A stretch of 64,000 nt of DNA, taken from Terriglobia bacterium. Lineage in GTDB: Bacteria > Acidobacteriota > Terriglobia > Acidiferrales > UBA7541. How positions within the stretch are numbered: the first letter of the stretch is position 1; each line of letters starts with the position of its first letter. The DNA lies in contig JAIMAG010000003.1 of assembly GCA_023512135.1 (NCBI GenBank), positions 62,001 to 126,000 of the forward strand, in the 5' to 3' direction. A program made the position numbers and the translations under genes. The notes under the pieces were generated by a model. It ran no database searches and was not told the DNA's origin. It saw only the letters and a program-made list of their open reading frames with translations. Below are positions 1 to 64,000 of the stretch, piece by piece.

Positions 1-62
1 GTGGCCAGCACCATCAGCAAGAACAAGAAGATGAAACCCCGGAGCAAAGCACGACCGCACAT
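1..62 (-). CDS. Secreted or membrane protein, N-terminal fragment
   Basis: Only the first 20 codons of a minus-strand gene lie inside the window. They encode a short basic start (MCGRALLRG) followed by an unbroken hydrophobic stretch rich in Phe and Leu, as in a signal peptide or a first membrane segment. The start is ATG at 62, with a purine-rich AAGGGGG four bases upstream as ribosome binding site. The function cannot be told from this fragment. It is divergent from the copper ATPase, about 190 bases away. Confidence 0.55.
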   Translation of the reverse strand, partial: MCGRALLRGFIFLFLLMVLA

Positions 63-251
63 GGAACCCCCTTGGCGAGTAGGTTTGGCCAAACTCGACG
101 CTGCAGGGTAATCGCGAACGGCAACTGCGTCAATCGCAGGATGAAATACCTGCAGGTTGCCGGACGAGGCGCGACAATTTTCTCCGGCTGTTTGTAGTAC
201 CCTGTAGCCTGGCCTATCCGGCTTGCATCCAAAACTGCAGCGAGGCTGACC

Positions 252-2765
252 ATGCACGAACACCATCCGCAAGCTTCCCCGGGTTCACCGCTGACAGCTC
301 GACACACCGACCCGGTCTGCGGCATGACGGTTCTGCCCGAAAAAGCTGCAGGGAGCTTGGTGCACGCGGGCACGACCTACTACTTCTGCTGCACACATTG
401 CCTGGAGAAATTCCGCACTGAGCCGGAGAAGTATCTATCGACACCGAAGGCCGCGCGGGCCATGGCGCCCGGGCTGGTGCAGCTCGGCGTGAGCGATGTG
501 CCGCGGGCCGAACCACCGCAGCCGCCCGGCGTCGCTCTCACCTCTGCCGACTACATCTGCCCGATGGATCCCGATGTTCATGCCACGCAACCCGGCCACT
601 GCCCCAAATGTGGTATGGCCCTGGAACCGGCTATCCCGGAAACTGCTACGAAAACGGAATACACCTGTCCAATGCATCCGGAAGTGGTGCAGGACCGCCC
701 GGGCACGTGTCCCAAGTGCGGCATGGCGCTGGAGCCGCGCGTGGTCACGCTGGAAGAGCCAGCGAATCCAGAACTGGCGGAGATGAGCCGGCGGTTCTGG
801 ATCAGCCTGCTGCTGACGGCGCCCCTGGTACTGGTGGCCATGGGCGAGATGCTGCTGGGTCCGTGGCTCGAGCAACTGCTCACCACGAACGGGCAGAGGT
901 GGCTCCAGCTCGTGCTGGCCACACCGGTGGTGCTGTGGGGCGGTTGGCCGTTTTTCGTGCGCGGGTGGCAGTCCGTCGTGCGGCGCAGCCCGAACATGTT
1001 CACGCTGATCGCGATGGGCACCGGGGCCGCCTACGGCTACAGCGTGCTGGCCGTTGTGGCGCCGCAGATGTTTCCCGCCTCGTTCCGGACTAACGGGCAG
1101 GTCGCCGTGTATTTCGAAGCTGCTGCTGTCATCACCACGCTGGTGTTGCTGGGCCAGGTGCTCGAGCTCCGCGCCCGCGCACAGACCTCCGGCGCTATCC
1201 GGCGCCTGCTGGGATTGGCCCCGAAAACAGCGCGGCTGGTGCGCGCAGACGGCACCGAAGTGGATGTGCCGGTCGAGCAGATTGCCGTCGGGGATCGACT
1301 GCGAGTGCGTCCGGGCGAAAAGATTCCGGTGGATGGCATCGTCGTGGAAGGCACAAGCAGTGTAGACGAATCCATGCTCACCGGCGAGCCGATACCCGCC
1401 GAAAAATACCCGGGCAGCGCCGTAACGGGTGGCACCGTAAACCAGACCGGCAGCTTTTTGATGCAGGCGACCCGGGTGGGCCGGGAGACCTTATTGGCGC
1501 AAATCGTGCGCATGGTGAGCCAGGCACAGCGCAGCCGCGCGCCCATTCAACGACTGGCCGACCGCGTCTCGGCATTCTTTGTGCCGGCGGTAGTAGCGGT
1601 GGCGCTGTTGACCTTCGTCGCCTGGAGCCTGTGGGGGCCGGAGCCGCGCATGGCTCATGCGCTGGTCAGCGCCGTGGCGGTGCTGATCATCGCCTGTCCG
1701 TGCGCGCTGGGTCTGGCTACGCCGATGTCCATCATGGTGGGAACTGGCCGCGGCGCAACCGTGGGTGTGCTGATCAGGGACGCCGAAGCCCTAGAAACGA
1801 TGGAGAAGGTAGACACGCTCGTTGTGGACAAAACAGGCACCCTGACCGAAGGCCGGCCCGAGCTGGTGTCCGTAGAAGCCTTGGATGGGTTCAGCACCAA
1901 CGAACTGATCCGACTGGCCGCCAGCCTGGAACGCGCCAGCGAACATCCCCTGGCCGCAGCGATTGTGCGCGGAGCGGAACAGCGCGGAATCACACTGGTG
2001 GCCGTCGAACAGTTTCGATCGCACACCGGCCTCGGCGTCACCGGAAGGGTTGCCGGAAGAGAAGTTGTGCTGGGGAACCGTGCGCTGCTCGAACAGCTCG
2101 GGATTGACGCCACACCGCTCGAACAGGCCGCAGAACGATTGCGGCGGGCTGGACAAACCGTGATGCTGCTGGCCGTGGACGGCCGCGCGGCCGGTCTGCT
2201 GGGTGTGGCGGATCCCATCAAAGACTCGGCGCGAGAAGCCATCCGCGCCCTGCACGCCGAGGGCCTGCGCATCGTGATGTTGACCGGCGACAGCCGCACC
2301 ACCGCCGAAGCGGTCGCGCGGGAACTGGGCATCGACGAAGTGATCGCTGAGGTCGCACCCGGGGAAAAACACGACGTCGTCCGCCAACTGCAACAGCAGG
2401 GTCGCGTCGTGGCCATGGCCGGCGACGGCGTCAACGACGCTCCGGCGCTCGCTGCCGCGCAGGTGGGCATCGCCATGGGCAGTGGAACCGACATTGCCAT
2501 GGAAAGCGCGGGCATCACTTTGCTGCGCGGCGACCTGCGCGGTATCGTGCGTGCACGCCGCTTGAGTCGGGCGGTGATGCGCAACATCCGGCAGAACCTG
2601 CTTTTTGCTTTCCTGTACAACATGCTGGGAGTGCCGGTCGCTGCCGGCTTGTTGTATCCCAGCTTCGGACTCCTGCTCAGCCCGATGATCGCGGCCGCAG
2701 CGATGACGTTCAGTTCCGTTTCCGTGATCGGCAATGCGTTGCGACTGCGCAGCGTAGAGCTGTAG
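252..2765 (+). CDS. copA: Copper-type P1B ATPase with YHS and two CPM/CPKC metal-binding repeats
   Basis: An 837-residue inner-membrane metal exporter that couples ATP hydrolysis to removal of a soft metal, most likely Cu(I) or Ag(I). Visible order: a Cys-rich YHS domain (about 19-62), two short repeats of the form CPM(D/H)P...[10 protein letters not shown] (about 100-126 and 136-162), then the transport core. Core motifs are TGE at 377-379, the intramembrane CPC at 482-484, DKTGT with the phosphorylated Asp526, SEHPLA, and GDGVND from 724. There is no classical GMTCxxC HMA domain, so metal sensing rests on the YHS and paired repeats. A weak promoter-like TTGTAG-N17-TATCCG lies at 192-220, and GAGG precedes the ATG. 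The gene stands alone, with no copper chaperone or regulator beside it. Confidence 0.95.
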
Positions 2766-2893
2766 CCGAAGCACCAAAAGAGAGCTATGCACACAACCGG
2801 AAACCCGAGGCAACCAAAACGTCGCACACCCCCGCTGGCGCGGGTTTCGTGTGCTGCGGAAGCCAAGCCCGCGCTGCTATAATGGAACGCGAA

Positions 2894-3136
2894 ATGACCT
2901 TTCTCGAGCTCACCTTCGAGCTGCAACGGCCGCTCCAGCCGGAGCAGCTCCGACGTCTCGGCGAGTTTGCCAATACATACGGCCTGCGGCGATTTCGTGT
3001 GGACCCATCGGGGCGGCGACTGAGCTTCGAATACGACGCTTCGCGGCTGAAAGCAACCGAGGTGATGCACGTGCTGCAACGGGCCAAGATTCCCGTGGCA
3101 CGCAAGCTGGAACCCGAAGAAGTGCTGAGTCTGTGA
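2894..3136 (+). CDS. Small conserved-looking protein of unknown function
   Basis: About 80 residues, soluble, with no membrane segment or recognised motif. It has an alternating hydrophobic pattern, then a basic helix and an acidic C-terminal end (KLEPEEVLSL). I do not recognise the family. The start is uncertain. ATG 2894 (MTFLEL) is chosen because a perfect TATAAT (2878-2883) lies just upstream, which would place transcription start almost at this codon. ATG 2882 overlaps that box, and the frame stays open to 2849. A strong hairpin follows the stop codon. It is probably its own transcription unit downstream of the metal ATPase. Confidence 0.5.
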   Translation: MTFLELTFELQRPLQPEQLRRLGEFANTYGLRRFRVDPSGRRLSFEYDASRLKATEVMHVLQRAKIPVARKLEPEEVLSL

Positions 3137-3508
3137 AGAAAAAGGGGCGGGGGCTCCTGCTTGGGTTCAGGAGCCCCTCCAGGCACATTCCGTGAGAACC
3201 CGGCTCGAAGGCCGAGTCATGGGGTCATCCATCCTAGCTTCCCTCTCAGAGGCAGGTGGGAAACGATCTCCGTTAGCCGGAAGAGCGAGCCCCTTCCCCC
3301 TCGTCCTCCGAATAACGAAAATCGTTGGAATGTGCCCATGCCCTCTGCCTCAGCAAACAACGAACCAACCTCGAACCACCCACCGTTATTTCCGTGTATC
3401 TCTATTGAACTGAAAAATAATGAGTTATTCTGCTGCGCCGGAAAGATGTCGGCATTGCTCCCGGCTGCCTGGTTGTCAAATTGGGAGCGCAGTTCCGGTT
3501 CGGGCCAG
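3137..3508. other. Gene-free gap between the small protein and doxX
   Basis: No convincing coding region. It holds the hairpin at 3149-3178 and then a mixed, less GC-rich stretch. Open frames on both strands here have no start signals, no domain and poor composition. A segment near 3255-3305 on the plus strand (GGTGGGAA ... AGCCGGAAGA) superficially recalls the 3' half of a cobalamin riboswitch, but the 5' half is absent, so I do not call one. Confidence 0.5.
3149..3178 (-). terminator. Strong hairpin, terminator-like in the minus direction
   Basis: A perfect 10-bp stem (GGGGCTCCTG with CAGGAGCCCC) closes an 8-base loop. On the plus strand no T-run follows. On the minus strand the stem is followed after a short GC-rich spacer by TTTTT, so it would better stop transcripts coming from the doxX side. 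It may act in both directions. Confidence 0.5.
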
Positions 3509-3970
3509 CTAGCTCCGCGTCGCCGACGAAGAACGGCCAGCAATCACGGAGTCCACTGACCAACGCCCGCCGCCTTTGACCAGCAAGGCCAAGGCCAGGC
3601 CAATGGCCAGCAGGTGGTACTCGAATCCTTCACCCTGCTGCTGCCCGGCCCAGTTCATGAAGAAACCATGCTGCCAGTGCACAAGGAAAATAGCGCCTGC
3701 CATCACCATGCCGATACCCAGCGCCGCAACGCGGGTCAGCAGGCCGAAAATCAGGCCCAGCGACCCGAAGAACTCGGCGAAGATCACCAGCACCGTGATG
3801 ACAGCGGGCATGCCCATCTGCCCGAAGAAGTCAATGGTGGCAGAAAACCCGCCCCCGCCGAACCAGCCCAGCAGCTTCTGGGCTCCGTGCGGGAAAAAAA
3901 CGATGCCGAGTGCCAATCGCAAGACAATCGTGGATGGGTCGTTGTCGGTCGCAAACAGTTTCCGCAGCAT
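3509..3970 (-). CDS. DoxX family membrane protein
   Basis: A 153-residue inner-membrane protein with four predicted hydrophobic segments and the DoxX/DoxD family signature near the start (FFPHGAQKLLGWFGGGGF), followed by a long hydrophobic run containing FAEFFGSLGLIFGL. DoxX-like proteins are linked in the literature to quinone-dependent redox chemistry and oxidative stress, but the exact substrate is unknown for most members. ATG at 3970 is preceded by GAGGAGG at good spacing. It is transcribed away from the PEP-CTERM gene and separated from it by a clear terminator, so it is likely monocistronic. A second DoxX protein sits at 25976. Confidence 0.88.
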   Translation of the reverse strand: MLRKLFATDNDPSTIVLRLALGIVFFPHGAQKLLGWFGGGGFSATIDFFGQMGMPAVITVLVIFAEFFGSLGLIFGLLTRVAALGIGMVMAGAIFLVHWQHGFFMNWAGQQQGEGFEYHLLAIGLALALLVKGGGRWSVDSVIAGRSSSATRS

Positions 3971-4188
3971 CTCGAGCCTCCTCAGGGAAAGAGAATTGAC
4001 CCGGGGATAAATAGACTTACCCTTGCTTAGGATGCACGAACTGGCTCCGACGCTTCAACCCGTGGCACATCGACAGCCGCATCAGAGGCCACGACGACTA
4101 TCGAAGCCGACAAGGCCCAGCGCAGATCCGTGGCGGAAGGATAATGGTGCGCACTCCGGCCTGCAGGTGCCGCAAACACGTGGCGTGC

Positions 4189-4224
4189 AAAAAAGGAAAG
4201 CCCCGCTGAGTGGTCAACGGGGCT
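4189..4224 (-). terminator. Rho-independent terminator of the PEP-CTERM gene
   Basis: On the minus strand AGCCCCG and CGGGGCT form a 7-bp stem around a 12-base loop, followed by TTCC and then TTTTTT. It lies 27 bases beyond the PEP-CTERM stop codon and matches a classical intrinsic terminator. Confidence 0.85.
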
Positions 4225-4251
4225 CGAGCCGTTTTCAGAGGGGGGAAGCAA

Positions 4252-4968
4252 TCAGGCTGCGCGTCTTCGTCGCAACAGACCGGCTACAGCCAGCAAGCCG
4301 CTGCCAAACAGAGTCAAGGTGCCGGGCTCTGGCGTATGCAAGCTGATTTCTCCGGTCTGCAGTGGGCCCTTCTGTTCATCCCAGCTCGCCAGGACCATGG
4401 AAAAGTGGAAGGTCGAGTCCGGGCCGAAGTTTGCGGGGTCCAATCCCAGATAGGCGAGCAGCGCGGGATGCATCTGTCCCGTGATCATGCCAGACAGCAG
4501 AAAATGAATCGGGCCTGTGCAATTCGTATCGAAACAATCCAATTGGGTCCAGCGGGTGACATCGGAAAACTGACCCTGAAAAAGAATCGTGCCGGCCGGA
4601 ATGCCGGTCAAAGCCTCGAACTCGGCGCTAGCAATGATCTTGATTTCCCCTCCGGCATAGAGCAGCATGGTGTACGGATCGTTCGGGTCGGGACCCATAA
4701 ATGGGCCCGTGTAGAAGATCACATCACCCAGCGAGCCGTTTAAGGCAATGCCCGTCGTCGAGGAAATGGAAACTAACGTGGACCATTCGGCCTGCGGCAC
4801 CGGATCCAGGCCCGCCACATAGGGATCGTTGGTGATCCGCGTGGCACCCAGCGCCTGGGTGTGCACCAGACCACCGGAATAGCCGAATGTTACACTGTCG
4901 GCCAAAGCTGGCGCAGGCATCGTCACTGCGACGAGCGCGAGCAGCCAAAGTTGCATCAAAAATCGCAT
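4252..4968 (-). CDS. PEP-CTERM sorting-domain secreted protein
   Basis: A 238-residue exported protein. The N-terminus is a signal peptide with cleavage after ALA (about residue 23). The middle is Gly/Thr/Pro-rich with no catalytic motif. The C-terminus is a PEP-CTERM tail: PEPGT, a hydrophobic helix, then RRRR. In this system an exosortase processes such proteins at the envelope, often together with extracellular polysaccharide. No exosortase is in this window. ATG 4968 is chosen because GGAGGGG lies seven bases upstream. A TTG at 4974 is in frame but too close to that site. The family of the body domain is not recognised. Confidence 0.85.
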   Translation of the reverse strand: MRFLMQLWLLALVAVTMPAPALADSVTFGYSGGLVHTQALGATRITNDPYVAGLDPVPQAEWSTLVSISSTTGIALNGSLGDVIFYTGPFMGPDPNDPYTMLLYAGGEIKIIASAEFEALTGIPAGTILFQGQFSDVTRWTQLDCFDTNCTGPIHFLLSGMITGQMHPALLAYLGLDPANFGPDSTFHFSMVLASWDEQKGPLQTGEISLHTPEPGTLTLFGSGLLAVAGLLRRRRAA

Positions 4969-5372
4969 CTTCAAACCCCTCCAAATCGCACTCGAAACCG
5001 TGCAACAGTTGCAGCAATCGAACTGCCAGAAATTTCGTCAGCTAAATAGCTGCGTTTGCATTGCAGATGACACAGTCGAATAAGGGAGAAGGAAAAGAAA
5101 AAGACAAAAAACTGAAGAAACGTGCATATACTAAAAGTTACTAACTATTCTGTATCATAGAGGCACAGCACCTGTTCCACAATGAAACAGCAGGGGATCG
5201 TTCCCTCTTCGGCTCTGCGTGCCGTGGCTCCATGCGAGTCAGCATAGAGCAAGTGCGTTGAATCAGATTGCGAGCCGCCTGAACACACAAGAATTGTGGC
5301 CATCACAAGTTCTCATGCGTTTTGCTTTGCACCTTCGGCCAGCAGCGGTACACTCTGGCCGAACAAACACCA
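4969..5372. other. AT- and purine-rich gap, no gene seen
   Basis: About 400 bases between the divergent PEP-CTERM gene and a membrane protein. It contains a purine-only-like tract (about 5073-5117) and an AT-rich patch at 5120-5160 with several -10-like hexamers on both strands (TATCAT 5153-5158 on plus). It most likely holds the promoters of both flanking genes. I cannot assign a -35 box with confidence. Confidence 0.5.
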
Positions 5373-5975
5373 ATGCCCTTTCGACGACTGCGGTGGTTGC
5401 TCCTGATCTGGCTGTTCATCTGGGTGCCCGCCTATGCTCGCACCTGGGGCTGGGCAAATTTCCTGTTGCTGTGTGATGTGGCCATGTTCCTGACGGTGCT
5501 TGGCGTCTGGCGGGCGAATGCGGTCTTGCTGTCGAGTCAGGCGGTAGTGACTCTGTTCGCAGCAGTGGTGTGGATGGTGGATGTGAGTTGGAAACTCATA
5601 GCGGGCAGGCATCTATACGGCGGCACCGAATATATGTTCGATCCCGTCTACCCACTTTGGGTGCGTCTGCTTTCGACCTTTCACCTGTGGTTGCCGCTGC
5701 TGTTGCTGTGGGCGTTGCGTCAAACCGGTTACGACAGCCGCGGTTGGATATGGCAAGCCACAATCAGCGTGCCCCTGGTCGCCGTGGGCAGACTGTTCGA
5801 ACGGGCAAAAAATATCAACTTTGCTTTCGCGGACCCGCTGTTTGACCGGCAGTGGGGGCCCGGGCCTCTTCATGTAGTCATCATCAGTCTGTCCCTCATC
5901 GTTTTCGTCTACCTGCCGACCCACCTGTTACTTAAGAAGTTCTTCAGGCGGGCCGAGAGAGCCAGCACGCCATAA
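5373..5975 (+). CDS. Multi-pass membrane protein of unknown function
   Basis: About 200 residues with five or so hydrophobic segments, beginning with a basic PFRRLRW start and a first membrane helix ending in VPAYA. The C-terminus is basic (KKFFRRAERAS), which predicts a cytoplasmic tail. I do not recognise the family and see no active-site motif. ATG 5373 is preferred because the membrane helix begins right after it. The frame is open to a TTG at 5322 that would add 17 polar residues. No strong ribosome binding site precedes either. No operon partner is evident. Confidence 0.7.
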   Translation: MPFRRLRWLLLIWLFIWVPAYARTWGWANFLLLCDVAMFLTVLGVWRANAVLLSSQAVVTLFAAVVWMVDVSWKLIAGRHLYGGTEYMFDPVYPLWVRLLSTFHLWLPLLLLWALRQTGYDSRGWIWQATISVPLVAVGRLFERAKNINFAFADPLFDRQWGPGPLHVVIISLSLIVFVYLPTHLLLKKFFRRAERASTP

Positions 5976-6176
5976 AGTTTTCAACATTTCCACAGCCCAA
6001 CAGACCAAAAGATCGCGCAGAGACAACTGTTAGCTGCTGAGATTTGCACAAAATGACCCTCTGACATCAAACAGCTGGTGCGACCCACCTGTTGCAAAAT
6101 ATTAAAATGCCGAAAATTAACACACGGAAGAAGATTGGGGACAGGCATAGAGGGGGATGTGGAAAATCAGTTTCTC

Positions 6177-6205
6177 TTGACATGGCGGGGGGGCCTGAGT
6201 AGGCT
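6177..6205 (+). promoter_or_regulatory. Sigma-70-type promoter of the 73-residue protein
   Basis: TTGACA (6177-6182), a 17-base spacer, and TAGGCT (6200-6205). It lies 42 bases before the ATG at 6248. The same two hexamers with the same spacing form the rpsT promoter at 9375-9403. Confidence 0.75.
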
Positions 6206-6247
6206 TCTGCCCACATTCCCTTGCCTGAGGCGGCCTTGGAGGGGAAT

Positions 6248-6469
6248 ATGGCCAAAATTGTGCTGACCGGCCGAATTACCGAACTGATTGGTACCCGGCG
6301 CTGGGGCCAGCAAGCCCGGTATATGGTCCAGGTGGCCCTGGAGCGCGACCCCACGTCAAAAGTGCCTGTGAGCGAACGCTACTACTGCAACAGCTTTTAT
6401 GTCGGAGCAGAGGAGGCTTCCGGTCTGCAGCCCGGCCGTATGGTTCGGATCACCCTCGAGCAGGAGTAA
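6248..6469 (+). CDS. Small protein of unknown function with a strong promoter
   Basis: 73 residues, starting MAKIVLTGRITELIG. Soluble, with mixed charge and alternating beta-like hydrophobics, reminiscent in length and pattern of a small beta-barrel, though this is only a guess. No family recognised. The ATG has GGAGGGG a few bases upstream and a consensus promoter at 6177-6205, so it should be well expressed. A hairpin (CCGTCC/GGACGG, 6506-6521) follows but lacks a T-run on this strand. No neighbour shares its orientation closely, so it appears monocistronic. Confidence 0.7.
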   Translation: MAKIVLTGRITELIGTRRWGQQARYMVQVALERDPTSKVPVSERYYCNSFYVGAEEASGLQPGRMVRITLEQE

Positions 6470-6495
6470 GCTGCTCTATCCCCTTCTACTTAAAC

Positions 6496-6504
6496 TTATC
6501 CACA
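6496..6504 (+). other. Perfect DnaA-box-like 9-mer TTATCCACA
   Basis: TTATCCACA matches the consensus DnaA box exactly. Weaker copies lie at 6158-6166 (TTTTCCACA on the minus strand) and 5987-5995 (ATTTCCACA), with an AT-rich stretch at 6090-6125 between them. A single exact 9-mer can occur by chance. No dnaA, dnaN or parAB gene is nearby. Confidence 0.3.
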
Positions 6505-6563
6505 CCGTCCCGGAGGACGGAAAAAAACCCGCCTTGCAAAGAGTCGGAGTGCCACCCCGCTGG

Positions 6564-6863
6564 TCATTCCTGTCTGCGGGATTGAGGCTTTGCAGCCGGA
6601 ACCGGTTTTTTTTCGTCAGAAGAAGGGATCAAGAGGCGGAAGGTTACGGCATTCGAGCAGCCCCCGTCGCCTTCCGGAAAGAGGCACTGAAGTTTGACGC
6701 CGGTCAGAGCAGCGTCACGGTGGGATAAAGCCTGCGCAAATGGAATGAATTCCAAGCGAGCAGGGGCAGGTGCCGGCCTTAAGCTGACGAGGCGGTCAGC
6801 ACGGGTGGGGGTTGCGGCGCCAAGCACGAGGAGTGGAATCGCTACCAGAGACCTGATCATCAT
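6564..6863 (-). CDS. Small secreted protein, hypothetical
   Basis: 99 residues beginning with two Met codons and a typical signal peptide that ends in Ala-Asp (cleavage after about residue 22). The mature part has two Cys residues (CLFPEGDGGC) and a basic, Pro/Lys-rich tail. No family recognised. The start lacks a clear Shine-Dalgarno sequence. The region coding for DEKK contains an A8 run, a place where slippage or assembly error could occur. Reality rests mainly on the signal peptide. Confidence 0.45.
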   Translation of the reverse strand: MMIRSLVAIPLLVLGAATPTRADRLVSLRPAPAPARLEFIPFAQALSHRDAALTGVKLQCLFPEGDGGCSNAVTFRLLIPSSDEKKPVPAAKPQSRRQE

Positions 6864-7048
6864 CGCTTCGCGAGCGATTCTGTTGCAGCGGTCGGCGCGA
6901 CCCTATAGCCAGAAGGCTGGATTTTAACAGTACCCGGGTACTAGAACTGTCATCGCAACAGCTTTGAAATCAAAGCATTACAAAACAGCACGGTTCTCTC
7001 GCAACTTCGGAAACAGAAGATTGGGATATTCTGACCAGAGAAGTGCGC

Positions 7049-7447
7049 TCAGGCCTTTTCTTCCAACTCCAAGGCGGCCGAATTGATGCAGTAGCGAAGT
7101 CCGGTCGGGGCCGGGCCGTCCGGGAAAACGTGGCCGAGGTGGGCGCCACAGCGAGCACAGCGGACCTCAGTGCGGACCATGCCGTAGCTGGTGTCTTCTA
7201 CCTCTTCGATGTTCTGCCTGTCCAGGGGCTGGTAGAAGCTAGGCCAGCCGGTACCCGAGTCAAATTTGGTTTTGGAATCAAACAGCGGCTCGCCGCAGCA
7301 GACGCAGCGGTAGATACCCGGCTTTTTGCAATTCCAGTATTTACCGGTGAATGGCGGCTCGGTGCCTCCCTCGCGGCTAACATAGTACTGTTCGGGAGTG
7401 AGTCGTTTCTTCCATTCCCGTTCATCTTTCTGTGTGCGGTCGCTCAT
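7049..7447 (-). CDS. msrB: Peptide-methionine (R)-S-oxide reductase MsrB
   Basis: 132 residues. Reduces the R-sulfoxide of methionine in damaged proteins, using thioredoxin as reductant. The two zinc-binding pairs are C48/C51 and C97/C100. The catalytic Cys is C120 in [11 protein letters not shown], and the family stretch [13 protein letters not shown] is intact. ATG 7447 has GAGGAG upstream. It diverges from the FmdB-like gene. The trxA gene at 19406 could supply its electrons. Length and motifs are normal for a stand-alone MsrB. Confidence 0.97.
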
Positions 7448-7460
7448 ATGACTCCTCGGC

Positions 7461-7490
7461 TTGACATGGTGGCGAAGCGCTGCCTAGCAT
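7461..7490 (+). promoter_or_regulatory. Promoter of the FmdB-like gene
   Basis: TTGACA (7461-7466), an 18-base spacer, and TAGCAT (7485-7490), ending 49 bases before the ATG at 7540. It lies in the msrB/fmdB divergent gap. Confidence 0.65.
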
Positions 7491-7539
7491 AGCACTGCCG
7501 GCACCCGGACCCAATTCACCGGAGCCGGCAACCTGAGCC

Positions 7540-7755
7540 ATGCCCATCTACGAATACATTTGCGAGGACTGTGGGAAACGTTTTGAGCGGCTGGTGCTTT
7601 CACAGGCCGAGCCGATTGCCTGCCCGCATTGTGCCAGCCAACGCCACACTCTGCAGTTTTCGGTGTTCCAAACAGTGAGTCCGGCAAAATCGGCCAGTGC
7701 ACCCTGCGAAGCGCCGGGGTGTGCCTGGACGCCGCGGGGCTGCGGTTGCAACTAG
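7540..7755 (+). CDS. FmdB family zinc-ribbon protein
   Basis: 71 residues. The N-terminal half is the FmdB/CxxC zinc-ribbon: MPIYEYICEDCG followed about 20 residues later by CPHC, giving a four-Cys metal site. The C-terminus is Cys/Gly-rich (CGCN). The family was first described as a putative regulator of formamidase/methylamide genes, and most members have no proven role. Its stop codon interleaves with that of the convergent methyltransferase gene (CTAG shared). A good promoter lies at 7461-7490. Confidence 0.85.
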   Translation: MPIYEYICEDCGKRFERLVLSQAEPIACPHCASQRHTLQFSVFQTVSPAKSASAPCEAPGCAWTPRGCGCN

Positions 7756-9086
7756 GCCGCAGCCGCCTCAGCCTTCCGCTCCAGCACCAGCAGCGCCTCG
7801 ATATGGGGCGTCTGCGGGTAAAAATCGAAACCCTCCAGTGCTACCAGCTCGTAGACTTCCCGCAACAGCGCCAACTCGCGAGCCTGCTGGATGGGATTGC
7901 AGGAAAGATAGAGGATGCGCGGCGGTCGGGCATCGAGAATTTTGTTCAGCAGTTTGGGGTGCAGGCCAGTGCGCGGCGGATCGAGCAGCAACACATCTGC
8001 CGAACGCAGCAACTCCACGCCGACGCGCTCAGCCGTCCCGGGTACGATTTCATACTGGCGGGCAGCAAGCCGTTGCGCGTTCCGCTGCGCGTACAGCACG
8101 GCAGAGGCAGTTGACTCCACGGCCAACACACTGCGGGCGCGATCGCACAGCGCCAGCCCGATCACGCCCACGCCCGCATACAGTTCGACGATCCGCTCCA
8201 CGGGCTCGACGTAACTGCGAATCCGATCCAGAGCCAGCGCAAAAAGCTCCACATGGTTCTGGAAAAACGCATCGAACGGATAGGCGATGCGCAGGCCCGC
8301 CAGATCTTCTTCGAGTTCCACACAGCCCTGCTGGTGCAAGATTTTCCCGAGCACCGAGGCCGGTGATTCCGGATGGCTGGCCGCCAGCACGAAACCGGCA
8401 CTGCGGGTCAGGGGGAATTCCTTCAAAGGAAACTCTTCGCCGCGCACGAACAGCACGGTCACGACGTCGCCACTCGTCCGGCTCTGTCGCACAACCAGAC
8501 TTTTCAGCATCGCCACGGGGACGCGGGCTCTGTTGAGAAGCGCCATCACTTCCTCCGCTGCGGCATTCATGGCTTCGGTGCCCAGTGCGCAGCCGTTCTC
8601 CAACGCAACTTTGCGAGACGGCCCGAAGCGAACGAAGAAGGCCAGCCGCAGCGTGCCTTCTTGCGCCGCAAAACTGAACTCGAGCTTGTTGCGGTAGCCG
8701 AATCCGTGTGCCGAGGGATGAAACGCGTCCACCTGGATCTGCCGGCCGACGGCTCGAGAGAACAGCTCTTCCAGAATGTGCTGCTTGGCGGTCACTTGCG
8801 CGGGATACGCCAGCACCTGCCAGGGCGAACAGCTCAGGTAATGCGCTTCACGCGGCGGGACACGCTCCGGAGAAACTATGAGCAGCTCTTCCGGTTCGGC
8901 CAGCAACACTCCTCGCCGACGCCGGACAACTCGCACACGTGCCCGTTCTCCCGGCAGCACGCCATAGGCCAGCACCGTGCGGCCTTCCCTGCCCGGCAAA
9001 GTTCCCACGGCCATGCCCGTAGCATCGAAATGCTCGAACTGCACGACGCGGCCAACGGATTGTGCTCGTTCCGCTTGCGACGACAT
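7752..9086 (-). CDS. TrmA/RlmD-type RNA (uracil-5)-methyltransferase
   Basis: About 444 residues. Predicted SAM-dependent methyltransferase acting on uracil-5 of 23S rRNA (RlmC/RlmD) or tRNA. It has an N-terminal TRAM-like beta domain, a Rossmann SAM site (ELYAGVGVIGLAL), the DPPRTGL motif, the catalytic Cys in LSCNP, and the C-terminal FDFYPQTPHIEALLVLER signature. The 4Fe-4S cysteines of E. coli RlmD are not all present: where the cluster ligands are expected I see only one Cys (LSCSPWQ). ATG 9086 (MSSQAER) is chosen as start. The frame continues upstream with Arg/Pro-rich sequence unlike the family. It overlaps the FmdB-like gene by four bases, tail to tail. Confidence 0.88.
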   Translation of the reverse strand: MSSQAERAQSVGRVVQFEHFDATGMAVGTLPGREGRTVLAYGVLPGERARVRVVRRRRGVLLAEPEELLIVSPERVPPREAHYLSCSPWQVLAYPAQVTAKQHILEELFSRAVGRQIQVDAFHPSAHGFGYRNKLEFSFAAQEGTLRLAFFVRFGPSRKVALENGCALGTEAMNAAAEEVMALLNRARVPVAMLKSLVVRQSRTSGDVVTVLFVRGEEFPLKEFPLTRSAGFVLAASHPESPASVLGKILHQQGCVELEEDLAGLRIAYPFDAFFQNHVELFALALDRIRSYVEPVERIVELYAGVGVIGLALCDRARSVLAVESTASAVLYAQRNAQRLAARQYEIVPGTAERVGVELLRSADVLLLDPPRTGLHPKLLNKILDARPPRILYLSCNPIQQARELALLREVYELVALEGFDFYPQTPHIEALLVLERKAEAAAA

Positions 9087-9438
9087 CGGCTTGCCCCGAC
9101 GCCTCCCGCCCAACGATAGCACACGGGCGGCGCCCCTGGGCCGACAGACAGCACGGCCGAAGGGATTCCTGTCGAGCGGGAATGGAACCAAAAGTCCGTG
9201 CGAGCTCCGCACGGCACATTCAGGCAGCTTAGACGGCCGCCCTGGCGCTAGTTGCAGAGCCGGGAAATACGGACAGCGAGATGGGAGCCGCCCGCGCGCA
9301 GCCGCCGCGTGGTGCGCAGGTCCAAGCGACACGGCACACACCAGCCGAAAACGGTGCCCTAAAAACCTCCTGGTTTGACAAACCCGGATGGCTCGGCTAG
9401 GCTAATTTTTTCCGCGAACCACACACGGGAGAGAGGGA
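9087..9438. other. Divergent gap between the methyltransferase and rpsT
   Basis: GC-rich, with no coding region that has a start signal or recognisable domain. It carries the rpsT promoter at its right end (9375-9403) and presumably the methyltransferase promoter at its left end (a TATCGT on the minus strand near 9111-9116 is one -10 candidate). Confidence 0.45.
9375..9403 (+). promoter_or_regulatory. rpsT promoter
   Basis: TTGACA (9375-9380), a 17-base spacer, and TAGGCT (9398-9403). The transcript would start about 30 bases before the ATG at 9439, which has GGGAGAGAGGGA as ribosome binding site. Confidence 0.8.
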
Positions 9439-9741
9439 ATGCCCGCAGGAACTCCGGTCAAGGTCAAGAAAAAGAAACCCTCGGTGCTGAAGCGCATCCG
9501 TCAGACCGAACGGCGCACCGTTATCAATCGCGCGAACAAGACGCGCTTCCGGAATGCCGTGAAACGGTTCCGCGCTGCGCTCGCCGCGCGCGACCTGGCC
9601 CGCGCTGAGCAACTCTATCCTTCCACAATGTCCGCTCTGGACCGCGCTATCCAGAAGGGCGTGCTGCACGAAAATACCGCGAACCGCTACAAATCGCGGC
9701 TCACGCTCGCCTACAACGCACTGCGCGCCGCCGGCGCGTAA
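9439..9741 (+). CDS. rpsT: 30S ribosomal protein S20
   Basis: 100 residues, strongly basic. Binds 16S rRNA early in 30S assembly. The family signature is clear: Lys-rich start, SVLKRIRQTERRTVINRANKT, and the C-terminal GVLHENTANRYKSRL with a helical tail. Length is typical. It stands alone on the plus strand behind a consensus promoter, as rpsT usually does. No terminator with a T-run is evident after the stop. A nested hairpin (ACCAC/GTGGT with GGTG/CACC inside, about 9846-9875) lies in the following gap. Confidence 0.97.
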   Translation: MPAGTPVKVKKKKPSVLKRIRQTERRTVINRANKTRFRNAVKRFRAALAARDLARAEQLYPSTMSALDRAIQKGVLHENTANRYKSRLTLAYNALRAAGA

Positions 9742-9907
9742 CCAGAGTCTTGAAAACAGAGCCCGGAAGCTGCGCGCTGCGTGCGTCTGTGTACCAACAC
9801 ATCGGGAATGCAGGCGTCCGGCAGCGCTGTACCGCTCTCTGTCAACCACGGTGAGCTGAGCACCACGCTGTGGTCGAGGGGTTCACTGCGACCGAAGGCA
9901 GTGCCGG

Positions 9908-10183
9908 TCAGCTTTCGGCGGTGGTGGGGTCAATGATGGTCCTCACTTCCGAGACCCGGTCGGCGGGGAATCCTCCCTGGCGGGCGTGTTCGCGCACCAG
10001 TTCCGCATTGGGCGCTACGTAGATGCAGTAGAGTTTGTCGTCTGTGACGTAGCTGTGCAGCCACTGAACCTGCGGACCGAGCTTCTGCAGCACACTGCAG
10101 GATTTCTGGGAAGCCGCCTGCAATTCCTGTGGCGAGAGCCGACCAACGCCAGGCATGCTGCGTTCGATGACAAATTTGGGCAA
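9908..10183 (-). CDS. DUF4242 family small protein
   Basis: 91 residues, matching the DUF4242 pattern: MPKFVIERSMPGVG at the start, then WLHSYVTDDKLYCIYVAP and an EHARQGGFPADRV segment. A Streptomyces member of this family (SCO4226) was described as nickel-binding. Its role here is unknown. The start is TTG at 10183, backed by GGAGAAG four to five bases upstream. There is no ATG in that position. It follows holA on the same strand with a 42-base gap and may be its last co-transcribed gene. Confidence 0.85.
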   Translation of the reverse strand: MPKFVIERSMPGVGRLSPQELQAASQKSCSVLQKLGPQVQWLHSYVTDDKLYCIYVAPNAELVREHARQGGFPADRVSEVRTIIDPTTAES

Positions 10184-10225
10184 GGAACTTCTCCTTTTCT
10201 GGAAGAGTGGCGATGCCCGTACTTT

Positions 10226-11302
10226 CTATCGCATCGGGCGGGCACTAGCAACCTTTTTCGGCAGTAGTTCGACGAGCAGGAATTCCAGCACGGCGCGCGT
10301 GTCGCGAACGCCGGACTTCAATCGGTTGTCGGCTTCGTAGAGTGCGCGCAGGCCTTCGAGCAGTTGCCGCCGGGGAATCCGCCGGGCACTTTGCCGGGCC
10401 AGCTCAGCGACCTCGGCGCTCATGCGCAGCTTTGCGGCAAGCTGCCAGCGGTTCAGACCGGCGGGCAGTTGCTGGGCTTCGATCAGCTTACGATACATCC
10501 AGGCGAGCGCGCCGATCAGCCCCGGTCCCGACTCCCCCTGCTCCAGCAGCCGGTCCACCAGCGCCAAGGCTTCGGGCCGCCGGCCCTGGGCGAGCAGGTC
10601 GGCCAGCGTCCAGACCGCGTAGGTTTTCGCTCCCACCACCAGCGCATCCACGTCGGCCACGGTGATGGTTTTCCGTCCGCCCACAAAGCAGGCCAGTTTT
10701 TCGACTTCCGTGCGGATGCGCGCCAGATTGCCGTCCAACAGGTCAGCCAGTCGCGCGGCGGCAGCAGGTTCGATGGACACGCCGCGCCCGCGCGCCATTT
10801 CCACCGTCAGGGCCACGGCAGTTTCCAGCTTCTGCTGCTCGCCTTCGCGCCGCCCTTCGCCGGGCAGTTCGACTTCGACCACCAGGGTTGCACCGGTCAG
10901 AAACTTGGCCAGCCGGGTGCGCTGGTCGAGCGCTTCTGCTTCCAGAACGAGCACGGTGAACGACGCCGGGTCGCGGAAATACGCTTCGAGGTCGCGCCGG
11001 AGCGCCTCGCGGGCTTCCTCACTCCAGGCTTCGGCGCGCTCCAGGTCGCTCACGAAAATGATCTGGCGCGCGGCCAGCATGGGCCGCGACTGCGCCTGTT
11101 GCAGCACCGGAGCGATCTCCGTTTCGCGCAGAGAAAAACGATGCACTGCCCACGGGCGCGCGGCTTCCGGGAGACAGGCTTCGACCAGCCGCGTGCGGCA
11201 AAGCTCACGCAGATAAGCGTCTCGCCCGAGCAACAGCAGATGGGGGGCGGGTTGGCTGCGGGGCAATCGTTGCAGGAATTCGGTGGCAGCCAGGGCGGGC
11301 AT
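10226..11302 (-). CDS. holA: DNA polymerase III delta subunit
   Basis: 358 residues. The clamp-loader wrench subunit, which opens the beta sliding clamp within the gamma/tau complex. The N-terminal AAA-like fold carries the GRDAYLREL segment but no functional Walker A, as expected for delta. The central lid carries the family segment DLLDGNLARIRTEVEKLACF, and the C-terminal helical collar ends the protein. The ATG overlaps the lptE stop by one base (TGATG), so translation is coupled. The pairing lptE-holA is common across Gram-negative bacteria and supports both calls. Confidence 0.93.
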   Translation of the reverse strand: MPALAATEFLQRLPRSQPAPHLLLLGRDAYLRELCRTRLVEACLPEAARPWAVHRFSLRETEIAPVLQQAQSRPMLAARQIIFVSDLERAEAWSEEAREALRRDLEAYFRDPASFTVLVLEAEALDQRTRLAKFLTGATLVVEVELPGEGRREGEQQKLETAVALTVEMARGRGVSIEPAAAARLADLLDGNLARIRTEVEKLACFVGGRKTITVADVDALVVGAKTYAVWTLADLLAQGRRPEALALVDRLLEQGESGPGLIGALAWMYRKLIEAQQLPAGLNRWQLAAKLRMSAEVAELARQSARRIPRRQLLEGLRALYEADNRLKSGVRDTRAVLEFLLVELLPKKVASARPMR

Positions 11303-11841
11303 CAGAATTTCTCGAGCAGCAACGCAACCAGCCGCGAAGCGAAATCTCGCGCCAGGCGTTCCAGTGCCGGGTCCTGCTCTTCGAAAAAGCTGGGCACGTC
11401 GGTTGAGATTTCGTATTGCTCGCGGAACACAAAATTGTCGTTGCGGTAGATTTCCTGCTGGGTGGCAGCATCCACCAGCCGCACCCGCGTCACCACAGTG
11501 ACGACCATCGTGGTGGCGCGGCCGGTGGCGGCATCGAACAGGACGGCGCTGGCTTCGATGCTGCGGACTTCCCCGCTGAGCACCGCATCGGCGCCTTCGG
11601 CCGAGGCCACCACGCGGTAGCGGGTACGGGCCAGCAGCTCCCGCACGAGCGCTTCCGTCAGCCGCTGTTCCAGCCGATACTGGGTGGTGTGGTTCTCCAG
11701 CGCCAGCACTGCCAGTGTCTGCCAGTGTTTCGGCAGCGCGCTGCCGCGGCCGGCCACGCGGTAGCCGCAGCCCGATCCAGCCAGCACAGCCGCCAGCAGC
11801 ACCGCCCAGCGCACACGCCGGCCTGGAACCGGAGAACGCAT
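11302..11841 (-). CDS. lptE: LPS-assembly lipoprotein LptE
   Basis: About 179 residues. Outer-membrane lipoprotein that plugs LptD and helps insert LPS. The N-terminus has a basic start and hydrophobic helix ending at a Cys in SGCGYRVAG, the CGY-x3-G hallmark of LptE. The residue at -3 is Gly, so the lipobox is slightly atypical. The body shows the LptE segments ALENHTTQYRLEQRLTEAL and FREQYE. ATG 11841 has no Shine-Dalgarno sequence and lies nine bases below the -10 box of a near-consensus promoter, suggesting a leaderless or nearly leaderless transcript. It is translationally coupled to holA. Confidence 0.9.
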   Translation of the reverse strand: MRSPVPGRRVRWAVLLAAVLAGSGCGYRVAGRGSALPKHWQTLAVLALENHTTQYRLEQRLTEALVRELLARTRYRVVASAEGADAVLSGEVRSIEASAVLFDAATGRATTMVVTVVTRVRLVDAATQQEIYRNDNFVFREQYEISTDVPSFFEEQDPALERLARDFASRLVALLLEKF

Positions 11842-11850
11842 GACGGAATG

Positions 11851-11879
11851 AGTGTACGGATACAACCCGGAAAGGTCAA
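11851..11879 (-). promoter_or_regulatory. Promoter directly upstream of lptE
   Basis: On the minus strand: TTGACC (11879-11874), a 17-base spacer, and TACACT (11856-11851), then nine bases to the lptE ATG. It sits in the 53-base gap after the Asd-like gene, so lptE-holA can be transcribed apart from the phospholipid genes. Confidence 0.75.
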
Positions 11880-11894
11880 AGGCGCCGCGGTGCG

Positions 11895-12902
11895 TCAGCA
11901 AGCGCGCAATCGCTCGGCGATGCCGACTGCGTTCGCCGCCGCCAAGCGCAGGTTGTCGGCGGCTCCCCACAGCCAGTACGTGTTGGGCACCGTGGCATCG
12001 GCTTCCGGCGCGCGGACCAGGATGCGAGATTCGCCAGCCACGTTCACGCTGGAGGGTGCCTCTTCCGTTTCGCCCCGCACCACCACACCGGCGCGAGCGA
12101 GGGCCTGCTCCAACTCCGTTGTGCTGCAGGCGGCTTCCAACGTGAGGCAAGCCGTAAAGGCATATCCGAAGAACACCGGCGCCTGAATCACCTGCACCGC
12201 AGGGAGCGTCGCGCGCCCGGCCAGGTAGCGCGCCACTTCGTGCGAGATGCGCCCGCGCAGGTCCGCCAGCCGCACCGTGCTCTCCGCTCCGAAGCTCCCC
12301 AGCAGATTGAAGGCCACCTGGGCCGCAAAGACATCCTTGGGGATGGTGTGGAAGGAGAGCAGTTGCACCGTCTGGCTTTCCAGTTCATTCACGCCCGCCT
12401 GGCCGTATTCGGAAACGGGGACAAAGAAAACCGCGGCCATCTGCGTCGGACGGAACGGTGCCAGCGCGGCTGCCAGCGTCGTGGCCACAATCGCCGGTGT
12501 CGAAGGCGACCAGTACAGCCCGCCCCTGCGTTCGACGGGTGGCGGCAACGTGCGGTCCAGCGCAGGGATCCACGGCACCGCCGATTCCACCTCGGCCAGC
12601 GCTCCGCTCAAGTCGATCACGCGCGCTCCTGCACGGCGGGCATCGGCCCAGTGCCGGGCGGCAAACTCAGGCCGGCCGGCAAAGAAAACGAACTCGGCCC
12701 CCTCGAAATTTTCGGCCACGGCGGGCAACACGAGCGCGGCTTCTCCCGCCGCTTCGGTCAGCGTGCCTGCGGCTTCTTCGTCCAGCAGACGAATCTCCGC
12801 CGCGACTACGCTTTCGCCCAGCAGCGCCTTCAGCTCCTTGCCGCGGAGCGAGGTGGCGCCCACCACAGCTACGCGTCCGACGCGCACGCGCGGCATGCTC
12901 AT
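11895..12902 (-). CDS. Asd-family (USG-1-like) protein lacking the catalytic Cys
   Basis: 335 residues with the fold of aspartate-semialdehyde dehydrogenase: an N-terminal NAD(P)-binding domain (VAVVGATSLRGKEL) and a C-terminal dimerisation domain (EYGQAGVNELESQTVQLL). In true enzymes the nucleophile lies in an N-x-N-C-S/T motif. The matching place here reads WSPSTPAIV, so Cys is replaced by a small hydroxy residue and the dehydrogenase reaction is probably lost. E. coli Usg is a comparable inactive-looking paralogue. The ATG overlaps the pssA stop (ATGA), so it is translated with the phospholipid genes. That context suggests a role tied to the envelope rather than to lysine or methionine synthesis. 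Confidence 0.85.
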   Translation of the reverse strand: MSMPRVRVGRVAVVGATSLRGKELKALLGESVVAAEIRLLDEEAAGTLTEAAGEAALVLPAVAENFEGAEFVFFAGRPEFAARHWADARRAGARVIDLSGALAEVESAVPWIPALDRTLPPPVERRGGLYWSPSTPAIVATTLAAALAPFRPTQMAAVFFVPVSEYGQAGVNELESQTVQLLSFHTIPKDVFAAQVAFNLLGSFGAESTVRLADLRGRISHEVARYLAGRATLPAVQVIQAPVFFGYAFTACLTLEAACSTTELEQALARAGVVVRGETEEAPSSVNVAGESRILVRAPEADATVPNTYWLWGAADNLRLAAANAVGIAERLRAC

Positions 12903-13717
12903 CTTGTCACCGGCCGCGACACCCAGCGATGCCGCAGGTTGCGCACCAGCTCCAGCGCCGCGCCAGACAGGATGTAGCTGGAAGCCATCAGAAGCAGTAC
13001 CGGCTCGGAGTACAGCACGATCCCCACCAGCAGCAGCCCGATCACCACGACCACCAGCGAAGAAAAGGGACGACTCCAGGGAATGTTCTTGAAACTGTAG
13101 TAGCGGATGGTGCTGGCCATCAGCACGGCCAGGGTCGTCACCAACCCGAGCCACAACAGCGCCATGGGAACCTGTTCGATGGGGGATTTGAAGAAATGCA
13201 CCGCCGCGGCGACCATCCCGGCCGCTGCCGGCGTGGGCAGTCCGACAAAATACCGCGAAGTTTGATCCGACATCCCATGCAAATTGAACCGAGCCAACCG
13301 CCAGGCCCCGCACAGCACAAAGCCGAATGTCACCAGCCAGCCGAGTTGATAGACCTGCCGGGCCGCTTCGCTCTCCGACCCGAGCAGCCCACGCACTCCC
13401 CAGGCAAACGCCAGAAATGCCGGTGCGATGCCGAAGCTGATGACGTCGGCCAGAGAATCGAACTGCTTGCCGAATTCGGTGTTCGTTCGAGTGGCGCGAG
13501 CGATGCGTCCGTCCAGCGAATCGAACAGAATCGCCAGGCCGATGGCTTTGGCCGCGTTGTCCAGGTCCGCCAGCCCGCCGCGGAAGGTAGCCAGGATGGC
13601 GTAATAACCGCACAGCAGATTGGCCACGGTAAAGATGCTCGGCAGCAGCAGCACGCCCCGGCGCAGCCGCTGATCCTCAACCTTGCGCACGTCGGTCATG
13701 CCGGAGGCCTCTTCCAT
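12899..13717 (-). CDS. pssA: CDP-diacylglycerol-serine O-phosphatidyltransferase
   Basis: 272 residues, inner membrane, several hydrophobic segments. Joins serine to CDP-diacylglycerol to give phosphatidylserine. The CDP-alcohol phosphotransferase signature D-G-x2-A-R-x8-G-x3-D-x3-D is intact (DSLDGRIAR ... FGKQFDSLAD). A soluble, basic N-terminus precedes the first helix. It starts directly after the psd stop codon (TGA then ATG, no gap) and ends overlapping the Asd-like start. Together with psd it completes phosphatidylethanolamine synthesis. Confidence 0.95.
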   Translation of the reverse strand: MEEASGMTDVRKVEDQRLRRGVLLLPSIFTVANLLCGYYAILATFRGGLADLDNAAKAIGLAILFDSLDGRIARATRTNTEFGKQFDSLADVISFGIAPAFLAFAWGVRGLLGSESEAARQVYQLGWLVTFGFVLCGAWRLARFNLHGMSDQTSRYFVGLPTPAAAGMVAAAVHFFKSPIEQVPMALLWLGLVTTLAVLMASTIRYYSFKNIPWSRPFSSLVVVVIGLLLVGIVLYSEPVLLLMASSYILSGAALELVRNLRHRWVSRPVTR

Positions 13718-14338
13718 TCAGTCCCACCGCGCCACAATTGTCGCGCCGCCGCGTACGTGTTCGCCCGGCCGCACCGTGAAGCTCGCATCCGCGGGCAACC
13801 AGAGATCCACGCGCGAGCCGAAGCGAATCATACCCAGTTTCTCTCCGGTACGCACCAGATCGCCTTCCTGTTTCCAGCAAAGAATCCGGCGCGCAAGGAA
13901 ACCGGCAATCTGCCTGACCACGACCGGCCCGCGGGCCGTCTCCAGCGTGACGATATTCTGTTCGTTCACCGCCGAAGCCTGCTCGCGCATTGCGTTCAAG
14001 AATTTGCCGGAGCGATATTGAATCCGGACGATCCGGCCGGCATACGGCACCCGATTCACATGCACATCGAAGATGGAAAGGAATATGCTCATGCGCCGGC
14101 CCGGCCGTCCCTGCTCGACTTCCTCGACGATTTCCATCACCCGCCCGTCGGCCGGCGCAACGATCGCTTTCGCATCATCCGGAATCTGTCGTGCCGGATC
14201 CCGGAAGAAAAACAGCACGAAGCTCGCGACGCCCAGCAGGGCGATGCCGAGCCAGTTCCAGCCGGCGGCCAGCGCCAGCGAGCCGAGCAGGGCCGGGGGG
14301 AGCGCAAATCGGTATGCTTCGTGCACCATGTCCGCCAC
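13718..14338 (-). CDS. psd: Phosphatidylserine decarboxylase proenzyme
   Basis: 206 residues, the short prokaryotic form. Converts phosphatidylserine to phosphatidylethanolamine. The N-terminus has two hydrophobic segments. The core shows APADGRV, SIFDVHVNR and the self-cleavage site FGSRVDLWLP, where the Ser after Gly becomes the pyruvoyl group. The start is either GTG 14338 or ATG 14329, and neither has a strong ribosome binding site. A TACAAT -10-like box lies at 14362-14367 on the minus strand. It is directly joined to pssA. Confidence 0.94.
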   Translation of the reverse strand: MADMVHEAYRFALPPALLGSLALAAGWNWLGIALLGVASFVLFFFRDPARQIPDDAKAIVAPADGRVMEIVEEVEQGRPGRRMSIFLSIFDVHVNRVPYAGRIVRIQYRSGKFLNAMREQASAVNEQNIVTLETARGPVVVRQIAGFLARRILCWKQEGDLVRTGEKLGMIRFGSRVDLWLPADASFTVRPGEHVRGGATIVARWD

Positions 14339-14397
14339 GCGCCTGCGGCGCGCACACCAACCATTGTAAGCCAGTTGCCGCTGCGGTGCGCGTTGCG

Positions 14398-14625
14398 TCA
14401 GTACTGCTGCAGATGCCGTGCAATCAACTCCTGCATGCGATCTTTCACACGCAGCTTCATTTTCTTCAACGCCACTTCGCGGGCCAGGTCTTCCGCATTC
14501 AGGTAGGGTTGTTTGGCAAGCTGATCGAGCTGTCGTTCGTATTCGGAATGTTCCCGGGCAAGCTTCTGAAACTCCTCATTGCTGGCCAGCAGATATTCCC
14601 GCACATCCTGGGGTGAGACGGGCAT
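14398..14625 (-). CDS. YdcH/DUF465 family small helical protein
   Basis: 75 residues, predicted as a helical hairpin. The DUF465 features are present: EFQKLAREHSEYERQLDQL, then PYLNAEDLAREVALKKMKLR and a final DRMQELI helix. Function in the family is not settled. ATG 14625 is chosen because GGAGG lies at good spacing before it. The frame extends ten codons upstream without a better start. It lies between mogA and psd on the same strand, with gaps of about 105 and 60 bases, so co-transcription is plausible. Confidence 0.85.
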   Translation of the reverse strand: MPVSPQDVREYLLASNEEFQKLAREHSEYERQLDQLAKQPYLNAEDLAREVALKKMKLRVKDRMQELIARHLQQY

Positions 14626-14731
14626 CTGTGCCTCCTGGCTGGGGTCTGAGGTCACGCCGCAGACAACCTAGCACAGTCCCGTCGCGGCGACAAGAGACGG
14701 CGCGGGGTCCGGGAGACGAGAGACCTGCGAC

Positions 14732-15208
14732 TCAATCGTGGCGGCCCCCGCGAAGAATCTCCACGGCATGCGGCAGCAGATCGGCGATGGCCTCGAAGGA
14801 TTCCACGGCGCCGCGCGGGCTGCCGGGCAGGTTGACCATCAGCACGTTCTTGCGGACGGCCGCGACAGCGCGGGAAAGTGCCGCGCGTGGGTTGTTGACC
14901 GAGCCCAGCGCGCGCATCCGTTCGGCCAGTCCGGGCACTTCGCGGTCGCAGACCGCGCGGGTGGCTTCCGGCGTGACATCGCGGGGTCCCAGCCCAGTGC
15001 CGCCCGTAGTGAGAATGACGTCGGCACCGGCGACGTCGGCCAGTTCAATCAGCCGCGCCTGAATCATCCGGCTTTCATCGGGTACCACCTGCACGGCGAC
15101 AACCTGCCAGCCGCGCGATTCGCACCGTGCACGCAGTGCCGGGCCGGACTCATCCCGACGCGCGCCGCGGGCAACGGAATCGCTGACGGTGAGGATGGCC
15201 ACGCGCAT
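14732..15208 (-). CDS. mogA: Molybdopterin adenylyltransferase (MogA/MoaB family)
   Basis: 158 residues. Adenylates molybdopterin before molybdate insertion. Family motifs: TVSDS near the start, TTGGTGLGPRDVTPEAT in the middle, and the NLPGSPRGAVESF substrate-binding loop. Length fits the single-domain MogA/MoaB group. moaC and moeA lie just upstream on the same strand, so three steps of molybdenum-cofactor synthesis are grouped here. moaA, moaD and moaE are not in the window. Confidence 0.93.
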   Translation of the reverse strand: MRVAILTVSDSVARGARRDESGPALRARCESRGWQVVAVQVVPDESRMIQARLIELADVAGADVILTTGGTGLGPRDVTPEATRAVCDREVPGLAERMRALGSVNNPRAALSRAVAAVRKNVLMVNLPGSPRGAVESFEAIADLLPHAVEILRGGRHD

Positions 15209-15295
15209 GGCAGCTTCAGGTCCTGCGCAAACCGGTGCGCAGCCGCTGTCGAGCTCCGCGGCGGCCTGCGCGCGGCCGGATTTTCCGCGCGCCGC

Positions 15296-16063
15296 TCATG
15301 TTTCCTTGACGGCCGAGGGCGTGCCGGCAGGCGAGCCTTCGGCGTCGCGAGCTTCTTCGTCGAGCAGCCGGAAGGCTTCCATGAGCAGGGCGGTGGTGGA
15401 ACGTGTGGTCGTGGTCAGTTCCGTGGAGGCGTTGAAATCGATTTCAAATTCTCCCCGGGTCCAGCGCGCCACCTGGAAGACGGCCGCATCGCCCTGCAGC
15501 GGACCCAATCGAGCATGCCGGCAGTGGCCGGCGGTGAAGTACAGCTCGGCAGTTTCCGCGCCGCTGCGCAAGGTCAACCGACAGGTTTTCTGGCCCATTT
15601 CGAGCGACTGCATCAGGTCAGGGATGCTCAGCTCTTCCAGCCGGCCCTGAATCACGCCCGGACGAGTGGCCTGACGCTGCAGCTTTTCCAGGTGCAGGCG
15701 ATCGATGACTTTTTTCGCCCGGCGGACGAGGTCTTTCAGGAAAAACGGTTTGGGAATGTAGTCTTCGACGCCATCGGTGAGCGGTCGCAGCTTTTCTTCG
15801 ATGTCGCCCCGGCTGGCGAGGAAAATAAAGGGCAGCGCGCGCGACTGCGGGCGGCTGCGGATCTTTTCGTAGAGCTGGCGGCCATCGAGCCCGGGCATGC
15901 GGTAGTCGGCGATGACCAGGTCGGGCGGCTCTTCGATCACTTTCAGCAGGGCATCGGCGCCATCGGCGGCTGCGTGGACGGTGCAGTGCGGCTCCAGCCC
16001 GCGCACAATCAAGTCGCGCACCAGCGGGTTGTCCTCCACGATCAGGACTTTGACAGTCTTCAT
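15296..16063 (-). CDS. Response regulator with C-terminal DUF4388 domain
   Basis: 255 residues. The receiver domain covers about 1-120, with acidic pocket E10/D11, phosphorylated D53 (VIADYRMPG) and the conserved Lys in PKPF. The C-terminus (about 140-240) is a DUF4388/PatA-like domain: GVIQGRLEELSIPDLMQSLEMGQ. Such proteins are frequent in Acidobacteriota and myxobacteria and carry no DNA-binding domain, so signalling is likely by protein contact. It is wedged between moaC (12-base gap) and mogA (87-base gap), an unexpected place. No partner kinase is adjacent. Confidence 0.9.
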   Translation of the reverse strand: MKTVKVLIVEDNPLVRDLIVRGLEPHCTVHAAADGADALLKVIEEPPDLVIADYRMPGLDGRQLYEKIRSRPQSRALPFIFLASRGDIEEKLRPLTDGVEDYIPKPFFLKDLVRRAKKVIDRLHLEKLQRQATRPGVIQGRLEELSIPDLMQSLEMGQKTCRLTLRSGAETAELYFTAGHCRHARLGPLQGDAAVFQVARWTRGEFEIDFNASTELTTTTRSTTALLMEAFRLLDEEARDAEGSPAGTPSAVKET

Positions 16064-16075
16064 GGCAGCCTGCGG

Positions 16076-16582
16076 CTAGCGACGTGTGCGACGCCGGCCG
16101 CGCGCAGCAGTGTTCGGGCGGCGGTAGTCGCCGCTTTTGCCGCCCGTTTTGCTGAGCAGAACGATTTCGGCGATGGTGATGCCTTTGTCGAGCGCCTTGC
16201 ACATGTCATAGAGCGTCAGCGCGGCCGCCGCCACCGCCACTAGCGCTTCCATTTCGACGCCGGTTGGCGCCATCGCAGCGACCTGCGAGGTCAGTTCCAC
16301 TCCATTCTGACGCACCCGCGCAGTTACATCAATGTGCGTGAGCGGCAGAGGATGACAAAGAGGAATCCACTCCGCGGTGCGTTTGGCAGCCGCAATGCCC
16401 GCAATCCGCGCGACCTCGAAGGGGTTGCCCTTCGGCGTCTGCAGGCGGCGCACCGCGCGCAGCACCCGTGGCGGCATGCGAACCCAGCCACGCGCGCTGG
16501 CTGTGCGCAGGGTGGCCGGCTTGGCGGAAACGTCCACCATGCGCACCGCGCCCGAAGCCCGGTAGTGGGAAAGCCTCGCCAT
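16076..16582 (-). CDS. moaC: Cyclic pyranopterin monophosphate synthase
   Basis: 168 residues. Makes cyclic pyranopterin monophosphate from the MoaA product, the first stage of molybdopterin synthesis. Diagnostic stretches are MVDVSAKPATLRTA, the IPLCHPLPLTHIDV active-site loop, GVEMEALVAVAAAALTLYDMCKA, and KTGGKSGDY. The C-terminal tail (TAARGRRRTRR) is basic and beyond the usual end. It lies downstream of moeA with a 37-base gap. Confidence 0.96.
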   Translation of the reverse strand: MARLSHYRASGAVRMVDVSAKPATLRTASARGWVRMPPRVLRAVRRLQTPKGNPFEVARIAGIAAAKRTAEWIPLCHPLPLTHIDVTARVRQNGVELTSQVAAMAPTGVEMEALVAVAAAALTLYDMCKALDKGITIAEIVLLSKTGGKSGDYRRPNTAARGRRRTRR

Positions 16583-16619
16583 GAACCGTTCTGAGCCTCC
16601 TTGCTGCCACGCCGACGGG

Positions 16620-17834
16620 TCAGAGGCGGTCGCGGCGCGGCAGCACGTCCACCCACTCGCCTGCCTCCCATTCCAGCCTGGTTTCGGGCACCAGCAGGAA
16701 AGCGTTGGCCTGGACCAGCGCCACGATATCGCCGGAACCCTGCCAAGGCAACTCCCGCACCACCGGTTCGCCGGCTTCCCAGCGCACCTCGGCTGGGAGG
16801 AAATGCGTGAGCTCGGCCCGCTGCCGCACCGGAGCGGCCAGCCGCGCCCGGAAAGTGGCCAGCGGTCGCGCCGGCATCCCGCTCAGTAGGTCCAGAGCGG
16901 GCACGACAAACAGCTCGAAAGTGACCATCGTCGAAACCGGATTGCCCGGCAAACCGAACACAAACGTTTCCCCGCAGACCCCGAACACGGCGGGCCGACC
17001 AGGACGAATCCGCACCGCGTCGAAGCACGCGACCGTACCCAGCCGCTCCAGCACTGCTTCCACAAGGTCGTACTTCCCAGCCGAGACCCCGCCGGAAAGC
17101 ACCAAGACGTCTTCGCGCAGTCCACGTTCGATGCACTGCTGCAGCCGGTCCTCGCGGTCGGGTGCATTGCCGAGCAGTACCGGCTCAGCCCCGGCCAGCC
17201 GCACCTGCGCGGACAACGCGATGCTGTTCGAATTGCGAATTTCGAACGGGCCCGGCTGAGCTTCTACGGGCACGACCTCGTCGCCGGTCGAGAGAATCGC
17301 GACACGCGGCCGGCGAAAAACGCCGAGCTCGGCACGACCCACCTGCGCCGCCAGAGCCAGCTCGGCAAAGCCGAGCCGCAACCCGGGCCGCATCAACACC
17401 TGGCCAGCGCGAGCTTCGCTGCCGCGCGGAACCAGATTCTGGCCGGGATGGGCAGCACGGTGGAGCGTGACGCGCTCTCCGGCAACGGCGGTGTGTTCGA
17501 GCATGACCACAGCGTCCGCCCCGCGCGGCACCGGAGCACCGGTCATAATTTGCACGCACTGGCCGTGGCCGACTTCGCCGGCAAACGCCGCGCCGGCCCG
17601 CGCTTCGCCGATACAGCGAAGCACCGCGGGCACTGCCCCGGCATCGGCGGCACGCACGGCGAAGCCATCGCGGGTCGAGCGGTCAAACGGTGGGTAGTCG
17701 CGGTCGGCAACTACCGGTTCGGCCAGCACGCGGCCCAATGCTTCGGCGACCGCCACGGTTTCGCTCGGCGGGGTGCCACAGCGTGCTGAAACCGTCTCGA
17801 TGACCTTTGCCCGCGCTTCGGTGTACGCCAGCAT
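16620..17834 (-). CDS. moeA: Molybdopterin molybdenumtransferase
   Basis: 404 residues. Inserts molybdate into adenylated molybdopterin. The N-terminal half shows the MoeA segments DYPPFDRSTRDGFAVRAAD and IMTGAPVPRGADAVVM. The MogA-like domain contains ILSTGDEVV, LSGGVSAGKYD and GLPGNPVSTM. The C-terminal domain IV is complete. ATG 17834. It is 49 bases below purA and heads the Moco part of this run. Confidence 0.96.
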   Translation of the reverse strand: MLAYTEARAKVIETVSARCGTPPSETVAVAEALGRVLAEPVVADRDYPPFDRSTRDGFAVRAADAGAVPAVLRCIGEARAGAAFAGEVGHGQCVQIMTGAPVPRGADAVVMLEHTAVAGERVTLHRAAHPGQNLVPRGSEARAGQVLMRPGLRLGFAELALAAQVGRAELGVFRRPRVAILSTGDEVVPVEAQPGPFEIRNSNSIALSAQVRLAGAEPVLLGNAPDREDRLQQCIERGLREDVLVLSGGVSAGKYDLVEAVLERLGTVACFDAVRIRPGRPAVFGVCGETFVFGLPGNPVSTMVTFELFVVPALDLLSGMPARPLATFRARLAAPVRQRAELTHFLPAEVRWEAGEPVVRELPWQGSGDIVALVQANAFLLVPETRLEWEAGEWVDVLPRRDRL

Positions 17835-17883
17835 GTCACGGGAAGTTTAGCAAGAAACGGGTGCGCGCCGGGGCAGCGATGGC

Positions 17884-19182
17884 TCAGAGCCAGGAAGCCA
17901 GCCGGGTGCCCTCGGGCACGATGGTGGCTTCCCGTTCAGGCCCCGTGGAAATCATCCCGATTTCGACCCCCAGCTCATCGGAGATGAAGTTCAGGTAGTC
18001 CCGTGCCGCCTGGGGCAGTCGGTGGAGTTCACGGATGCCGGATGTGGCTGCCTGCCAGCCCCTGAGCGTTCGGTAGCGCGGCTGCACCTGGGCCAGCTTT
18101 TCGGCTTCGGCGGGCATTTCCTCAAGCGGCGTACCCCGGTAGCTGTAGCCGACGCAGACCTGGATTTCCGGCTGCGTATCGAACACGTCGAGCTTGGTTA
18201 CCACCAGCGAATCAATGCCGTTGATCATCACGGCGTAGCGCAGAATCACCAGGTCGAGCCAGCCACAACGCCGCGGCCGGCCAGTGACGGCGCCGTATTC
18301 GTTGCCGCGGTCACGCACCTGACGGGCTTCCAGATCCGGCATTTCGGTCGGAAACGGCCCGCTGCCGACGCGGGTCGTGTAGGCCTTGGTGACCCCGATG
18401 ACGCCGGTGATGCGCGTCGGGGCAATGCCCAGACCCGTGCAGGCCCCGCCCACCGTTGCGTTCGAGGAAGTCACATAGGGATAGGTGCCGTGGTCGATGT
18501 CCAGCATGGTGCCCTGCGCACCCTCAAAGAGCACCCTGCGGCCTTCACGGAGTGCGCGGTCGAGCAGCGCGGAAGTGTCCGTGACAAATCCGCGCAGCCG
18601 CTCCCCCAGCGCCAGATACTGCTCGGCCAGGCCCGCTGTGTCCAGCCGTTCGCGGAATGCCGCTTCGCAAAAGGCGCTTTTTTCTTTCACGACTCGGGCC
18701 AGTTTGGTGCGGAAGCTTTCCGGGTCGAGCAGGTCGCAAACACGCAGCCCGCGCCGCGCCATTTTGTCTTCGTAGGCCGGCCCGATGCCACGCGAGGTGG
18801 TGCCGATTTTCGCTTCGCCGAGCGCCGCTTCAGCCAGTTTGTCGAGCAGGCGATGGTACGGAAAAATCAGATGCGCACGATTGGAAAGGTGCAGACGGCC
18901 GTCGACGTCAATGCCGGCCTGGGTGAGCTGCTCCAGCTCGGCGACCAGTGCAGCCGGGTCTACCACCACGCCGGCGCCGATCACAGCTTGCTTGTCTGGG
19001 CGCAGGATGCCGCACGGGGTCAGTTGGAGAACGAAGCGGCGCCCGTTGAAAATCACCGTGTGGCCGGCATTGTGGCCCCCCTGGCAGCGCGCCACGTAGT
19101 CAAACGAGCCGGCCAGGTAGTCCACCACCTTGCCTTTGCCCTCGTCGCCCCACTGAGCACCGACCACGACAATCGCTGTCAT
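17884..19182 (-). CDS. purA: Adenylosuccinate synthetase
   Basis: 432 residues. Condenses IMP and aspartate with GTP to form adenylosuccinate, the first committed step to AMP. It begins with the GTP-binding WGDEGKGK loop and shows GGHNAGHT, TTSRGIGPAYEDK and the GRPRRCGWLD C-terminal region. Length is normal. AGGTGG lies right before ATG 19182. It may be the first gene of the purA-moeA-moaC-regulator-mogA run. Confidence 0.97.
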   Translation of the reverse strand: MTAIVVVGAQWGDEGKGKVVDYLAGSFDYVARCQGGHNAGHTVIFNGRRFVLQLTPCGILRPDKQAVIGAGVVVDPAALVAELEQLTQAGIDVDGRLHLSNRAHLIFPYHRLLDKLAEAALGEAKIGTTSRGIGPAYEDKMARRGLRVCDLLDPESFRTKLARVVKEKSAFCEAAFRERLDTAGLAEQYLALGERLRGFVTDTSALLDRALREGRRVLFEGAQGTMLDIDHGTYPYVTSSNATVGGACTGLGIAPTRITGVIGVTKAYTTRVGSGPFPTEMPDLEARQVRDRGNEYGAVTGRPRRCGWLDLVILRYAVMINGIDSLVVTKLDVFDTQPEIQVCVGYSYRGTPLEEMPAEAEKLAQVQPRYRTLRGWQAATSGIRELHRLPQAARDYLNFISDELGVEIGMISTGPEREATIVPEGTRLASWL

Positions 19183-19405
19183 CCACCTGACCTTGCCCTG
19201 GAGTGTGTTGCCGGCGGCAGCTTTCCCCTGCGCACAGTCAGACTCAACCGTTCACAACCACGCAGAGGGAAAAGAAAAAGAAGCGCCGACGGCGCGCAAA
19301 CCGCTATGCTACCCGCAGCCGACAACGAAAGGCAAGAAGCCTTCTGCGGCCACACGGACACCGCAGCGCCGCTCTACCGGCCCTGAACGGTCGGTGCGAA
19401 TGGCG

Positions 19406-19741
19406 TCAGCCCAGATGGCGGGTGACGAGCCGTTCGATCTGCTCCTTGGGAACGGCACCGACCAGCTGGTCGGCCACCTGGCCGTTTTTGAACAGCAGCA
19501 GGGTGGGGATACCGCGGATGTTGTACTCTCCGGCGGACTGGTTGTTTTCGTCCACGTTCAGCTTGACCACTTTCAGCCGCCCCTGGAACTGATTGGCGAT
19601 GGCCTCGACGGCCGGAGCAATCATGTGGCAGGGGCGGCACCACTCTGCCCAGAAGTCCACCAGCACGGGCTGGGTTTTGCTGGCTTCGAGCACTTCTGTT
19701 TTGAAGTCCCTATCGGTCACATTCTGGATGTTGGCAGCCAT
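19406..19741 (-). CDS. trxA: Thioredoxin with WCRPC active site
   Basis: 111 residues. Small dithiol reductant of the cytoplasm. The active site is C35/C38, but the intervening dipeptide is Arg-Pro instead of the usual Gly-Pro, which should shift redox behaviour slightly. The cis-Pro loop (IRGIPTLLLF) and the C-terminal helix are intact. ATG 19741 is chosen since homology begins at once (NVTDRDF), and GGAAGGG lies upstream. It follows glgA with a 56-base gap. It is a likely electron donor for MsrB. Confidence 0.95.
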   Translation of the reverse strand: MAANIQNVTDRDFKTEVLEASKTQPVLVDFWAEWCRPCHMIAPAVEAIANQFQGRLKVVKLNVDENNQSAGEYNIRGIPTLLLFKNGQVADQLVGAVPKEQIERLVTRHLG

Positions 19742-19797
19742 ACTCGATTGTTCCCTTCCTGACCTCTTTCCGCTCCCGGAACGGGCGGAAAGCCAGT

Positions 19798-21264
19798 CTA
19801 TTGGATGGCGCCGACGGCGCGCGGGATTCTGGCTTCCCGCGCCTGCTGGTACAGCCGCAGGTAGTCGGCCGCTGAAGTCTTCCAAGAGAAATCCTGGGTC
19901 ATGCCGTTCAACATCAGCCTGCGCCAAGCCTTCTGGTCGCGGAAGCAGCGCAGGGCTTCGCGCACGGCGGCGAGCAGGGCACGGCCTTCATATTCCCGGA
20001 ACTTGAATCCGTTGCCACGGCCGGTGCGTGGGTCGAACGGCTCGATGGTGTCGTCGAGCCCGCCGGTGGCCCGCACAATGGGCACGGTGCCGTATTTCAG
20101 GCTGTAGAGCTGATTCAGCCCGGACGGCTCGTAGCGTGATGGCATCAGGAACATATCCGCGCCTGCCTCGATTTTGTGCGCCAGCACATTGTCGTAGGCG
20201 ATGCGAGCAGCAAACCGCGCCGGGAACCGTGCGGCCAGTTCCCGGAACAGGAGCTCGTAGCGGGCCTCGCCGGTGCCGAGCGCCGTGATGCACAGGTCTT
20301 CTTCCATCAACTCATCGGCCACTTCGGCAATCAGGTCAAATCCCTTCTGGTCGACAAACCGGGAAACTATCCCGATGACCGGACGATTCAAATTCTCTGC
20401 CGGTAGTTTGAACTCGGCCAGCAGGTCGCGCTTGCATTCGCGCTTGCCGGAGGGATCTTTTGCGGAGTAGTGGGCGACGATGAACGGGTCGGTTTCCGGG
20501 TTCCAGGCGCTGTAGTCCACTCCGTTCAGGATACCCACCAGCCGGTCGGCGCGGCGGCGTATCACGCCGTCCAGACCGTGGCCATACTCCGGCGTTTGAA
20601 TCTCCTGCGCATAGCGGCGGCTGACCGTAGTAATCCAGTCGGCAAACAGCAGTCCGCCCTTCAGGTAATTCACCTTGCCGAAGAATTCCAACGCTTCGAT
20701 GTGAAACAGCGTCTCGGGCAAGCCGACGCGCGCCAGCACGTCTCGGGGAAACAAACCATGATAGCCGAGGTTGTGCACGGTGAGAATGGTCGGCACGTGG
20801 CGGAAGGCCGGGTCGGGGGCATAGACGGTCTTCAGCAGCACGGGCACCAGCGCGGCCTGCCAGTCGTGGCAGTGCAGGACATCTGCCGGCCAGACTTGCT
20901 TGGCCACTTCCAGCGCCGCACGACTGAATTCAGCGAACCGCTCGGCATTGTCGGGATAGTCCACGCCCTGTACCCCGTAGAGCTGTTCGCGGTCGAAATA
21001 TTCCGGGTCATCTACAAAGAAATAGCGCACACCGTTGACCACCGTGCCATCGGCGATGGCGGGAAAGCGCAGCACCGGCCCCAGGGGAATCGTCAGGCTG
21101 GGCACCAGCACCTTGTTGACCCGTGTTCCCCGGTAGCGCGGCAGCACCACGGCGACCTCATGGCCCAGCTCGACCAGCGCCTTCGGAAGCCCCTCGATGA
21201 CATCGGCCAACCCGCCCGTCTTCGAGAACGGCAGGCCTTCGGGAGAAATGAACAGGATGCGCAT
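19798..21264 (-). CDS. glgA: Glycogen (starch) synthase, GT5 family
   Basis: 488 residues. Extends alpha-1,4-glucan from an NDP-glucose, normally ADP-glucose. The N-terminal Rossmann domain has SKTGGLADVIEGLP. The C-terminal GT-B domain has GIVSRFVDQKGFDL, PSRYEPSGLNQLYSLKYGT and ATGGLDDT. Length is normal for bacterial GlgA. No glgB or glgC is adjacent. It diverges from rsmA across 112 bases. Confidence 0.96.
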   Translation of the reverse strand: MRILFISPEGLPFSKTGGLADVIEGLPKALVELGHEVAVVLPRYRGTRVNKVLVPSLTIPLGPVLRFPAIADGTVVNGVRYFFVDDPEYFDREQLYGVQGVDYPDNAERFAEFSRAALEVAKQVWPADVLHCHDWQAALVPVLLKTVYAPDPAFRHVPTILTVHNLGYHGLFPRDVLARVGLPETLFHIEALEFFGKVNYLKGGLLFADWITTVSRRYAQEIQTPEYGHGLDGVIRRRADRLVGILNGVDYSAWNPETDPFIVAHYSAKDPSGKRECKRDLLAEFKLPAENLNRPVIGIVSRFVDQKGFDLIAEVADELMEEDLCITALGTGEARYELLFRELAARFPARFAARIAYDNVLAHKIEAGADMFLMPSRYEPSGLNQLYSLKYGTVPIVRATGGLDDTIEPFDPRTGRGNGFKFREYEGRALLAAVREALRCFRDQKAWRRLMLNGMTQDFSWKTSAADYLRLYQQAREARIPRAVGAIQ

Positions 21265-21376
21265 CGCGTTTGCTCGAAGCGGAAACGATAAACGATGCGC
21301 TGCAGAACGTCAACGCGATCTCCAGCAGCATTTCGCACGCGGCCCTGCTAGACTCAACCAGTAGACGCATACTGGC

Positions 21377-22144
21377 ATGCCGCAGCGGCTCGGACAGCAC
21401 TTCCTGCAGGGACCCTGGCGCCACCGCATCTTCGAACAGATGGCTGTGCGCGGCGATCAGTTCTGGCTGGAAATCGGGGCCGGCCGGGGTGAAATGACTC
21501 GCGAGCTGGCCGCGCGGGCCGGACGCGTGGTGGCCGTCGAAGTGGATCCCCGGCTGGTGGAATCCCTTCGGGAATTGCAGCGGCAGGCGCCGAATCTGGA
21601 GGTCGTCTCCGGCGACGTGCTCGCGCTCGATCTGAGCGCGCTGGCCGGAGCCGAACGCGTACACGTCTACGGCAACATCCCCTACTACATCACCGGGCCT
21701 ATCCTGCGGCACCTGTTCGCACACATCCACGCGCTGGCCGATATCCATCTGGTGGTGCAATTGGAGGTGGCCGCGCGGCTCACGGCGCGTCCGGGGCGTC
21801 GCGACTACGGGTTTCTTTCCGTGCTGGCCCGGTTCTACACAACGCCTGAATTCCTGCTCCGCATTCCGCCGGGAGCCTTCCGGCCGGCTCCCCGGGTAGC
21901 TTCGGCACTGGTGCGATTGCGGCCGCCCGGGATGCGCGCGCAACTGGCCATTCCCAACGAAGCTGAATTCGTAGATTTTCTTGCCCGCTGCTTCGAGCAA
22001 AAACGAAAAACGCTGCGAAACAATCTGCGGAGCGTCGTCGGCGCGCGGGCCGAAGCGCTGCTGGCTGCGGCCGGTCTGGCGTCCAACGTGCGTGCCGAAC
22101 AGCTCACCCTGGAACAATTCGCCGTGCTGTTCCGCATGCTGTAG
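21377..22144 (+). CDS. rsmA: 16S rRNA dimethyladenosine transferase
   Basis: 255 residues. Dimethylates two adjacent adenines near the 3' end of 16S rRNA (KsgA). The start MPQRLGQHFLQ, SAM site WLEIGAGRGEMT, and catalytic NIPYYITGPIL are all present, with a C-terminal helical domain (FEQKRKTLRNNL). Length is typical. A TAGACT -10-like box lies at 21349-21354. Convergent with the phosphodiesterase gene, eight bases apart. Confidence 0.96.
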   Translation: MPQRLGQHFLQGPWRHRIFEQMAVRGDQFWLEIGAGRGEMTRELAARAGRVVAVEVDPRLVESLRELQRQAPNLEVVSGDVLALDLSALAGAERVHVYGNIPYYITGPILRHLFAHIHALADIHLVVQLEVAARLTARPGRRDYGFLSVLARFYTTPEFLLRIPPGAFRPAPRVASALVRLRPPGMRAQLAIPNEAEFVDFLARCFEQKRKTLRNNLRSVVGARAEALLAAAGLASNVRAEQLTLEQFAVLFRML

Positions 22145-22152
22145 TGTGCCGC

Positions 22153-22878
22153 TCAACGGGCGCGGAGCAGTGCGATCAGGCGGTCGGGATAATCCGTGAT
22201 GATTCCGTCTACGCCCATTGCAATCAGGTTGCGCATCGGTTCGGGTTCGTTCACGGTCCAGGGAACCACCATCAGTCCGGCGGCGTGTGCCTGCCGAACC
22301 ATTTCGCGGGAAACCAGTGTCCAGTGCGGCGCCACCTGGCGGGCACCAACGCTCAGTGCGCGTTCCACCAGGCCTGCTGCCTGATGCTGCTCGAGCAGAC
22401 CGGTCATCCATGACGGTTCCAGGTCGTAGATCGCTTTCAAAATCTGCGCATCGAAGCAGAGCACGACCAGTCGATCGGTAACTGCCGAGCCGCGCAGCGC
22501 GCCCACCAGCGCGTGCTCGCTGCGCCAGACTCCGCCTGGCTTGAGCTCCAGGTAGAGACCGATGTCGTGCTCGAGCGAAAACGCCAGGATCTCCTCGAGC
22601 GTGGGAATGCGTTCGCCGGCAAACTCGGGAGCGAACCAGGATCCGGCGTCCAGCTCGCGCAGCTCGGCCAGGGTGTGCTTGTCGACGCGACCACGGCCGC
22701 TGGTGGTCCGCTCCAGCGTCTCGTCGTGCACAGCGACCAGATGCGAATCGCGCGTCAGACGCAGGTCGGTTTCGATGAACCGTGCTCCAAGTTCCACGGC
22801 GCGACGGAATGCAGCCAGCGTATTTTCTGGCGCATAACCGGAAGCACCACGATGTGCAATGACCCAGGGACGAGACAC
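22153..22878 (-). CDS. Glycerophosphodiester phosphodiesterase
   Basis: 241 residues, GDPD/UgpQ type, no signal peptide, so cytoplasmic. Hydrolyses glycerophosphodiesters to glycerol-3-phosphate and an alcohol, which recycles phospholipid head groups. Motifs: HRGASGYAPENT (catalytic His), FIETDLRLT with the metal ligands, VAVHDETLERTT, and LYLELKPG. Start is GTG 22878. There is no Shine-Dalgarno sequence, but TAGCAT lies six bases before the codon, one of several such arrangements in this window. Confidence 0.93.
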   Translation of the reverse strand: MSRPWVIAHRGASGYAPENTLAAFRRAVELGARFIETDLRLTRDSHLVAVHDETLERTTSGRGRVDKHTLAELRELDAGSWFAPEFAGERIPTLEEILAFSLEHDIGLYLELKPGGVWRSEHALVGALRGSAVTDRLVVLCFDAQILKAIYDLEPSWMTGLLEQHQAAGLVERALSVGARQVAPHWTLVSREMVRQAHAAGLMVVPWTVNEPEPMRNLIAMGVDGIITDYPDRLIALLRAR

Positions 22879-23065
22879 GCAAACATGCTAGCAGAGGCGG
22901 CGCTTCTGAGCTGTTGCGCAATGGCACTGTGCCGCGATGGTGCAAACAGCGTGGACTCGGTACAACATTGCGCCCGCGTCCACATGCATCAGCCGCAGGC
23001 ACTGCACAACTCTTTGCCAGACAATCAGCTAGCCGTTGCGCCCGACACCCTCTTTGGCGCGCCTC

Positions 23066-25819
23066 ATGCTGCAGATCAAAGGGATGAACCGCGTTATCCA
23101 TTCTGCCCCGGCCGAGCCAACGACCGTCGAATCGCAACCCACCGAGCACATGGCACTGCGCCACCGCCAAGTTGACTCGGACGCATTTACATTGGATGAA
23201 CTGTTCGACGAACTGGAACTCATCGTCTGGGAAGCGGACCCAGAGAGCCTGCAGCCCACATTCATCAGCCGGGGTGTAGAAAAACTGCTCGGCTATTCGC
23301 CGGAAGAGCTTCTTGTGAACGGACGGTTCTGGGAGCAAATCGTGCATCCGGAAGACACCGAAGCCATGCACGCAATCGCAGCAAGGGCCAGGGCGGAAAG
23401 CACCCCGCTGGAACACGAGTTCCGCGCCATGGCTCGCGACGGTCGTGTGGTCTGGTTGCGCAACCGGCTGCGCCGCGTCGAAACCGTCCCGGGACAAAGG
23501 CCCCGGCTGCGCGGCGTGGCTGTGGACATCACGGAATACAAACGCGCGGAAGACAAGCTCAGGCTTTCCGACGAAATCCTGCAACGGGTGCCTGCTTTGG
23601 TGCTGGTGGCTGATCGAGATGGTCGGATCACCTACGTCAGCCCTTCGGCAAAAGAAATTCTCGGCTACCGCCCCGAAGAGCTGCTCGGCGACGGCTGGTG
23701 GCTTCACACCCGGAACAATCCAGAGGAACGCGAACGGGAACGGCTTGCCGTGGCTGGCTGTGCCCGTGGCGAGCTCCCTCTGCCGATCGAGCCGTACGAA
23801 CGCATCGTCTTTCATCGCAACGGCCAACCCCGGTGGATCCTGTGGCACGACACGCCCGGACCCAATCAAACCCTGATCGGCGTCGGCCACGACATCACCG
23901 CACGAAAACAGGCCGAGCAGCAATTGCGGGAACGCACCGCGTATCTGCACGCGCTGATCGAAAACAGTCCGCTGGCCATTGTCGTGCTGGATCCCGAGCA
24001 GCGCGTGCAGATGTGCAATCGCGCCTTCACTGCCCTTTTCGGCTACCGACAGGCAGAAATCCTCGGCGGGCTGATCGATGAATTCCTTGCTCCCCCCGAG
24101 TTGAAATCGGAAGCGGTGGCGTTCAGTCGCCGGGCGCTGGCCGGACAGAGGGTTCACGCCACCACGCGCCGCCGCCGCAAAGACGGCTCGCTGGTCACCG
24201 TGGAAGTGATCGGTGTGCCGCTCATCGTGGACAGAAAGATGGTCGGCGGCATCGGAATCTATCAGGACATCACCGAGCGGCTTCGCGCCGAAGAAGCTCT
24301 CCGCGAGGCGCATCACCTGCTGGAAACCATCATCCAGACCTCCCCGCTCGCCATCGTCGTGCTCGACAACACCGGGCGGGTGAAGCTCTGGAACCGCGCC
24401 GCAGAAAACATCTTCGGCTGGAGTGCCGCAGAGGTGCAGGACCAGCCGCTGCCCATCGTCCCGGAAGAGCGCCGCGAAGAATTCCGCCGGCTCCTGGATG
24501 CCGAACTGCAGGGGCACTCGCAGGCCGGGCTGCCCCTGCTCCGTCAGCGCAAGGACGGCTCACGAGTCGCGGTGCGCTTGTGGAGCGCCCCTCTGTGCGA
24601 CGCCAGCGGACAGCGTCTGGGCGTGATGGGTGTGCTCGAAGACATCACGGAGAAACGCGCACTCGAAGAGCAGCTCCGCCAGGCCCAGAAAATGGAAGCC
24701 GTGGGACGGCTGGCCGGCGGCGTGGCGCACGACTTCAATAACCTGCTCATGGTGATTTTCGGTTATGCCGAACTGCTGCTCGACCGGCTGCCGGCGGAAA
24801 GTCCCCTGCGGCGTCATGCGGAAGAAATCCACAAAGCGGCCAACCACGCGGCCAACCTCACCCGGCAACTGCTCGCGTTCAGCCGCAAACAGGTGCTGCA
24901 GCCGCGCGTGCTCGACTTGAACAGCGTCGTGCGCGACATGCAGCAGCTATTGCGCCGGCTCATCCCGAAAAACATCGAGCTGGTGATTCGCCCCGCTGCA
25001 GAAGTCAGCGCCGTGCTCGCCGACCCGGGACAACTGGAGCAGGTCATCCTGAACTTGGTCCTCAATGCGCGCGACGCCATGCCCGCCGGCGGCAAGCTGA
25101 TTCTGGAAACCGCCAACGTTGTCCTCGACGCCGGCCACCCCCTCACCCATTCCGCTTTGCCTCCCGGGGCCTATGTTTTGCTCGCCGTCACCGACACCGG
25201 CTGCGGCATGGACCGCGAAACACTCACGCACATCTTCGAGCCCTTCTTCACCACAAAAGCAAAATCCGGAGGCACCGGCCTGGGACTGGCTACCGTCTAC
25301 GGAGTGGTCAAACAGAGCGGCGGACATATTACCGTTTACAGCGAACCTGGCCTCGGCTCGACATTCAAAATCTATCTCCCGCAGGCGACGGCCCCGGAGC
25401 AAAGCTGCCCTGCAGGCCCACCCTCCGATGCGCTGCCCGCCGGCTCAGAAACGATTCTGCTGGTCGAAGACGAGCAGGACGTGCGAGAGCTGAGCGAAGA
25501 GTTTCTGCGCCGCCAGGGCTACCGGGTGTTGTCAGCCAGCAGCGGCGAGCAGGCACGGACACTCGCCGCCGCGCACGACGGGCCTATCCATCTGCTCATC
25601 ACCGATGTAATCATGCCCGGGATTGACGGTCGTGAACTCGCTGAACACCTGCAGGCGAATCGGCCGGAAATCAAAGTCATGTTCACCTCCGGCTACGCCG
25701 ACGAAGCCGCGCTCCAGCTTTGCCTCGGCCAACCCGGCGCTGCTTTCCTCCAGAAGCCCTTCCCGCTGCACGTGCTGGCTCGAAAGATTCGCGAAGTGCT
25801 CGAAAAAAATTCCGGTTGA
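23066..25819 (+). CDS. PAS hybrid sensor histidine kinase with receiver domain
   Basis: About 917 residues, no membrane segment, so a cytoplasmic sensor. Four PAS/PAC units run from about 40 to 540. The HisKA helix holds the phosphorylated His555 (GGVAHDFNNLL). The ATPase domain shows N-box NLVLNARDAM, DTGCGMDRE, FEPFFTTK and GTGLGLATVYG. The C-terminal receiver has VEDE and Asp847 (LLITDVIMPG). This GGVAHDFNN class with attached receiver is widespread in soil bacteria. The start is uncertain: ATG 23066 or 23084, with the frame open to a TTG at 23036. No separate response regulator lies next to it. The ligand is unknown. Confidence 0.93.
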   Translation: MLQIKGMNRVIHSAPAEPTTVESQPTEHMALRHRQVDSDAFTLDELFDELELIVWEADPESLQPTFISRGVEKLLGYSPEELLVNGRFWEQIVHPEDTEAMHAIAARARAESTPLEHEFRAMARDGRVVWLRNRLRRVETVPGQRPRLRGVAVDITEYKRAEDKLRLSDEILQRVPALVLVADRDGRITYVSPSAKEILGYRPEELLGDGWWLHTRNNPEERERERLAVAGCARGELPLPIEPYERIVFHRNGQPRWILWHDTPGPNQTLIGVGHDITARKQAEQQLRERTAYLHALIENSPLAIVVLDPEQRVQMCNRAFTALFGYRQAEILGGLIDEFLAPPELKSEAVAFSRRALAGQRVHATTRRRRKDGSLVTVEVIGVPLIVDRKMVGGIGIYQDITERLRAEEALREAHHLLETIIQTSPLAIVVLDNTGRVKLWNRAAENIFGWSAAEVQDQPLPIVPEERREEFRRLLDAELQGHSQAGLPLLRQRKDGSRVAVRLWSAPLCDASGQRLGVMGVLEDITEKRALEEQLRQAQKMEAVGRLAGGVAHDFNNLLMVIFGYAELLLDRLPAESPLRRHAEEIHKAANHAANLTRQLLAFSRKQVLQPRVLDLNSVVRDMQQLLRRLIPKNIELVIRPAAEVSAVLADPGQLEQVILNLVLNARDAMPAGGKLILETANVVLDAGHPLTHSALPPGAYVLLAVTDTGCGMDRETLTHIFEPFFTTKAKSGGTGLGLATVYGVVKQSGGHITVYSEPGLGSTFKIYLPQATAPEQSCPAGPPSDALPAGSETILLVEDEQDVRELSEEFLRRQGYRVLSASSGEQARTLAAAHDGPIHLLITDVIMPGIDGRELAEHLQANRPEIKVMFTSGYADEAALQLCLGQPGAAFLQKPFPLHVLARKIREVLEKNSG

Positions 25820-25975
25820 GCCCGACGCTACCACTGTTCTCGCGAACCAGACCGCTATCCGTTAAAAATGCTTCTCCGGAAAAGCCCGTCCCGCGCACTG
25901 GAATCGTGCAACGGGACTGGGCATCACTTCACAAACCGGCTACAATGCCGACCACAATTCTCAGGAGGTGAATTC

Positions 25976-26398
25976 ATGGCTGACGTGCGCGGCGCGACGA
26001 CCGATGTGGGTCTATTGCTGGTACGGCTCTCGGCCGGCCTGATGCTGTTCGGTTTCCACGGCTGGGAGAAACTGGTGGCTGCCTTCGGCTACGTGTTCCA
26101 GGGACAGGAGTGGCGTTTCGTCAACGGCGTGGCCAGCCTGGGTTTTCCGGTGCCGGGATTTTTTGCGGTCTGTGCGGCACTGGCCGAATCGGTGTGCGCA
26201 CTGCTGCTGGCGGCAGGACTGTTCACCCGCTACGTAGCGGCCGTCGTGGCCTTCAATTTTATCGTGGCCACCTACCGTCACGTGAGCACGGATATGCGCT
26301 TTGAACTGGCGGGCCTGTACCTGGTCGTGGCGCTGCTGTTCGTTTTCGCGCCCCCGGGAAGGTTTGCGCTGGACAGCTTGCTCCGGGGCCGGAAATAA
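25976..26398 (+). CDS. DoxX family membrane protein
   Basis: 140 residues with four hydrophobic segments. DoxX features: LLVRLSAGLMLFGFHGWEKL, then GFFAVCAALAESVCALLLAAGLFTR in a membrane helix, and a conserved YRHVSTD loop. The strongest ribosome binding site in the window, AGGAGGTGA, lies six bases before ATG 25976, and a TACAAT -10 box is at 25941-25946. It is followed 39 bases later by the serine hydrolase gene. Substrate unknown. Confidence 0.88.
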   Translation: MADVRGATTDVGLLLVRLSAGLMLFGFHGWEKLVAAFGYVFQGQEWRFVNGVASLGFPVPGFFAVCAALAESVCALLLAAGLFTRYVAAVVAFNFIVATYRHVSTDMRFELAGLYLVVALLFVFAPPGRFALDSLLRGRK

Positions 26399-26437
26399 CC
26401 GGCTGCGCCGATGCAGCGAAAGAAAGGAGTCGCAACG

Positions 26438-27676
26438 ATGTCTTTCGGGATTCGCCTGCAGGCTTCGATCTGGACGATAGGGCTGATCCTGCCGTTCGCT
26501 TTGCCGACGCCACAGGCAGCACAGTCGAGCGGGCTGCATCCAGAAACCATCCGCGCAATCGAGTCTGTCATCTCTTCCGAACAACAAAGACAAAACATCC
26601 CGGGGATCTCCCTGGCTGTGGCGGTCAACGGCACACTCCGCTACGCGCAGGGCTTCGGCAAAGCAGACCTGGAAAACAATGTGCCCGTTACTCTGGAGAC
26701 CCGTTTCCGCACCGCTTCCATCGCCAAGCCGATGACCGCGGTGGCAGTGATGCAACTGGCCGAGCAGGGGCGTCTGGACTTGGACGCCGAAATCCAGAAG
26801 TACTGCCCGGCATATCCGAAAAAGTCGTGGCCCGTGACGGTGCGCCATCTGCTAGCCCATCTGGGCGGCGTACGGCACTATCAACGTCCCGGCGAAGCCA
26901 GTGGCACCGAACATTTTTTCACGCTCCAAGACGCGCTGCGCCTGTTCGCAGATGACCCGCTGCTGCACGAACCCGGCGCCCGCTACACTTACACGACCTA
27001 TGGCTATGTCTTGCTCGGTTGTGCCATCGAAGGCGCCTCGGGAGAAAGCTACGAGGAATACATGCGACGCCACGTCTGGGAACCAGCCGGCATGACGCAC
27101 ACCCGCAGCGACGACCATTTCGAGCTGATCCCCAACCGTGCCCGCGGATACGCCAGGCTCGACGAGGCCACCTACAACCGCCTGCCACCACATCAAAAAT
27201 CACGGACTAGGGCAGGACAGCTCATCAATGCCACATTGCATGACACCAGCATGAAAGTGCCCGGTGGCGGTCTGCTCTCCACTGCTGCTGACCTGGTGCG
27301 CTTCGGCCTGGCCGTTTTGGAAGGCAGGCTGGTGCAACCGCAAACGCGCGACGCAATGTGGACGCGTCAGAAGACAAGCGATGGCAACGGCACCGGTTAC
27401 GGTCTAGGCTGGGCCATCGGCACCTTGCCTTCGAACGGCGCACCAGTGGTTTCGCACAGCGGCGGCCAGGCCGGTACGGCGGCGCTGCTCGTCATCGTCC
27501 CGGAACAGAAAACTGTGATCGCAATCATGACCAACCTGCAAGGTGCCAACACGGCAACAATGGTCAACAGGGTCTTGCACTCCCTAGCACGGGAAGCACA
27601 TACAGAAGCACCCTCAGGCTATGGTGGCGCCACGTCGCCACTACCCAACAGACGACAGCAAGTGCTTCCTGAATAA
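26438..27676 (+). CDS. Beta-lactamase-fold serine hydrolase, secreted
   Basis: 412 residues with a signal peptide (about 1-30). Class C beta-lactamase/penicillin-binding-protein fold (COG1680). The nucleophile is S94 in S-I-A-K97, the Tyr motif is YTTYGY, and the KTG position is HSGG. Such proteins are usually esterases or D-amino-acid peptidases rather than true beta-lactamases. AAAGGAG eight bases before ATG 26438 decides the start over ATG 26411. It is in the same direction as the DoxX gene and may be co-transcribed. The C-terminal 30 residues are low-complexity. Confidence 0.9.
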   Translation: MSFGIRLQASIWTIGLILPFALPTPQAAQSSGLHPETIRAIESVISSEQQRQNIPGISLAVAVNGTLRYAQGFGKADLENNVPVTLETRFRTASIAKPMTAVAVMQLAEQGRLDLDAEIQKYCPAYPKKSWPVTVRHLLAHLGGVRHYQRPGEASGTEHFFTLQDALRLFADDPLLHEPGARYTYTTYGYVLLGCAIEGASGESYEEYMRRHVWEPAGMTHTRSDDHFELIPNRARGYARLDEATYNRLPPHQKSRTRAGQLINATLHDTSMKVPGGGLLSTAADLVRFGLAVLEGRLVQPQTRDAMWTRQKTSDGNGTGYGLGWAIGTLPSNGAPVVSHSGGQAGTAALLVIVPEQKTVIAIMTNLQGANTATMVNRVLHSLAREAHTEAPSGYGGATSPLPNRRQQVLPE

Positions 27677-28239
27677 GCAAGATTTGCTCACTGTCTAGCC
27701 CTTTGCCGGAAAGCTATCTGAGGCCTCAAGAAGAGAAATGTCGTTCCAAAGTGAAAAATCTTTTGTTTTTTCAGGAGATTCTTGTACAATACCAACTATA
27801 TGAAAAATAATGGTTTATTTAAAAAGGAGCAAAAGCGCTCGGGTAGAGTAGGTCGGTGCACGAAGGGCTAGATTGGCGGTTCGGCTGACTTTTCAATTTA
27901 AAACAACCCCTATTCTAGACCTAAGTGATTTTTTTTCAATAAAATAAGCTCTGGGACTTCAGGAAAAGGGAAAACAGATTGGGCTGCGCAGGGCTGGAAA
28001 GAAGAAAGTTTTTTCCCAGAGTGCGCCTCAAAACCGGCAAAAAGACGTTTAAATGACTGAAAATGAAATACTTGCAGTGTTACCAACGACCTAGATTAAG
28101 TTGGCCAGACATTTGCTGAGATTTGAAGCAGTTTTACTGAACTGGTCGTTTCGGTTCTTAGATGAGTTGCATTGCGGGTTGCGAGAAGTCCAAGCAGGAA
28201 GTTGATGCAGGGTAACCAGGAGTTTCACGAGTACCGCCG
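27677..28239. other. 563-base AT-rich gap before the glyoxylate operon
   Basis: Clearly lower in GC than its surroundings, with homopolymer runs (T8, A5). No gene found: the only short frames (for example 27800-27871, 23 codons) have no support. A promoter-like pair lies at 27763-27790, which would give aceB an untranslated leader of about 440 bases or belong to an unannotated RNA. I see no T-tailed hairpin. Confidence 0.5.
27763..27790 (+). promoter_or_regulatory. Possible promoter far upstream of aceB
   Basis: TTGTTT (27763-27768), 16-base spacer, TACAAT (27785-27790). The -10 box is good and the -35 is partial. AT-rich context raises the chance of a random match. Confidence 0.35.
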
Positions 28240-29850
28240 ATGAGCGCGACGAACTTCATCACGCAGAACAGTTTCGCGGCAGCGTCGCAGCCGGATCATG
28301 ATCCGCGCATGAACACAGCTCCGGCCGGGTTCGAGCCCCACAAGGAATTCCCTGCCGACTTCATTGAGCTTCTGGGTGAATTACATCGCGAGTTCACACC
28401 GCGTCAGCGCGAGTTGCTGGCGCGGCGTGCGGCTGTGCTGCGTGCTGCACACCAAGGCAGGCTGCCGGACCACCTGCCGCCTTCGGAGGCGACGAGATCG
28501 AGCTGGCGCACCGAGTTGCCGGAGTGGTGTCACGACCAGCGCAATCAGATGACCGGGCCGGCCGATGACGCCGAACTGGTAGTCAAGATGCTGAACTCCG
28601 GCGCACCGGGTGTGATGCTCGACCTGGAAGACTCGATGGCCAATTTCTGGCCGAACCTGAGGCAAGGCATCCGCAACATTCTGGGAGCGCTCCGCGGTGA
28701 GCTGACTTACTTCGACAAAAAACGCAACCGGACGGTCGGCATCCAGCCTAGCAAAACAACCATCTGGCTGCGACCCCGTGGATTGCATCTGCACCAGGCC
28801 GGTGTGCTTGGCAGCGAAATTCTGCCCGCGCCGCTGTTCGACGTCGCGCTGATTGCCTACACGGTGAGGCCTGAAGAGTTGAAACATCCGCTGGCGTTCT
28901 ACATCCCGAAATCCGAATCCGCCGAGGAGGCGCTCTGGTGGCGCGATCTTTTCCAGGCAATTGCTGAGCGACGCGGCTGGCCGCGCGACTACATCAAGTG
29001 CATGGCGCTGGTGGAATCGCATCCGCTGGCCTATCAGATGGAAGAATTTGCCTATCACCTGCGCGAACATCTGCTCGGGCTGAACCTGGGCCGTTGGGAC
29101 TACATGGCCAGCCTGATTCACTTCCACCTGCCGGATCCGCGATGGGTGCTACCGGATCGGAACACCATTCCACACGATGTCGTGTTTTTTCAGCGACTGC
29201 GCGAGTTGCTGCCAGAGATCTGTCATCGGCGGGGCATGTTGGCCATCGGGGGCATGACGGCGCTCTATCCGAACCGCGAGGACCCGGAGTTGAATGCCCG
29301 CGCGCTGGCGGTGCTCGAAAAAGACAAGAAGAACGAAGCCGATGCACGCTTCGACGGTGCCTGGACGGGCCACCCGGACCAAAATGAAATTGCGGTGCGG
29401 CAATTTCCGTATCCCAATCAGTTGCACAACCTGCGCGTGAATTTTGTGCGCTACCCGGACCTGCGGCCGGTGCCCGATGGTGTGGGCCGACGCACACTGG
29501 CGGGGACGCGCGCTGCGGTGCGCACGACGATTCGCTACCGTTTCGGCGTGCTCAGCGGCCGCGGCGCCAGCTTGCTGGATGGCTACATGGAAGACCTGGC
29601 CACGGACCGTATCTATCGGCTGATGATCGCGCAGCGCGTGCGGCACTGCGACGCAGTGGAGATCGCCGGCGACCACGGCCAACCGGTTCGGCACACGCCG
29701 GAGCTGGTGACGCAACTGTTTGACGAAGAACTGGAACGCATCCTGCACGAACTGCCAGCGGAGACGCCCGAGTCGGTGCGTGACCGCTACCGCGAAGCGC
29801 GGCGACTTAGCGAGCAGATGATCGTGCGTGGCGAATTCACTCCCGTGTGA
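28240..29850 (+). CDS. aceB: Malate synthase A
   Basis: 536 residues. Condenses glyoxylate with acetyl-CoA to malate, the second step of the glyoxylate shunt. The whole-length family pattern is present, including VMLDLEDSMANFWPN, TIWLRPRGLHL, LNLGRWDYMASLIH and a C-terminal QRVRHCDAVE segment. Start taken as ATG 28240, though CAGGAG is some 16 bases away. ATG 28309 is an alternative that removes an unconserved, polar N-terminus. aceA follows 21 bases later, forming an aceBA operon for growth on acetate or fatty acids. Confidence 0.96.
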   Translation: MSATNFITQNSFAAASQPDHDPRMNTAPAGFEPHKEFPADFIELLGELHREFTPRQRELLARRAAVLRAAHQGRLPDHLPPSEATRSSWRTELPEWCHDQRNQMTGPADDAELVVKMLNSGAPGVMLDLEDSMANFWPNLRQGIRNILGALRGELTYFDKKRNRTVGIQPSKTTIWLRPRGLHLHQAGVLGSEILPAPLFDVALIAYTVRPEELKHPLAFYIPKSESAEEALWWRDLFQAIAERRGWPRDYIKCMALVESHPLAYQMEEFAYHLREHLLGLNLGRWDYMASLIHFHLPDPRWVLPDRNTIPHDVVFFQRLRELLPEICHRRGMLAIGGMTALYPNREDPELNARALAVLEKDKKNEADARFDGAWTGHPDQNEIAVRQFPYPNQLHNLRVNFVRYPDLRPVPDGVGRRTLAGTRAAVRTTIRYRFGVLSGRGASLLDGYMEDLATDRIYRLMIAQRVRHCDAVEIAGDHGQPVRHTPELVTQLFDEELERILHELPAETPESVRDRYREARRLSEQMIVRGEFTPV

Positions 29851-29871
29851 ACGGGAGCAAGGAGCGTGCGA

Positions 29872-31245
29872 ATGAATCTGTTCAATTCGGTCGAGCAGCT
29901 GGAACACGACTGGAAGCAGAATCCGCGTTGGCACAGGATTGCGCGGCCCTATCGGCCCGAGGATGTGGCCCGGCTGCGCGGCACGGTGCGCATCGAACAC
30001 ACGCTGGCCCGGCTGGGTGCCGAACGGCTCTGGCAACTGCTGCACACCGAGCCGTACGTGGCCGCGCTGGGCGCGCTGACCGGCAACCAAGCCGTGCAGA
30101 TGGTGCAAGCCGGTTTGCAGGCCATCTATGTGAGCGGCTGGCAGGTGGCTGCCGACGCCAACGGGGCGGGACAGATGTATCCGGATCAAAGCCTCTATCC
30201 GGTGGACAGCGTGCCGAACCTGGTCCGGCGGATCAACCGCGCGCTCGAACGCAGCGACCAGATCGATCATGCCGAAGGGCGCCACGACATCTACTGGTAC
30301 GCGCCGCTGGTGGCGGACGCCGAAGCCGGTTTCGGGGGAAACCTGAACGCCTTCGAACTGATGAAAGCGATGATCGAAGCCGGGGCGGCCGGAGTCCATT
30401 TTGAGGACCAGCTTTCTTCGGCGAAGAAGTGCGGTCACATGGGCGGCAAAGTGGTGGTGCCGACCTGCGAGTTCATTGAAAAACTGGTGGCCGCACGGCT
30501 GGCGACCGACGTGCTCGACGTGCCCACCCTGCTCATCGCGCGTACCGACGCCAACTCTGCGCGGCTGATCACCAGCGATGTGGACGAACGCGACCGGCCC
30601 TTCCTGGGCAAGCACCGCACCCCGGAGGGCTTCTATGAGTTTCGCGGTGGACTGGAAGCGGCAATTGCCCGCGGACTGGCGTATGCCCCGTATGCCGATC
30701 TGATCTGGTGTGAGACGTCCACGCCGGACCTCGAAGAGGCGCGCCGCTTCGCCGAGGCCATCCACGCCCGCTATCCGGGCAAGCTGCTGGCGTACAACTG
30801 CTCGCCGTCTTTCAACTGGAGGAAACATCTGGACGAAGCCACCCTGGCCTGCTTCCAGCAGGAGCTGGGCAAGATGGGCTACAAATTCCAGTTCGTCACT
30901 CTGGCTGGCTTCCACACGCTGAATCTGAGCATGTTTGAGCTGGCGCGCGCCTATGCGGCCTCCGGCATGGCTGCCTACGCGGCACTGCAGCAGCGCGAGT
31001 TCCAGATGGCGGACGAAGCCGGCTACCGTGCCATCACCCATCAGCGATTTGTCGGCACGGGCTACTTCGACGACGTGGCGCAGGTAGTCAGCCAGGGACG
31101 TACCTCAACGACGGCACTGGCCGGTTCCACCGAGGAAGAACAGTTCGACAAATCCAACGGCAAGGGCCGCGCCGCACGCACCCGGCGCGCCGCAGCGCGC
31201 TCGGCGGCACAGGGTGCTTCGGCTCCGGCCAGCCCGCAGTCGTAA
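29872..31245 (+). CDS. aceA: Isocitrate lyase with a basic C-terminal tail
   Basis: 457 residues. Splits isocitrate to glyoxylate and succinate. The catalytic Cys is C187 in KKCGH, with metal and substrate segments [14 protein letters not shown] and [11 protein letters not shown] 29872 is chosen over GTG 29866 because GGAG sits seven bases upstream. The enzyme normally ends just after the conserved GSTEEEQF. Here 32 further residues rich in Arg, Ala and Ser follow, with no known domain. A strong terminator lies downstream. Confidence 0.96.
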
Positions 31246-31277
31246 GCACGGGCTCGCCACGCCTTTGCGGTTTTCGG

Positions 31278-31318
31278 AACGCGCCATCCGGCACGCGGAT
31301 GGCGCGTTTGCTTTCAAT
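31278..31318 (+). terminator. Terminator after aceBA
   Basis: A perfect 13-bp stem (31278-31290 with 31296-31308) around a 5-base loop, followed by TTGCTTTC. It also lies just beyond the stop codon of the convergent membrane-protein gene and may serve both. Confidence 0.8.
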
Positions 31319-31326
31319 GACCGCGG

Positions 31327-32316
31327 TCAGGGAAGCGGCGCGGAGGCTGCTGCAGGCGCCGTACGGTCTGGGTGATTCGCTGCGGCCTGAAACAGAATGG
31401 CCTGACTGGCCAGGAACCACAGCTTCACCAAAATTCGCGCCAGCACATAGGCCTGACCGATGACAAAGGCCACCAGCACAGTGGCCCAATTGGACTGGCC
31501 ACTGCCCGGCGCGATGGCTCCGTAGAAAAACATCACCACAGCCGCAGCGGTCAGCAAAAGCAGATACAGCCCGCAGGTGTGTCCCGGATGCCGGGCGATG
31601 AATCCCAGCCCGCGCAGCAACGCCAGCACGGCACTGCGCCGCCGTTCGACCACCACGGCAATCTTGGCATAGTCGAACGCCATGCTCACCCCAGCCAGCA
31701 GCAGTCCGGTGAGCAGGTAGACCAGCGCCGTCCAGAGGAGAACGGTGCGCTCGACGGTGACATCGCGCGTGGCCTGTTCGACAAATTCGTGCAGCGGATT
31801 GGCCACGAATCGGAAAATGGCCAGATAGAACAGCACCGAGAGAATCAGCAGACGGAACATGCGCCAGAAAAATTCGCCGCTGTGGCCAAACAGCCGCGCC
31901 CGGGAATGGGGTTCTCCGGGATGGGCGAAGCGGTCCAGGATGCCACCCACCAGGAACGTCCAGAAGAGCAGATAGAGTCCGCCAGCAGCCAGAAGCGTGC
32001 GATGGGCGGCCAGCAGCTTGCCATCCAGGAGTCGCTCCAGGTTCTGCACCAGGGCCATATGGCCGATCACTTCCGGGCCGAACGTTGCGGCCACACCGGA
32101 GGCTTCTTCGGCAAATTCTCCGTACCAGTCCAGATCCAGGCCGGTGCGCAGGTTCTGCTCGACCAGGCTGCCACCGACGTGCGCGGCGATTCCCCCGCGG
32201 ACAACCATTGCCAACGGCAGCGCCACGGCCAAACTGGCCAGGTAGACCCAGCAGAGCAGCGAGGGAGTCTTCAGCACGCGGCCCAGGCCGAACAGGAACG
32301 AACGCCACACACTCAT
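31327..32316 (-). CDS. Multi-pass membrane protein of unknown function
   Basis: 329 residues with about six hydrophobic helices and a long, polar loop between the first and second (about 45-110). The C-terminus is Ala/Pro-rich. I do not recognise a catalytic motif. The overall pattern resembles uncharacterised membrane proteins with DUF4013-like repeated helices, but I cannot assign a family. ATG 32316 has GGAGAAG upstream at nine bases. It lies 26 bases after the M1 peptidase on the same strand, so the two are probably co-transcribed. Confidence 0.75.
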   Translation of the reverse strand: MSVWRSFLFGLGRVLKTPSLLCWVYLASLAVALPLAMVVRGGIAAHVGGSLVEQNLRTGLDLDWYGEFAEEASGVAATFGPEVIGHMALVQNLERLLDGKLLAAHRTLLAAGGLYLLFWTFLVGGILDRFAHPGEPHSRARLFGHSGEFFWRMFRLLILSVLFYLAIFRFVANPLHEFVEQATRDVTVERTVLLWTALVYLLTGLLLAGVSMAFDYAKIAVVVERRRSAVLALLRGLGFIARHPGHTCGLYLLLLTAAAVVMFFYGAIAPGSGQSNWATVLVAFVIGQAYVLARILVKLWFLASQAILFQAAANHPDRTAPAAASAPLP

Positions 32317-32342
32317 CGGCGGCTTCTCCTCTTCTCCAATCC

Positions 32343-34364
32343 TCAGAACAGGAAAGTCAGCGTGTGCAGAAAATCCTGCAACCAGACCATCCACTTCGCG
32401 GCCCACTTGGTGGCCACGAACTGGGGACGCGGTTGCAGGCGCCGGCTGTTGTTCGTGTAATGCGTGTCGAGAACGATTTTCCGCTCCGGATCAATCACGA
32501 CGTATTCCAGCCGCGCCGGGCGGGTGAAGGTATACAGCTTCCACAGGGCACGTCCGTCCCAGCTCTCCCGGATGCGCTCGCCATCTTCGAACACGAACAA
32601 GACCTCGACGGGCAGGATGCCATCCTGCAAGCGCCGGACAACGACGCGCGTTTCGTAGGGCCCCTCCTCCCGAGCAGATTCCTCACCTGCAAGGGCCAGG
32701 GTGCCGTTGCGCTCCACGTAGCCCAGCGTGCGCACTGGCTCGCTTGCGACGGACTGCACGGCATAGTCGAACACCGCCGCACGGTAAAACACCTGGTCGA
32801 AAAACCAGGTGAGATCCTGACCGGCGACTTCGCTGGCGGTGCGGAAGAAATCCTCGGGCTTCGGGTGACGGAAGCGGTAGCGTTCAAAAAACGTGGCCAG
32901 GATGCGCTGGAGCGTCTCCCAGCCGAGCATCCGTTCCAGGGTGGTCAGCCAGAGAGCGGTTTTGCTGTAGGTGATGGCGCTGGCAGTTTCTGGATGATAG
33001 CGATAGGTGGGCGTGGCCGGCACATCGCTGCGTGCGGCGGCGCGATAACGATCCAGTCCCATGCCGTGCAGGCGGCTCCGACGCACATCCCGCAGCCAGA
33101 CGGGAACGAACTCGCGGAAGAATCGCCGGACGAAGAACCACTGCCCGTAGGCGACCTCGGCGACGCGCTCTTCGGAGAAGGTGTTCAGACCTTCGTCAAT
33201 CCACGCATGCTCGAACTCGTTGTTGCCCACCAGGCCGTACCAGAACTGGTGTCCGGCTTCGTGAATCGTCACGCCCTCGGGTTGGCCGCCGCCGAAGGGC
33301 GCCCAGTACCGCGTGCCGCAGGTGAACAGCGTGGGATACTCCATGCCGCCGGAACCACTCTCATAGGCAGGGTCGATCACCGTCACATGGCCGTAGGGGT
33401 AAGGACCGAACCAGAGTCCGTAGTGCTCGAGAGCTGCTTCGACGGCGCGGAAGTGCCGCTCGATCTGGCCCGCGTGCTCCGGCTGATAGAGCAGGCGAAT
33501 GTCCACAGCAGGCAGGCCGCTGCGTTCGAAGCGGCGCCGCGCCTCGCGGAAGTCCGGGCTGGTGGTCCAGGCGAAATCGTGCACATCGGCTTGCTGATAA
33601 CGATGCGTTGCCGTGCCGTCTGGATTTTCTGTGACACCCAGCGCCACGCCGGTGGCGCCCACCAGCCAGCCCCGCGGCACGGTGATCTGCACGTCATAGA
33701 GGCCGTAGTCGGCATAGAACTCCGTTGCCGCGTGAAACTGGTGATTGTTCCATGTGCCGTCGGGTTCGAAGACACCCAGCTTCGGGAACCAGTGCGCAAG
33801 GAAGAAGTAGTTGCCGCGAAAGCCGGTGCGGGCAAACGTCCGCGGGATTTTCGATTTCCAGACGAGTTCGACGCGGATTGTTTCTCCCGGGCCGACCGGT
33901 CGCGGGAGCGGCACCACGAGCACAGTGCGATCTTCCGGGTTGGCGTCGTCCGGGGATTCGTAGCGCACCTGCTGGGTCAGTTCGGCGGCGCCGAACGCTC
34001 CACCGGGCAGCACGCGCACTGCCTCGATCTGCACGTAGCCCCAGTCTTCGGGGCGGCGCTGCTGCAGCGAATCGGCACGCGGTTCGGTGCGGAGCGCATC
34101 CTCGCGCAGCCAGGTACTGCGGGAATTCCGCCAGGCGTTCCAGTACAGATGGAACCACAACTCAGAGGTCGAGAAGCGCGTGGTATTCCGCCACTCCAGC
34201 ACTTCCATGCCCTCGAGCATTTTTGTCTCGGGATGCAGCCGCACCTGGATCGTGTAGTTCGCGTTGCGCGAGCTGATCTCGACGGCCTGCTGACCCGCCG
34301 CCGGCAGGACAACCCCCAGCCACAGAATTAACCTCGCGAGGTGCACAGCACAACGAACGACCAT
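32343..34364 (-). CDS. M1 family metallopeptidase, secreted
   Basis: 673 residues with an N-terminal signal peptide. Gluzincin aminopeptidase fold: beta-rich N-terminal domain, the GGMEYP substrate-anchor motif, and zinc site H368-E-x2-H372 with the third ligand E391 (DEG). A catalytic Tyr is expected in the YSKTALWL region. The C-terminal part (about 560 on) is beta-rich and less conserved. This large exported M1 type is common in Acidobacteriota and Bacteroidota. GGAGGGAGG before ATG 34364 fixes the start, and a TATAAT promoter lies upstream. Likely digests peptides in the periplasm. Confidence 0.93.
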   Translation of the reverse strand: MVVRCAVHLARLILWLGVVLPAAGQQAVEISSRNANYTIQVRLHPETKMLEGMEVLEWRNTTRFSTSELWFHLYWNAWRNSRSTWLREDALRTEPRADSLQQRRPEDWGYVQIEAVRVLPGGAFGAAELTQQVRYESPDDANPEDRTVLVVPLPRPVGPGETIRVELVWKSKIPRTFARTGFRGNYFFLAHWFPKLGVFEPDGTWNNHQFHAATEFYADYGLYDVQITVPRGWLVGATGVALGVTENPDGTATHRYQQADVHDFAWTTSPDFREARRRFERSGLPAVDIRLLYQPEHAGQIERHFRAVEAALEHYGLWFGPYPYGHVTVIDPAYESGSGGMEYPTLFTCGTRYWAPFGGGQPEGVTIHEAGHQFWYGLVGNNEFEHAWIDEGLNTFSEERVAEVAYGQWFFVRRFFREFVPVWLRDVRRSRLHGMGLDRYRAAARSDVPATPTYRYHPETASAITYSKTALWLTTLERMLGWETLQRILATFFERYRFRHPKPEDFFRTASEVAGQDLTWFFDQVFYRAAVFDYAVQSVASEPVRTLGYVERNGTLALAGEESAREEGPYETRVVVRRLQDGILPVEVLFVFEDGERIRESWDGRALWKLYTFTRPARLEYVVIDPERKIVLDTHYTNNSRRLQPRPQFVATKWAAKWMVWLQDFLHTLTFLF

Positions 34365-34402
34365 GCCTCCCTCCGGCAAAATCCGGACCACAAAGTGCGC
34401 CC

Positions 34403-34430
34403 ATTATAGTCATCGCCGCGGTACCGACAA
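34403..34430 (-). promoter_or_regulatory. Promoter of the M1 peptidase gene
   Basis: Minus strand: TTGTCG (34430-34425), 16-base spacer, perfect TATAAT (34408-34403). The transcript would begin about 32 bases before the start codon. Confidence 0.65.
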
Positions 34431-34520
34431 GCAGTACTGCAAAAGGCGACAGGAGAGCACGGCTTCGCACAACACCCGGTGCGCGGCGGGGCGGGCCCGC
34501 GGCGAGCCATTGCCCACTGC

Positions 34521-35030
34521 CTAATAAGCCACTTTGTCCGGCTTCTGCTGCCACAGCCGAAAGGCTTCCAGGGCCGGCTCGCGCATGATCTGCTGCATGG
34601 GGATGCGCCGGCGAACGGGCGGCTGTTGCAGCTCACGCAAGATGTCGACATCGTCGAAGCCGGCCTGTGCGGCATCTTCTGCGGTGCCGGCGTAAAACAC
34701 GCGCGCCGGCCGCGCCCAGTAGATCGCTCCCAGGCACATCGGACACGGTTCGCAGGAGGTGTAGAGGTCACAGCCGGTCAACTGAAAATGTCCGAGCACA
34801 CGGCAGGCTTCGCGGATGGCTACGATTTCGGCGTGTGCGGTGGGATCGTTCGCACTGGTGACGCGGTTCGCACCTTCGGCAACGATCTGGCCGTCTTTGA
34901 CCACGACACAGCCAAACGGCCCGCCCAACCCCTTGCGCACATTCTCGACCGCCAGGGCAATGGCGCGCGCCATGAACCGGTTGTGTTCGGCAGGATTCAT
35001 CGCGTTTTCGTCGGGCAGCGCAGCGTCCAT
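34521..35030 (-). CDS. guaD: Guanine deaminase, CDA-fold
   Basis: About 169 residues. Deaminates guanine to xanthine for purine salvage. It closely follows the Bacillus GuaD pattern: GGPFGCVVVKDG, catalytic TAHAE, zinc Cys pair in SCEPCPMCLGAIYWARP, and the domain-swapped C-terminal tail. Starts at ATG 35030 or 35000. A TACAAT box lies only five bases before ATG 35030, and neither start has a good Shine-Dalgarno sequence. tRNA adenosine deaminase is a less likely reading, because the AIYWARP segment and length match GuaD. Confidence 0.9.
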   Translation of the reverse strand: MDAALPDENAMNPAEHNRFMARAIALAVENVRKGLGGPFGCVVVKDGQIVAEGANRVTSANDPTAHAEIVAIREACRVLGHFQLTGCDLYTSCEPCPMCLGAIYWARPARVFYAGTAEDAAQAGFDDVDILRELQQPPVRRRIPMQQIMREPALEAFRLWQQKPDKVAY

Positions 35031-35152
35031 CTGCCATTGTAACGCAGCCGCGCCCGCAGCGCCGCGCGGCGCCCGGGATGCGGGCTGCAGGCAGAGCGGC
35101 CGGCGCAACACTGCCGACTGTTCTGCGGCCCGCGGGCTGTGCAAGGCGGGGC

Positions 35153-35181
35153 TTGACTTTCGCTTTTTATTCGCCTATGAT
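35153..35181 (+). promoter_or_regulatory. Near-consensus promoter with no gene downstream
   Basis: TTGACT (35153-35158), a 17-base spacer, TATGAT (35176-35181). Transcription would start near 35188. No plus-strand coding region follows before the convergent gene that ends at 35489. Confidence 0.75.
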
Positions 35182-35188
35182 GTGCGCC

Positions 35189-35295
35189 GGTAGAGGAACG
35201 GGACCGGGGCCGACGGCCCCATTGTCCACAGGACTCTCCCGGGCAGTCGGCTCCGGAATTCGCCCGGCCCAGCCCGGTCCCCCGCCCTGCTCCTC
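35189..35295 (+). ncRNA. Candidate structured small RNA
   Basis: Begins at the expected start point of the promoter at 35153-35181. Long-range pairing is visible: 35200-35208 pairs perfectly with 35273-35281 (9 bp), extended by GAGGA 35193-35197 with TCCTC 35291-35295. Inside, GGGGCC/GGCCCC (35206-35220) forms a hairpin and CCGGGC/GCCCGG forms a second. The RNA may run farther 3', since no T-run terminator is seen before 35489. A rod-like fold with 5'-3' pairing would suit 6S RNA, but I cannot identify the family. It does not match RNase P RNA, tmRNA or SRP RNA signatures. Confidence 0.4.
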
Positions 35296-35488
35296 AGGTC
35301 ACAAGTGCGCAGCGAAGACTTTCCGTTGGCAAAGCTCCCTGCCCGGCTCCGACGATTCCTGTTTCCGCAAGGGTTGCGCTGGACTGCCCGTTTTGCGCAA
35401 AGGTGCGGGGTTGCGAAAGCGGCCTCGAGCCGAGCAAGATAACGACGCGTCTGACTTCCTGTGTCCCGGTGCGAACAGCAGGTGAACA

Positions 35489-38056
35489 TCAACTGCCCTG
35501 CGGCGCGGCGAGACCGAGACGGGTTGCTGCCAACTGGAGAATGCGCGGGTGGGTACAGACCTCGAAGTATTCCAGCGTGCCCGGTTCGGCAATCTGACCG
35601 GTCGGGCTCAGGCAGCGCACAACGCCTTTGCGCACGACCACAACCTCGAACGTTTCGCCGACAGGCACCTGCCCGGCGTAGAGGGGTACACGCTCTTCTC
35701 CCCAGGGCATCGGCACATTCAGCGAGAACGAAGTGAGCGCGACTTCTTCGCTGAGCTTTTCGAATCCTTCCCGATTCAGTTCGATGCCGTTGACGTTCCA
35801 ACGAATCAGGAACTCTTCGGCTTCCTCGCCTTCGACGCGCACCTTCATGGTCTGAAAGTGGAACAGTTGGAACGGCGAAGGGTTCCGCACCAGGATGCGT
35901 CGCGCGACCTTGGAAGAGCTGGAAAGCCGGTCCGAGCGATTCAGCGCCTGCGAGATCATGATGCGCGAATCGCCTTCCATCCAGATGGTTGGTGCTGAAT
36001 TCTGAAAGGCGATGCCCAGGCCCAGGGTGAGCGGCGGCAACCCGAACGCTTCCGCGCGGCGGTTGTTCGCCTGGACGACCTCCAGAATGTGGCGGGACAG
36101 CAGACAGGCTTTGGCGACCGCGCGCTGCTGGGCGCGGTTCGTTTCGGTTTCATAGATGGCCAGAATGATGGCGTCGCCCTCGATGAACACTTTCGTGGCG
36201 GAATAGCGATCGAGCAGCCGCCGCACCGGTTCGTAGAGGTGCAGGCTGAAGTGGGAAGCCGGATTCAGGCCGCGCGCAAGCAGCTCCTGGGTGATGCGGG
36301 TGGATTCCCGCACGTCCACCTTGACCACCACGTGGGAGGTGGTGCGGTCTTCGGTGGGGCGGTCTTCATCGGGAAGGAGAAATTCATACAGCGTGTGATT
36401 CAGCCGGGAGAGTTCCCGGGTGCGTTCGTCGGCGACAAGGTGCACGCTTTCCATCAGCGCCACGAGCCGGTGGTAGTTGCGCAGGTCGCGTCGGAGTCGC
36501 ATCAGGTCTTCGGCAAACCGAACGGCGGCGGCGCGCAACTGTTCGGGCGGATAGCGCCGCAGGGCCCGTGCCGCTTCTTCGATGCGGGCCAGTGAGAACT
36601 GCCGGGCGGGAAACTGCTGCAGGAGTTCGCTGACCCGCTTCAGCTCCTCGCGATCCACCAGCGCCTTTTTCAATTGCTGGAGGTGCACCGGAGGACAGTA
36701 GTCGTGGTGGATCTCGCGCAACTCGTAGCTGGCCAGAACGTGCATCAGGAGATTGCCTTCTTCGAGTCGGCGGAGCCAGGCATCGCGGAGCCGCGCGCGG
36801 AGTGCGACGTCCGCACCGTTCCGCTCGGCCCAGTCCGGGTCGAACAGCCGGCGGGCATTTTCGGGCTCGCAGAGATATTCGCCGAGCTGGCTCTCGCAGG
36901 CCTCTTCCAGGAAATCGGCCTCCTGCTGGGCGGCGCGGAGCTGTGCTTCCAGCGACTGCAGACGCTGGGCGAGCGTCTGCTGCTGCTGTTCGATCTGAAT
37001 GAGCTGAGCCCGGGCGTGGCTGCTCCCCCGGCTGATCAGACGCGTCACAAACCCATCGCCGCGTCCTTGCTGGTGCAGGGCTTCCTGGCGTTCGGCGTCG
37101 AGTCGCGCGGCTTCCGCCTGCAGCGCGCGCGCTTCGGCGGAGAGCGCGGCGAGGCGGGCGCGTGCCTGCTCGAGGGGATCGCTCCCGGCACCGTTGTGCA
37201 GCAGTTCCCGCAAAAGGTCCTTCAACAGGGCGTCGAAGCGTTCGAAGCGGTCTTCATCCTTCAGGTAGTTGCCGAGCAGGACGTACTGTTCCAGGTACAG
37301 GTAGTCGTCGCGGCCGCCTTCGACAAAGATCAGCGGGCAGCGGAGCATCTCGTACAGCTCTTCGAAATCTTCTCCAAACAGGGCGCGGCGGGACTGGCGC
37401 AGAACGGTTTCGTCCACTTCCACGAGCAACTGGCGCAGGGTCTGGCCGACCTTGCGGTAGATGTTGCGGCGGTTCGCCTGCGTTTCGGCCAGATAGACCT
37501 TTTTTCGGTGTGCCTGTTCGGTGCGCTCGAAGAAAGCGCCGCGGGCACGGAGATATTCCTTGCACTCGAGCATCAGGTGCGAGAACTGACTGCTGATTTC
37601 CTGCGTGAACAGTTTCAGGATGGCCACCCGCGCCAGCAGATCGAGCTCGATGTTCTTTTCATATTTGGCCTGAGTGAGCGAGGCCCGCAGCAGTTCGGTC
37701 AGCAGTTTTTTGAAGGCACCGGTTTCCAGCGGTCGGTTCGATTTCAGCTCGCTGAAAAACCGGGCCACCTTCGCCGTCTGGCGCACCAGGTCAAGAACGT
37801 AGCGTCGGGTGGCCTCGACGAAGCGCGGACTCAGGAACACATCGTAGTGAACGTTGTCGGTGCCGCGGACCAGTTGGGTGAACTGAATGTCGGCTCGATA
37901 GGGGACCAGGGCCAGACCGGCGGGCAGGTCCGGAGCAGCGACACTCCGGCGTTCCAGAATCGCTTTGTCTTCAACAGCCACACTCCCATTGAACCGTTGT
38001 TTCCCGTGCGGCTCAAGCGCCTGGCGCCTAAGGGTCAATAAAATGTTTGCAGCCAA
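35489..38056 (-). CDS. Soluble coiled-coil protein with class III cyclase-like domain
   Basis: About 855 residues, no signal peptide or membrane helix. A helical N-terminal region (about 50-300) leads into a long coiled coil rich in Ala, Arg, Gln and Glu (about 305-405). A further helical region follows, and then a class III nucleotidyl-cyclase-like domain (about 570-720). Metal-binding Asp candidates are D581 (VKVDVREST) and D628 (EGDAIILAI). The Asn/Arg of the transition-state motif may be in ALNRSDRL. The usual purine-selecting Lys before GD is not at its normal place, so activity or specificity may differ. A beta-rich C-terminal domain ends the protein. The start is uncertain (TTG 38056, or GTG near 37978). 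Last gene of a six-gene minus-strand run. Confidence 0.8.
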   Translation of the reverse strand: MAANILLTLRRQALEPHGKQRFNGSVAVEDKAILERRSVAAPDLPAGLALVPYRADIQFTQLVRGTDNVHYDVFLSPRFVEATRRYVLDLVRQTAKVARFFSELKSNRPLETGAFKKLLTELLRASLTQAKYEKNIELDLLARVAILKLFTQEISSQFSHLMLECKEYLRARGAFFERTEQAHRKKVYLAETQANRRNIYRKVGQTLRQLLVEVDETVLRQSRRALFGEDFEELYEMLRCPLIFVEGGRDDYLYLEQYVLLGNYLKDEDRFERFDALLKDLLRELLHNGAGSDPLEQARARLAALSAEARALQAEAARLDAERQEALHQQGRGDGFVTRLISRGSSHARAQLIQIEQQQQTLAQRLQSLEAQLRAAQQEADFLEEACESQLGEYLCEPENARRLFDPDWAERNGADVALRARLRDAWLRRLEEGNLLMHVLASYELREIHHDYCPPVHLQQLKKALVDREELKRVSELLQQFPARQFSLARIEEAARALRRYPPEQLRAAAVRFAEDLMRLRRDLRNYHRLVALMESVHLVADERTRELSRLNHTLYEFLLPDEDRPTEDRTTSHVVVKVDVRESTRITQELLARGLNPASHFSLHLYEPVRRLLDRYSATKVFIEGDAIILAIYETETNRAQQRAVAKACLLSRHILEVVQANNRRAEAFGLPPLTLGLGIAFQNSAPTIWMEGDSRIMISQALNRSDRLSSSSKVARRILVRNPSPFQLFHFQTMKVRVEGEEAEEFLIRWNVNGIELNREGFEKLSEEVALTSFSLNVPMPWGEERVPLYAGQVPVGETFEVVVVRKGVVRCLSPTGQIAEPGTLEYFEVCTHPRILQLAATRLGLAAPQGS

Positions 38057-38085
38057 AAAGCGAATGCCGGCTGGTCAGCGGTCGT

Positions 38086-38886
38086 TCAGCCGACGATGTC
38101 TTCCCCGCCATCCACGCCGATTACGTTGCCGGTCATCCAGTAGGTGTTCGGGTGGGAGAGCACGGCGATGGCGGCGGCGACGTCGGCCGGCGTGGTGAGT
38201 CGGCCGTGCGGATTGCGCTGCTGGGCCTGCCGGATGAGCTGTTCGTGGACAGGAATTTTGCGCAGTGCGGGAGTATCGGTCACGCCGGCGCGGATGGCGT
38301 TGGCAGTGATGCCGAGCGGAGCGAGTTCCAGCGCGAGCTGGCGGATGTGGGATTCCAGTGCCGCTTTGGCAGCGCTGACGGCGCCGTAGGTGGCAAAGAC
38401 GCGCGTGCCCCCGGAACTGGTCATCGCGAAGATGCGGCCTCCAGCCGTCATCAGCCGGCGACGCACCAAATCCTGCACCCAATAGACCAGGCTGTGGGCC
38501 ATCACATCGAGCGTCATTTCCATCTGCGGCTTGGTCAGCTGCTCTTCGGCCGATTCCGCCAGGTAGGGCTTCAGGGTGCCAAAGGCCAGCGAATGCAGCA
38601 GCACGCGCACCGTGCCCGGCGCTGTTGCGAACTGCGCGGCAATCTGATCGAGCACTTCCCGGCGCTTTTCCTCGTCGGCAGCATTCACATTGAAAAAGAT
38701 CGCCTCGCGCCCGTGGGAACGGATGCGGGCGATGACCTCTTCGACGTGGGGCAGCGTGGCGCGGCGGTCCAAATGCACACCAAAGATATGCATGCCGTGG
38801 CGCGCGAGCTCGATGGCGGTGGCTTCGCCAAAACCGCTGGAAGCTCCCAGGATCAGAGCCCACTCGGCAGGATGGGTCGGTGTCAT
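38086..38886 (-). CDS. SDR oxidoreductase, FabL-like enoyl-ACP reductase
   Basis: 266 residues. Short-chain dehydrogenase fold with the NAD(P)H loop GASSGFGEA. The catalytic pair is spaced Tyr-x6-Lys (YGAVSAAK), which is typical of enoyl-ACP reductases (FabI/FabL) rather than Tyr-x3-Lys of ketoreductases. The segment AALESHIRQLALELAPLGI resembles Bacillus FabL. It would catalyse the last step of each fatty-acid elongation cycle. ATG 38886 overlaps the tsaE stop (ATGA) and has AGGAGAAG upstream. I leave the symbol blank since substrate specificity cannot be read from sequence alone. Confidence 0.85.
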   Translation of the reverse strand: MTPTHPAEWALILGASSGFGEATAIELARHGMHIFGVHLDRRATLPHVEEVIARIRSHGREAIFFNVNAADEEKRREVLDQIAAQFATAPGTVRVLLHSLAFGTLKPYLAESAEEQLTKPQMEMTLDVMAHSLVYWVQDLVRRRLMTAGGRIFAMTSSGGTRVFATYGAVSAAKAALESHIRQLALELAPLGITANAIRAGVTDTPALRKIPVHEQLIRQAQQRNPHGRLTTPADVAAAIAVLSHPNTYWMTGNVIGVDGGEDIVG

Positions 38887-39374
38887 CGTTTCTTCTCCTG
38901 TTCGAACGTTCCGGGGCGGGCCTCGACGTGCAGTACACCGGCCCGGTCGCGAATGTAAAGCCGCCGACGGTCGTCTGCCGCCGGCGCTTCGAGCCGGATT
39001 TCGATCACCGGCCAGTCGGTGCGCAGAGTCAATTTCTCGGCCCACTCGACCAGAATCACGGCCGGCTCGGCGAGCAGGTCGTCCAAGCCGATGCTTTCCA
39101 GTTCTGCCTGACCGCTGATGCGATAGAGGTCCACGTGATAGACGCGGGGGTGATTGCCGAAGGCATGCACCAGCGTGAAGGTGGGGCTGGTGACGTCTTC
39201 CAGCCGTGCCACCCCCAGACCGCTGATGATCCCTTTCGCCAGCGTGGTTTTTCCGGCTCCCAGCTCACCGAACAGCAGCACGAGCACCGGCGGGCGCAGT
39301 TGCGCAGCCAGTTCAGCGCCGAAGGCAATCGTTTCTTCGGCGGAACGGGTTTCCCGTTCAAACTCGAGCGGCAC
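38883..39374 (-). CDS. tsaE: tRNA t6A synthesis ATPase TsaE
   Basis: 163 residues. P-loop ATPase that works with TsaD and TsaB to make N6-threonylcarbamoyladenosine on tRNA. Walker A GELGAGKTTLAKG, then SPTFTLVH, HVDLYRI and LVEWAEKL. The start is GTG 39374, backed by AGGAGG seven bases upstream inside the nnr gene. No ATG fits. It overlaps nnr by 17 bases and the FabL-like gene by four, so all three are translationally linked. The nnr-tsaE pairing recurs in many bacteria. Confidence 0.95.
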   Translation of the reverse strand: MPLEFERETRSAEETIAFGAELAAQLRPPVLVLLFGELGAGKTTLAKGIISGLGVARLEDVTSPTFTLVHAFGNHPRVYHVDLYRISGQAELESIGLDDLLAEPAVILVEWAEKLTLRTDWPVIEIRLEAPAADDRRRLYIRDRAGVLHVEARPGTFEQEKKR

Positions 39375-40950
39375 GCAGTTCCTCCTGCAGTCGGGCAAAC
39401 GCTGCGGGCAGAGCTTCGACGAGATCCGAAGCCAGCAGCGAAATCTCTCCGGTGCGGGCGGCGGCCAGGTCGCCGGCGAGCCCATGCAGATAGACTCCCA
39501 GCGCCAGCACCCGCGCCCAGTCGGCCGTGCGGAACTGAGCGGTCAGGGCGGCGAGCACACCGGTCAGCACATCGCCCGTGCCGCCGGTGGCCATGCCGGG
39601 GTTGCCGGTGGAATTGAAAAAAGCGCGGCCATCGGGCGCGGCGACGATAGTGCGATATCCCTTCAGCACCACATAAGCATTCCAGCGCGATGCCGCTTGC
39701 TGCGCCAGCTCGAGCCGGCGGTGCTGCACGTCGCGCGTGGTGCAGCCGAGCAGGCGCGCCATTTCCCCCGGATGGGGCGTCAGGGCCAAAGGCGCACGCC
39801 GCTGGCGCAGCTCGTCGGCACGACCGACGAACGCATTCAGCCCGTCAGCATCCAGAAGCAGCGGCAACGTGCATTCTGCGGTCACCGCGCGGATGAACTG
39901 CTGTGTTTCCAGATGTGTGCCGAGGCCCGGGCCCAGCGCGACGACGGTTTTCGTCTCCAGCAGTTGTTGCAACCGCCCATAGTCAACATTGCTGGCGGCG
40001 ATGGTATCGGCATCGGTGGCGGCCAGCGGTTCGGTCATCAGCTCGGCCAGGCCAGCAGCAACAATCGGCTGCACCGGAGCCGGCGTTGCCACCGTCACCA
40101 GACCCGCGCCGGCACGCAGTGCGCCCCGGGCGGCCAGAATGGCCGCGCCCGTTTTGCCGCGCGAGCCGGCAAAAATCAAAACATGGCCGTAGTCGCCCTT
40201 GTGCGTGTCCGGTCGGCGACGCAGAGGCAGGCCGCGGAATTCGCCGGGCTCGAGGTAGTGGAGGCGGAGCGCGGGATCGCTGTCAAGCAACTCGCGCGGC
40301 GTGCCAATCTGGACGACGACCAGTTTGCCGACATACTCCGTGCCCGGCCAGAGCAACTGGCCGAGCTTGGGCGCGGTGAACGTAACCGTGTAGTCGGCCT
40401 CGATAGCCACGATTTCGCCGGCGGAACCATCAGCGGGCAGACCCGAGGGAATGTCTACGGCCAGGACCGTGTACCGTTCCCGGCCGCGATTGACGTCTTC
40501 GATAACGGTGCGCAGCAAGCCTTCGACGGGCCCGGCCAGGCCGGTGCCCAGCAGGGCGTCAATGACCAGCTCGGATTCGTTCAGCCCGGCGCGTGCCTGT
40601 TCCCACTCCGCGGCGCTGCGGATGACGCGAAGCTCGCCGCCGCGTTCGCGCCAGCGACGCAGCGTGATGGCCGCATCCCCCTGCACGCTGTCCGGGTCGG
40701 CAAACAGCAGCACCCGCACACGACCGCCGCGTTCCGCCAGCAGGCGAGCCGCCACCAAGCCATCGCCGCCGTTGTTTCCCTTGCCACATAACACGGTGAT
40801 GCGCTGCCCGGCCAGCTGGGGAAATGTGGCGGCGGCGAACTCGGCCACGCCGCGGCCGGCATTTTCCATCAGCGTCAGGCTGGGCACACCGAACTGTTCC
40901 GTGGTGCGGCGATCGGCTTCGCGCATCTGGGCTGCGGTGAGAACCTTCAT
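39358..40950 (-). CDS. nnr: Bifunctional NAD(P)H-hydrate epimerase/dehydratase
   Basis: 530 residues, a fusion of two repair enzymes. The N-terminal epimerase (about 1-215, YjeF-N) shows GKGNNGGDGLVAARLL and the DALLGTGLAGPV loop. The C-terminal ADP-dependent dehydratase (about 230-525, ribokinase-like) shows KGDYGHVLIFAGS, GPGLG, DADGLN, TPHPGEMARL and GTGDVLTG. Together they restore damaged NAD(P)H hydrates. Length is normal for the fused form. Upstream of tsaE, downstream of an SDR gene. Confidence 0.97.
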   Translation of the reverse strand: MKVLTAAQMREADRRTTEQFGVPSLTLMENAGRGVAEFAAATFPQLAGQRITVLCGKGNNGGDGLVAARLLAERGGRVRVLLFADPDSVQGDAAITLRRWRERGGELRVIRSAAEWEQARAGLNESELVIDALLGTGLAGPVEGLLRTVIEDVNRGRERYTVLAVDIPSGLPADGSAGEIVAIEADYTVTFTAPKLGQLLWPGTEYVGKLVVVQIGTPRELLDSDPALRLHYLEPGEFRGLPLRRRPDTHKGDYGHVLIFAGSRGKTGAAILAARGALRAGAGLVTVATPAPVQPIVAAGLAELMTEPLAATDADTIAASNVDYGRLQQLLETKTVVALGPGLGTHLETQQFIRAVTAECTLPLLLDADGLNAFVGRADELRQRRAPLALTPHPGEMARLLGCTTRDVQHRRLELAQQAASRWNAYVVLKGYRTIVAAPDGRAFFNSTGNPGMATGGTGDVLTGVLAALTAQFRTADWARVLALGVYLHGLAGDLAAARTGEISLLASDLVEALPAAFARLQEELRAARV

Positions 40951-41013
40951 GGTTACAGCGTAACAGTGCGGACGGAGTTCATAAAGTGCGTGCCGGGCTG
41001 CCCTCCAGCGCCG

Positions 41014-41754
41014 TCACAGCATCCAGCCGCCGCTGACGGTGAGCACCTGGCCGGTGATGTAATCGGCTTCGTCCGAGGCAAAGAAACGCACGGCAGCAGC
41101 CACATCTTCGACCGTCGGCGGCCGCCCGACCGGGAAACGGGCATCCCGGATGCGGCGGGCTTCGGCCAGGGTCAGTTCATCTTCGTCGATGTTCGGCGGA
41201 TTCACGACGTTGACGGTGATGCCGTTTTTGGCCTCTTCCAGCGCCAGCGAACGCGTGAACGCCACCAGGGCGGCTTTGGCTGCGGCATAAGCGGAGATCT
41301 TGGCCTGTCCGAAAGCGCGCTCGGCGCCGACCGCGCCCAGGTTGATGATGCGTCCCCAGCGCTGCTGGCGCATGGTGGGGAGCGCTGCTTTGCTGGTGTA
41401 CATGGCACTGTGCAGGTTCGAGGCCACAATTTCCTGCCATTCCGCAGGTGTGGATTCTGCGACCGAGCGCCAGCGGAACGTGCCTACGTTGTTCACCAGC
41501 ACATCGAGTCGGCCAAAGCGCTCGATCACCCGCTCGACCAGCCAGCGCGCCCGCTCCGGATCGGTGAGATCGGCTTCCACGGCAAAGCATTCGGCGCCTG
41601 CCGCTTGCAGTTCGCGCAGTGCGTTTTGGGCCGCCACCTTGTTCGAGCGGTAGCCTACCGCCACCCGGGCGCGGCTGCGCGCAAAGGACAGAGCAATGCC
41701 CTTGCCGATGCCGCGCGTGCCTCCTGTAACGAGCACGACTCGACCTTGCAGCAT
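41014..41754 (-). CDS. FabG-like SDR protein missing the catalytic Ser
   Basis: 246 residues. SDR fold with TGGTRGIG cofactor loop, NNVG, and the Tyr-x3-Lys pair Y156/K160 (YAAAK). The stretch that should carry the catalytic Ser reads INLGAVGAE, with Ala141 at the usual Ser position and no Ser until 154. Activity as a 3-oxoacyl-ACP reductase is therefore doubtful or uses an altered mechanism. ATG 41754 has GGGGGAG upstream. It lies 61 bases below the phosphatase gene and 63 above nnr. It could instead reduce another carbonyl substrate. Confidence 0.87.
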   Translation of the reverse strand: MLQGRVVLVTGGTRGIGKGIALSFARSRARVAVGYRSNKVAAQNALRELQAAGAECFAVEADLTDPERARWLVERVIERFGRLDVLVNNVGTFRWRSVAESTPAEWQEIVASNLHSAMYTSKAALPTMRQQRWGRIINLGAVGAERAFGQAKISAYAAAKAALVAFTRSLALEEAKNGITVNVVNPPNIDEDELTLAEARRIRDARFPVGRPPTVEDVAAAVRFFASDEADYITGQVLTVSGGWML

Positions 41755-41815
41755 CAACGGCTCCCCCAGTGTCTTGAAGCGGGCCAGTATACCGGAACTT
41801 CGCCCGGGACGCGTC

Positions 41816-43810
41816 TCATTCCCGGCGGGCAACGATGACGGTCATGTCATCGGCGCGCGTCGGTGCACCCGACCACTCCTCGACGGCCGCCATCAACGCT
41901 TCGGCCAGCGCATCGGGCGGCAGGCGCTGCTGCCGGAGCACCTCGGCCTGCACGCGCTGCACGCCGAACTCTTCGCCATACACATTTTCCGGCTCGACCA
42001 GGCCATCGCTGTAGGCCACCAGAACGCTGTCCGGTTCCAAGGTGACCACGCCCTGCTCGAACGTACAGTTCTCGAACAATCCCACCACCATGCCGCCGGT
42101 TTCGAGGCGATGGACGCGGTTGCCGCAGACGTAGAGCGGAGGCAGGTGGCCGGCATTCGTGTAGCGAAGCGTAGCTGTTGTGGCCTCGTAGATGGCAAAG
42201 AACAGCGTGGCGTAACGGTCCTCGGACGTGTTCCGGAACAGGTGCAGGTTCAGCCGCGCGACCAGCTCTGCGGTGCTGCAGCGTTCGGTTCCTTCGATCA
42301 GCAACTGGCTGCGCAACGCCGCCTGCAGACTGGCCATCAGCAGCGCGGCAGAAATTCCTTTGCCGCTGATGTCCGCCAGGACGATGGCCAGATGGTTCGG
42401 CGTCAATAAAACAAAATCGTAGTAGTCTCCGCTGACCATGCGCGCGGCCCGGCAGATGGCCGATAGCTGCAGCCCCGGCACCTTCGGAACCGTACGGGGG
42501 AACAGCTCTGCCTGGACTTCACGGGCGATGGTCAGTTCGTTCTCCAGGCGCTGGCGCTGGCGCTGCTCTTCGATCAGGGAGGCGATCGAGCCGGTCATTT
42601 CGTTGAACGATTCGGCCAGCACGCCCAGCTGGTCGCGTTCGTGGGGCAGCACGCGATGGGAGAAATCGCCGCGACGAACGTGCTGGGTGGCCTCGTAGAG
42701 CTGCTCCACGGTGCGGGTCACCGAACGGGTGAGCCGGATGCCGCTGCGCAGCGCCAGCAGCTCGATCAGCAGAAACAGCGCGCCGGCCACCAGCAACAGG
42801 CCGTAGGCCACGCCGCCGAAAGCACCCAGCGAACTGAACAGCCGCTGGTTCAGTTGCGAGGGCCGCGTGCGAAAGGAAACGAACAACGGCACAGTCGGCT
42901 CATTCCCAGCAGCCGGATGGGTCGTGTAGGCGTCCAGGGTGGTGACCCCGTTGATTTCGTAGTCGAGCCAGTGCTGCGGCGCGGGTACGCGTCGCGCGCG
43001 GGTGGAAATCTGGCCGAGGGTGACAAACTGGCGCCCGTTCAGGGTAATGGGCGGCTCGCGAAGATCGCCGGTGGGAGCGGGCCGCAGAATCGCCAGACTG
43101 ATCGGCCCGAGCTCAGGCGCCAGCCGTTCCAGCAGCTCCGCGGTGAGCGGTGCGCTGACGGCGACTACCAGCATGCCGCCGGGCCCCGGACGCGCCACCA
43201 CTGCTTCCAGGCGCACCGCGTCTTCCTCCTGCACAATCCCGACAAAGCGACGTGCCTCGGCGCCGCCGAATCGGCGAATCAGGTCTTCGGCAGGATTCAG
43301 CCGCACCTGCAAACCGGGCAACTCTCCGCGGGCAATTTCCAGCAGCGCGGCAATGCCCGGCGAGGCTACCAGCTCGCGAGCATCGGCAGCGCTGGCCGAA
43401 CGGAGCGAAACGGCCAGTGCGTCTGCCGTGGCTTCGAGCTTTTTCAGGCGTTGATCCACAGCTTGATAGAAGAGCTGAGCGCCGAACTGGGAATAGAGCA
43501 GGTAGGCAGAGAGTCCGGCCATCACGAGCAGCAGCACTACCGGTACGACGGCAATCAAAAGATAGGCAGCGATCAAACGGTTCCGCAGACTCCAGAGCAG
43601 GCGCGCACGGTTCCGCCGCATCCAGCGAAACAGCCAGACGGCTGCCGCCAGCAGGGCCAATTCACCCCAGACGCCACCCGGCACGCGCATTCCGGAACGG
43701 CCACCCAGCCACACCAATCCGGCCAATGCAGCCAAAATCAGCAGGATGCGATCGAGCCAAGGAATTCGGCTCCACAGGGCCCAGCGGCGATTGAACCAAC
43801 GGTGTGTCAT
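41816..43810 (-). CDS. Membrane PP2C-type (RsbU/SpoIIE) serine phosphatase with HAMP
   Basis: 664 residues. N-terminal membrane helices (about 20-37, 48-62 and 80-105), an extracytoplasmic sensor region (about 110-335), another helix (about 336-358), a HAMP linker, a short coil (EEQRQRQRLENEL), and a C-terminal PPM/SpoIIE phosphatase domain from about 440. Metal-binding motifs are SGDYYDF, LADISGKGISAALLMA, YTNAGHLPPL, YSDGLVE and ADDMTVIV. Such enzymes usually dephosphorylate anti-anti-sigma factors in partner-switching, but none is encoded nearby. It heads the run that ends with the cyclase-domain gene. Confidence 0.92.
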   Translation of the reverse strand: MTHRWFNRRWALWSRIPWLDRILLILAALAGLVWLGGRSGMRVPGGVWGELALLAAAVWLFRWMRRNRARLLWSLRNRLIAAYLLIAVVPVVLLLVMAGLSAYLLYSQFGAQLFYQAVDQRLKKLEATADALAVSLRSASAADARELVASPGIAALLEIARGELPGLQVRLNPAEDLIRRFGGAEARRFVGIVQEEDAVRLEAVVARPGPGGMLVVAVSAPLTAELLERLAPELGPISLAILRPAPTGDLREPPITLNGRQFVTLGQISTRARRVPAPQHWLDYEINGVTTLDAYTTHPAAGNEPTVPLFVSFRTRPSQLNQRLFSSLGAFGGVAYGLLLVAGALFLLIELLALRSGIRLTRSVTRTVEQLYEATQHVRRGDFSHRVLPHERDQLGVLAESFNEMTGSIASLIEEQRQRQRLENELTIAREVQAELFPRTVPKVPGLQLSAICRAARMVSGDYYDFVLLTPNHLAIVLADISGKGISAALLMASLQAALRSQLLIEGTERCSTAELVARLNLHLFRNTSEDRYATLFFAIYEATTATLRYTNAGHLPPLYVCGNRVHRLETGGMVVGLFENCTFEQGVVTLEPDSVLVAYSDGLVEPENVYGEEFGVQRVQAEVLRQQRLPPDALAEALMAAVEEWSGAPTRADDMTVIVARRE

Positions 43811-43888
43811 CGGAACAGAAGTACAGACGAAGACACCCGGTCGGGCTCACACAGACCCGTCCGCGCAGAGTCAAGGATACTCGAAGGC

Positions 43889-45520
43889 TCAGTCCGCCGG
43901 CAGGTCTTTTCGCATGGCGTCGTAGGCCGCCAGAAGCACTCCAAGAGCCAGCAGCGCGCCGCCGACGAACAGGAACAACGTTTGGTGCGCGAAAAAGTTC
44001 TGCAAAGCCAGCAAGACAAGGCCCAGCAGGGCCAGCATCGCGTCCGCCATCAGGAAGGAATTCTTCCGGTAGCCCTGCTCACGACCCACCTGGCTGTGCC
44101 GGATACCGTAGGCCCCGTACAGGCCGAGTCCGATGGCCATCCAGAGCAGCAGCCGCTCCCAGGTTTCTTTCGGCAGGCCATACATCAGCGCGAAGCAGAC
44201 CACCACGCCGGCAATTGAGGTGAACCAGACAAAGGGCACTTTGAACGGGCGGGGTACTTCGGGTTTGGTGTAGCGCAGTACGAGCACGCCGGCGCAGACC
44301 AGGATGAATGCGAACAGCGTGCCGATGCTGACCAGGTGACCCAGCACATCGATCGGAAACAGTCCGCCGACGATGGCCACTGCCGTGCCGGTCAGGATCG
44401 TGGTGATATAGGGGGTGCGGAAGCGCGGATGGACTTTGTTGAATGCCTGGGGGAACAACCCGTCGCCGCCCATAATCCAGAAGATGCGGGGTTGGGCCAG
44501 CAACATGACCAGAATCACCGAAGTCAACCCGGCAATGGCACCGACCTTGATCACATAGCGCATCCACATCAAACCGGTCGCGTTGATGCCCACCGCTATG
44601 GGATCGGGTACATTCAGCTCGGAGTAGTGCACGATGCCGGTCAACACTCCCGCAACCAGAATGTAGAGGATCGTGCAGATGGCCAGACTGCCCAGGATGC
44701 CGATGGGCATGTCCTTCTGGGGATTTTTCGCTTCCTGGGCGGCGGTGGAAACGGCGTCGAATCCGATATAGGCGAAGAAAATCACGCCCGCGCCGGTAAC
44801 TACGCCCGTCCAGCCGAACGCCTCAAAGGATCCCTGGTTGGGCGGGACAAACGGATGCCAGTTCGCCGTATTGACGTATCGGATGCCGGCCAGAATGAAC
44901 GCAATCACCACGCCCACTTTGACGAAGACGATGGCCGTGTTCACGTTGGCCGATTCCCGAATCCCCAGCACGAGCAGAAAGGTGACTACCGCCACAATGA
45001 AAATGGCCGGCAGGTTGACGATTCCTTTCACCGTGGTGCCATCGGCCAGGACGACCTCGGTAAACGGGCCAGCAGTGAATTGCGGAGGGATGACGATGCC
45101 CAAGTCTTTCAAGAAACTGACGACGTAACCGGACCAACCGACCGAGACGGTGGCCGCACCGAGCGAATATTCCAGAATCAGGTCCCAGCCGATAATCCAC
45201 GCCAGGAACTCACCCATCGTGGCGTAGGAGTAGGTGTAGGCGCTGCCCGCAATGGGAATCATCGAAGCCATCTCGGCATAGCACAGGCCCGCAAACACGC
45301 AGGCAATGGCTGCGAGCACGAAGGAAATGACAATTGCGGGGCCGGCGTGCTTGGCGGCAGCCTGTCCGGTCAGGACAAAGATGCCGGCACCGATGATCGC
45401 TCCGATTCCGAGCATGGTCAGGTCCACCGCACTGAGCGCGCGCTTCAGGCCGTGCTCGGTATCGGCAGCCTGTTTCAGCAACTGGTTGATCGGTTTGGTG
45501 GAGAAAAGTTGGTTGGGCAT
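43889..45520 (-). CDS. APC-family amino-acid permease, CAT type
   Basis: 543 residues with 12 to 14 membrane helices. The first helix carries the APC signature GIGAIIGAGIFVLTG. FFAYIGFDAVSTAAQEAKNP in the middle and the extended C-terminal helices point to the cationic-amino-acid/YfnA-like branch. Substrate cannot be read from sequence. GGAGGGGG lies before ATG 45520. It follows a second permease on the same strand with a 42-base gap. Confidence 0.93.
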   Translation of the reverse strand: MPNQLFSTKPINQLLKQAADTEHGLKRALSAVDLTMLGIGAIIGAGIFVLTGQAAAKHAGPAIVISFVLAAIACVFAGLCYAEMASMIPIAGSAYTYSYATMGEFLAWIIGWDLILEYSLGAATVSVGWSGYVVSFLKDLGIVIPPQFTAGPFTEVVLADGTTVKGIVNLPAIFIVAVVTFLLVLGIRESANVNTAIVFVKVGVVIAFILAGIRYVNTANWHPFVPPNQGSFEAFGWTGVVTGAGVIFFAYIGFDAVSTAAQEAKNPQKDMPIGILGSLAICTILYILVAGVLTGIVHYSELNVPDPIAVGINATGLMWMRYVIKVGAIAGLTSVILVMLLAQPRIFWIMGGDGLFPQAFNKVHPRFRTPYITTILTGTAVAIVGGLFPIDVLGHLVSIGTLFAFILVCAGVLVLRYTKPEVPRPFKVPFVWFTSIAGVVVCFALMYGLPKETWERLLLWMAIGLGLYGAYGIRHSQVGREQGYRKNSFLMADAMLALLGLVLLALQNFFAHQTLFLFVGGALLALGVLLAAYDAMRKDLPAD

Positions 45521-45562
45521 GCGCTGTTCCCCCTCCTCTGCAGCAAGATGCGTTCAAAACCG

Positions 45563-47056
45563 CTACGCGGAACCTGCTGCCGGGCCGCCCGCCTTCATCG
45601 GCCGACGCCACAGCAGGTAAACCGGCACACCCAGCAGAACGATGATCAGTCCGGGCCAGGTGTAGCGCGGCTTGTAGAGCAACAAACAAACTTCGATGAA
45701 TACGGAAAACGCGATGTAGAGAAATGGCAGCACCGGATACCCGAACGCCCGGTAGGGCCGGGGCAGGTCGGGTCGTTTCCGCCGCAGGACAAAAACAGCC
45801 GCAATGGCCACGATGTAGAACAGCAGAACCGCAAAGATGATGTAGTCGAGCAAGTCCGTGTAGGTGCCGGTCAGGGTCAGGAAGCTGGCCCAGACGCCCT
45901 GCATGGCCAGGGCAAAGTTCGGGCTGTGTGTCCGCGAGTTCAGCCGGCCCATGCGTGCAAAGAACAGCCGGTCGCGGGCCATGGCGAACGAGACGCGCGC
46001 GTAGGAAAGAATCAGTCCGTTGTTGCAGCCGAACGTGGAAATCAAGATGGCGCCGGCCATCAGGTAGGCGCCCCAGCTACCCAGGATCATCTCGCCGGCC
46101 GCAGCGCCGACGCGGTCTTCGGCCGCGTACTGGATGCCGCGGCCGAGCGGGTCGGCGGCCTGCGGGCTGCCTTCAAGCGGCAGCGTAACCAGATAGACGA
46201 CGTTAGCCAGCAGATAGAGCACCATCACCCCGCCCGCACCGAGCAACAGCGACAGCGGAATATTGCGGCTGGGATTTTTTGTTTCCCCGGCGGTGAAGGT
46301 GACGTTTTCCCAGGCGAAGGAAGCAAACAGCGAACCCACCATGGCCACCGCCAGCGCGGTGAAGGTGTTCAGGTCCCAGGAAAGATTGCGCCAGAAGTCG
46401 GTGAAATTCGTCTGGATGGCCGTGGCGTTGCGTCCCAGCGTCAACCCAAGCACCACCAGACCGACCACCGCACCAACCTTGGCCAGGGTGAACAAATTTT
46501 GCACGATGGCGCCCGTACGGATGCCCCGGCAATTCACCCAGGTGAGCAGCGCGATGCTGGCGATCGCCAGCAGATTTTGCGTATGCAGCACCATCGGCTT
46601 GCCGAGGAACGGCAGCGTGCCCACCGAAACCAGCACGCGGTCGGCCGAAATGGCCGGCCAAAACACGCCGGCGAATTTGGCGAAGGCAATCGCCACCGCA
46701 GCAATGGTGGCCGAACCGATCACCAGAAAAATCGTCCAGCCGTAAAGAAAGCCGGTCAGCGGGCCGAAGGCTTCGCGCAGGTAGACGTAGGTGCCCCCGG
46801 CGCGTGGCATCATCGCCGCCAGCTCGCCGAAGCTGAGCGCGCCCACAATCGTAAGAAATGCCGTCAGCAGCCAGACCAGCAGCAGCCCGCCGGGGGAAGG
46901 CACCTGACGCGCGATATCCGCAGAAACGATGAAAATGCCCGAGCCGATCATCGAGCCCATGACCAGCATCGTGGCATCGAGCAAGCCCAGGCCGCGGACG
47001 AGTTGCGGCTCTTCCGTCGTTGCCGCCAGGCTTGCCGGGCGAGTAGCTTCAGCCAT
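45563..47056 (-). CDS. APC-family amino-acid permease, LAT type
   Basis: 497 residues, about 12 membrane helices. Signature VMGSMIGSGIFIVSADIARQV in helix one (shortened: GSMIGSGIF), then PRAGGTYVYLREAFGP and FASFAWENVTFTAGETKNP. These mark the L-type/YkbA-like group. ATG 47056 is chosen because GAGGAG lies at good spacing, whereas GTG 47062 abuts it. Two permeases of different branches in tandem, downstream of thiE, suggest amino-acid scavenging. Confidence 0.93.
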   Translation of the reverse strand: MAEATRPASLAATTEEPQLVRGLGLLDATMLVMGSMIGSGIFIVSADIARQVPSPGGLLLVWLLTAFLTIVGALSFGELAAMMPRAGGTYVYLREAFGPLTGFLYGWTIFLVIGSATIAAVAIAFAKFAGVFWPAISADRVLVSVGTLPFLGKPMVLHTQNLLAIASIALLTWVNCRGIRTGAIVQNLFTLAKVGAVVGLVVLGLTLGRNATAIQTNFTDFWRNLSWDLNTFTALAVAMVGSLFASFAWENVTFTAGETKNPSRNIPLSLLLGAGGVMVLYLLANVVYLVTLPLEGSPQAADPLGRGIQYAAEDRVGAAAGEMILGSWGAYLMAGAILISTFGCNNGLILSYARVSFAMARDRLFFARMGRLNSRTHSPNFALAMQGVWASFLTLTGTYTDLLDYIIFAVLLFYIVAIAAVFVLRRKRPDLPRPYRAFGYPVLPFLYIAFSVFIEVCLLLYKPRYTWPGLIIVLLGVPVYLLWRRPMKAGGPAAGSA

Positions 47057-47067
47057 GCACACGCTCC

Positions 47068-47709
47068 TCAGTGGGTCTGCGGGAACACCGACGCGGCCAG
47101 TTCCAGGTACTGCCGCGCCCGCCGGGCCGGATCTGCAGCCTGCAGCAGATCAGCCGCTACGGCAACCGAATCGGCGCCGGCACGCCAGACCGCTTCGGCG
47201 CGCTCCAGGGTGATGCCACCGATCGCCACGATGGGCTTGGCCGTCAGCGGTCGCATCCGGCGCACGAACTCCACGCCCACCACCGGATCGGGACGCTCCT
47301 TCGTGGTGGTGGGAAAAATGGGTCCGACAGCAATGTAGTCGGCTGAGGTGGTGGCCGCCGAGCAGAACTGTTCCTCGGTGTGGGTGGAGACACCCACCCA
47401 GCAATCGTTCCCCACAATCCGGCGTGCCTGCTCGACAGCCAAGTCTTCCTGTCCCACGTGCACGCCTCCGGCCCCGACCAACCAAGCGATGTCGGGGCGG
47501 TCATTTACCACGAATCGGATTCCACGTGGGCGGGAAAAGTTGGCCAGCTCCAGAGAGGTGTGGAAATACTCTCGCGGGGAGGCCTGCTTGTGCCGATACT
47601 GGATCAGGGTCACGCCGGCATCGACCAGCATCTGGAAAAACGCCAGCTCGGAGATGCGGAGCAGAGCGGCGTCCATTATGGCATAGAGGGGTGGCAGGAC
47701 AAGGGACAT
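47068..47709 (-). CDS. thiE: Thiamine-phosphate synthase
   Basis: About 213 residues, TIM barrel. Joins the pyrimidine and thiazole halves of thiamine. Motifs: LIQYRHK, VNDRPDIAW, GVHVGQEDL, STHTEEQ, DYIAVGPIFPTTTK and the phosphate-binding AIGGITLERAEAV. ATG 47709 or GTG 47715 (the latter gives a GTGA overlap with the accC stop). Either way it is tightly coupled to accC. No TPP riboswitch is expected in this position and none is seen. Confidence 0.93.
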   Translation of the reverse strand: MSLVLPPLYAIMDAALLRISELAFFQMLVDAGVTLIQYRHKQASPREYFHTSLELANFSRPRGIRFVVNDRPDIAWLVGAGGVHVGQEDLAVEQARRIVGNDCWVGVSTHTEEQFCSAATTSADYIAVGPIFPTTTKERPDPVVGVEFVRRMRPLTAKPIVAIGGITLERAEAVWRAGADSVAVAADLLQAADPARRARQYLELAASVFPQTH

Positions 47710-47711
47710 CG

Positions 47712-49064
47712 TCACTTCGCCGCTGCCAGTTGATAACGGTCCAGGAAATGCGTGCTCAAGTTGCCGGCGACGAACTCCGGGTCAGCCAGAATGCGGCGGT
47801 GCAACGGCAACGAAGTTTTGATGCCCTCGATGATGAACATGTCCAGGGCGCGGCGCATGCGGGCAATCGCTTCCTGACGGTCTTTGCCGAAGGCAATCAG
47901 CTTGGCAATGAGCGAGTCGTAGTAAGGAGGCACCACGGCATCGGCATAGGCAGCGGTATCCACGCGGATGCCTACCCCACCGGGAGCATGGAAGGCGGTG
48001 ATTCGGCCTGCCGACGGAGCAAAGGTTTCCGGATCTTCCGCATTGATGCGGCATTCGATGGCATGGCCGCAGAATTTCACTTCCTCGCCAACGATGTCGG
48101 CCAGGGATTCGCCAGCGGCGATGCGAATCTGGGCCTTGACCAGGTCAATGTTCGTAATCCGCTCGGTGACCGGATGCTCGACCTGGATGCGGGTATTCAT
48201 CTCAATGAAGTAGAAGTTGCCGTCCTCATCCATCAGAAATTCTACGGTGCCCGCATTCGTGTAGCCGATTTTTTCCAGCGCTGCGGCGACCCGGGCACCC
48301 ATCTCGGCGCGGGTGGCCGGGCGGACGGCCGGCGAAGGAGATTCTTCGATCAGTTTCTGGTGGCGGCGCTGGATGGAGCATTCGCGTTCCCCCAGGTGGA
48401 TGACGCGCCCGTAGCGGTCGCCGAGCACCTGGAATTCGATGTGGCGGGGACGCTCGATGAACCGTTCCATGTAGACGTCCCCGTTGCCGAAGGCCTGCTG
48501 AGCTTCGTTGCGCGCCGTGTTGAACGCGCTGAGCAGGTCTTCCTTGCGTCGCACAATGCGCATGCCGCGTCCACCGCCGCCGGCGGCTGCCTTGATCATC
48601 AGCGGAAAACCGATACGTTCGGCCTCGCGCTGCGCCTGCGATTCATCGGTCACGACATCTTCGGTTCCCGGCACCACCGGCAGCCCGGCAGCTGCCATTT
48701 CGCGCCGCGCCCGGGCCTTTTCCCCCATCATGCGGATCACTTCGGGCGAAGGGCCGATGAAGGTGATGTGGGAAGCCTCACAAACTTCCGCGAAGTTGGC
48801 ATTTTCCGACAGAAAGCCGTACCCCGGATGGATGGCGTCCACGTTGGCGATTTCTGCGGCGCTGATGACCTGGGGGATGTTCAGATAGGATTCGCTGGCG
48901 CGGGGTGGGCCGATGCAGATGGCTTCGTCGGCAAACCGCACATGGAGCGAGTTGCGGTCGGCCTCCGAGTAGACGGCCACGGTCTGAATGCCCAACTCCT
49001 TGCAGGCGCAGATGATCCGCAGTGCGATTTCACCCCGGTTGGCAATGAGAATCTTCCGAAACAT
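47712..49064 (-). CDS. accC: Acetyl-CoA carboxylase, biotin carboxylase subunit
   Basis: 450 residues. ATP-grasp enzyme that carboxylates biotin on AccB, the first half of malonyl-CoA synthesis. Motifs: [14 protein letters not shown] at the start, [49 protein letters not shown] (in part FIEMNTR), and ECRINAEDP. Length matches stand-alone AccC. It follows accB with a 16-base gap. accA and accD are elsewhere. Confidence 0.97.
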
Positions 49065-49080
49065 CGGCAGGAACCGGCTG

Positions 49081-49644
49081 CTATTTCTTCCTTGTCGGGC
49101 GAATGCTGAACAACGGCTGGCCGTACTCGACCGGCTGGCCGTTTTCCACGTGGACGCGGATGATCTCCCCAGCTACATCGGATTCGATTTCATTCATCAG
49201 CTTCATGGCTTCGATGATACAGAGCACCTGCCCGGGCTCGACGTGGTCCCCCACGCGCACAAACGGCTCCGCATCCGGCGCCGGCGATTCGTAGAACGTG
49301 CCCACAATGGGCGACTTGATCAGGTGGAGCTCTTCGCCCGGGGAGGGCTCGGCCGGCGCGGCCGGCGACTCTGGAGCAGGGCCAGCAGCCGGTACCGCAC
49401 CCGAAACCACCGGCGCGGCCGCCAAGGAGGGCTGCGCCACAACAATTTCAGGCGCCGCAAAGCGCACAGCGGAAGCATTGGAGTTGGCCATGGCCCGCCG
49501 CAGGCGGATGTGCAGGTCGCCATGGCGGTATTCGAACTCCTCCAGGCCGTGTTGAGCCATGAATTCGAGCACTCGCTCGAGCTGCTCCAGATCGAAGCTG
49601 GCTGCACCCGTCTTGGCTTCTTCGGTTTTCTTTCTGGCAGTCAT
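49081..49644 (-). CDS. accB: Biotin carboxyl carrier protein AccB
   Basis: 187 residues. A conserved N-terminal helical part ([18 protein letters not shown]), an Ala/Pro-rich flexible linker (about 65-105), and a C-terminal biotinyl domain with the modified Lys in EAMKLMNE. It shuttles carboxybiotin between AccC and the transferase. ATG 49644 lies one base after the Xaa-Pro peptidase stop codon, so translation is coupled. The peptidase-accB-accC order is common in several phyla. Confidence 0.96.
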
Positions 49645-49645
49645 T

Positions 49646-50728
49646 TCAAAGTTCCAGTAGCTCCCGCGGGGCGTGCGTGAGTTGCGTTGCGCCCCCCGGG
49701 GCAATCGCCAGGTCGTCTTCGATCCGAATGCCCCCGATGCCGGGCAGATAGACGCCCGGCTCGATGGTGACCACCTGGCCCGCCTCCAGGCGGGTTTTTT
49801 GCCCCCGCGCCAGACGCGGCTCCTCGTGCACTTCAAGCCCTAGGCCATGGCCGGTGCTGTGCGTAAAATACCTGGCCAGGCCATGCTGCCGCAGCACGCC
49901 GCGGGCAGCAGCGTCTACTGCTTTGGCGGCCACGCCCGGACGCAGCATCGCAAAGGCCGCCTGCTGCGCCTCGCGCACTGCATCGTACCATTTCCGGATG
50001 CGGGCCGGAGCCCGCCCCAGAAAGACTGTGCGCGTCAGGTCAGAGCAGTAGCCGCGCAGTATAGCACCCCAATCAAAGACAACCAATTCGTTTTTCTGCA
50101 ACGGTTTAGCCGTTGCACGCCCGTGCGGCAGCGCAGCGCGGGGGCCGGAGGCAACGATGGTGTCAAAAGCCGGACCGGAAGCCCCCGCCCGGCGCATACG
50201 GTATTCGATCTCCGCCGCCAGTTCCAGCTCGCGCACACCGGGCCGGACCAGAGGCAGCACTTCCGTCCAGACCTGGCTCGCCAGCGCCGCCGCGGCGCGC
50301 ATTCTCTCCAGCTCGTCGGCATCTTTGCGGGCGCGCAGGGCTTCGACCCAGCCAGCCACACCGCGCAGACGCACCCTTCGGCCGAGCCGACGTGCCAGCT
50401 CGGCACGCTGGGCAACGGTGACGTGTGCCGCTTCGAACGCCAGCGTCAGCCGCCGCCGGCCAGCCAGCAGCCCTGCCACGGCCTCCAGCAAACCTCGAGA
50501 AGCAATCCGAACCCGGGCAAGGTGAACTTCATCGCGGGCCTGGGTCGTGTAGCGGCGGTCGGTAATCAGCGTGGCCGAGTCGGGTTCCACAAGCAGCGCA
50601 CCGGAACTGCCGGTAAAGCCGCACAGGTAGAAGATGTTCGGCAGATGGGTGACCAGGAAAGCTTCGACGCGGTGACGTTCGAGCTGCCCGCGAAGCGCCT
50701 GCAGTCGCTGGCGATAGAGGGCCGGCAT
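49646..50728 (-). CDS. Xaa-Pro aminopeptidase, M24 family
   Basis: 360 residues. Cytoplasmic metallopeptidase that removes residues next to proline. The N-terminal creatinase-like domain precedes the pita-bread fold. The five metal ligands are placed in [18 protein letters not shown] (two Asp), [12 protein letters not shown] (His), TIEPGVYL (Glu) and RIEDDL (Glu). Length fits YpdF/PepQ-like enzymes. It is separated from pilQ upstream by a terminator-like hairpin, and joined tightly to accB downstream. Confidence 0.95.
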
Positions 50729-50743
50729 ACCAGTGGCGGACGG

Positions 50744-50790
50744 CCAAAACTGGCCACCCCGGGCACGGCACGCGGCCGCAGCCGGGGTGG
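50744..50790 (-). terminator. Hairpin after pilQ
   Basis: CCACCCCGG (50754-50762) pairs with CCGGGGTGG (50782-50790), a perfect 9-bp stem with a 19-base GC-rich loop. On the minus strand CCAGTTTT follows. It probably reduces read-through from the pilus operon into the peptidase-acc genes. Confidence 0.5.
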
Positions 50791-50799
50791 CTGAATCCG

Positions 50800-53169
50800 T
50801 CAGTTGGGTATGATGCGCGGAGTGATGAAGAACAGCAACTCCTGCGACTGCGTGTTCACCGTGGTGCGCTTGAACAGGTGGCCAATCACCGGAATGCTGC
50901 CGATCAGCGGCACCTGCGCCACATCAGTCCGCTGCGAGGAAATGATCACGCCCCCGATGACGAACGTGCCGCCGTCGGGAACCGTAATTTTCGTCGAGGT
51001 GGCCTGCGTGGTCAGCGCCGGGATGCCCAGGATGCGCTCGATACCCGGATCGATCGCCGTGTTTTCCACGAGCACGTCCATGAAGATGGTGCCTTCAGCG
51101 GTGATCTGCGGCGTGACCTCGAGTTTGAGCACGGCATCCACGAACTGTACGGTGATCGTGTTGTTGATCACGGTCTGAATCGGAAGCTTGGTACCCTGCT
51201 TGACCTCCGCTTTTTCGTTGTTCTGGGTCATCACCTTGGGCTTGGAGAGCAGCTTGCCCACGCCGCGGGATTCAGCGGCGCTGATGATGAAGTCCAGCGC
51301 CAGGTTCGGGGAGACGTGGGAAAAGCTGATTCCGCTGGTGGCGCCCCGGGCACCCAGATTGATGTTCAACGGCAGCGGATTCGGCCCCTGCACCGTGGGC
51401 GGCGAAGTGCTTTGGTCAATCAAGGGCGGCATCACCGGCCCTTGCTGAAGTGTGGTGGCATTGCGTTGAATCGGGCTGGTGCCGACCGTGCTGAGTCCAC
51501 CGAAGACGGAGCGCCCGCCCGTTGTCGGGCCGATGAAGCCGAACTGCGTGCCGATCTCGCGCGAGAACTGCCGGGTAGCGGCGACGACGCGGGCTTCGAT
51601 TTCCACCTGCTGGGATTTCTGATCGAGCTGCGCGATCAGATTGTCGATCGTGGGCAGCACCGAGGGGATGTCGCGGATGATCAGCATGTTCGAGCGGTCG
51701 TCCGAGAGGATTTCCCCGCGCGCGCTCAGAAAACGGCGCAGGTTGTCGCGGACCGCGCTGGCTTTGGCATAGCTGAGCACGCGGGTGGTGGTGACCGGCT
51801 CGACCGCTTCGGCCTGCGCCCGCTGCAGGTCGCGCAGCGTTTCGGCTTCCTTTTTGAGGGTTTCGCGCGTGGCGATGCGCAACACATTCCCTTCCAGTTG
51901 CTTGTCCAGGTTGTTGTTGCGCAGCACGATGTCGAGCGCCTGATCCCAGGGCACATCATCGAGCACGATCGTCAACGAACCGCTGACGTTGGGGTCGAGC
52001 ACTATGTTCAGCCCGCTGATCTCGTGAATCAGGCGGAAGAAATCTTTCAGGTCCACATCTTTCAGGTTCACCGAAATCGGCTCGCCGGTGTACTGAGTGG
52101 CCTGCGCGGAGGTGGGTCGAGGAGCCGCAGTGGATTCCGTTCCCTTTTCTGCTTTGCGGGCGTTCGTGCCCGTTGCTGAGGCGGCCGGCGGCGTCCCGGG
52201 ATTCGAGGCAGGTTCGACGCCCTGCTGCAGACTGGCCAGGGTAGCCGTCGGTTGGGTCAGGAATGCCGGCAGGGCCAATTGCGCGATTTCGCTGCTCGCA
52301 AGTCCCGCGGCAGGTGCCGGCAAGACCGCTTGGGCCGCAGCGGACGGCTCGCCCTCCGCTTGCGGGAAAGCGACGGTGAGGCGGTGGCCTTCGGTCCGGA
52401 CTTCATAGCGTGCGCGGGAATCCAGTTCGATGACGACGCGGGTCGTGGTTTCGGTGAACTGGCCGACGCGAACACTGCCCACCGGGCGAACGCCGCCGGG
52501 AATCGTGTGCCGACCCACCCGCGCGCGTGTGTTTTCAAAATCGAGCACCAGACGCCACGGATTGGCCAGCCGCAGGGCGCGATAGGTCAGCCGGCCGTTG
52601 CCCTCGACGCGCACCAGCGCCTGGCCTTCCTGTTTCACCACTTCCACGTTGTGAAGGACAGTGGCCGGCGTTGCTGCAACTGCCGGCTCGGCCAGTCGGG
52701 CCGGCGCGGGCCGCGGGGTAGCTGCGTTACCTGCATGGAACAACACGACCAGGCCGTGCGCGCCACGCCGCTCGATGCGCGGCTGGACCGGCGTGCGCAA
52801 CAACACTTCGAGCCGTACAACCGGCTTCTCATCGCTGCGATGCTGCAGAATGCGGTAGCTGCTGACCTGACCGGAAGTCAGCACGCGGGCCTGGGTGGAA
52901 GCCTCAGCAGCCTGGCCGGTGATGTCCACGACGAACACTCGCTCGGTCGGCTGGCGCGTGACGAATTCCAGCGCACCGGTGGATTCGGCTTCGAAGCGGA
53001 CCGACTGCGAGTCCACCACGGCCTCGACGCGCACGACCGGCACGGCGGCAGCGCCGCCGTTTGCGGCCGACCCTTCGGCGGCGCTCCAAGGGGCCAGCGC
53101 CCCGCTCAGCACCGCTACCAGTACGAATGTCATCCCGACGCGCGGGACCCGCCAGTTCCTGCTCATCAT
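50800..53169 (-). CDS. pilQ: Type IV pilus secretin PilQ
   Basis: 789 residues with a signal peptide (about 1-31). Forms the outer-membrane pore through which the pilus passes. There are two AMIN-type beta domains (about 45-130 and 170-265) for peptidoglycan contact, and a variable Ala/Pro/Thr linker. Next come the secretin N-terminal domains (INLKDVDLKDFFRLIHE ... GLNIVLDPNVSG, LKKEAETLRDL), then the C-terminal secretin barrel with VPLIGSIPVIGHLFKR. The ATG overlaps the pilP stop (ATGA), and AGGAG precedes it. Last gene of the operon. Confidence 0.96.
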   Translation of the reverse strand: MMSRNWRVPRVGMTFVLVAVLSGALAPWSAAEGSAANGGAAAVPVVRVEAVVDSQSVRFEAESTGALEFVTRQPTERVFVVDITGQAAEASTQARVLTSGQVSSYRILQHRSDEKPVVRLEVLLRTPVQPRIERRGAHGLVVLFHAGNAATPRPAPARLAEPAVAATPATVLHNVEVVKQEGQALVRVEGNGRLTYRALRLANPWRLVLDFENTRARVGRHTIPGGVRPVGSVRVGQFTETTTRVVIELDSRARYEVRTEGHRLTVAFPQAEGEPSAAAQAVLPAPAAGLASSEIAQLALPAFLTQPTATLASLQQGVEPASNPGTPPAASATGTNARKAEKGTESTAAPRPTSAQATQYTGEPISVNLKDVDLKDFFRLIHEISGLNIVLDPNVSGSLTIVLDDVPWDQALDIVLRNNNLDKQLEGNVLRIATRETLKKEAETLRDLQRAQAEAVEPVTTTRVLSYAKASAVRDNLRRFLSARGEILSDDRSNMLIIRDIPSVLPTIDNLIAQLDQKSQQVEIEARVVAATRQFSREIGTQFGFIGPTTGGRSVFGGLSTVGTSPIQRNATTLQQGPVMPPLIDQSTSPPTVQGPNPLPLNINLGARGATSGISFSHVSPNLALDFIISAAESRGVGKLLSKPKVMTQNNEKAEVKQGTKLPIQTVINNTITVQFVDAVLKLEVTPQITAEGTIFMDVLVENTAIDPGIERILGIPALTTQATSTKITVPDGGTFVIGGVIISSQRTDVAQVPLIGSIPVIGHLFKRTTVNTQSQELLFFITPRIIPN

Positions 53170-53606
53170 GATTCTCCTGCACTAGGGTTGATTCGTTTGG
53201 TTACCTGTCGCTCGATCGGTCGACCGAAGGGATCCTTTCCGGATTCGCGGAAAACAACGGCATCCAGGGTGATGCGCTCGACCACGCCGTCATAGAGCTG
53301 GTCGCCTTCGCGCAGGAAATAGACGCGGTCTTGCTGATTGCTGACCACGGCGATCATCCCGCTGGGAGCTTTGACCACACCGTGGACGCGCAGCAACGAA
53401 ATCACCAGGCCCGCCTTGCCCGGCGGGAGCTGTTGCGGCAGTCCTCCGCGTTGACCCGGCTGGACAACGTTGACCAGTGGATCGAACGGGTCGCGCCGCG
53501 CCGGCTGCTGCGGCTCACCCTGCGGCGCCTGCGCCCAGGCGCCGACAGTCGCCGCGCTGAGCAGCGCGGCCAGCATCCATCTCCAGTGACCAGCACGTGG
53601 CATCAT
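53166..53606 (-). CDS. pilP: Type IV pilus assembly protein PilP
   Basis: 146 residues, exported (signal peptide about 1-25, then a short disordered Gln/Pro-rich part). The C-terminal beta domain carries LLRVHGVVKAPSGMIAVVS and REGDQLYDG, as in PilP. It links the PilN/PilO inner-membrane complex to PilQ. I see no lipobox Cys, so it may be periplasmic rather than a lipoprotein. It lies 12 bases after pilO and overlaps pilQ. Confidence 0.9.
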   Translation of the reverse strand: MMPRAGHWRWMLAALLSAATVGAWAQAPQGEPQQPARRDPFDPLVNVVQPGQRGGLPQQLPPGKAGLVISLLRVHGVVKAPSGMIAVVSNQQDRVYFLREGDQLYDGVVERITLDAVVFRESGKDPFGRPIERQVTKRINPSAGES

Positions 53607-53618
53607 CGCCCTCTTGCC

Positions 53619-54284
53619 TTATCGTTTGGCCGGTTGCTTCGCCGCAGGCCGTTTGCCGGGCTGCTGGGCAGCCTGAGGTGCGGCTGCGGCGGCCTCCGCC
53701 CCCTGGGTAAAGAACGTGGTTGCGGTCACAATGCCGGTGACCGTAGTGCCCGGACGCACCGGATACCGCTTGGTCCGTGCCGCTTCCAGGCCTTCGAAAT
53801 CCAGGTCGCCCACATTCACAATCCGGGAAATCCGCCCCAAGCGGGTGAAAAAGTCCAGAACGGCAAAATACGGGCCGTCAATTTCCAGCTCGAAGGGCAT
53901 TTCGTTGTAGTAGTCCCGCGGTGTGACCGGCTTGGCGGTGATGCGCCGAATGGAAACATTCGAAGCGGCTGCCGCGCTCTGCAAAATGCGGATGAACTCA
54001 TCCACTTCTTTTTCTTCCGGGACGATGGCGCGCAGTGTGTCGAGCTGGCGCTGCAGGGCTTCGGTTTCGGTGCGGAACTGGGAATGACGTCGCTGCACAT
54101 CCTGCAACAAGGCGACTTCCTGCGTCAGCGAGTTGACTTCATTCTGCGTGCGTTCCAGTTCCTGGCGCTTGCTCTGCACCGGTGAATACGGTGCGTATTC
54201 CCCCACCGCAACCAGAGCTACGAGCAACAACAGATAGACCAGCGCCTGCAGATACCAGGGAAGCTCGCGAAACGAGAACGCCAT
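53619..54284 (-). CDS. pilO: Type IV pilus assembly protein PilO
   Basis: 221 residues. One membrane helix (about 10-30), a coiled coil (about 38-90), then a ferredoxin-like domain with VDEFIRILQSAA and YFAVLDFFTRLGRISRIV. Forms a heterodimer with PilN in the periplasm. The C-terminus ends in an Ala/Pro/Lys-rich tail after the fold. Placed nine bases after pilN. Confidence 0.93.
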   Translation of the reverse strand: MAFSFRELPWYLQALVYLLLLVALVAVGEYAPYSPVQSKRQELERTQNEVNSLTQEVALLQDVQRRHSQFRTETEALQRQLDTLRAIVPEEKEVDEFIRILQSAAAASNVSIRRITAKPVTPRDYYNEMPFELEIDGPYFAVLDFFTRLGRISRIVNVGDLDFEGLEAARTKRYPVRPGTTVTGIVTATTFFTQGAEAAAAAPQAAQQPGKRPAAKQPAKR

Positions 54285-54293
54285 CGTGTCCCC

Positions 54294-54902
54294 TCAGTCC
54301 CCGCCCGCCCCGGGAGGAGCTGGAGTCGTGCGCGACTCCGGCAATGAGAACTCCGCCGTGAGCGTGAAGTGGAAAATGGCTACGGACGTGCTGCGCTCGT
54401 CCTGCTTGGATTCCTTGATCTCCACGTTCTGGAAATAACCGGAACGTTTCAGCTGGGTGATGTAGTTGGCCACGGCCGTGATCGAGCCGGCGCTGCCCTC
54501 GATGGTCAGCGTGTTGCCTTTGCGTTCCAGATTCGTCAGCCAGAGCTCCGGTGTGCGCGATACCGTCGTGGCCACCATGTCCAGCAGTTCCTGGCCGCCG
54601 GTCTTCTGCCGGCGGAGGGTTTCGATCACATCGATGCGTTGCTGGAGCTGCGCCTTCTGCCGCTCGAACGCTTCCAGTTGCTGTTTCAGTTGCTCCAGTT
54701 GCGCCTTATCGGCGCGCAGTTTGCTGAGCTCTTCCCGCTTGGCCGCCAGTTCCGTATCCATCGCCCGGTGGTGCACCCAGAGCACGACAATGGCGATGAA
54801 CACGACGAGCAGCGGGGAAAGCAGTTGCAGCGTGGCGCCCAGCGGCACGGCGGCGCGACGCGCTTTCGGACGAGGACGACCGAGCAGGTTGATGCGAATC
54901 AT
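54294..54902 (-). CDS. pilN: Type IV pilus assembly protein PilN
   Basis: 202 residues. The cytoplasmic N-terminus begins MIRINLLG, the conserved peptide that docks into PilM. One membrane helix (about 22-44), a coiled coil (about 50-95), and a periplasmic domain (TPELWLTNLERKGNTL) follow. The last 15 residues are Pro/Gly-rich. The ATG overlaps the pilM stop codon (ATGA). Confidence 0.93.
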   Translation of the reverse strand: MIRINLLGRPRPKARRAAVPLGATLQLLSPLLVVFIAIVVLWVHHRAMDTELAAKREELSKLRADKAQLEQLKQQLEAFERQKAQLQQRIDVIETLRRQKTGGQELLDMVATTVSRTPELWLTNLERKGNTLTIEGSAGSITAVANYITQLKRSGYFQNVEIKESKQDERSTSVAIFHFTLTAEFSLPESRTTPAPPGAGGD

Positions 54903-55939
54903 GCTTCGTCAAAGCTCCTCAGGGCCAGCCCGACCGCGATGGCCAGCCGCGGCGCCAGCTCGCGCAGACGGGCTTCGTTGTGCCGTCCGGGCGGAATCAC
55001 AATCCGCCGCAGCGGGTCCAGCTCTTCGACCGGCACGCCAAATTCTTCGCGCAATAGTTGGAGCAACCCCGGAACCCGTGCCGACCCCCCGGCCACGTAG
55101 ATGCGCTGGATATTTTCTCCGGCCGCAGTGGCGCGGTGGAAGTCAAACGTTTTCTGAATTTCCAGAATCAAAATATCGGAAACCGTGCGGAGAATGCTGT
55201 TTTTCTGTTCTTCGCTGATGCCGGCGACCGGCTCGCCTTTTTTCAATCGTTCGGCGTCTTCAAAACTGAGGTCGAGTTCCTTCTGCAGCGCATCGGTGTA
55301 CTGATTGCCGCCGACGGGAACGTCACGGGTGAACAGCGGCACCCCGTCGCGAACGATGTTGATGTTCATCCCGCTGGCACCGATGTTCAGCAGCGCGACG
55401 GTTTCCTGGGGGTGTTCGTAGTTGACCTCGAAACAGTTCTGCAGCGCAAATGCGTCGATGTCCACGACCACCGGAGTCCGGCCCGCCTGCGCCAGCACAT
55501 TGGTGTGGTTCAGGAGCTTGTCTTTTTTCACGGCCACGAGCAGCACATCCATCTGCGTGGCGCCCGCTTCGAAAACGGTGTAGTCGAGATTCACTTCGGC
55601 GACGGGAAAGGGGATGTGCTGGCTGGCCTCCGCCTGAATCCGGTCGTAGAGCTCTTCTTCAGTCATCAGCGGCATCGGGACGCGTTTGACGATGACGGCG
55701 TGACCGGAGACGGAAGTCGCCACATTTTTCGTCTTGATCCGCTGTCCCTCGCAGATGTTCACAATCTTCTCGGCCACCCGCGGCGCGTCCATGATGGCGC
55801 CATCGACGACGGTGTCCGGCTCGAGCGGCTCGAGATCGAAGTTCTGCAGCTCGTAGCCGTGCTTGGTCTTCTTCAGCTCGACCACCTTCACCGCACTCGA
55901 GCCGATATCCAGTCCGAACAGTGGCTTCCGCTTGGCCAT
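54899..55939 (-). CDS. pilM: Type IV pilus assembly protein PilM
   Basis: 346 residues, cytoplasmic, actin/FtsA-like ATPase fold. Nucleotide-binding features are GLDIGSSAVKVVEL at the N-terminus and GGSARVPGLLQLL near the end. It binds the PilN tail and passes signals to the motor ATPases. GAGGAAAGGG lies directly before ATG 55939. It follows the small HTH gene by 36 bases. Confidence 0.95.
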   Translation of the reverse strand: MAKRKPLFGLDIGSSAVKVVELKKTKHGYELQNFDLEPLEPDTVVDGAIMDAPRVAEKIVNICEGQRIKTKNVATSVSGHAVIVKRVPMPLMTEEELYDRIQAEASQHIPFPVAEVNLDYTVFEAGATQMDVLLVAVKKDKLLNHTNVLAQAGRTPVVVDIDAFALQNCFEVNYEHPQETVALLNIGASGMNINIVRDGVPLFTRDVPVGGNQYTDALQKELDLSFEDAERLKKGEPVAGISEEQKNSILRTVSDILILEIQKTFDFHRATAAGENIQRIYVAGGSARVPGLLQLLREEFGVPVEELDPLRRIVIPPGRHNEARLRELAPRLAIAVGLALRSFDEA

Positions 55940-55975
55940 CCCTTTCCTCGCTGGCAGCCAGTTCCGCGCGCGGAA

Positions 55976-56176
55976 CTAGCGGCCCTGCTGGCGCCGGCTC
56001 TGGAAGCTTTCCCGCTCCATCCAGCGGTCCAGCAGCGTCTTTTTGAACTTCCAGCGGTTGCCGAGCTTGAAGGCCGGGATGCGATGCTCCGAGAGATAGC
56101 GATAGAGCGTATCCGGCGAAATCCCCAAATAACTGGAGGCTTGACGCACGTTCATCACTTCACGGGATTCCGACAT
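55976..56176 (-). CDS. Small excisionase/MerR-type HTH DNA-binding protein
   Basis: 66 residues, a single winged helix-turn-helix of the HTH_17/excisionase family: MNVRQASSYLGISPDTLYRYL, then the wing region IPAFKLGNRWKFKKTLLDRWM. It is the first gene of the pilus operon, behind the promoter at 56263-56291 and a perfect inverted repeat. It may regulate the operon or a distant target. No integrase or phage gene lies nearby, so a recombination role is unlikely. Confidence 0.88.
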   Translation of the reverse strand: MSESREVMNVRQASSYLGISPDTLYRYLSEHRIPAFKLGNRWKFKKTLLDRWMERESFQSRRQQGR

Positions 56177-56226
56177 GGAACTTCACCCCGATGCCCTTGG
56201 GCTTCGACCCCCGTCCAGGCAATGGT

Positions 56227-56247
56227 CGTTCTAGGACTACTAGAACG
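56227..56247. repeat. Perfect inverted repeat near the pilus promoter
   Basis: CGTTCTAG (56227-56234), a 5-base centre, and CTAGAACG (56240-56247): an 8-bp perfect dyad. It begins roughly nine bases downstream of the predicted start of the pilus transcript. It could be an operator or a hairpin in the leader. Confidence 0.75.
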
Positions 56248-56262
56248 CCTCTGCTGTCCTCG

Positions 56263-56291
56263 GTTATCCCCCGACCTCCCTGCACTGTCAA
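56263..56291 (-). promoter_or_regulatory. Promoter of the HTH-pilMNOPQ operon
   Basis: Minus strand: perfect TTGACA (56291-56286), 17-base spacer, GATAAC (56268-56263). The transcript would begin near 56256, giving a leader of about 80 bases before the HTH gene. Confidence 0.75.
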
Positions 56292-56446
56292 GTGCTGGAT
56301 AGGACAAACTCCGATGGACTCCGCGTTTTGCCCGTTTTTCTAAGGAAAATCGCGGTGTTTTGGCCTGCCCATGGGGGTACTCTTTACAGCACAGACAGGA
56401 AGCAGCAAAGGCAGGCGGTGGTGCAAACAGAAAAAAACTCGGTGGC

Positions 56447-57895
56447 TCACAGGCCCAGTTTGGCCCAGAGGCGGTCAATGCGCGCCTTGACCTCGGGCGA
56501 CATCTTGATTTCCTCCGGCCAGGGTCGTGTGAATCCTTCCGAAGGCCATTTGCGCGTGGCGTCGATCCCCATCTTGGAGCCGAAGTCTTGCAGACGGGCG
56601 GCGTGGTCCAGCGTGTCCACCGGGCCGAGGGTGAACTGGATGTCGCGCTCCGGGTCAATGGCGCACAGCGCTTTCCAGACGACTTCGCGGTAGTTGTGCA
56701 CATCCACGTCGTGGTCCACGATCACGAGCACCTTAGTGAACATCGCCTGGCCGAGCGACCAGATCGCATTCATGATTTTGCGCGCATGGCCCGGATAGGA
56801 CTTGCGGATGGAGACGATCATCAGGTTGTGGAAGATGCCTTCGGCAGGCATCGAGATATCCACAATCTCCGGATACTGCATTTTCATCACGGGCAGGAAA
56901 ATCCGTTCGACGGCGTGGCCCATGAAGAAATCTTCCTGCGGGGGCGGGCCGACGATGGTGGTCAGGTAGATGGGGTCGCGGCGGTGCGTCATGCAGGTGA
57001 TGTGAAAGACGGGGTATTCGCCTTCGAGGGAATAGAAGCCGGTGTGATCGCCGAACGGACCTTCGGTGCGCAGCTCGTTCAGGTGCACGTAGCCTTCGAG
57101 CACGATTTCGGCGTGAGCCGGCACTTCCAGGTCCACGGTTTCGCAGCGCACCAGTTCGACCGGCTCGCGGCGGAGGAACCCCGCAAACATCAATTCGTCC
57201 AGGTCAGGCGGAATCGGCAGGATGCCGGCAAGACAGGTGACCGGGTCGGCGCCGATGGCCACGGCGACTTCCAGTTTGCCTTCGGGAGTCGCGGCGCGGG
57301 CACGACGGAAATGCTCGGCGCCGTGCTTCTGCGTCTGCCAGTGCATGGCTGTGGTGCAGTCGTCGAAGACCTGCATGCGATAGACGCCGACGTTGCGCCG
57401 GCCCGTCTCCGGATTTTTGGTAATCACCAGCGGCCAGGTGATGAAGCGTCCGGCGTCCTGCGGCCAGCATTTCAGGATCGGCAGCTCACCCAGCGAGAAA
57501 TTTTCTTTGCGGATGATTTCTTGGCAGGGGCCGCTGCGCACCGTCTTCGGGAAAAACGAGCCGAGCTCGGCCAGCTTCGGCAGCAGCTTGACCTTGTCGA
57601 GCAGACCCTGCGGAGCCTGCAGGTCCAGGAAGGAACGAATCCGTTCCGCCACCTCTTCGAGCCGTTCCACTTCCAGTGCCAGATTCACGCGACGGTGCGT
57701 GCCGAGCATGTTGATCAGCAGCGGAATGCGTGAGCCTTTCGGCCGCTCGAACAGCAGCGCTGGCCCACCCGCTTTGGTGACCCGGTCGGTGATTTCGGTA
57801 ATCTCCAGCACCGGGTCGACTTCCTCGCGGATGCGCACCAGCTCGTGTTCTGCCTCCAACTTGCGGATGAATTCGCGCAGGTCGCGGTAGGCCAC
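56447..57895 (-). CDS. UbiD family decarboxylase
   Basis: 482 residues. Prenylated-FMN-dependent decarboxylase. Full-length UbiD pattern: YRDLREFIRKLE at the start, ERPKGSRIPLLINMLGT, the cofactor-binding NVGVYRMQVFD, GDHTGFYS and the catalytic Arg/Glu region. The usual substrate is a polyprenyl hydroxybenzoate or a menaquinone precursor, not decidable here. No ubiX (prenyl-FMN synthase) is adjacent. GTG 57895 is chosen over TTG 57922 because GGAGG lies four bases upstream and homology begins there. Confidence 0.93.
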   Translation of the reverse strand: MAYRDLREFIRKLEAEHELVRIREEVDPVLEITEITDRVTKAGGPALLFERPKGSRIPLLINMLGTHRRVNLALEVERLEEVAERIRSFLDLQAPQGLLDKVKLLPKLAELGSFFPKTVRSGPCQEIIRKENFSLGELPILKCWPQDAGRFITWPLVITKNPETGRRNVGVYRMQVFDDCTTAMHWQTQKHGAEHFRRARAATPEGKLEVAVAIGADPVTCLAGILPIPPDLDELMFAGFLRREPVELVRCETVDLEVPAHAEIVLEGYVHLNELRTEGPFGDHTGFYSLEGEYPVFHITCMTHRRDPIYLTTIVGPPPQEDFFMGHAVERIFLPVMKMQYPEIVDISMPAEGIFHNLMIVSIRKSYPGHARKIMNAIWSLGQAMFTKVLVIVDHDVDVHNYREVVWKALCAIDPERDIQFTLGPVDTLDHAARLQDFGSKMGIDATRKWPSEGFTRPWPEEIKMSPEVKARIDRLWAKLGL

Positions 57896-58012
57896 GTTTC
57901 CTCCGGCGTCGCCGGTTTCCAACCGGCCGCGCTCAGTGAAGGTCGAGCGGCTAATCTAGCACAACCACACGGAAAACAAACGCCAGAGTCGCAACGCAGC
58001 GGCTTCGCTGCA

Positions 58013-58183
58013 TCACTTTCGGCCGAGCACCACAACCAGGAAGGTAGCGATAGGCCCGAGCAGCAGCGAACCGAGAAACCAGCCCAGCCCGCTGCGGCCT
58101 TTGGCCTGCGCCAAGCCAGCATTGATCAACGCCAGCGTGCCCCAGCCGACGTAGTAACCGGGGTCGCCCGGAGGATTCAGCAT
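58013..58183 (-). CDS. Very small membrane protein, likely leaderless
   Basis: 56 residues: a Pro/Gly-rich start (MLNPPGDPGYY), a helix ending near NAGLAQAKGRSG, and a second, strongly hydrophobic helix (LGWFLGSLLLGPIATFLVVVLG) before the basic end GRK. Not recognised, but the composition is convincing for a short inner-membrane protein. No Shine-Dalgarno sequence. A promoter TTGCAA-N18-TAGACT (58219-58190, minus strand) ends six bases before the ATG. Divergent from tRNA-Gly. Confidence 0.55.
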   Translation of the reverse strand: MLNPPGDPGYYVGWGTLALINAGLAQAKGRSGLGWFLGSLLLGPIATFLVVVLGRK

Positions 58184-58189
58184 GCGCGG

Positions 58190-58219
58190 AGTCTAGGCAA
58201 ACCAGTCTCTTGCTTGCAA
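58190..58219 (-). promoter_or_regulatory. Promoter of the small membrane protein gene
   Basis: Minus strand: TTGCAA (58219-58214), 18-base spacer, TAGACT (58195-58190), six bases before ATG 58183. The palindromic TTGCAA lies close to a plus-strand pair TTGCTT (58210-58215) and TATCCT (58234-58239) that could serve the tRNA, so the two promoters overlap. Confidence 0.55.
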
Positions 58220-58250
58220 CCGGTTTTCTGCATTATCCTGTGTGCGCGGA

Positions 58251-58324
58251 GCGGGCGTAGTTCAATGGTAGAATAGAAGCTTCCCAAGCTTCGGACGTGG
58301 GTTCGATTCCCATCGCCCGCTCCA
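58251..58324 (+). tRNA. tRNA-Gly (anticodon CCC)
   Basis: Full cloverleaf by eye: acceptor GCGGGCG/CGCCCGC, D-arm GTTC/GAAT with GG in the loop, anticodon stem GAAGC/GCTTC around TTCCCAA, T-arm GTGGG/CCCAT with TTCGATT. The anticodon CCC is at 58283-58285. The 3' CCA is encoded (58322-58324). Decodes GGG. Upstream TTGCTT-N18-TATCCT is a plausible promoter. Confidence 0.97.
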
Positions 58325-58477
58325 GTTCCTTCCCCCGGCTGGCAGTGTGAACTCTGCGAAATACTGGCTTTTGCGGCATCAGTGCGATGGAGATGCGCGC
58401 GCCGATCAGGCCCGGGGTCCAGCCGGGATGGCCGGTCGAGGCCGTGTAGCCAAAAACAAGCACAAGGGCAAAAAACA

Positions 58478-59029
58478 TCAGGCGCGGGCGGAGCGGATGG
58501 CTGCGTCCCACTTGCCCTGCGCCTTGAGAATCAGCTCGATGACTTCGCGCACGGCACCCTCGCCGCCGGCCCGCTCGGTCACGTAGTGCGCGGCACGTTT
58601 GACTTCAGCAGCGGCGTTGGCCACCGCCACGGCCAGGCCAACGCGACGCAGTACGGGCAGGTCCGGCAGGTCGTCCCCGATGTAGGCAACTTCTTCCTCT
58701 CGCACGCCGGACGCCCGCAGAATCTGTTCATAGGCAGGCAACTTTTCCGCGCGCTTCTGGAACACGAAGTCCATGCCCACTTCGCGCGCGCGGCGCTCGG
58801 TGGCTGCCGAATCGCGTCCGGTGATCAATCCGGTGCGGATGCCGGCGGCCCGGGCCAGCTTCAGGCCTGCACCATCGAAGGCGTGAAACGCCTTCATCTC
58901 CACGGCCGAGCCATCGGGCAGCGACTGCAGATAGATGCGGCCGTCGGTGAGCACGCCGTCCACATCCATCAGCAGCAGGCGAATTCTGCGCGCGCGCGCC
59001 TTCAAGCCGGACTTCGACCCCTTGGGCAT
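58478..59029 (-). CDS. kdsC: KDO 8-phosphate phosphatase
   Basis: 183 residues, HAD superfamily without a cap (C0 class). Removes phosphate from KDO-8-P. HAD motifs: LLMDVDGVLTDG (nucleophile and acid Asp), LITGRDS, the Lys in QKRAEKL and YIGDDLPDL. Length matches YrbI/KdsC. GAGGAGAG lies just before ATG 59029. Last clear gene of the kdsB-pyrG-kdsA-kdsD-kdsC run. Confidence 0.95.
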   Translation of the reverse strand: MPKGSKSGLKARARRIRLLLMDVDGVLTDGRIYLQSLPDGSAVEMKAFHAFDGAGLKLARAAGIRTGLITGRDSAATERRAREVGMDFVFQKRAEKLPAYEQILRASGVREEEVAYIGDDLPDLPVLRRVGLAVAVANAAAEVKRAAHYVTERAGGEGAVREVIELILKAQGKWDAAIRSARA

Positions 59030-59135
59030 CTCTCCTCAGCGAAGCAGTGCGCCGTGCCCCGTGGCGAGCCCTGCATGCAAAGCGGTCGCCGGCCGGCTGG
59101 CGAAACCACTGCCGCCGCCCACCCGCCACAGAACA

Positions 59136-60095
59136 CTAGAACAGTTGCAGGGTCCACAGATCGTGCAAGTGGACAACGCCTTCCAGCCGGCCCTCCTCAT
59201 CCGTCACCAGCAGCGAAGTGATCTTTCGCTCTTCCATCAGCCGCAGCGCAGCAGCGGCCAGCTCAGTGGCCGGAATCGTGACCGGATGGCGCGTCATCGC
59301 CTCGCTGGCGGTCAGCTCGAGCGCTTCTTTTTTCCGTTTCTGCATCAACCGGCGCAGGTCGCCATCGGTGATGATGCCGACCACGCGGCGCGAATCTTCG
59401 ACCACGGCCGTCATCCCCAGCCCTTTGCGGCTCATCTCGTAGATGACGTCGGGCATCGGTGTATGCGGATGCACCACCGGCACATCGTCGCCGCGGTGCA
59501 TCAGGTCGGCCACGCGCTTCAATTTTTTTCCCAGGCGGCCCCCTGGGTGCAGGGCAGCGAATTGCTCGATGCCGAACCCGCGACGCTCGAGCAGCGCAAT
59601 GGCCAGCGCGTCGCCCAAGGCCAGGGCGGCGGTGGTCGAGGCCGTCGGCGCCAGATTCAGCGAACAGGCTTCCTCGCGAACGCTGATGTCCAGCACCACA
59701 TCGCTCGCCATCGCCAGCGGCGATTTCAGGTTTCCGGTCATGGCCACGACCGGCAGCCCCAGCCGCTTGGCCGGTTCGAGCAGCGCCACGATTTCTTCGC
59801 TCTCCCCGCTGTAGGAGATGGCCAGCAGAACATCGCCGCGCAACAGCACGCCCAGGTCGCCGTGGAGCGCTTCGGCGGCATGGAGAAAAATTGCCGGGGT
59901 GCCGGTGCTGGCCAGCGTGGCCGCGATTTTGCGGCCAATCAGGCCGGATTTGCCCATGCCGGTCACCACAACGCGGCCCGGGCAACCCAGCAGCAACTCG
60001 ACGGCGCGGTCGAAGCGCTCATCGAGGCGCTCCAGCAGGCCGGCGATAGCCTCCGCTTCGATGCGCAACACACGGCGTGCTGTTTCGCGACTCAC
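59136..60095 (-). CDS. kdsD: Arabinose-5-phosphate isomerase, SIS plus two CBS domains
   Basis: 319 residues. Interconverts ribulose-5-P and arabinose-5-P, the first step to KDO. The SIS domain (about 35-170) has VVTGMGKSGLIGRKIAATLAS and the SYSGESEE loop. Two CBS domains (about 205-319) follow. GTG 60095 is the start: it lies one base after the kdsA stop, with GGAG five bases upstream inside kdsA. No ATG fits. The upstream frame is unlike the family. Confidence 0.95.
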   Translation of the reverse strand: MSRETARRVLRIEAEAIAGLLERLDERFDRAVELLLGCPGRVVVTGMGKSGLIGRKIAATLASTGTPAIFLHAAEALHGDLGVLLRGDVLLAISYSGESEEIVALLEPAKRLGLPVVAMTGNLKSPLAMASDVVLDISVREEACSLNLAPTASTTAALALGDALAIALLERRGFGIEQFAALHPGGRLGKKLKRVADLMHRGDDVPVVHPHTPMPDVIYEMSRKGLGMTAVVEDSRRVVGIITDGDLRRLMQKRKKEALELTASEAMTRHPVTIPATELAAAALRLMEERKITSLLVTDEEGRLEGVVHLHDLWTLQLF

Positions 60096-60096
60096 G

Positions 60097-60930
60097 TCAG
60101 CTCCAGGTGCGGACCAGCGCGGCCAGCCGCTGCAGGCGTTCGAGCAATGCGGGCAGGCGGTCGAGCGGCATGGCGTTGGCGCCATCGGATTTGGCCGCCG
60201 CGGGATGGTCGTGCACTTCCAGGAAGATGCCGTCCACACCGGCAGCGACGGCAGCGCGCGCCAGCGGCTCGATGAACTCCGGCTGCCCCCCGGAGGCAGT
60301 TCCCGCAGCGCCGGGCAGTTGCACGGAATGGGTGGCGTCGAAAACCACCGGATAGCCCAGCCGGCGCAGAATCGGGAAACTCCGCATGTCCACGACCAGG
60401 TTCTGGTAACCGAATGACGTGCCGCGTTCGGTCACCAGGATCCGCCGATTGCCGGTCGAAGCGACCTTTTCGACCGCATGGGCCATCTCCTGAGGCGAGA
60501 GAAACTGACCCTTTTTGATGTTCACTGCGCGGCCCGACTTGCCCGCGGCGACGAGCAGGTCAGTCTGCCGGCAGAGAAACGCGGGAATCTGGAGCACGTC
60601 GCAGACTTCGGCGGCCGGGCCGACCTGCGCGACTTCGTGCACATCGGTCAGCACGGGGACACCCAGCTCGTCGCGAATTTTTTTCAACACGCGGAGCCCT
60701 TCGGCCAAGCCCGGCCCGCGATAGGAATGCACGGAAGTGCGGTTGGCTTTGTCGTACGACGCCTTGTAGAGGAAAGGGAGCTGCACGCTGCGGGTGCATT
60801 CGACCAGGCGCTCGGCCAGCATGCGGGCGTGGGCTTCGCTTTCGATCACGCAAGGGCCGGCGATCAGAAACAGCGGGACACCCGCGCCCAGGCGAATCCC
60901 GCCGACTTCGAACTGTACCGGTTGGCTCAC
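60097..60930 (-). CDS. kdsA: KDO 8-phosphate synthase
   Basis: 277 residues, TIM barrel. Condenses arabinose-5-P with phosphoenolpyruvate. Motifs: LIAGPCVIESEAH, YKASYDKANRTS, LTDVHE, DVLQIPAFLCRQTDLL, NIKKGQFLSP and the final PLDRLPALLERL. A Cys at the metal position before the barrel (AGPCVIE) suggests the metal-dependent class, but this is not certain. The start is GTG 60930. Joined to kdsD with a one-base gap. Confidence 0.96.
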   Translation of the reverse strand: MSQPVQFEVGGIRLGAGVPLFLIAGPCVIESEAHARMLAERLVECTRSVQLPFLYKASYDKANRTSVHSYRGPGLAEGLRVLKKIRDELGVPVLTDVHEVAQVGPAAEVCDVLQIPAFLCRQTDLLVAAGKSGRAVNIKKGQFLSPQEMAHAVEKVASTGNRRILVTERGTSFGYQNLVVDMRSFPILRRLGYPVVFDATHSVQLPGAAGTASGGQPEFIEPLARAAVAAGVDGIFLEVHDHPAAAKSDGANAMPLDRLPALLERLQRLAALVRTWS

Positions 60931-61058
60931 AGAAAGCCTGCTGCGTTGTGCCCGAGCTGCCCTGCCCCGTTTCGTTCACCGCAGCCGGGACCGCCGGAAT
61001 TATACCCTGCGCCGGCGCTCCGTGCCGCCGTTCCCGCCGGCCCGGCCGCGCACAGCAC

Positions 61059-62756
61059 TTACCGTGTTCCCAAGGCAGCGGAGCTCTGGCTGCTCTCCGG
61101 CGGCGAGGCCGTGTGCACCTCGCCGGGCGGAACCGTGCCGGTTTCGGCTGGCACAGCCGAGCGACGCAGGCGGTGTTGATAGGCAGCGCGGATGAACGAA
61201 GCAAACAGCGGATGGGGCGCGAGCGGTTTCGATTTGAATTCCGGGTGAAACTGGCAACCCAGGAACCAGGGATGGTCCGGGAGCTCGATGATTTCGACGT
61301 AGGTGCCGTCTGGTGTGCGGCCGGTGATGCGCAGACCGTGTTCGGTCAGGATTTTCTCGTAGTCCCGGTTGAACTCGTAGCGATGGCGGTGGCGTTCGCT
61401 GATTTCCGTGGTGCCGTAGGCCCGCGCGGCGAGCGAATCCGGCTCGAGGCGATTCGGCCAGGCGCCCAGACGCATCGTGCCGCCCATTTCTTCGACGCCG
61501 AGCAGCTCGCGCAGTTTGTAGATGACACGGTGGGGCGTGGCGGGATTGAATTCGGTGGAATCGGCGTCGTGCAGGCCGGCGACGTTGCGTGCGAATTCGA
61601 TCGTGGCGCACTGCATGCCCAAACAGATACCGAAGTACGGCAGCTTCGATTCGCGGGCATGCTGGATGGCATAGAGCATCCCCTGGATGCCGCGCTTGCC
61701 GAAGCCGCCCGGCACCAGCAGGGCGTCCACGTTGCGCAGCCGCCGGGCCGCTTCCGCGACGGAATCGATTTCTTCGGCTTCGATCCATTCCAGCACGGTG
61801 CGCAGGCGGTGCGCGATGCCGCCGTGGATGAGTGCTTCCCGCAGGCTTTTGTAGGCGTCTTCGAGCTGCACGTACTTGCCCACAATGCCGATGCGCACTT
61901 CGTCTTCCGGATGGCGGACACATTCCAGCAATCGCTCCCAGTGCTCCAGATGGGCCGGGCCGGCTTCCAGATGGAGCAGGCGCAGCACCTGCGCATCCAG
62001 GCCTTCCCGGTGCAGCGCCAGGGGGAGTTCGTAGATGGAGCTGACATCTTCGGCCGAGATCACACAGTGCTCCTGGACGTTGCAGAACAGTGCGATCTTG
62101 GCTTTCAGCTCGCGGGGGATGGGGCGGTCGCTGCGGCAAAGCAGGATGTCCGGCTGGATGCCCAGGCTGAGCAGCTCCTTGACGCTGTGCTGGGTGGGCT
62201 TGGTTTTCAGCTCTCCGGCCGTGGCAATGAAGGGCACCAGGGTGACGTGCACGAAGACCGTGTTTTCGGCTCCCAGCTCCAGCCGCATCTGACGGATCGC
62301 TTCCAGAAACGGCAGCGATTCGATGTCGCCCACGGTGCCGCCGATCTCCACGATGACCACGTCGACGTCGTCGGCGACTTTGCGGAAGGCAGCTTTGATT
62401 TCATCGGTGACGTGCGGGATGACCTGAACCGTCTTGCCCAGAAAATCGCCGCGGCGCTCACGAGCGAGGATGCGTTCATAGATGCGGCCGGTGGTCCAGT
62501 TGTGATCGCGGGTCAGTCGGGCCGAGGTGAATCGCTCATAGTGACCCAGGTCGAGATCGGTTTCCGCGCCGTCTTCGGTGACGTAGACTTCCCCGTGCTG
62601 ATACGGCGACATCGTGCCCGGGTCCACGTTCAGGTAGGGATCACATTTCTGCAGGGTGACGCGCAGCCCGCGCGCTTCCAGCAGGCAGCCCATCGAGGCT
62701 GCCGAGAGTCCTTTGCCCAGCGAGGAGACCACGCCGCCGGTGACAAAAATGTATTT
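61059..62756 (-). CDS. pyrG: CTP synthase, start codon unclear
   Basis: About 565 residues as given. Aminates UTP to CTP with glutamine. Synthetase part: [52 protein letters not shown]. Glutaminase part: [14 protein letters not shown], catalytic Cys in FGICLGMQ, and CQFHPEFKS. Some 35 extra residues (Pro/Ser-rich) follow the usual end. The conserved N-terminus begins at 62756, yet no ATG, GTG or TTG exists between it and the in-frame TAA at 62844-62846. The first ordinary start is GTG 62732, which would cut off the nucleotide-binding start. CTG 62804 or ATT 62750 may be used, or the sequence has an error. Confidence 0.93.
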
Positions 62757-62896
62757 AGCGCGCGCTGGCGCAGGGCCCCGCCCCTTGGGTTCGGCGGCGT
62801 GCAGGGTAGGAACAGACCTCCGATGAAGTGCGCGTACACGGCATTATCGTCGGAAGCGGTGCCCGTGTCAAATCGTGACCAGAGTTCGGTGCGAGG

Positions 62897-63658
62897 TCAG
62901 CCGCGCGGCGCGAGTCGCGCTTCGACGCGGGCAACATCTTCAGGGACGTCTACGCTGATCGGGTCGTAGTCGGTTTCGGCGACGCGGATGCGGTACCCGT
63001 TTTCCAGCCAGCGCAACTGTTCCAGCTGTTCGACGCGTTCCAGTTCGCCCGGCGGCAGAGTCGGAAACTCCAGCAGGGCCTCGCGGCGGCAAACGTAGAT
63101 TCCGATGTGCTTCCAGTGCTGCACAGCCACCTGCTCGGCTCGCTCCCGCACCCAGGGAATCGGCGCACGGGAAAAATAGAGCGCATTGTCGTTGAAATCC
63201 CGCACGACTTTGACGACATTCGGGTTCATGATCTCCTCCGGTCGGCGGATGGGGGCGCAGAGGGTGGCCACGGCGATTTCGCTTTCGGCACGAAGCGCTT
63301 CCACAGCAGCATCGACCGCCGCCGGTTCGAGCAGCGGCTCGTCGCCCTGAACGTTGACATAGAGATCGGCTGGGATACGCAGGGCCACCTCGGCCACCCG
63401 CTCGGTGCCACAGCCGTGGTCTGGCCGGGTCAGTTCCACTTCGCCACCCCAGGCACGCACAGCCTGGGCGATGCGTTCGTCATCGGTGGCCACCAGCACC
63501 CGGGCAACCGTGGCGGCACGGCAAACGCGCTCCCAGACGTGCTCCAGCATGGGTCGGCCGGCAATCGGCGCCAGGGGCTTGCCGGGAAACCGCGTGGAAT
63601 GATATCGGGCAGGAATGACCGCCAGGACAGCGACAGCCTCACTTTTTTGCTTGACCAT
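62897..63658 (-). CDS. kdsB: CMP-KDO synthetase
   Basis: 253 residues. Activates KDO with CTP to CMP-KDO for transfer to lipid A. Motifs: IPARYHSTRFPGKPLAPI at the start, ATDDERIAQAV, NVQGDEPLLEP, FSRAPIPW and KHIGIYVCRREALLEF. ATG 63658 is chosen at the start of homology. There is no Shine-Dalgarno sequence, but TAACAT lies ten bases upstream. First gene of the KDO run, with pyrG, the CTP source, next. Confidence 0.96.
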   Translation of the reverse strand: MVKQKSEAVAVLAVIPARYHSTRFPGKPLAPIAGRPMLEHVWERVCRAATVARVLVATDDERIAQAVRAWGGEVELTRPDHGCGTERVAEVALRIPADLYVNVQGDEPLLEPAAVDAAVEALRAESEIAVATLCAPIRRPEEIMNPNVVKVVRDFNDNALYFSRAPIPWVRERAEQVAVQHWKHIGIYVCRREALLEFPTLPPGELERVEQLEQLRWLENGYRIRVAETDYDPISVDVPEDVARVEARLAPRG

Positions 63659-63694
63659 AGCGAAACTGATGTTAGCATGCCGACACGTAAAGGG

Positions 63695-63722
63695 TTGCAA
63701 CACCAGCCAAGCGTGCTAGAAT
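63695..63722 (+). promoter_or_regulatory. Possible promoter of the VWFA-related gene
   Basis: TTGCAA (63695-63700), a 16-base spacer, TAGAAT (63717-63722), 69 bases before ATG 63792. Confidence 0.45.
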
Positions 63723-63791
63723 GACGTTGCGGCTCAGGCTGCGCCCGGTGGTTGACTTCCTGCGGAACCGACTGGCGCGGCCGAGGGGGAA

Positions 63792-64000
63792 ATGGTGAGA
63801 CCGCGAAGCAGCCAGCTCACCCGCCTCTCCACCCTGCTGGTTGCGTGCGTCCTGTTCGCCACTCTCGCTTTTGCACAAAAACCCAAAGACCTGACCACCA
63901 CTCCACCACCCCCAGGTCCATCGAAAGACGATCGCACGATTCGCGTGGATGTGGACCTGGTTCTGGTGAACGTCACCGTGACCGACCCGTATTACCGGCT
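63792..64000 (+). CDS. Acidobacterial VWFA-related domain protein, N-terminal part
   Basis: The first 69 codons before the window ends. A signal peptide (cleavage near LAFA-QKP) is followed by a Pro/Thr-rich linker and the opening strand of the TIGR03436 domain: IRVDVDLVLVNVTVTD. This family is found almost only in Acidobacteriota and has a von Willebrand A-like fold of unknown role, probably exported. GAGGGGGAA lies right before the ATG. Truncated by the window edge. Confidence 0.88.
   Translation, partial: MVRPRSSQLTRLSTLLVACVLFATLAFAQKPKDLTTTPPPPGPSKDDRTIRVDVDLVLVNVTVTDPYYR

Follow-up and report, generated by a model that had tools for sequence, protein, structure and literature searches.

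A structured RNA family of Candidatus Acidiferrales with a likely LexA operator, found in front of dinB and alone

The locus

The window, a 64,000-nt stretch of an acidobacterial contig, holds a strong sigma-70-like promoter, TTGACT-N17-TATGAT at 35153-35181, which matches the consensus at 10 of 12 positions. Sites with at least ten matches number five in the 64 kb, this one included, and one of them has 11; in the 5 kb scanned there are two such sites versus 0.3 expected. The other strong sites lie at 62871 (-; TTGACA-17-GATAAT, 11/12) and, with 10/12 matches, at 7461 (+; TTGACA-18-TAGCAT), 34430 (-; TTGTCG-16-TATAAT) and 27939 (-; TTGAAA-16-TAGAAT). Upstream of the promoter a divergent gene encodes a cytidine-deaminase-family protein. 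A first, sequence-only reading of this DNA saw no plus-strand gene behind the promoter, and rightly so: the next gene, at 35489-38056, is encoded on the minus strand and is convergent. The same reading labelled that gene as cyclase-domain, a label that finds no backing in Pfam or NCBIfam (no match at E 0.001). A search for an intrinsic terminator between the promoter-proximal sequence described below and the convergent gene found none, so that antisense run-through into this gene, raised in the sequence-only reading for a longer transcript, may occur.

Transcription is predicted to start at about 35188, and the features of the locus are compiled in Table 1. A single plus-strand open reading frame runs through the RNA, and indels interrupt it in the sister species. 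A translated leader peptide was considered and rejected, given that this frame begins within the -10 box, that no start codon is conserved and that the length of the hairpin tip loop varies by 1-2 bases.

Table 1. Features of the RNA locus in the window, and altered dinB genes behind the RNA in relatives
Feature	Position	Strand	Basis
-35 element TTGACT	35153..35158	+	Consensus scan; TTGAC retained in most RNA-bearing relatives
Presumed LexA operator, direct repeat TTCGC-N6-TTCGC in the promoter spacer	35159..35174	+	Same box at SOS genes
-10 element TATGAT	35176..35181	+	Consensus scan; TATnnT in most relatives
Conserved single-stranded 5' segment GGUAGAGGAACGGGA (family consensus GGUAGAGGAAACGGGA)	35189..35203	+	Nearly invariant across the family
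Conserved hairpin	35204..35256	+	Covariation (34 sequences), RNAalifold, MFE, 91% identity between the two species of the genus
Hairpin outer stem, 11 bp	35204-35214/35246-35256	+	
Hairpin 4-bp stem	35216-35219/35241-35244	+	
Hairpin tip	35224-35227/35231-35234	+	
C-rich tail	35257..35297	+	Partly conserved between the two species
Altered dinB genes behind the RNA	L071:1596-2669; L076:1625-2359; L079:814-1464	+; +; -	

A conserved and covarying hairpin

Behind the promoter, relatives share the segment GGUAGAGGAAACGGGA followed by a hairpin of ~55 nt with a conserved internal loop (CAUU / UCUCCC). In an RNAalifold analysis of ten sequences, its helices stack and ten pairs are retained through two-sided changes. 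A larger alignment of 34 sequences has standard pairs in 95.7% of the pair cells and two-sided changes at 12 of the 18 pairs, values reached by none of 500 shuffles, and pairing falls to 32-48% when partners are slid; this alignment was fitted to a covariance model, which favours structure, and the unfitted ten-sequence alignment agrees with it. Covariation in related Acidobacteriota, which the sequence-only reading had proposed as a check, is present for this hairpin. G-U cells outnumber A-C cells in the pair columns (37 versus 10), as expected if the RNA is read from the plus strand. The C-rich tail could be the 3' part or a Rho-dependent end of the RNA, which is speculative.

Folding energy is far less telling. 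The minimum free energy (MFE) fold of 35188-35300 (113 nt) has a z-score of -1.9, with 8 of 200 shuffles as good, and the overall range is -1.9 to -2.2; because this is only modestly better than shuffled sequence, the fold alone would prove little. The 9-bp pairing of 35200-35208 with 35273-35281, one of the helices named in the sequence-only reading, does exist in the 113-nt MFE fold, but the sister species cannot form it intact. Since it is mutually exclusive with the covarying hairpin at 35204-35256, it is rejected as the native fold in favour of this overlapping and supported structure. The inner hairpins noted in that reading belong to the conserved structure.

Several further elements were looked for. 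In most sequences AGAG in the 5' segment could pair with CUCU in the internal loop to give a pseudoknot; read off the covariance alignment, L066, L067, L080 and L085 have no compensating changes, and the candidate was rejected. A CsrA site in the 5' segment was likewise set aside, as the GGA motifs, inspected by eye, lie outside an A-N-GGA context. The search for Hfq gave only weak partial matches in the genome of the window, at 27-29 bits barely above the threshold; the congeneric genome G001 had no match.

An RNA family detected in one acidobacterial family

The RNA was detected in a single family within Candidatus Acidiferrales, which is Acidobacteriota subdivision 2. A covariance model built from ten sequences detects it in 41 of the 89 genomes of the family of the window; with a refined model, searched against 399 genomes of the class, the count is again 41 and every carrier belongs to this family. 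One further, weak hit (E 0.003) comes from G037, a member of another family of the order. In a scan of named genomes the carriers fall in Acidobacteria gp2, Candidatus Acidiferrales and Candidatus Acidiferrum, and of three hits with odd labels, those in L099 and L113 look like chance matches and the third is L098. Two public bins, labelled Bacillota (L107, JAIMBE010000037.1) and Betaproteobacteria (L098, CAJCHZ010000013.1), carry the acidobacterial locus, in L098 with both RNA and dinB; these labels are probably wrong.

The window copy scores 61.5-63.6 bits against the covariance models of its relatives (E about 1e-10 to 1e-12 per genome); it is among the sequences from which the models were built, and it had already matched G001 and others at the DNA level before a model existed. 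It combines a covariance-model match with a LexA box upstream, and has no same-strand dinB downstream. No Rfam 15 family matches the region at its gathering score or at E values up to 5. The proposal of the sequence-only reading that this is a small RNA, and a new one, is borne out to the extent that the locus holds a structured RNA which is conserved and covaries within one acidobacterial family and which has no match in Rfam. Its other suggestion, a 6S-like RNA, fails: 6S RNA (RF00013) resembles the RNA of the window in its sigma-70-like promoter and in a long hairpin interrupted by an internal loop, but its model finds nothing at 34900-35700 even at E 5, and the genuine 6S RNA of this genome (73 bits, E 1.8e-14) lies on contig C44. 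Two other candidate structured RNAs from the same phylum, Acido-1 and Acido-Lenti-1 (RF01686 and RF01687; PMC2864571), differ from the present one in that the Rfam scan of the region finds neither, and the main text of the paper describing them mentions neither LexA nor dinB (PMC2864571). Comparative data thus give good support to a previously undescribed structured RNA family, likely under SOS control and most often serving as the leader of dinB.

The promoter contains a putative LexA operator

Conservation of a promoter spacer to the degree seen at this locus is unusual. A DNA query with the region against 61 genomes retrieves 30 loci, that of the window included, with the promoter block CTTGACTTTCGCTTTTTATTCGCCTATGATG or most of it. 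Behind these blocks lie lexA (six loci, with products 58-75% identical to LexA of the window's genome), dinB without the RNA (four loci), the RNA itself (11 loci) and an imuA-like gene for a RecA-fold protein (nine loci, a class assigned because its members resemble one another and match Rad51 weakly). In the genome of the window this box stands before lexA (contig C10) and recA, genes identified by TIGR00498 and TIGR02012; in relatives it stands before lexA, recA, dinB and imuA-like genes. Scanned with the pattern TTTCGC-N6-TTCGCCTA, the window's genome yields two perfect matches and no more, at the RNA and at lexA, as against ~0.02 expected by chance for 14 specified bases in 2 x 2.83 Mb, assuming equal base composition; upstream of recA the pattern matches with two mismatches. 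Most recA promoters of the family have a variant of the box, usually TTTGC-N6-TTCGCC. Across RNA-bearing relatives the spacing from the box to GGTAG is nearly constant.

The direct repeat TTCGC-N6-TTCGC is almost certainly a LexA operator, since it is shared by the promoters of lexA, recA, imuA-like and dinB genes, its perfect matches exceed the number expected by chance, and its period is 11 bp. Having this operator in common with the lexA and recA promoters places the RNA of the window in the presumed LexA regulon. The sequence-only reading was right that a promoter reads into foldable sequence without a gene, and missed both the likely operator within it and the position of the RNA as a dinB leader in relatives.

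Association with dinB and its loss

Most relatives have an intact dinB gene (DNA polymerase IV) on the same strand, with the RNA placed between it and the LexA promoter; dinB homology starts ~120 to 620 nt downstream. The product carries IMS domains and, among NCBIfam entries, is matched best by models of DNA polymerase IV. In the genus of the window, represented by the window and G001, dinB is absent behind the RNA; the sole Y-family gene in the window's genome lies on another contig, behind a different gene and without the box. Other copies without dinB have other neighbours. In G011 the next gene is convergent and PmbA-like, and in G092 and G003 (the copy in the latter being a weak, partial match) the gene for a conserved 'IRLKDG' protein comes next, a gene found further downstream of dinB in other genomes. 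A protein with the N-terminal stretch 'ADEIRLKDGKKLYGVIVAYEENMFKVKT' and no Pfam match is encoded at L086:1721-2746 (+), with homologues in L076, L088, L094, L104 and L119; its gene follows the RNA-dinB unit and, in genomes that lack dinB at this place, comes immediately after the RNA.

Altered DinB proteins also occur behind the RNA, in three genomes. Only a shortened DinB is found in G083 and G065, and G073 has a DinB with altered catalytic motifs. Among the altered proteins, one reads HVRMDGFF for HVDVDAFF and two are shortened, retaining little beyond the thumb (IMS_HHH_1) domain. These proteins look like stages in the loss or repurposing of dinB. A recA tree in which several supports are moderate puts solo copies of the RNA at three or more separate positions, close to genomes that have both RNA and dinB. 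Genus g12 has kept the box and dinB without a detectable copy of the RNA. As the RNA occurs without dinB in some genomes and dinB without the RNA in g12, the two are separable.

Some dinB leaders that lack the RNA (L015:1500-1600 (+); L018, L019 and L028) can also form long hairpins behind a LexA box. Their sequence is unrelated to that of the RNA; they come from another family of the order (G037) and from genus g12. A hairpin at the leader position of dinB may thus be more general than the RNA family. The best reading of these arrangements is that the RNA was ancestrally the 5' leader of dinB and that it would still form the first part of the dinB mRNA in most relatives.

Conservation of the orphan RNA

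The comparison within the genus covers only two species, in which flanking coding sequence is 87% identical. Between them, the promoter is identical at 31 of 32 bases (97%) and the hairpin at 91%, versus 59% for the upstream spacer and 40% for the downstream spacer; the C-rich tail is intermediate (67% over 35257-35300, 40% beyond). Differences within the hairpin fall in an unpaired junction, the tip loop and a bulge, and all pairs are unchanged. Neither species has dinB at the locus, and a hairpin that stays intact while the spacer around it changes freely points to a function that does not require dinB in cis. Collectively, these patterns indicate that the orphan RNA appears to be kept by natural selection in the genus of the window.

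Of the competing explanations, the one that survives best, and one we regard as improbable, is an orphaned relic: a promoter and leader left over from a lost dinB and now functionless, the likeness between the species being due to recent loss or to selection on the promoter only. The presence of dinB behind the RNA in most relatives, the several apparent stages of its loss and the small sample of two species, 87% identical in coding sequence, all suit a relic; a hairpin more conserved (91%) than its flanking spacers (40-59%), with differences at unpaired positions, does not, nor does the presence of the RNA without dinB in at least three lineages.

Proposed mode of action

We consider it probable that the locus encodes a structured non-coding RNA repressed by LexA and induced by DNA damage, a former dinB leader that would be independent here and act most likely in trans. 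In undamaged cells, LexA bound to the direct repeat between the -35 and -10 elements would block RNA polymerase, and upon DNA damage RecA-triggered self-cleavage of LexA would open the promoter, steps that we infer from the box and from general knowledge of the SOS response. The transcript, starting near 35188, would carry the conserved single-stranded GGUAGAGG..ACGGGA segment, followed by the long hairpin with its internal loop. With dinB absent and the RNA maintained alone in the genus, the RNA should do something independent of dinB in cis. It is tempting to propose that it acts in trans, either by base-pairing of the 5' segment or through a protein bound at the conserved internal loop, a part of the model that is less certain than its regulation.

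An alternative somewhat less credible than a relic confines the RNA to a cis role, the hairpin controlling or stabilizing the dinB mRNA in relatives, and the promoter driving, in the genus of the window, an antisense or longer 3' overlap with the convergent gene at 35489. Its position before dinB in most carriers and the failure to find an intrinsic terminator ahead of the convergent gene are in keeping with such a role; but the sequence between the hairpin and the convergent gene is not conserved, and the genes next to the solo RNAs of G092 and G011 are different ones. The hairpin is unlikely to mask the start site of dinB, which lies far away and at no fixed distance. As for 6S RNA or another RNA known to Rfam, a strong promoter followed by a long hairpin that contains an internal loop would fit, but with 6S encoded elsewhere and no Rfam match at gathering or at E 5, this identity has next to nothing in its favour. 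Equally implausible is a chance fold of GC-rich spacer behind a chance promoter, which the unremarkable fold energy would allow; against it stand the covariation, the presence of the RNA in 41 genomes of the family and the island of conservation seen when the two species are compared. The reading of a damage-inducible RNA that would act in trans is thus preferred.

Relation to known systems and significance

The closest parallels are partial. DinR of Klebsiella pneumoniae (PMC10907235) is a non-coding product of an SOS transcript under LexA control, made along with a protein-coding SOS mRNA, as the RNA described here would be. It is an Hfq-dependent fragment from the 3' end of the dinI mRNA and represses ftsZ (PMC10907235), whereas the present RNA would form the 5' end of the dinB transcript or stand alone, and has a different structure. 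The Caulobacter SOS box, GTTC-N7-GTTC, resembles the TTCGC box: both precede SOS genes and are direct repeats whose period is 11 bp. The half-site of the acidobacterial box differs, being TTCGC (TTTGC at many recA genes), and no SOS box was found near the damage-induced small RNAs of Caulobacter (PMC9578287, PMC6237742). None of the titles and abstracts retrieved from open-access papers bears on LexA sites in Acidobacteria.

LexA-controlled RNAs that work outside toxin-antitoxin pairs seem to be rare, with DinR a recent case. The RNA described here combines strong covariation, a clear candidate operator, occurrence in 41 genomes and natural experiments in which the polymerase was lost and the RNA kept. 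The chances are about even that it represents a new class of structured RNA that was born as the leader of an SOS polymerase, repeatedly outlived that polymerase and became an independent damage-induced regulator in trans. For Acidobacteriota subdivision 2, a little-studied soil lineage, these results provide a direct repeat as candidate SOS box, together with a core regulon that would comprise lexA, recA, imuA-like genes, dinB and the RNA.
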